The position numbers and the translations under genes are program-made. A stretch of 16,528 nt of DNA. Origin: Methylovulum sp. GTDB lineage: Bacteria > Pseudomonadota > Gammaproteobacteria > Methylococcales > Methylomonadaceae. The DNA is taken from NCBI GenBank assembly GCA_028713595.1, contig JAQTNZ010000001.1, positions 23,616-40,143 on the forward strand, in the 5' to 3' direction. This document shows positions 1-16,528 of the stretch, in pieces (the stretch's first letter is position 1; the number at the start of each line of letters is the position of its first letter). The notes beneath the pieces were generated by a model. It had not been told where the DNA came from, ran no database searches, and worked only from the letters and a program-made list of their open reading frames with translations.

Positions 1-478
1 CATTGTCAGGATCAACCACGACCGTCTCGATCAAGCCCGGATCCAGATAGCCCAACCGCACCGCGCCCGAAAACTCATTAACAAACGTCGGCCAGCACTG
101 CTCGCCGTATAACGCCAGCTCGCGCACCTTCTTAATCAGCTTGATGTTCATGCAATTGACCGGATGGTGCCAAAAGGCATCAATCTGTTTCTGCACTATT
201 TCATCATCCGCCCTCAGCTTGCAGCCGTCCGCCAAAATATAGGCGACCGGCAACTCGATCAGGCGGTTGGCCAGCAAGTTAGTCCGCCACAGATACACCG
301 CCAAGTCCTGCATCCGCCGCTGGGTCATCGGTGCCAGGTCACGCTTGGCATCGCCAGACAGAGGCCGCCAATCGGCATCATCTTGGTCGATCATCGTGCC
401 GGCCGCCGTGTATTGGGCTTCACGCAAAGTTGCGTCGGAAAATACCGTTGTCCATAGTTTTTGCCACCAGTTCATCAT
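1..478 (-). CDS. Phage portal protein, N-terminal part (cut by window edge)
   Basis: The frame is open from the ATG at 478 to the left edge (159 codons seen). Portal proteins form the dodecameric ring at the capsid vertex through which DNA is packaged. The visible part has the family's look: an N-terminal helix rich in Trp (NWWQKLW), a segment reading NLLANRLIELPVAYILADGC near residues 68-87, a 'tGEq'-like ELALYGEQCWP segment and a VRLGYLDPGLIETVVVDPDN-like segment at the end. It follows the large terminase directly, as in Mu (gp28 then gp29). The start overlaps the terminase stop as ATGA, with AAGGAG just upstream; a second ATG at 475 has better spacing (6 nt) and could be the real start. 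The C-terminal part is not visible, so I cannot separate a DUF935 (Mu gp29) type from another portal family. Confidence 0.85.
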   Translation of the reverse strand, partial: MMNWWQKLWTTVFSDATLREAQYTAAGTMIDQDDADWRPLSGDAKRDLAPMTQRRMQDLAVYLWRTNLLANRLIELPVAYILADGCKLRADDEIVQKQIDAFWHHPVNCMNIKLIKKVRELALYGEQCWPTFVNEFSGAVRLGYLDPGLIETVVVDPDN

Positions 479-2037
479 CTGCTCCTTAATAGTGCCTTGC
501 GGCGGGTGAGGCTATCCGGCAGATAAGTGTCGTTACCATCATCATCCACAGTTGCCCCGGCAGACGGCGGCGACAAGAAGCTGGCGTAATAAGCCAGGGC
601 CTTACTGATCGCGCTGTCGCCGTGGCGTTTTTTACCGTCGGTGGCCTCCGTCTTGGCCTTGGGCAAACAGATAATGCCGTTAATCACCTGCAAGGCGCGG
701 AGGTCACTGGCTTGGTCGGCATCGGCGGGGATAGCCAGCGTGCCGTCTTCAAAAGCCGCCTTAAAGCGGGGCATATTCTCCAAATACCACGCCTGGGAGA
801 GCTGTATCTCTTGGATGCGCGTGGAACCGTAACGGTGCCGGGCTTGTTCGGCCAGATAAGCGCCGTTGCCGCCCTTATCCAAGGCCCCGCCAATCAGCCC
901 CGGCAAACGGTCAACGATATAAAACAGCACCTGTTCCTGCTGTTTGAAGGGCATATTACGCATTTCGACGCTAAACGGCACGGTGCGGTCAAGATTGCTT
1001 TCAATCACCATCGGGTCAATCACCGTCAAGTCGGACACGCGGCCAAAGTCTTCGCCAAAACAATGCTGCCTGCGGCTATCGAGCTTTTCCAACACCGGCA
1101 ATAAGTTTTCTACGCACCAATCGTGTATTTCCGCCGCCCGCAAATGCTCCGGCCACTCGTTAAATGCGTCGTCTTTTTCCAAGCGGATAACGGGGTAATC
1201 CTTACTCATCCGCGCCTCAATCAATACCCGGCTCAGCGCGGAGCCGCCCGATTTGCTGGGGATACAAAAATACTCTTCATCCGCCGCCTCGCGGCTGGGG
1301 GCGTTGGCGATGGTCTTCGCCCGCCACGCCGCCTCGGCGGCTTCGCTCCATACTTTATCCGTGGTAAAGCAAATGCGCCGGAACAGGCCGTCAGCCAGCG
1401 CATCATCTAAGGTGACACGGTGGACGCTATACGGCTTGCGTCCGGCGCGGGCATCTTCGACGTAGTGGTTATAGTCATTGTCCACGCCATTGTGGGTGCT
1501 GATAATGCGCACCCGTGCGCCCCACATGGTCAAGGCCATTGCGGCTTTCAGCAGTTCGTGCAGCGAGTCGTGGAACGCGGCCTCATCAATGACCACATCG
1601 CCCTGCATCCCCCTCAAATTGCTGGGGCGCGAAGAAAGGGCGGTAATTTTGAAACCAGAATTAGGAAAACGGATGGTGTAAGTGAGGATGTCTTTCTTGC
1701 CGTCGGCATCCTTAAATAACGATTGCGAGACCACGCCCGCCAATTGGTTGAAGGCCTTGGCGAACAGGCCGCAAGCGGAAATGTATTCCAAGGCCATTTC
1801 TTGGCGGCTACCGACATAAAAGACGTTGCGCCCACCCCGTCGCTTGGATTTGGAGGCAGTGACGACATTGCTGGCGGCTTCCGCCCAGGTCAGCCCCGTG
1901 CGCCGCGACTTTTCGGCGATCTTAACCTCGCTCTCATCCTCAAACCACCGCGCCTGGTAGCCCAACAAGACAGGCTCATTGGCGGGGAAATGGTCGGCGG
2001 TTTGCAAATCCTCAAAGCCGTCAATCTTATCGGCCAT
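475..2037 (-). CDS. Terminase large subunit, Mu gp28-like
   Basis: This 520-aa packaging motor cleaves and translocates phage DNA into proheads. The N-terminal ATPase half shows a degenerate Walker A at about residues 42-50 (EKSRRTGLT), as in Mu gp28-type terminases, Walker B at 147-152 (DVVIDE) and a coupling motif at 178-183 (IISTHN). The C-terminal RNase H-like nuclease half offers three acidic residues in the expected places: D330 (GEDFG), D387 (ALDKGG) and D474 (HGDSA). Length is normal for the family. The start ATG at 2037 lies 1 nt after the stop of the small-subunit gene and the stop overlaps the portal start, so the three genes are translationally coupled. No key residue appears lost. 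Confidence 0.93.
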   Translation of the reverse strand: MADKIDGFEDLQTADHFPANEPVLLGYQARWFEDESEVKIAEKSRRTGLTWAEAASNVVTASKSKRRGGRNVFYVGSRQEMALEYISACGLFAKAFNQLAGVVSQSLFKDADGKKDILTYTIRFPNSGFKITALSSRPSNLRGMQGDVVIDEAAFHDSLHELLKAAMALTMWGARVRIISTHNGVDNDYNHYVEDARAGRKPYSVHRVTLDDALADGLFRRICFTTDKVWSEAAEAAWRAKTIANAPSREAADEEYFCIPSKSGGSALSRVLIEARMSKDYPVIRLEKDDAFNEWPEHLRAAEIHDWCVENLLPVLEKLDSRRQHCFGEDFGRVSDLTVIDPMVIESNLDRTVPFSVEMRNMPFKQQEQVLFYIVDRLPGLIGGALDKGGNGAYLAEQARHRYGSTRIQEIQLSQAWYLENMPRFKAAFEDGTLAIPADADQASDLRALQVINGIICLPKAKTEATDGKKRHGDSAISKALAYYASFLSPPSAGATVDDDGNDTYLPDSLTRRKALLRSR

Positions 2038-2038
2038 C

Positions 2039-2590
2039 TTATTTGCCTATCAGGATGCGGCGGATCGAGGCCTCCAGCTCCGGGCTGATGCCGTCATTTT
2101 TCAGGCCGTCGCTCAGGTCTTCGGCGGCTTTAAGGCGTTCTTGCTCGCGGATTTGCTGTTCAAATTCACGCTTCCACTTGGCGCTGCCCACGGCGGAGCG
2201 GTTTAAATTTGCCCCTGCCGCGATAATCCGGGGCATGAATTTCAAACGTTCCTGCATCGTCAAGTCTGATGCCGATTCCAACATGTCCAGCAATTGGTCT
2301 AAAGAGGCCATCTCGCTCAATTCCAACAGCGCGGCCTTTTCATCATCAGTGGTGCCGCGTAAGGTCTTGGCGATTTCCAGCCGCTCACGGGCGCGGGCGG
2401 TAGCCCGTTCCATCTTATCTTTTAAGCCCTTGCTATACACGCCTAGCGATGACTTGCTGACTTCATAACCTTGTTGGCCTAGCCACGCGGATAATGCCAC
2501 CAAGTCTCCAAAACCGGAGCCAAAAAGCTTTTGGTTAAGCTCATCGCGTACGGCATCGGGCATGGTGTCAAATATCGAGCGTGGCGGCAT
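2039..2590 (-). CDS. DUF3486 family protein, Mu gp27-like (probable small terminase)
   Basis: This 183-aa protein begins with a putative DNA-binding N-terminus (helical, residues about 8-60, with LSAWLGQQGYEVSKSSLGVY reading as a helix-turn-helix) followed by long charged helices (about 65-150) likely to form a coiled coil or oligomer. This fits the DUF3486 family found directly upstream of Mu gp28-like terminases and thought to act as the small, DNA-recognising terminase subunit. The start overlaps the upstream stop as TAATG. The small-subunit role is inferred from position and domain layout. Confidence 0.85.
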   Translation of the reverse strand: MPPRSIFDTMPDAVRDELNQKLFGSGFGDLVALSAWLGQQGYEVSKSSLGVYSKGLKDKMERATARARERLEIAKTLRGTTDDEKAALLELSEMASLDQLLDMLESASDLTMQERLKFMPRIIAAGANLNRSAVGSAKWKREFEQQIREQERLKAAEDLSDGLKNDGISPELEASIRRILIGK

Positions 2591-2889
2591 TATTTAGGCT
2601 CCGGCAAGGCAACGCCTGGGTTATGGCTCAGGCCTTGGCGCACGTCGTCGCCTTTAGCCGTCAATGTCGCCACCCAAACGCCTTCGGGCTTTTGGATATA
2701 AGCCAAGCCTTGCTCACCTAGCCATTGCAAATCAGACCGTAGGCCATCCGTACCAATAGCCTGCCCCTGATTAGCCAAGCCGCTTTTAATATGATGCTCA
2801 TGGAGCGTATAGGATGTTGCGCCGCTCAACAGGTTTAAAATCGCCAAGCGGCGGAATTTTGTCATTTCTTCGTTATAGGTACTCATCAT
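2590..2889 (-). CDS. Small winged-helix protein, Mu gp26-like
   Basis: This 99-aa protein sits in the Mu gp26 position, between DUF2730 and the gp27-like gene. The N-terminal half is helical (RRLAILNLLSGATSYTLHEH). The C-terminal half reads as a winged helix: a recognition-type helix (LRSDLQWLGEQGLAYI), then a wing with the typical 'W-x-LT-x-KG' pattern (VWVATLTAKGDDV). Two tandem ATGs (2889, 2886) follow a TGATGATG overlap with the upstream stop, so either could be used. It may regulate or assist packaging; no function is established from the sequence. Confidence 0.8.
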   Translation of the reverse strand: MMSTYNEEMTKFRRLAILNLLSGATSYTLHEHHIKSGLANQGQAIGTDGLRSDLQWLGEQGLAYIQKPEGVWVATLTAKGDDVRQGLSHNPGVALPEPK

Positions 2890-3260
2890 CAGTCCTTACT
2901 GTGGTTACGCCAAAAAGTGTCCATCCGGTTCAACAGTTCATTAACGCCTTTTAATTGGCCAGAAACGCTAGAAACGTTGTTAGATAAGGAGCCAAGTTTT
3001 TCTGATACCCTACGAATTTCCTCATAGACCTTCGCTAAATCATCATGGTTGGGCTTACCATCAACAACGGGCTTAATCCCCGACAACTCACGGCCATGCT
3101 TGTTAAGTTCCGCCCACAATTCATTAACTTCCTTTTCTATTTTGTTTTTATGGGCATCAAGGTCATCTTGCGCAACCTTATGCCGGTTGCTGATCGAATT
3201 GAATAGGCTCAACCCGAAATTACAGACCAAAAACACCAGCACCCAATTGATTTGATCCAT
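2889..3260 (-). CDS. DUF2730 family protein, Mu gp25-like; membrane-anchored coiled coil
   Basis: This 123-aa protein has one N-terminal transmembrane helix (about residues 5-20, WVLVFLVCNFGLSLF) followed by a long charged region with heptad-like spacing (about 30-115) that should form a coiled coil. This is the layout of DUF2730 proteins in Mu-like phages, always next to the TraR-like and gp26-like genes. A role at the inner membrane during lysis or head morphogenesis is possible, and the topology also resembles an inner-membrane spanin, but no outer-membrane partner gene is seen nearby. Start overlaps the previous stop as TAATG. Confidence 0.78.
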   Translation of the reverse strand: MDQINWVLVFLVCNFGLSLFNSISNRHKVAQDDLDAHKNKIEKEVNELWAELNKHGRELSGIKPVVDGKPNHDDLAKVYEEIRRVSEKLGSLSNNVSSVSGQLKGVNELLNRMDTFWRNHSKD

Positions 3261-3478
3261 TACCTTCTCCGTTCCAGCAACTCTTCAGCGGCTTTACACC
3301 CAATACACAACGTCACGCCCGGCAATGCCTTCCGGCGGGCGGCGGGGATGTCATTGCCGCATTGCCCGCAAAATTCTGCCGACTCGCCCGCCATCGCCGC
3401 GTGGCCTTGCTGATGGTGCAACAAGGCCAACGCCTGAAAACGTTCGGTCTCCAGCGCCGCCCGTTCATCGTCCGTCAT
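3260..3478 (-). CDS. TraR/DksA-type zinc finger protein
   Basis: This 72-aa protein has a four-cysteine zinc finger at C37-x2-C40 and C58-x2-C61, preceded by a helix (residues about 3-30) and followed by a short basic helix (ELLERRR). This is the small TraR-like form found in Mu-like phages and plasmids. TraR binds the RNA polymerase secondary channel and mimics DksA with ppGpp. Helix 1 carries acidic residues near the start (TDDE), as needed at the tip that reaches the active site. Start overlaps the upstream stop (TAATG). Confidence 0.9.
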   Translation of the reverse strand: MTDDERAALETERFQALALLHHQQGHAAMAGESAEFCGQCGNDIPAARRKALPGVTLCIGCKAAEELLERRR

Positions 3479-3645
3479 TACAAACCTATCTTCTCGATCT
3501 TATGCCCGATGCCTAAAATGCCCAGCCCCTCGACAACAAAGCGCATACCTGTATCGGCTTCATGCAAACCCAGTAAAATGCCTACTGCCCCATACGTTAT
3601 AGAAAGCAATCCCGCGGCTTTCGTTTTCCAGCCTGTCAAGCCCAT
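3478..3645 (-). CDS. Small membrane protein, holin-like
   Basis: This 55-aa ORF starts at ATG 3645, with AAGGTG five bases upstream, and ends in TAATG overlap with the TraR-like gene. The product is hydrophobic with two candidate membrane segments (about 10-26, GLLSITYGAVGILLG, and about 36-48, FVVEGLGILGIG) and a charged end with HKIEK. Small phage proteins with this 'WKTKAAG...GLGILGIGHKIEK' pattern are common near lysis genes. Its position just after the endolysin suggests a holin or lysis accessory role, but this is inferred. Confidence 0.75.
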   Translation of the reverse strand: MGLTGWKTKAAGLLSITYGAVGILLGLHEADTGMRFVVEGLGILGIGHKIEKIGL

Positions 3646-3660
3646 GTCATCACCTTAAAT

Positions 3661-3687
3661 AAAAAAGGTGCGGCCACTTGCCGCACC
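3661..3687 (-). terminator. Intrinsic terminator after the endolysin gene
   Basis: Read on the minus strand, a 7-bp perfect stem (GGTGCGG / CCGCACC, 7-nt loop) is followed by six T residues and an ATTT tail. A smaller GGCC-GAAA-GGCC hairpin sits just upstream at 3694-3705. It lies between the endolysin stop and the ribosome-binding site of the holin-like gene. Confidence 0.8.
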
Positions 3688-3716
3688 GGAGAAGGCCTTT
3701 CGGCCAGGAGGTAGCT

Positions 3717-4142
3717 TTATTCGATGTCTTTTAATTGGAAGTGCATCCCATCGGGTTTTGTCCAATTGCCACCCCAGTCAAACCCCGCATTGGTAAAGCA
3801 TTTCACGAACTGTGGGCGCAGGTTAGGCGGCTTGCCGAAGCCGTTCCACGCCGCGTTGATGTCTATGGCCAAGCCCCAACTGTGCAAGCTGGGCGAGGCC
3901 GCGCCGCGTTTTTTCCTGATGTTGAAACAACCGTCCCAACTTTTCAGGTATTTTATTTCGCCGGTGCTGACCAAATTTCTGAACGCTTGGGTCAGTGGCC
4001 CCACCATTTGCTTGTTGCAGTAGATTTTTTTAGGGATAAAGCCTATTTCCAGATCGGCGGGCACATCAAAAACCGTCATGAAATGGGTTTCCATTTTTAA
4101 GGGGTCGCCGAAGACGGCAAGACATTTTTTGGCAGTCAGCAT
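3717..4142 (-). CDS. Endolysin, peptidase M15 family (peptidoglycan L-Ala-D-Glu / D-Ala-D-Ala peptidase type)
   Basis: This 141-aa single-domain protein carries the M15 zinc site: H87 and D94 in SLHSWGLAIDIN (the S-x-H-x6-D pattern) and H134 in DGMHFQL, with D131 or a neighbour as likely general base. These enzymes cut peptide bonds in peptidoglycan at the end of the lytic cycle. There is no signal peptide or wall-binding domain, so it should need a holin to reach the wall; the small hydrophobic ORF downstream is the candidate. A good ribosome-binding site (AGAGGTG) precedes ATG 4142. Unlike its neighbours, the gene is not coupled to others: terminators flank it on both sides. Confidence 0.9.
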   Translation of the reverse strand: MLTAKKCLAVFGDPLKMETHFMTVFDVPADLEIGFIPKKIYCNKQMVGPLTQAFRNLVSTGEIKYLKSWDGCFNIRKKRGAASPSLHSWGLAIDINAAWNGFGKPPNLRPQFVKCFTNAGFDWGGNWTKPDGMHFQLKDIE

Positions 4143-4169
4143 CGTTCACCTCTTTTTTGCGGGATGGAT

Positions 4170-4190
4170 TTAAGTACGGTGATAGCTTAA
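4170..4190. promoter_or_regulatory. Inverted repeat upstream of the endolysin gene
   Basis: TTAAG and CTTAA arms are separated by 11 nt in the 65-nt leader between the upstream terminator and the endolysin start. Since a terminator lies just upstream, a promoter is expected here, and this is a plausible activator or operator site. I see no convincing -10/-35 pair, which would fit an activator-dependent late promoter. Confidence 0.35.
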
Positions 4191-4201
4191 TCGCCGAGCA
4201 T

Positions 4202-4236
4202 AAAAAAACCCCACAGGACGCGTGTCCCGTAGGGTT
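4202..4236 (-). terminator. Strong intrinsic terminator after the KilA-N unit
   Basis: On the minus strand a 13-nt arm (AACCCTACGGGAC) pairs almost completely with GTCCTGTGGGGTT around an ACGC loop and runs into seven T residues. It lies 33 nt after the stop of the small gene at 4269 and ends the KilA-N transcription unit. Confidence 0.88.
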
Positions 4237-4268
4237 CTGGTGTGTCTAAAAGGTTGATTTATGGTAAC

Positions 4269-4451
4269 TTAAAAACGTGCCGGGAGCAATTCCTCCACTG
4301 TCCGCGCATACACCGCCAGCGACTCGCTGTCTATTTCCCGCAGGGCCTTCTTGTTTTCCACGGGGGTGCTCAGGTCGGCCATCATCCTCAGCAGGTGCTT
4401 GGCGATGCTGATGTTGTTGGCCTCGTCATCGGTCAGTTCCATGATGCTCAT
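4269..4451 (-). CDS. Small hypothetical protein downstream of KilA-N
   Basis: This 60-aa acidic, helical protein (MSIMELTDDEANN... ending EELLPARF) is not one I recognise. The start ATG at 4451 overlaps the KilA-N stop as ATGA, so it is translationally coupled to it; AAGGCGG upstream is a fair ribosome-binding site. An internal ATG at 4442 (MELTDDE) is an alternative. It is the last gene before a strong terminator. Coupling suggests it works with, or modifies, the KilA-N protein. Confidence 0.7.
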   Translation of the reverse strand: MSIMELTDDEANNISIAKHLLRMMADLSTPVENKKALREIDSESLAVYARTVEELLPARF

Positions 4452-5098
4452 GCCGCACCGCCTTGGCCGGGCAAACGGGCGGTGTCGGCACAAACGCTGA
4501 AACCGCATCCGCGCAGACGTTTGACGGCCCTGTAGACTGCGGAATTGCCCAAGCCCAGCATTTCGCCGATCCGGGCTTGCGAATAGCCCAAGCGGGTCAG
4601 GTTCAGCACGTCTTTCAGGGAGGGGTTGGCTTTCAGCAGTTCGGCTTGCAGGGCGGCGAAGTGGGTGGGGATGGTATAACCTTGCGCCAAGGCGGGGCGT
4701 TCCAATCGGTATTGCCCGTCCGGGTGCAGGTAGTATGTGGCAAGTTCGTCATCGGGGTCAGGCTGGGTGGCTAACGCGTCGTAAGCACGGATAACTTGCA
4801 GGCTGAATTTTGGGCTGATCCACATGGCATAGGCGTAAACAATTTCTTTTGCAACGTAAGTACCAGGAGCTTTGCCGCCATTTACAACTTCAACAGCAGT
4901 CCTCATTTCTGAGGAGTGACTTCTCATATCTGAGCAACGACTAATCTCTTCGACAAGCTCTTTAGTAGTGGCAAGCCGTAAGAAGTTTGCGGGTTGGTGC
5001 TTTGAATTATCGCCCGCTGCTTTATGCAGATCGTTAAGGCAGTAGCGACCTTGATTGTCTTGGCGGATATGGGTATTGGAAATGGATAGTGTGTTCAT
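4448..5098 (-). CDS. KilA-N domain protein, probable phage antirepressor / DNA-binding regulator
   Basis: This 216-aa protein has a KilA-N domain at about residues 8-108 (IRQDNQGRYCLNDLHKAAGD at the front; the AKEIVYAYAMWISPKFSLQV helix with conserved W93 and F98). A C-terminal helix-turn-helix lies at about 165-197 (LGYSQARIGEMLGLGNSAVY). KilA-N proteins include phage antirepressors that inactivate the lysogeny repressor. The start is set at ATG 5098, since AGGA lies 8 nt upstream; longer reading depends on a TTG. The ribosome-binding region is complementary to the loop of an RNA hairpin about 70 nt upstream (see 5161-5221), pointing to antisense control. Mu itself has no such gene, so this looks like an acquired immunity module. 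Confidence 0.87.
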   Translation of the reverse strand: MNTLSISNTHIRQDNQGRYCLNDLHKAAGDNSKHQPANFLRLATTKELVEEISRCSDMRSHSSEMRTAVEVVNGGKAPGTYVAKEIVYAYAMWISPKFSLQVIRAYDALATQPDPDDELATYYLHPDGQYRLERPALAQGYTIPTHFAALQAELLKANPSLKDVLNLTRLGYSQARIGEMLGLGNSAVYRAVKRLRGCGFSVCADTARLPGQGGAA

Positions 5099-5104
5099 GA
5101 TGAA

Positions 5105-5113
5105 TCCTAGAAT
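5105..5113 (-). promoter_or_regulatory. Antisense target at the KilA-N ribosome-binding site
   Basis: On the minus strand this reads ATTCTAGGA and contains the AGGA Shine-Dalgarno element of KilA-N. It is the exact complement of the hairpin loop sequence TCCTAGAAT at 5180-5188. Pairing would block ribosome entry. Confidence 0.6.
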
Positions 5114-5131
5114 AAATTCAAGATTCTGACA

Positions 5132-5149
5132 CCATGAGACCAATCATGG
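5132..5149. repeat. Inverted repeat in the KilA-N leader
   Basis: CCATGA and TCATGG arms with a 6-nt spacer, between the C4-like RNA and the KilA-N start. It could be an operator or a leader hairpin. On the minus strand it also contains an ATG opening a 9-codon leader ORF (ATG at 5147, stop before the KilA-N start), in the place where icd lies in P1. Confidence 0.35.
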
Positions 5150-5160
5150 GTGCCAGACTG

Positions 5161-5221
5161 GACGAGGTTGGCCTACCGGATTCTAGGAACCGGCCACTCT
5201 TGCGAGTGCCTCACCCAGCCC
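5161..5221 (-). ncRNA. C4-like antisense RNA candidate controlling KilA-N
   Basis: On the minus strand, from GGGCTGGGTGAGG, two hairpins follow each other. Hairpin 1 is CACTC-GCAA-GAGTG (5195-5208). Hairpin 2 has CCGG arms (5176-5179 and 5190-5193) and a 10-nt loop holding TCCTAGAAT. This loop is perfectly complementary over 9 nt to the KilA-N ribosome-binding region. A second short match, TGGGTG (5212-5217), pairs with CACCCA (5147-5152) in the leader. Two hairpins, location just upstream and on the same strand as an antirepressor-type gene, and two short complementary segments are the hallmarks of the C4 RNAs of phages P1 and P7. A weak promoter (TTATGC, 17 nt, CATTAT; -10 at 5225-5230) would start transcription right at the RNA's 5' end. 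The family assignment is from memory of the family's design, not from a search. Confidence 0.65.
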
Positions 5222-5246
5222 GACATAATGACGAGCAAAAGTGATA

Positions 5247-5281
5247 CGCATAAAAAAACCGCAACTGCGGCGGCTTATGCG
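5247..5281 (-). terminator. Intrinsic terminator after the RTX gene
   Basis: On the minus strand CCGCA-GT-TGCGG (5270-5259) runs straight into seven T residues (5258-5252). An outer pair of arms (CGCATAA / TTATGCG) extends the structure, so it may also act on the plus strand. It separates the RTX unit from the C4-KilA-N unit. Confidence 0.8.
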
Positions 5282-5307
5282 CCTAGAAAAACCGAGAGGC
5301 CAATCCC

Positions 5308-5331
5308 GTGCGCTGGATTTTGCCAGCGCAC
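5308..5331. repeat. Perfect hairpin between RTX stop and terminator
   Basis: Perfect 9-bp arms GTGCGCTGG and CCAGCGCAC around a 6-nt loop. There is no T-tract on either strand, so it is not an intrinsic terminator itself; it may protect the 3' end of the RTX message or mark the edge of an inserted cassette. The rest of the 277-nt gap (5099-5375) holds the C4-like RNA and the terminator. Confidence 0.6.
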
Positions 5332-5375
5332 AATTAGATTAGCATCCCGTTTAGGTTTGTCAATAAATAAAAATG

Positions 5376-6029
5376 TTAAAGCACCAAGTTAGCATCCTGT
5401 AAACTTATGACACCGCTCAATTTCACAGAAAATTCAATGCTTGAAAAATCGTTATCTGTATTAGCAATTAAGCTATTGGTAGCGGCATCAAATTTTATTT
5501 GTCCCGCCGCCCAAAAATCGCTTTGGTCATCAATCCTTACGAATGACTCATTGATTTTTGTAGTTAGTTGGTTTGCATCCATATACGACAAATCAAGTAT
5601 GTCATTGTTGCCAAAGTTTTTTATGACATCCTGGGTTTTTTGGCTTGTCCATGATTCGGCAGCGTCATAATAAAAAAATGTGTCTTGATTGCCGCTACCG
5701 ATCATCGTGTCCTTACCCATGCCGGGAATAAAGCTTCCCCATCCAGTCATAACGTCATTTCCATCGCCGCCTTCAAAGTAATTGTAACCGCTTCCACCAT
5801 TGAGATAATCGTTGCCGTTTCCACCAATCAAATTATCAGAGCCATTGCCTCCAAATAAGCGGTCATTACCGTCACCGCCAAACAAATAATCATCGCCTTT
5901 TTCTCCATAAATTAAATCGTTTCCACCGTTTCCTTGGATATTGTCATTGCCGTCACGACCATAAATTTCATCATCAGCCTCTGTTCCAGGCATATAGTCA
6001 TTATTTTTCGTACCAATTAATTTAGCCAT
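5376..6029 (-). CDS. RTX calcium-binding repeat protein without a catalytic domain
   Basis: This 217-aa protein opens with MAKLIGTKNNDYMPGT and carries about eight nonapeptide RTX repeats of the GGxGxDxUx type at about residues 23-95 (for example GGDGNDRLF, GGNGNDYLN), which bind calcium in a parallel beta-roll. The remainder (about 100-217) resembles the C-terminal secretion region of serralysin-type RTX proteins (VIKNFGNNDILDLSYMD, then DGQ/AGQIKFDAATNSL-like strands). There is no N-terminal signal peptide, in line with type I secretion. No protease, lipase or toxin domain is present. AGGA lies 8 nt before ATG 6029. RTX genes are not part of the Mu core, so this is probably a cargo gene or an inserted moron, perhaps a secreted or particle-associated adhesin. 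Confidence 0.88.
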   Translation of the reverse strand: MAKLIGTKNNDYMPGTEADDEIYGRDGNDNIQGNGGNDLIYGEKGDDYLFGGDGNDRLFGGNGSDNLIGGNGNDYLNGGSGYNYFEGGDGNDVMTGWGSFIPGMGKDTMIGSGNQDTFFYYDAAESWTSQKTQDVIKNFGNNDILDLSYMDANQLTTKINESFVRIDDQSDFWAAGQIKFDAATNSLIANTDNDFSSIEFSVKLSGVISLQDANLVL

Positions 6030-6060
6030 CGTTTGTTCCTATAAGTTATTGATAAGTTGA

Positions 6061-6453
6061 TTATTGCTTAACGCCGCTGAACTGGTCGCCCACATAAGGG
6101 TTGCCGGACTGCCAGGCCATGCCGCTGATCGAGTCCTTGCCCTTGCTGATGTAGGCCTCCACCTGACGGCCATCAGCGCCCACGGTGATGTTGCCGTAAA
6201 CCCGGCAATCGCTGGCGATGTTCAGGTTGCCGCGCAGGCTGACGGTCGCCACGCCGGGCAACCAGCAGGTGGAGGTGGTGCCGATGGCGGTGCCGCTGCC
6301 GGGCATGGACAAGGTGCAACGGCCCACGCTGTTGAACACGGTAAACAGCCGCCAAGCCCCGGTAAGGTCGGAACGGGTGCAGGTGGCGGCATGGCCGCCT
6401 ATCGGCAACAGCAGCGCCAAGGCGGCTAATAAGGCATTGGGTTTTAATTTCAT
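6061..6453 (-). CDS. Small secreted protein of unknown function
   Basis: This 130-aa protein begins with a clear Sec signal peptide (MKLKPNALLAALALLLPIGGHA, cleavage likely after GGHA, residue 22). The mature part has five or so cysteines and a beta-rich pattern (for example ATVSLRGNLNIASDCRVYGNITVGADG) suggestive of a small disulfide-bonded beta protein. I do not recognise a family. ATG 6453 is chosen because AGGA lies 5 nt upstream and the signal peptide starts there; the longer reading from 6603 runs through the hairpin and promoter region. It shares a unit with the RTX gene 31 nt downstream, so both probably supply extracytoplasmic products. Confidence 0.75.
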   Translation of the reverse strand: MKLKPNALLAALALLLPIGGHAATCTRSDLTGAWRLFTVFNSVGRCTLSMPGSGTAIGTTSTCWLPGVATVSLRGNLNIASDCRVYGNITVGADGRQVEAYISKGKDSISGMAWQSGNPYVGDQFSGVKQ

Positions 6454-6500
6454 AAAAATCCTGATTTTGGGTTGGAATAACCGTGCAATACGGCGGTGAC

Positions 6501-6539
6501 AGTATAACCAAACGCCCACAATGAAACTATTAACTATTA
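6501..6539 (-). promoter_or_regulatory. Candidate activator-dependent (Mor-type) middle promoter
   Basis: On the minus strand TATACT (6501-6506) matches the sigma-70 -10 box at 5 of 6 positions but has no recognisable -35. Nineteen bases upstream lies a perfect tandem repeat of TAATAGT (6526-6539), about -33 to -46 from the expected start. In Mu, Mor binds upstream of Pm in this same position, replacing -35 contacts. It lies just beyond mor and would drive the secreted protein and RTX genes. Confidence 0.45.
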
Positions 6540-6560
6540 CCTTTTTAGGTTTTCTTACAA

Positions 6561-6587
6561 CCCATCCGCGCCCAAAACGCGGATGGG
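6561..6587. repeat. Perfect 10-bp hairpin after mor
   Basis: Arms CCCATCCGCG and CGCGGATGGG around a 7-nt loop (CCCAAAA); outer ACAAC/GTTGT segments could extend it. There is no T-tract on either strand. It lies 25 nt past the mor stop and may stabilise the 3' end of the early transcript or act with Rho. Confidence 0.6.
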
Positions 6588-6611
6588 GCCGGTTGTGGTT
6601 CATGTCCCCTC

Positions 6612-7028
6612 TTAGGGGGTGGTCAAAAAATCATCAAACAGGTCAAGGTTGTCGGACACCCTCACGCCGCCCAGGCGGGCGCGGATGCGGCGGATGGTGC
6701 GTTCGGTGGTGCGGTATTTACGCGCCAACTCGCAGTCAGTCAGCAGCTCCGATTCGGCTAGGATGTGTTGGTCTTTCAGCGTCCGCACCGCCCTTTTGCA
6801 CAGGGGGATGTCCAGATAGGTGTCGCCGGCATAGCTGCACAGTTTGGCAAACGCCACGGTGCCGACCACTTCGGCGACCGGATGGCCTTGGCGGCTTTTT
6901 TTGGGTATCCAGATGGCGGTGCCGCCGTAGGACTCGACTAATGTTAAGGTTTCGGTCAGGCCGATCAGGTCGATCAGCAGCAAGATGCTGGCGGGGAGCA
7001 GGTCGGCAAGGCCGTCGTCAATGGTCAT
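6612..7028 (-). CDS. mor: Mor-type transcriptional activator (Mor/C family)
   Basis: This 138-aa protein resembles Mu Mor (129 aa). An N-terminal helical dimerisation region (about 8-35, LADLLPASILLLIDLIGLTE), a strand segment around the GG turn (ESYGGTAIWIPK, 32-43) and a C-terminal helix-turn-helix (about 95-117, LLTDCELARKYRTTERTIRR) match the family. Mor binds upstream of the middle promoter and recruits RNA polymerase. It is the last gene of the early operon, coupled to the upstream gene by an ATGA overlap with GGGGGA as ribosome-binding site. No separate C gene is seen in the window, so Mor may control both middle and late units. Confidence 0.9.
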   Translation of the reverse strand: MTIDDGLADLLPASILLLIDLIGLTETLTLVESYGGTAIWIPKKSRQGHPVAEVVGTVAFAKLCSYAGDTYLDIPLCKRAVRTLKDQHILAESELLTDCELARKYRTTERTIRRIRARLGGVRVSDNLDLFDDFLTTP

Positions 7029-7600
7029 TGTTCCCCCTTAGGTTTTCGGGCGGCCTTGATGGCCTGTTCAAGTTTTGCAATTTGCGGCAACAACGCTTCG
7101 TCCCTGCTTTGTTCGTGCAGTTTTTTAATGCCCAGCAACTGGTTGGTTAAGCGGTTTATCACCAAGTTTTTCTCGTTGTTGGCAACGGTCTTGGTTGGGG
7201 TAAAGTCCAAGTAGCGTTTTTCATACAGCCAGCCTTCGGCCATTTTCCGCACTTGCCCAGGTATCAGTTCGCGTTTGGCTTCGGCGCTGGCCGCGTCAAT
7301 GATTTGCTGGTAGTCAGCATCGCTTAAATCACCCAGTTGGCTCCAACGCATCGCCGCATTCTCACGACCTTTTTTGTGGGCAAAGGCCACCCAAAAACCG
7401 TCAAACCAGCGCCGTTGCCTATCGCCCAATTCGCGGTACCAGTCTTTCCCGCCACGCGGTTCGTGGGGCTTGTCATCGCCGTACCCCACGTTGGTCAACC
7501 ATTGCCACAGGTCTTCGGCATACGCCAAGGCGGCGGCGCGTTTGTCAACCGTTGGCAAGGAACGGGCAATCACGGACTGGACAAAGCGTTTTTTGCTCAT
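7025..7600 (-). CDS. Phage protein with a replication-protein-like C-terminal motif
   Basis: This 191-aa protein has a central segment (about residues 65-130) with the pattern FDGFWVAFAHKKGRENAAMR ... IPGQVRKMAEGWLYEKRYLDF. Many phage replication and DnaT-like proteins share this layout: an aromatic 'FW..Y..K.g...A...W' helix, a run of helices, then 'IP....WL...rW.D'. The C-terminal 40 residues are a charged helix, possibly a coiled coil. It may interact with replication proteins, but the exact role is unknown. One GTTGGCAAC palindrome copy (7178-7186) lies inside. Start ATG 7600 follows the upstream stop at 7601 without a gap. Confidence 0.6.
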   Translation of the reverse strand: MSKKRFVQSVIARSLPTVDKRAAALAYAEDLWQWLTNVGYGDDKPHEPRGGKDWYRELGDRQRRWFDGFWVAFAHKKGRENAAMRWSQLGDLSDADYQQIIDAASAEAKRELIPGQVRKMAEGWLYEKRYLDFTPTKTVANNEKNLVINRLTNQLLGIKKLHEQSRDEALLPQIAKLEQAIKAARKPKGEQ

Positions 7601-7882
7601 TTACCCCCCGTTGGCCTTAGCCACCTGCGCTATTCTTGCCAGCTCAAACGCTTCTTCTGCCGAACCGCATAAACGGCTTTCCATCAGGCTATCAGGGCAA
7701 TAGTGCTTGAGGGATTCACAGAGCAGGGCGGTGCGTTCGGCATTAGCCACCACGGCGTGGATGCCGTCCTGCCAAATCTGCCCAAATAACGCCCCGCCGT
7801 TTTCCAGCTGTGCAAATAACGGTTTCAGTTGCGCCAATTGTTCACCCGTCAACGGGATAAGCACATTTTTAAGCCCACTCAT
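7601..7882 (-). CDS. Hypothetical protein after gemA
   Basis: This 93-aa helical, soluble protein (MSGLKNVLIPLTGEQLAQLK at the start) is not one I recognise. Start ATG 7882 overlaps the gemA stop as ATGA, with AGGTGG upstream. No motif, signal or membrane segment is visible. Position between gemA and mor in the coupled early operon suggests an accessory early function. Confidence 0.7.
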   Translation of the reverse strand: MSGLKNVLIPLTGEQLAQLKPLFAQLENGGALFGQIWQDGIHAVVANAERTALLCESLKHYCPDSLMESRLCGSAEEAFELARIAQVAKANGG

Positions 7883-8319
7883 TTCGCCACCTGCTTTTGT
7901 TTGTTGACCAAGGCGGTCGTGATGCCGATCAGCTCCCGACCGCTACAAAATTCCAACGCTTGTTTTTTGTACATCTGTTGGGCAATGGCGGCGGCATATT
8001 CCCACGATAGCTGCATGTCCGCCAGCAACGCCCCGATTTTTTGCAGTTGCTTGGCCTTGGCGGCTTGGCTGTCCAAATTGTGCGGTTTTTTGCCGGCCCG
8101 TTGCGGGGCGGTAAATTCCGCCCCCAAGCCTTTTAGGTGTTTTATAACCGCATCAAAGCCTTGCACGGTCAGGTCTTTGCTGCTTTTCGCCTTGCCCACA
8201 TCTTGCAAAATATTCCGGTAATGAGTCTCTGACAAACCCAGTTGGGTTTTGGCAATATGGATTTTGCTGATGGCGGCTTTGCGGTGGGTCTCGCTCATAC
8301 GGCTATAAGGTTTCGGCAT
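7879..8319 (-). CDS. gemA: GemA-like regulatory protein (DUF1018, Mu gp16)
   Basis: This 146-aa protein has the family signature: an N-terminal KAAISKIHIAKTQLGLSETH segment with 'YRNIL' (about residues 11-36), a lysine- and glycine-rich middle (GLGAEFTAPQR) and a helical C-terminal part. Mu GemA modulates host gene expression and DNA supercoiling during the lytic cycle. ATG 8319 is chosen: GAGGGGG lies 6 nt upstream, and the gene then overlaps the upstream stop by 17 nt. Confidence 0.88.
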   Translation of the reverse strand: MPKPYSRMSETHRKAAISKIHIAKTQLGLSETHYRNILQDVGKAKSSKDLTVQGFDAVIKHLKGLGAEFTAPQRAGKKPHNLDSQAAKAKQLQKIGALLADMQLSWEYAAAIAQQMYKKQALEFCSGRELIGITTALVNKQKQVAK

Positions 8320-8779
8320 TATCAACCCCCTCTTTGGCTTTCAGTTTTTGCCGATACGTTTCAAAATCTAGCACCGTTACGCTTTCACAGGTTTTTTTGA
8401 TCTTACTGACAAACCGGCTAGGAGAGCTAAACCAAGAAGACGTAAAATAGTTCTTTTTATAAAGCCCCAATTCTTTGCATTTTTTCTTGCCGTAGATTTT
8501 TTCAGCTCTTTTTATGTTAGCTGGGTCTCGCTTAACTAATTGGAAACAATAAAATTTCCGAGGGATTTCATCAAGTGAGGACTCTTCCCCTTCTTTGAAA
8601 TGTTTTATGTGAATGCCTTTTGCCCAACCATCGACATAAAGCACAATTACCAATTTACGTTTGTTCTGTGTGACCTGTGCGAGGACTAAATAACCATCGC
8701 ATTCAAGATAGACACTCCCGAAAGTGCCTGACAATTTGTCTCGAATATCATCCCATTGTTCTTTGGTCAGTTTCGGCAT
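8303..8779 (-). CDS. Hypothetical phage protein, AT-rich
   Basis: This 158-aa basic protein starts at ATG 8779 (MPKLTKEQWDDIRDKLSG), one base after the DUF2786 stop. The front half reads as beta strands (GSVYLECDGYLVLAQVTQNK) and the back half as lysine-rich helices (KIYGKKKCKELGLYKK). Proteins of this general layout occur in Mu-like phages but I know no function. Compared with flanking genes the DNA is clearly richer in A+T and less biased to C/G at third positions, suggesting later acquisition. Confidence 0.72.
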   Translation of the reverse strand: MPKLTKEQWDDIRDKLSGTFGSVYLECDGYLVLAQVTQNKRKLVIVLYVDGWAKGIHIKHFKEGEESSLDEIPRKFYCFQLVKRDPANIKRAEKIYGKKKCKELGLYKKNYFTSSWFSSPSRFVSKIKKTCESVTVLDFETYRQKLKAKEGVDNAETL

Positions 8780-8780
8780 A

Positions 8781-9485
8781 TCAACATACCTCCAACTGTT
8801 TGGCATTATTGGATTTCGCATCAACGCCATGATGTAACTGGGCTTTCTTGCCCGCCTCAAACCCAGCGGCCAAGTCATTATCTTTGCCGTGTGCCGTGGA
8901 TTTAGGATTAGGGCGGTTCTTTGTATAGCCGGAATTGCTGTAATTCTTTTCCATGTAGGCGGTGATGGCCTGATCGGCAATGGCGTTGGGCGCCATTGCC
9001 TCGACCTTTTCATACACCGCCCAAGCCCAGGCCTCGCAAAACCTTACAGCACGGGCGCGTCTGTTTTCGGGCTTACAGCGGTTCAGTTTGGTTTTGACGT
9101 AGTCGGCACGGTCGCGTTTGAGTTGTTTCAATAAGACGACAAACGCATAGGCCGCTAGCTCCGGGCTAACATCGACACCGATAAAACCCCATTCCCCCCG
9201 CTGGCGTGAAAGCCTACCCACCCGAAATATCGCCTTACATCCAAACGCTTTGGAAACCGTTTGCACCAACCCGTTTTCCCATTGGGTAGGCCTGTCTGTG
9301 ACCGTGGCCTTTTGCATCACTTTTTTAACCTCCGATGCCTGCACATCGGTTAATGTCAGGTTATGTGCCGCCATCAAGGCTTGGGCTTGCCTTAATGCCG
9401 TGGCCGCTTCGTTGGCGTTGCTGCTGGCCGCCAAACGTAAGCATTTTTTAATTTTGTCCAATGCCTTGTCTTGTGCAATTTTCAT
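8781..9485 (-). CDS. DUF2786 domain protein
   Basis: This 234-aa protein has an N-terminal DUF2786 domain (about residues 5-45: DKIKKCLRLAASSNANEAAT, then ALMAAHNL), followed by a larger conserved domain with FIGVDVSPELAAYAFVVLL near 100-120 and a basic C-terminus. DUF2786 proteins are common in early regions of Mu-like phages; their role is not established. The start is set at ATG 9485, overlapping the DUF3164 stop (TGATG); a GTG at 9488 is possible. Confidence 0.85.
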   Translation of the reverse strand: MKIAQDKALDKIKKCLRLAASSNANEAATALRQAQALMAAHNLTLTDVQASEVKKVMQKATVTDRPTQWENGLVQTVSKAFGCKAIFRVGRLSRQRGEWGFIGVDVSPELAAYAFVVLLKQLKRDRADYVKTKLNRCKPENRRARAVRFCEAWAWAVYEKVEAMAPNAIADQAITAYMEKNYSNSGYTKNRPNPKSTAHGKDNDLAAGFEAGKKAQLHHGVDAKSNNAKQLEVC

Positions 9486-10096
9486 CACAACCCCGCAATA
9501 TCCAAAGAAATCTGCTCATACTTATTAGTATCGTTAACCCGCCGATACAAACGCAGATACCGCTTGCTTTTGTTGGGCTGGATAGAATCCTTAAGCGCGG
9601 CCATCGCCTGTCCCCACTCGGCATCATCAATTTTCAGTTGCAGTAGCCCCAAAACCCGCGCCGTGTTGATGTTGCCCGACTTATCGGTGCGGAAAGCATG
9701 TTCAACCAAGGCCTTCAAATTATCGTTACTGTTGGCCGTCCAGCGATGGATGCAGTTGTCGATCAGTTGCTTGGCGATGTGCAGTTTTTCATCCAGGATG
9801 ATGCTGGTGTCAGCCGCCACCAGCACTTTGTATTGGCCGTCGTAAGAGGACAGCGACAAGTTACCTTTTTCGCCACCGATTTTTGTATCATATTGGTCGG
9901 CGGAAATGCCCATAAACGCCGACACGTCAGCAAAAGCCAGCTCCTTAAATTCGACCATCAGCTTTTGCAGTTCCAAGGCGCTGCACACGATTTTTTTAAC
10001 CGTCTCATCCCGCAACAAATCCAAATCCTTCACCATTGATTTAGGCACCAAGTGGCCTTGGGCGTTGGTCATGTACTCCGTTTGCTTTTCACTCAT
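9485..10096 (-). CDS. DUF3164 family protein
   Basis: This 203-aa protein fits DUF3164, a conserved early gene of Mu-like phages. It begins with a short leader containing the NAQGHLVPKSMVKDLDLLRD pattern (about 10-30), then a helical region and an LSLSSYDGQYKVLVAADTSI strand pair (about 78-98), and ends in a helix-rich part (AFRTDKSGNINTARVLGLLQ). Function is unknown; some databases label relatives as sulfate transporters, which the soluble sequence does not support. ATG 10096 is chosen over an upstream TTG because it is preceded by GAGG and overlaps the previous stop by 8 nt. Confidence 0.85.
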   Translation of the reverse strand: MSEKQTEYMTNAQGHLVPKSMVKDLDLLRDETVKKIVCSALELQKLMVEFKELAFADVSAFMGISADQYDTKIGGEKGNLSLSSYDGQYKVLVAADTSIILDEKLHIAKQLIDNCIHRWTANSNDNLKALVEHAFRTDKSGNINTARVLGLLQLKIDDAEWGQAMAALKDSIQPNKSKRYLRLYRRVNDTNKYEQISLDIAGL

Positions 10097-10229
10097 CAGT
10101 ATCACCCTCAATCTGTTTCAATTCTTTACGCAGGGCGAAGGCCGCCCAACCATACAATCCCGCTAACATAGCGGCTATTACCAGCATAGCCACCACCACG
10201 CACTGCACCCCAAAATCAGTCACGCTCAC
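10089..10229 (-). CDS. Small single-pass membrane protein
   Basis: This 46-aa ORF uses GTG 10229, overlapping the previous stop as GTGA, with GGGGG five bases upstream. The product has one transmembrane helix (about residues 9-31, VQCVVVAMLVIAAMLAGLYG) and a charged C-terminal tail (LRKELKQIEGDTDE) probably facing the cytoplasm. No family is recognised. A membrane protein in the early operon could act in host takeover or superinfection exclusion; that is a guess from topology. Confidence 0.65.
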   Translation of the reverse strand: MSVTDFGVQCVVVAMLVIAAMLAGLYGWAAFALRKELKQIEGDTDE

Positions 10230-10387
10230 AACATCCCCCGTTTTGCCAAGGCCTTGGCCTGTTTGCGGTTTTGCCGTTCCAAATACGCCCAAATTAACCA
10301 TGCCAACCAACCTTCAAACCGTTCCTCAACCGATTGCCAAAACAAACGCCGTTCGGTGGCCTGTAATAACTCGCTTTTACGTTTCAT
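10226..10387 (-). CDS. Small basic hypothetical protein
   Basis: This 53-aa ORF (start MKRKSELLQATERR) is coupled on both sides: its ATG overlaps the upstream stop as ATGA and its stop overlaps the next GTG. The product is Arg/Lys-rich with a Trp-rich middle (GWLAWLIWAY, about 27-36) and reads as one long amphipathic helix. The function is unknown. Confidence 0.62.
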   Translation of the reverse strand: MKRKSELLQATERRLFWQSVEERFEGWLAWLIWAYLERQNRKQAKALAKRGML

Positions 10388-10662
10388 ACCGCCTCGCTCC
10401 AAAAAATATCACACCCACAAATGGTGGCGGACTTGCGGACGCTGCGGGTCAGACCGTCATGGGCTTGACCGACCGACACGCCATGCAGCGCCCGGACACT
10501 GGGGCATTGCGCCACTTCAATCACCGTTTTCCCCGCCGACAAATCAATGGACATCACGTCAATGCCCAGCCCCGACAAGGTCTGTATCGCCATGCACACC
10601 AAATTGGTACGGCGGCGCATGACCTGCATGTCGGGATACCGCCTGTTTTTCTTCGTTCTCAT
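10384..10662 (-). CDS. Hypothetical protein
   Basis: This 92-aa basic protein starts at ATG 10662 in an ATGA overlap with the upstream stop, preceded by AAGGG. It has a basic N-terminus (MRTKKNRRYPDMQVMRRR) and a middle that reads as alternating strands and helices (GIDVMSIDLSAGKTVIEVA). Four cysteines, two in ICGCD near the end, are of unclear role. I do not recognise the family. Confidence 0.65.
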   Translation of the reverse strand: MRTKKNRRYPDMQVMRRRTNLVCMAIQTLSGLGIDVMSIDLSAGKTVIEVAQCPSVRALHGVSVGQAHDGLTRSVRKSATICGCDIFWSEAV

Positions 10663-10838
10663 AAGAACCCTTTGCTGATAAAATGCTGGGCCATACCCAG
10701 GTCTAATTGGTGCGGCACAATGCCCCGCAAATGCGGCTTTAATTTGATTTGCAGCGGTTCAAGGCCGCGAAGCCCCTGAAATTGGGGCTTTAACCGGATT
10801 TGTATTTCTAAGTCTGGTATCTGTTCGGCATCAATCAT
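10659..10838 (-). CDS. Small hypothetical protein with an internal tandem duplication
   Basis: This 59-aa protein starts at ATG 10838, overlapping the upstream stop by 8 nt, with GGGG six bases ahead. Its middle is a duplicated unit: EIQIRLKPQFQGL (about 11-23) and LQIKLKPHLRGI (about 29-40), each a short strand followed by a basic turn. The function is unknown. The longer reading from 11000 overlaps the helix-turn-helix gene in another frame and is unlikely. Confidence 0.6.
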   Translation of the reverse strand: MIDAEQIPDLEIQIRLKPQFQGLRGLEPLQIKLKPHLRGIVPHQLDLGMAQHFISKGFL

Positions 10839-11157
10839 GGCGTACCCCTTTGTGTGGGCAAGTTTGGCAAGCGTCCCACCAGTCTTGTTTCGATTTGCCG
10901 CCGAAAGGGCGCGGCCCCGATGAACGGTTAAAACAATCCGCCCGCTCAAGCTCGCGATCGACGTAAGGGCAATGCACAACATCAATAAAAACTTCGGCAA
11001 AGCGTTTCAGCACATGGGCAGGGTTAGGATAACGGCCCGTGCAAATCATGCGGATCGTGCTACCGTTTTTTACGCCCAAGACATTCGCCAAGGCCGTTGT
11101 GCCAATCTCATCCCGCTTTTGCTTAAAAAGCGTTAAAACATCATCAGAATCACTCAT
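10831..11157 (-). CDS. Helix-turn-helix protein with a cysteine-rich C-terminus
   Basis: This 108-aa protein has an N-terminal DNA-binding helix-turn-helix (about residues 18-50, GTTALANVLGVKNGSTIRMI) in the style of the lambda-repressor fold. The C-terminal half has cysteines at VHCPY, ADCFN and DACQTCPHK, which could bind a metal. Similar proteins follow the MuB-like gene in many Mu-like phages. Start ATG 11157 overlaps the previous stop (ATGA). Confidence 0.75.
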   Translation of the reverse strand: MSDSDDVLTLFKQKRDEIGTTALANVLGVKNGSTIRMICTGRYPNPAHVLKRFAEVFIDVVHCPYVDRELERADCFNRSSGPRPFGGKSKQDWWDACQTCPHKGVRHD

Positions 11158-11522
11158 AAATCACCCGCTTTATCAGATTGCAGCGGTAAGGTATTGCTAC
11201 TGTTGGGGTCATAGATGAACCCTTTCGACTTTTGCACCACCGGAGCCTTAGGCCCCAAATCCCTCACAAGCCGATATTCATAACTACCATTGCTTGTCAG
11301 CTTTCCATCCTTGATAAGCACCCGTTCAAACAACCCCGCTTTTGCAAGGTCATTTAGCCAGCGGCGCAAATTCGTCGTTGATTTCCCTTCGCTGCCATCG
11401 CAAATGGATGCCTGGATTTCGCAAATCGTCATGTTTTTGTTTTTGCGCAATACCCACCACGCTTTATTTCGTAAACCCACCGCCTTGGTGCGGACGACAG
11501 GCCGTCGTTTAACTGCCTGCAC
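11154..11522 (-). CDS. Winged-helix DNA-binding protein
   Basis: This 122-aa protein starts at GTG 11522 in a TAGTG overlap with the MuB-like stop; GGAGG six bases upstream supports this non-ATG start. Residues about 16-85 read as a winged helix: helix 1 (RNKAWWVLRKNK), MTICEIQASICDG, a recognition helix (TTNLRRWLNDLAKAGLFER) and a wing ending in YEYRLVRDLG. The tail is unstructured. Probably an early regulatory protein. Confidence 0.75.
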   Translation of the reverse strand: MQAVKRRPVVRTKAVGLRNKAWWVLRKNKNMTICEIQASICDGSEGKSTTNLRRWLNDLAKAGLFERVLIKDGKLTSNGSYEYRLVRDLGPKAPVVQKSKGFIYDPNSSNTLPLQSDKAGDL

Positions 11523-12253
11523 TATTTCCCTCCTTTCCTTAAGCTCCGCATTGCGTCTTCACACAAGACGACCCCTTTAATGTCGGCGGCGGTCAGCTTG
11601 GTTTTTCTGTCATGCGCCGCCACGACTTCAAGCGTCCGGCAAGCGCTGCTCAACAAGCGGTACCGACCCCGTGACTCGGTAAAGGCTTGTGCAATGACGG
11701 CATTATCAATCTCGACATCGCACAGTTCTTTTAAATAAAGTGCGGTATCTTCCAAGGTGGCGGGTTTAAATTCGACCAATGCCGATATGCGGGTGGCAAT
11801 GTGCGCTAACTTATGCTCGGCAAAACGGTGGCGCTCAGACGTATGGCACACCAAGATCAATAAGGCCCCGCATGGCTCGGCCACACGGCGCAGGTATTCG
11901 ATCACCGCCGCTTTCCGGTCGAGTCCATGCTGGGCTTCATCCAAAATAATCGCGTGGCCGCGTTGCGCCATCGCCTCGCTGATAGCTTTTTGCTGTTCAA
12001 AGCTATGCAAACCACCGACACCCAACTCGTATGCCAGCAAATCCTTGATATATTTCAGCGTCATCCCTGGCATACCTTCGATGTAAATGGCATTGCGGTC
12101 TGCCCCGAAAAAATCCACGCAGCGGCTTTTCCCTGTCCCTGGATCGCCCGCCAACAGCACTGCGCGGGCTTCCCGTGCGGCACCGGATTCGACTTTGGCA
12201 ACCGCTGCCATAAAGGCGGCATGGTTGCTGGTTTTTACATAATGGTTTTTCAT
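11522..12253 (-). CDS. MuB-like AAA+ ATPase, transposition target-DNA activator
   Basis: This 243-aa protein has Walker A at 36-43 (GDPGTGKS), Walker B at 101-106 (AIILDE), a sensor-like segment LVCHTSE (134-140) and an arginine-finger candidate R155 (HIATR). MuB binds target DNA in an ATP-dependent filament, delivers it to the MuA transpososome and gives target immunity. It is about 70 residues shorter than MuB (312 aa): the ATPase domain starts almost at once, so the N-terminal DNA-binding domain of MuB is missing. Positive region about 199-215 (SRGRYRLLSSACRTLE) could serve DNA contact. AAGGA precedes ATG 12253. Confidence 0.87.
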   Translation of the reverse strand: MKNHYVKTSNHAAFMAAVAKVESGAAREARAVLLAGDPGTGKSRCVDFFGADRNAIYIEGMPGMTLKYIKDLLAYELGVGGLHSFEQQKAISEAMAQRGHAIILDEAQHGLDRKAAVIEYLRRVAEPCGALLILVCHTSERHRFAEHKLAHIATRISALVEFKPATLEDTALYLKELCDVEIDNAVIAQAFTESRGRYRLLSSACRTLEVVAAHDRKTKLTAADIKGVVLCEDAMRSLRKGGK

Positions 12254-12292
12254 GGGTATAATTCCTTACTTCTTTGTTTGTTTGAAAACCGA

Positions 12293-12308
12293 CCGTGCTG
12301 TAACACGG
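12293..12308 (-). terminator. Weak hairpin between transposase cluster and MuB-like gene
   Basis: CCGTG and CACGG arms with a 6-nt loop, followed on the minus strand by TCGGTTTTC. Too weak for a full intrinsic terminator; it could lower expression of the MuB-like gene or just stabilise RNA. Confidence 0.3.
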
Positions 12309-12317
12309 CCAGTATGA

Positions 12318-12542
12318 TTAATGGGTTGGCAAATCAATGGGGCGGTTCTGTAAAACGGCCACTTTGACGCTTTCGCCATCTTGCTTTAAATGCCCGTCGA
12401 TGATTGTCGGCGGGCAAATCCGCTTCCAGACCCCACGGTCTTGCGATGTAAACTCCCGTTGATACCACTGTTTATTAGCGTTGCAGGCGATATGCACCCG
12501 TGTGCCATCGTCCTTAACGTATTTGTAGCCACACTTAATCAT
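12318..12542 (-). CDS. Hypothetical protein
   Basis: This 74-aa protein starts at ATG 12542 (MIKCGYKYVKDDGTRVHIAC), overlapping the upstream stop by 8 nt with AAGGCGG nearby. It reads as beta strands with three cysteines and aromatic residues (NKQWYQREFTSQDRGVWKRI). I do not recognise it. Confidence 0.65.
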   Translation of the reverse strand: MIKCGYKYVKDDGTRVHIACNANKQWYQREFTSQDRGVWKRICPPTIIDGHLKQDGESVKVAVLQNRPIDLPTH

Positions 12543-12762
12543 TGCCAGCCGCCTTAATGCTCCGATAGCCCTTATCGGTAAGTTTGATAATGTCATCGGG
12601 CAAGAAGCCGGATGCCTCAATCATTTCCCTAGGGTCTCCGTCATCGCCTAATTTCTGCATGACCCGTGTCGCCATTTCCAGCATCATCAATTGTCCGCCA
12701 GCCTCTAGCAGCACCGATTTGATGGTGATTCTCATAAGTGCGTGTAGGGTTTCAATGTGCAT
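12535..12762 (-). CDS. Hypothetical protein
   Basis: This 75-aa helical protein starts at ATG 12762 (MHIETLHALMRITIKSVLLE). GAGG lies 7 nt upstream, and the longer frame beyond it overlaps a better-supported small gene. The C-terminus (SGFLPDDIIKLTDKGYRSIK) resembles the end of a winged-helix or a short helical bundle, but no family can be named. Confidence 0.65.
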   Translation of the reverse strand: MHIETLHALMRITIKSVLLEAGGQLMMLEMATRVMQKLGDDGDPREMIEASGFLPDDIIKLTDKGYRSIKAAGND

Positions 12763-12781
12763 ACTCAATCCTCTTTTAAAA

Positions 12782-12937
12782 TCAGTTGCAGCCACATTCT
12801 TGTTCATAAGGGTCCATATCCGTTTCTTCACAGTCATGACAAACCCATACCGATTCCTCACCTTGGGTGGCGTATCTTGAGTATTTGCCCTTATCTTCAA
12901 GCCAAATACACCCACCTGTAATTTCTTGATAATTCAT
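12782..12937 (-). CDS. Small cysteine-rich protein, possible zinc binder
   Basis: This 51-aa ORF (MNYQEITGGCIWLEDKGKYS at the start) begins in a TGATG overlap with the stop of the gene upstream, with AAGG ahead. Cysteines at 10, 33, 36, 48 and 50 (VCHDCEE and ECGCN) could form a zinc knuckle. It is too short for many gene finders and lies in a frame different from the longer open frame at the same place. Function is unknown. Confidence 0.6.
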   Translation of the reverse strand: MNYQEITGGCIWLEDKGKYSRYATQGEESVWVCHDCEETDMDPYEQECGCN

Positions 12938-13230
12938 CACAGCCCTTCTTTTTTCAATTGCGCTTCGTAAGCAACCTGACGGGCTGTATAAGCCTGGGTT
13001 TTTGCATAATCAGCATGGCTAATCCAACGGGCGATAACGATTAGATTGCCCTCCAAATCCCCCACCCATACCTGTTCGCCCAAGTCCGTTTCATCCCAAA
13101 TCACCAACAAATCTTGGCCTTCATAAGCCATCAGCTTTTCAGAGAAAAACAGCTTGTAATTAGCCTCAACAGTGCAGCCTGCACACTTTTTTACGACTGG
13201 GTCTTTTACTTCCTTCACCTCAGCTACCAT
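12937..13230 (-). CDS. Stand-alone Mu transposase C-terminal-domain-like protein
   Basis: This 97-aa protein, starting at ATG 13230 (GGGAG 7 nt upstream, 11-nt overlap with the transposase stop), resembles the C-terminal beta-barrel of the transposase next to it. Its YEGQDLLVIWDETDLGEQVW and VGDLEGNLI align with WEGKEVVVSYDIMDYRQVW and VMDLQGALI in the transposase, and both continue into an Ala/Arg/Gln-rich helix. The front carries CxxC (KKCAGC). It has no catalytic domain. In MuA the corresponding region helps assemble the transpososome, so this could be an accessory or inhibitory partner. The homology is judged by eye. Confidence 0.7.
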   Translation of the reverse strand: MVAEVKEVKDPVVKKCAGCTVEANYKLFFSEKLMAYEGQDLLVIWDETDLGEQVWVGDLEGNLIVIARWISHADYAKTQAYTARQVAYEAQLKKEGL

Positions 13231-15610
13231 AATCAATCTCCCGTCTTACAGGCTTTTCAGCCTCATCTTCATCAGTGGAAAAATACTTCAGCCACGTCTC
13301 CGTTGCGGTCAGTTGCTGAGGTTCTTCCGGTTCTTGTTCCGCCACCTTGGCATACAGTTCGTCCATTGAAATCTTTGGCGTGACGGCAGGGGCATCAATC
13401 GTGTAATCCAACACCCGTGTGGCGGTACTGTCGATCACCTCAGCGGTATCCAGCCCAGCGCGTTTCTCAACCGTGTCGATTTTCTTTTCAAGGCGGCGGA
13501 TTTGCGCCAATGCCCGTGTTTCTTGGGCGGCATCCGCTGCTGTCTGCGCCCGATAACGGCAAGCTTCATCAAGCGGGGCTTCGCAAATCAACGCGCCTTG
13601 CAAATCCATTACCCAGACTTGGCGATAATCCATGATGTCGTAAGAGACGACCACCTCCTTGCCTTCCCAGTGATCCAGTTCCTTATGGCGAAACCGTGGG
13701 CCATCCGCGCCGCCGTAGGGCTTGACCACCCCGCGCCGCACGAATTTTTTGGCGCGGGGGCGGAACAAATCGACTAGGCTTTCTTCGTCCATCTCGACCG
13801 GCTTCCAGCCATTGGCCTTCCATTCGTCCAAAGCCTCTTGGGGGCTTTGGTGACGCATCTTGCCGCTAACGCCGTCCCGCACTTTCTTAAGGGTGCTGTG
13901 CGGTTTGGCATTCCACTTGATGCGTATGCTTTCCAGCCAATCAATGGCTTCTTGGTAGGTTTGGAAAATCAGCCCTTTTGAGGTTTTCGCCAGGTCTTTG
14001 CTGATGTCGGCCACGGCTTGGCCGTCTTCATTAGCCTTGGCCTTGACCAATTTTGCCGTCAGCTTCTGGGTGCGGCGCAGGGTCAGGCTGTCCATGCCCT
14101 TGGCTTGGTAAGTGCCCAGTACGCGGCACTCTTTATCAATCCAAGAGTGGAAGTTTTCCGCAATCCCGTTGGTTTGCCCGCTCCCGACAATAACCGGATG
14201 CGTGATGGTGATGCCCGCCATGTCGGCGATCGACAGCACCGGATTGCCCGTAAACTTCACATTGTTTTTCACGATTTTGGTCGAATCGGTCATCAATATC
14301 GCCATGACCCCGCCAAAACGGATGGCATTTTCAATGCCCTTGGCAATCACCTCGGTGTTCTCAGTCAGTCCTATGGAAAAGGGCGGGATAAACCGCGTGG
14401 CGACATCATGAAAATCCCATAATTCGTAAGTCACATACTCGCCCGTGACTGGGTGCGGTGCGGTAAAGTGCGTGTTCCATCCGTCCGCATGGACTTCGTC
14501 CCAAGGCTCCATACCGTCCGCCGTGCGTTTTTTAAAATACTGCAAGGCGCGGAGCTGTTGTCCGGTATTCCGACCTTTCAGTATCTCGCTTTGGCTAAAT
14601 TTCTTATTGAAAAAACGAACCACTTGATTGTAAGTTGGCGGCGGGATAAACAGCTTCTGCAACTCCGCCACTACCGCCGTGTAGCAAGGCTTTTGGCCCC
14701 GGCAGTACAGTTTTATTGCCATGTCATACCAAGGTTTTATGCTTAAATCCTTTTGCTTTTTCTTAGGCATGTAACTGCCGGTGACGGCTTTGCGTTGCCG
14801 CCAATTGATTAGGGTTCGGTGCGGTAAAATAGGGCCATCCTTGCGCTTTTTTTCCTTGCAGTTGTCTAGCGCAAAAACTAAGGCGGTTGGCAGGGTTCCG
14901 GCGGCATATCCTTGGTTGATGTATTTAACGGCAGCCGTTTCGCTGCCGTTAAAACCTTCAATGAACCGGAAAATGACCTGAATGGCGCGGTCTATTTTTC
15001 GTTGCTCTTCTGTACTTCCAGCGTATGCTGTATGTGGATGTATAGATCGTGCATCAGAAATTGCGCCAAAGTTTTTCCCTTTATCGTCAGTTGCCAAACC
15101 TGTTGGCTCTCGCTGAGTATCACCAACCCCATCCGCTCCAGCTCTACCGCCTGAAGCATTTCCAGCAGTATGTGATAAGGCAGCAGAGGGGCTTGTTTTA
15201 ACGATTCCTTTTTCGGATATCTCTTCACGGGTAATGAGACCTCGTTGCATTCGTGGATTAGCAGCCCCGTTAACAGCATTGCCTGTAGCACTGTCAGCTC
15301 TGACCGCATTGCCGAAAACTCCACTATCTGCTCTATCGTTATCCCCTCCGGCATTCTTGGCGGGATCATTTCTTGATTGTTCTTGACCATAAATCTTCTC
15401 TACGTATTGGTTAAAAAGAGCCTCATGATAGCTTCTTTGGGCATGTTCAGGCAGGCTGGACAGCTCAATTTCGTAACGTAAACCGCCTTTTCCACCCTTG
15501 GCTGGGACTTGGCGGGTAGTGTATTTATCGGCCTTACAAGCCTTCTGTATGGCCTGTTTTGATACCCCTAAAAGGTTGGCAACTTCACTAACCGACAAAA
15601 ATTCACTCAT
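13220..15610 (-). CDS. DDE transposase, MuA family
   Basis: This 796-aa enzyme cuts and joins phage ends during replicative transposition. Domains: an N-terminal helix-turn-helix (1-65, FLSVSEVANLLGVSKQAIQK), a low-complexity linker (about 78-200), a second DNA-binding region (about 200-345), the RNase H-like catalytic core (about 365-500) and the C-terminal beta-barrel (about 640-700) with a helical, charged tail. The catalytic triad appears intact: D376 (HADGW), D442 (MTDST), E485 (IAENF). MuA is 663 aa; the excess is largely the linker and tail. A good AAGGA lies 8 nt before ATG 15610. The linker is unusual: A/G/N/D/S/T-rich, and its DNA holds an open +1 frame (14992-15390). Confidence 0.95.
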   Translation of the reverse strand: MSEFLSVSEVANLLGVSKQAIQKACKADKYTTRQVPAKGGKGGLRYEIELSSLPEHAQRSYHEALFNQYVEKIYGQEQSRNDPAKNAGGDNDRADSGVFGNAVRADSATGNAVNGAANPRMQRGLITREEISEKGIVKTSPSAALSHTAGNASGGRAGADGVGDTQREPTGLATDDKGKNFGAISDARSIHPHTAYAGSTEEQRKIDRAIQVIFRFIEGFNGSETAAVKYINQGYAAGTLPTALVFALDNCKEKKRKDGPILPHRTLINWRQRKAVTGSYMPKKKQKDLSIKPWYDMAIKLYCRGQKPCYTAVVAELQKLFIPPPTYNQVVRFFNKKFSQSEILKGRNTGQQLRALQYFKKRTADGMEPWDEVHADGWNTHFTAPHPVTGEYVTYELWDFHDVATRFIPPFSIGLTENTEVIAKGIENAIRFGGVMAILMTDSTKIVKNNVKFTGNPVLSIADMAGITITHPVIVGSGQTNGIAENFHSWIDKECRVLGTYQAKGMDSLTLRRTQKLTAKLVKAKANEDGQAVADISKDLAKTSKGLIFQTYQEAIDWLESIRIKWNAKPHSTLKKVRDGVSGKMRHQSPQEALDEWKANGWKPVEMDEESLVDLFRPRAKKFVRRGVVKPYGGADGPRFRHKELDHWEGKEVVVSYDIMDYRQVWVMDLQGALICEAPLDEACRYRAQTAADAAQETRALAQIRRLEKKIDTVEKRAGLDTAEVIDSTATRVLDYTIDAPAVTPKISMDELYAKVAEQEPEEPQQLTATETWLKYFSTDEDEAEKPVRREIDYGS
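14992..15390 (-). CDS. Possible overprinted gene inside the transposase linker (winged-helix-like product)
   Basis: On the same strand, one base ahead in frame relative to the transposase, an ATG at 15390 opens 132 codons ending in TAG. A TAG lies 12 nt upstream, so this ATG is the natural start; GAGAAG lies 4 nt before it. The product looks like a real folded protein: hydrophobic helices (LTVLQAMLLTGLLIHECN, YHILLEMLQAVELERMGLVI) and a wing-like pattern ending QVWQLTIKGKTLAQFL. CTG dominates its leucine codons. The transposase frame here is only a low-complexity linker. It could still be a chance open frame, but composition favours a gene. Confidence 0.5.
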   Translation of the reverse strand: MVKNNQEMIPPRMPEGITIEQIVEFSAMRSELTVLQAMLLTGLLIHECNEVSLPVKRYPKKESLKQAPLLPYHILLEMLQAVELERMGLVILSESQQVWQLTIKGKTLAQFLMHDLYIHIQHTLEVQKSNEK

Positions 15611-15708
15611 AACACTATTCCTTTATTTTTCCTGTAGTTATGAGTTGCCAACTACGTCATCAAGTTGGCAACTTTGGTTGGCAACTTGCTCTTCTGAGTT
15701 ACCAACCT
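15574..15708. repeat. Cluster of five GTTGSCAAC imperfect palindromes
   Basis: Copies at 15575-15583 (GTTGGCAAC), 15644-15652 (GTTGCCAAC), 15664-15672 (GTTGGCAAC), 15677-15685 (GTTGGCAAC) and 15698-15706 (GTTACCAAC). Centre spacings are 69, 20, 13 and 21 bp. They span the end of the small DNA-binding gene, the gap and the transposase start. Likely a multi-site operator or a transposase internal activation sequence. Confidence 0.65.
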
Positions 15709-15892
15709 CAACACCAGATTCTTTTATTAAAAGATCACGCAATTCTTTGCCTTTTTGCCCTTTCCATATACCTAAAAGGGCATCTCTGGCATTTTGTCTC
15801 TTAACTCCTTTAGCCAAGCACCATTTATGTAAAGAAGATTGCTTACTAACAAAAGAAGCCTTAACGCTTGCGTATAGTTGTTTGTTTGTCAT
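15638..15892 (-). CDS. Small DNA-binding regulator (Ner / BcepMu gp16-like position)
   Basis: This 84-aa protein is the first gene of the early operon, opposite the repressor, where Mu has ner. Residues about 14-60 read as a helix-turn-helix (LHKWCLAKGVKRQNARDALL, then GIWKGQKGKELRDLLIKESG), close in style to the gp16 family of BcepMu. Ner-type proteins turn down early and repressor transcription. The last 25 residues encode the palindrome cluster and are low in complexity, so they seem shaped by DNA-level needs. Start ATG 15892 has AGGA about 10 nt upstream. Confidence 0.7.
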   Translation of the reverse strand: MTNKQLYASVKASFVSKQSSLHKWCLAKGVKRQNARDALLGIWKGQKGKELRDLLIKESGVEVGNSEEQVANQSCQLDDVVGNS

Positions 15893-15906
15893 TACGGGTT
15901 TATCCT
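15878..15906 (+). promoter_or_regulatory. Weak candidate repressor promoter
   Basis: TTGTTT (15878-15883) and TATCCT (15901-15906) with a 17-nt spacer on the plus strand. A start near 15913 would fall in the operator palindrome, face to face with the early promoter, as in Mu where repressor and early promoters converge. Matches are weak. Confidence 0.35.
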
Positions 15907-15907
15907 G

Positions 15908-15922
15908 TGTTCAACTTGAACA
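15908..15922. promoter_or_regulatory. Operator palindrome between repressor and early operon
   Basis: TGTTCAACTTGAACA is a perfect 7-bp-arm palindrome around one central base. It lies just downstream of the early -10 box, over the expected start site, in the 39-nt gap between the divergent genes. It is the best candidate site for the S24 repressor. Confidence 0.7.
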
Positions 15923-15924
15923 TG

Positions 15925-15953
15925 ATGATAGATGGATATTACGACAATGTCAA
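15925..15953 (-). promoter_or_regulatory. Early promoter (Pe-like)
   Basis: On the minus strand TTGACA (15948-15953), a 17-nt spacer and TATCAT (15925-15930) form a near-consensus sigma-70 promoter. The expected start, about 15918, lies in the operator palindrome. It would transcribe the small regulator, transposase and the rest of the early operon. Confidence 0.8.
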
Positions 15954-16528
15954 ATACAACGATGCAATTTACGTCAACTGGAAAAAGGATTGCTTTCTTA
16001 AGAAAAGAAAAAAGCCTTTCACAACAGGGATTTGCGGATTTTTTAGGGGTTAGTAGGAGTTATTTAGCAGATATTGAAAGAGAAAGAAGCGAACCTTCTT
16101 CCAATTTCTTGGTGCAATTAACGACAAAAATGGATGTAAGTACCGACTGGATATTAACCGGTCAAGGAGAAATGCTGAAAAATAAGCCGTCTATTGCATC
16201 CTCTCTTAAGGAAAATATACTTACCCCGGAAGACCTAGGGATAGAAGTGCAATACAGCTCGTATGACCCGTCTTTTGCTGATTCTGGGCAGGTTGCAACG
16301 CAAACACAGGGACAAAAAAACAACTATCCCGTTGATAAGAATAAGGAAGCATGGGAGCAATTTGCCTTAGTGCCTCTTTATGATGTCGAAGCGTCGGCGG
16401 GTTGGGGCAGGTTGGTGGATCAGGAGCTTAAAATAAGCGATATGGCGTTTAGGACGGATTGGTTGGCTGCAAGGGGCTTAAAACCCAGCCATTGCGCTCT
16501 AATCAGGGCGCGGGGGGATAGTATGGAA
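15947..16528 (+). CDS. S24-family phage repressor with N-terminal helix-turn-helix (cut by window edge)
   Basis: The frame is open to the right edge (194 codons from ATG 15947). Residues about 10-75 form an HTH_3 domain (KRIAFLRKEKSLSQQGFADF, then FLGVSRSYLADIERERSEPS). A linker rich in Gln/Ser (about 80-135) leads to the LexA/CI-type peptidase domain: A151-G152 in VEASAGWG is the probable self-cleavage site and S192 in RGDSME the nucleophile; the catalytic lysine lies beyond the window. This is a lysogeny repressor likely sensitive to RecA, unlike Mu c. ATG 15932 and 15962 are alternative starts; none has a clear ribosome-binding site. Confidence 0.88.
   Translation, partial: MSNTTMQFTSTGKRIAFLRKEKSLSQQGFADFLGVSRSYLADIERERSEPSSNFLVQLTTKMDVSTDWILTGQGEMLKNKPSIASSLKENILTPEDLGIEVQYSSYDPSFADSGQVATQTQGQKNNYPVDKNKEAWEQFALVPLYDVEASAGWGRLVDQELKISDMAFRTDWLAARGLKPSHCALIRARGDSME

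Follow-up and report, generated by a model that had tools for sequence, protein, structure and literature searches.

A C4-family antisense RNA in an IsrK-terminator-C4-KilA-N cassette of a Mu-like prophage from Methylovulum, likely silencing KilA-N

Phages P1 and P7 carry the small RNA C4 in their immI operon (c4-icd-ant), where it has been described as repressing ant in trans or as an antisense RNA (P1 and P7 records; PMC8546580, cited, like all papers given by PMC number, from excerpts) and where it is a processed RNA (PMC5320573; cited in PMC11143913). In a second system, isrK-orf45-anrP of Gifsy-1, a stable ~80-nt species called STnc1160 arises from the read-through RNA, and supplying IsrK in trans increases the translation of anrP ~140-fold (PMC4825925). 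The changes C159U and C162U lift basal anrP from 4 to 926 and 484, respectively, the a1 changes G28A and G31A, made in cis, bring basal AnrP up from 4 to 93 and 218, and the double mutants give 327 and 224 (PMC4825925). Since G28A and G31A raise rather than lower basal AnrP, a1 is not simply a cis decoy. The Gifsy-1 authors proposed a cis structural switch, found that the growth arrest by IsrK was not relieved by constitutive STnc1160 (the C4 part), and likened IsrK to SeqA and STnc1160 to CI of phage P4; the terms “C4 RNA,” “Citron,” and “bacteriophage P1” do not occur in that paper, in which we saw no comparison with P1 C4 (PMC4825925). The P4 CI immunity itself is described as premature termination (PMC4825925, citing P4 papers). 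For Acinetobacter baumannii, many C4-like RNAs per genome have been reported as Group 1 sRNAs, with a coverage consistent with RNase P cutting (PMC5320573), and a 2025 review lists IsrK and c4 as separate entries (PMC12197685, excerpt).

Here, we describe a cassette of this kind in a Mu-like prophage. The window, i.e., the whole stretch of DNA that was analysed (16,528 nucleotides), comes from Methylovulum sp., a genus placed in the Methylococcales, which are methane eaters, and the host is likely a methane-eating bacterium. The assignment to a Mu-like phage is based on MuA, MuB, Mor, a Mu-type gp27, and a lysis gene, which follow the Mu order on one strand; it is the MuA-type transposase (13220-15610, minus strand; PF09299 at 2.6e-10, phrog_310 at 5e-77) that places the cassette in a Mu-like prophage. 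The gene of interest (4448-5098, minus strand) encodes a 216-aa KilA-N domain protein (PF04383, 4.5e-23), a predicted antirepressor, which among the PHROG families matched phrog_129 (transcriptional regulator, 1.2e-45) and phrog_2127 (anti-repressor, 3.4e-16). The opposite end of the early region has a divergent CI-type repressor gene (15932-16528, plus strand; PF07022 Phage_CI_repr at 1.5e-5, HTH_19 at 5.5e-12, and phrog_4, a transcriptional repressor family, at 6.8e-27), which is cut because the 40-kb contig ends at the window end. A preliminary description of this DNA had named an S24 repressor at this place: A CI-type repressor gene does lie there, but an S24 domain was not seen in the part within the window, and an S24 part, if any, would lie beyond the contig end. 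We presume that this CI-type repressor is the target of KilA-N. Two further minus-strand genes lie nearby, one just upstream of the cassette for a 217-aa protein of RTX calcium-binding repeats (5376-6029; PF00353) and one between Mor and the RTX gene for a 180-aa protein that gave no Pfam or PHROG match (6061-6603).

Directly upstream of KilA-N, the stretch 5146-5230 (minus strand) matched the Rfam C4 model RF01695 over its full length with 69.8 bits, against a cut-off of 45. It folds as the C4 cloverleaf at -40.4 kcal/mol (z = -4.4; 1 of 200 shuffles was equally good), a form made of a closing stem and two hairpins that is kept by covariation: Across 25 C4s, 19 of the 27 stem pairs were altered on both sides, which none of 500 shuffles reached. 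The RNA is thus a member of the known C4 family, and the preliminary description, which had pointed to minus-strand hairpins at this position, read them as a C4-type RNA, and proposed the search with the Rfam model, was borne out in all of these respects. By analogy with P1, the mature C4 is predicted at ~5224-5149 (minus strand), with its ends transferred from the P1 annotation (c4, 48343-48419). At the expected RNase P cut, a G was present in 268 of 268 C4s, where the window reads GTC versus GGT or GGC in 228 of them. Two accompanying proposals were dropped. A weak promoter had been placed at the 5′ end of C4, but a scan of 5050-5500 yielded no minus-strand promoter-like site, and C4 is processed in P1 and P7; similarly, a leader open reading frame resembling icd had been read from the ATG at 5147, but this frame is only 9 codons long and found no support. 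The frame from the ATG of C4 itself, as read from the sequence, stops inside C4 in the window.

The RNA carries two short words that find their complements twice, all on the minus strand. The word b′ (TCCTAGAAT, 5188-5180) occupies a hairpin loop closed by a CCGG/CCGG stem and forms 9 Watson-Crick pairs with its target b2 (ATTCTAGGA, 5113-5105), an exact 9-nt complement that covers the KilA-N Shine-Dalgarno sequence, containing AGGA six bases 5′ of the KilA-N ATG at 5098. This complementarity had been recognised beforehand, and its coordinates proved exact. In addition, b′ forms 7 pairs with the word b1 (TTCTAGG, 5282-5288), a target copy that lies within the upstream IsrK RNA. The word a′ (AGGCCAA, 5174-5168) forms 7 pairs with a second target copy in IsrK, a1 (TTGGCCT, 5297-5303), and matches a2 (TTGGTCT, 5143-5137), directly 3′ of C4, where 4 consecutive pairs are Watson-Crick and 7 are obtained only with one G-U. 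When the b′ loop of the window was compared with 204 foreign leaders, only 1 paired as stably as its own leader, and an exact run of at least 8 was seen with just one of them, that of L242, a relative with a nearly identical loop; including the flanking stem bases, however, the b′ duplex energy was unexceptional, as 30% of 400 random foreign-leader draws were equally low. For a′, 13 of the 204 foreign leaders scored equally well. A different second segment, 5212-5217 with 5147-5152, had been suggested at the outset. It is a literal 6-nt match, but it does not stand as a pairing with a target, since both pieces are the stem and tail of C4 itself, and such runs of at least 6 occurred in 7 of 268 C4s. 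The conserved second segment is instead a′ (5168-5174) with a2 (5137-5143), and the isrK RNA, its terminator, and the a1 and b1 words had no place in the preliminary description.

The upstream half of the cassette is an IsrK-family RNA (5252-5329, minus strand; RF01394 at 56.7 bits, cut-off 50). The c4-a1b1 motif model RF03163 gave 33.1 bits at 5289-5342 (minus strand), below its cut-off of 46.7, though the a1 and b1 words themselves are present. IsrK ends in an intrinsic terminator (5256-5276, minus strand), a hairpin followed by a T run, which was located by a terminator scan and by the end of the isrK model. For the transcript of IsrK, C4, and KilA-N, we predict a promoter, TTGACA-16-TAATCT (5336-5363, minus strand), which was read from the sequence and has the same position as the annotated P1c4 promoter; its -10 element, TAATCT, is a poor one, and the site is not called by the consensus scan. 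Among 12 window-type cassettes, TTGAC followed by A, C, or G was found at this site in 10, and TAATCT or TAAGCT in 6. Because the isrK RNA upstream ends in a terminator and carries both target words, C4 is probably cut out of a transcript that starts at isrK. A search for an operator common to the cassette promoter and the repressor region found none: GTTCAACTTGAAC occurred exactly only at 15909-15921, and a GGATGCTAAY repeat at 5338 and 5388 was weak, with one copy within a coding region.

The described systems were scored with the same models. The C4 model gave 68.8 bits for P1, 69.6 for P7, and 69.0 for Gifsy-1, the isrK model gave 79.3 bits for Gifsy-1 and 35.1, under the cut-off, for P1, and in P1, P7, and Gifsy-1 all four word classes matched at a run of at least 6. 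The P1 record annotates a1, b1, c4, a2, and b2 at the corresponding places, and the annotated P1 promoter ends just 5′ of the isrK start. With the C4 of P1 and P7, the window shares the fold, the order a1-b1-C4-a2-b2, the geometry, and the position of b2 on a Shine-Dalgarno sequence. It differs in its words, in its payload (KilA-N versus Ant1/Ant2), and in its host element, a Mu-like prophage; moreover, P1 has icd between b2 and ant, and in P7 icd comes after C4, whereas b2 in the window lies on the KilA-N start itself. The latter feature is found again in Gifsy-1, where isrK is followed by C4 in the same order and b2 lies on the start of the antirepressor, although that payload is an ORF6N protein and that element is not Mu-like. 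Another difference is orf45 of Gifsy-1 (45 codons, nt 107 to 241), whose start codons lie within C4 and which runs through it, whereas the corresponding frame of the window stops inside. A frame of this type can be set aside as a general mechanism, because among 202 unique loci it ran on to the following gene in just 100. To place the published Gifsy-1 mutations, 80 transcription starts were tried, only one of which fits 14 of the nucleotides numbered in PMC4825925; by that numbering, G28 and G31 fall in a1 and C159 and C162 in a′, with G28/C162 and G31/C159 as the compensating pairs.

The likeness extends to phage P4, whose CI RNA (seqA-CI-seqC; record X51522, 8420-8507, minus strand) matched the C4 model with 74.9 bits and has a2 and b2 in the same places; an a1 or b1 run of 6 was not found in P4 at the usual distance. 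The 9-nt b2 match of P4 falls on the Shine-Dalgarno sequence of a 65-codon frame starting at ~8365, and on account of this pairing P4 CI may also block translation. The C4 of P1 and P7, the C4 of Gifsy-1 isrK-orf45, and P4 CI are therefore one model family, within which the C4 model cannot discriminate between blocking of translation and termination.

The 26 loci of the genus pointed to a general rule, namely that the complements of a′ and b′ recur twice, in the IsrK region (a1, b1) and in the leader (a2, b2). We built our own C4 model (R1) from 25 sequences, which gave 267 hits in 294 loci, with some places represented twice; of these hits, 265 had usable flanks, yielding 202 unique cores. 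In these, a run of at least 6 with the own word was found in 92% for b′-b2, 81% for b′-b1, 94% for a′-a2, and 94% for a′-a1, compared to 14, 19, 19, and 23%, respectively, with swapped words, and in each of the four word classes 0 of 2000 permutations reached the observed mean. We then defined recognition as at least 6 Watson-Crick pairs for b′ and at least 6 pairs, with G-U allowed, for a′. Among 205 unique cores (the 202 and three further Mu-like loci), the own leader was recognised in 186, the own IsrK region in 164, and both in 152, where it should be considered that the loci share ancestry and that many viral ones were found via an isrK-like pattern, which may favour the upstream match. 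By the same rule, 19 of the 205 miss their own leader and 41 their own IsrK region; among the window-type cassettes, the b2 run was shorter than 6 in 3 of 12.

A better guard against ancestry is provided by pairs of cassettes with like backbones, a test that counts pairs rather than events and includes near-duplicates. Among 330 pairs with backbones at least 85% alike and mutually incompatible b′ words, there were 255 in which each member matched its own b2 and 208 in which each matched its own b1; in the analogous test of a′ against a2, both matched their own word in 89 of 100. Loop and target therefore change together, across the 205 unique cassettes as well as in a sister Mu-like prophage (see below), which is the covariation that the preliminary description had asked to look for. 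That most C4 words are matched to their own cassette suggests why the words differ so much between the C4 copies of the order. The matches also have a constant geometry: The median start of a2 is +3 nt and that of b2 +35 nt after C4, and the start codon lies 51 nt (46-54) past C4 in the 191 of 202 loci with an open reading frame. For the 177 cassettes with both b2 and an open reading frame, the median distance from the b2 end to the start codon was 9 nt (10-90% range, 7-10.4), and in 92% it was 3-14 nt. Hence, b2 lies on the ribosome-binding site, as in P1. Selection for orthogonal words within one genome was considered and rejected, as cross-recognition occurred in 10 of 230 ordered pairs and 965 of 5000 shuffles were as low.

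Within the genus of the window, a sister prophage (L234, from genome G009) carries a different cassette on a closely related backbone. Of its 15,890 bases, 15,294 correspond to the public contig JACXTQ010000171 of a Methylovulum sp. MAG. Its DNA aligns with the window in blocks of 83-92% identity, with the exception of 4464-5869, which comprises the promoter, IsrK, C4, the leader, KilA-N, and most of the RTX gene, of 15526-16528 with Ner and the repressor, and of two further gaps (12738-12933 and 14710-15436). At the protein level (best tblastn stretch), 11 of the 12 other compared proteins were 79-100% identical (MuB 100%; gp27 99%; gp28 98%, over 99 residues; endolysin 96%; h7025 95%; Mor 93%; Gam 91%; gp16 and h6061, the 180-aa protein, 89%; the MuA body 87%; orf4269 79%), versus 46% for KilA-N, where 51 of 100 aligned residues within the domain and 29 of 101 beyond it were shared. 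The first 79 residues of MuA were 57% identical, the repressor showed 26% over 70 residues and 78% over 18 residues near the cut end, and no credible protein match to Ner was obtained in L234. The C4 words of the sister, TCCGTTGAA and CTACCAA, match its own IsrK and leader. As side observations, its RTX protein is 52% identical, the gene being partly inside the nonaligning block, and a repressor-like helix-turn-helix frame (14643-15328, plus strand) appears to stop before a separate stretch that carries a repressor-like C-terminal motif, as read from the sequence.

In a viral relative with 92% MuB identity (L337), the cassette and the first part of the repressor did not align, nor did 4454-7621 and other places, whereas alignments were obtained for Ner (74%) and the final part of the repressor (80%). 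A joint exchange of cassette and repressor thus rests on L234 and partly on L337, and immunity regions vary anyway. In the distant L338 and L342, isrK-C4 was among the few aligning stretches (78 and 69%), and the words thus change on a conserved RNA backbone; L343 and L345, also compared, had no C4.

C4 is widespread in the order, where it was found in 115 of 251 genomes, and in 11 of 20 genomes of the genus, including that of the window; two genomes held 13 (G084) and 10 (G047) matches. Among 204 larger loci compared with the Mu-type proteins of the window, at least 2 such proteins together with C4 were found in L234, L036, L125, and L266, and C4 was present in 3 of 6 viral MuB relatives. It was absent from the 4 strong genome relatives, from a Methylobacter locus (L348), and from all 9 named Mu-like records (Gregale, 3927AP2, RcapMu, SuMu, ST405-OXA48phi1.1, RR1-B, D3112, Mu, and B3). 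Being present in some Mu-like relatives and missing in others, C4 cassettes are recurrent but optional in Mu-like phages.

The genes that follow C4 are diverse. The 191 genes 3′ of C4 fell into 53 sequence families by single linkage, and among 169 representatives, we found the domains Bro-N (31), Rha (16), ORF6N (16), KilA-N (12), AntA (5), and P22_AR_N (5), single cases of RadC, AlpA, and S24, and many without a family. This diversity argues for a portable lock. KilA-N relatives were in turn a poor route to C4: Only 4 of 41 viral relatives had one (L165-L168), and in these it came after the KilA-N region; C4 therefore has no fixed tie to KilA-N. Many of the payloads are short proteins without a Pfam family, and such genes may be leaders of a second gene. 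Unrelated payloads (e.g., in L007, L244, and L239) begin with a similar stretch of the type M-x-x-H-A-x-N-P-A, as though the leader extended into the start of the coding sequence. Cassettes also occur in tandem, as in a viral contig with four spaced ~850 bp apart (L092, 2351-4994, minus strand) and in a genome with three ~950 bp apart (L250, 8900-10925, plus strand), and another contig held four (L248, 3394-18196, plus strand); cross-recognition was seen in 0 of 12 pairs in L092 and in 1 of 12 in L248.

Taken together, 5146-5230 (minus strand) is very probably the C4 of an IsrK-terminator-C4-KilA-N cassette of a Mu-like prophage, likely silencing KilA-N through pairing of a′ with a2 and b′ with b2. 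Repression of KilA-N by C4, as predicted from the words and from the analogy with P1, is well supported. In the mechanism that we propose, a single promoter at ~5336-5363 would produce one transcript, part of which would halt at the terminator after IsrK, whereas the read-through copies would bear C4 and the KilA-N message. RNase P would excise a C4 of ~76 nt, as in P1 and P7. This RNA would prevent translation of KilA-N both in cis and in trans, with a′ on a2 and b′ on the Shine-Dalgarno sequence in b2, so that the C4 of a lysogen would also silence an incoming phage with the same words. IsrK would bind C4 via a1 and b1, and rising IsrK would tilt the switch to KilA-N, as IsrK raises AnrP in Gifsy-1. 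Lastly, we infer that KilA-N would then inactivate its presumed target, the CI-type repressor encoded at the far end of the early region. Such a decoy role of IsrK is likely in trans; in cis it is at odds with the a1 mutants of Gifsy-1, and these mutants together with the STnc1160 result suit a simple decoy less well.

Other modes of action can be weighed against this translation block. As in P4, the C4-type RNA might pair with the upstream and downstream words to stop transcription ahead of the gene, with the translation block being secondary. The C4 match of P4 CI, with its a2 and its 9-nt b2 on the next Shine-Dalgarno sequence, speaks for this, as do the terminator after IsrK and the published likening of IsrK and STnc1160 to SeqA and CI (PMC4825925, excerpt), but in 92% of 177 cassettes b2 ends 3-14 nt ahead of the start codon, a placement not required if transcription merely stopped, and we consider a P4-like mode rather unlikely. 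We also regard as unlikely, and slightly more so, that the cassette is mainly a cis switch within the long transcript, alternating between structures A and B of Gifsy-1, in which the leader would be sealed in cis and a free C4 would be unneeded. In favour of this, structure A is restored and AnrP is lowered in the double mutants of Gifsy-1 (PMC4825925, excerpt), and 164 of 205 unique cores have IsrK words that match C4; yet the Gifsy-1 orf45 starts within C4, while a frame from the C4 ATG runs on to the following gene in just 100 of 202 loci and ends inside C4 in the window, C4 is described as acting in trans or as an antisense repressor of ant (P1 and P7 records; PMC8546580, excerpt), and a processed ~80-nt species is reported for Gifsy-1 (PMC4825925, excerpt).

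It is very improbable, in our judgment, that this copy of C4 is a relic, or that it was recruited to regulate host messages, as was proposed for the A. baumannii Group 1 RNAs. C4 is indeed abundant in the order (115 of 251 genomes, up to 13 per genome), and differences in a′ between copies have been used to argue for new host targets (PMC5320573, excerpt), but the differing a′ words found here are matched by their own a1 and a2 (94% each of 202), and the window words match their own leader and IsrK; whereas host targets were proposed for Group 1, most cassettes here match their own leader. Finally, chance hairpins with chance complementarity can account for lone 6-nt matches such as 5212-5217/5147-5152 (7 of 268), but as an explanation of the cassette they have a negligible probability, refuted by two Rfam matches over their cut-offs and by the word permutations (0 of 2000 in each of the four classes). 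The preferred reading thus remains a C4 that blocks translation of KilA-N.

Three things seem new: that Mu-like phages use such an RNA, that many cassettes obey a three-way word code, and that C4 and IsrK are linked. In the open-licence papers searched, we found no report of an antisense RNA with an antirepressor in Mu-like phages nor of a small RNA with a KilA-N antirepressor, and for C4 antisense RNA with an antirepressor, only work on P1vir (PMC8201110, excerpt); the “antirepressor” of a transposable phage in PMC4378225 (excerpt) is ner. Gifsy-1 isrK-orf45 and P1 C4 are shown to form one family of switch, and RNA-based immunity would extend from P1, P7, P4, and the Gifsy phages to Mu-like phages. 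For the latter, to our knowledge, generally only the protein repressor has been considered. We tentatively propose, with chances that we judge to be nearly balanced, that C4 and IsrK are the halves of one exchangeable RNA immunity lock, that this lock is swapped jointly with the repressor in Mu-like phages against a largely similar remaining genome, and that its words help to define superinfection immunity groups of transposing phages. Such a lock would consist of a two-word key that is written three times, as antisense, decoy, and target, before swappable regulators. If true, it would constitute a second immunity layer not described for Mu, and the three-way word code would predict, from the two C4 words, which incoming phage a lysogen silences.
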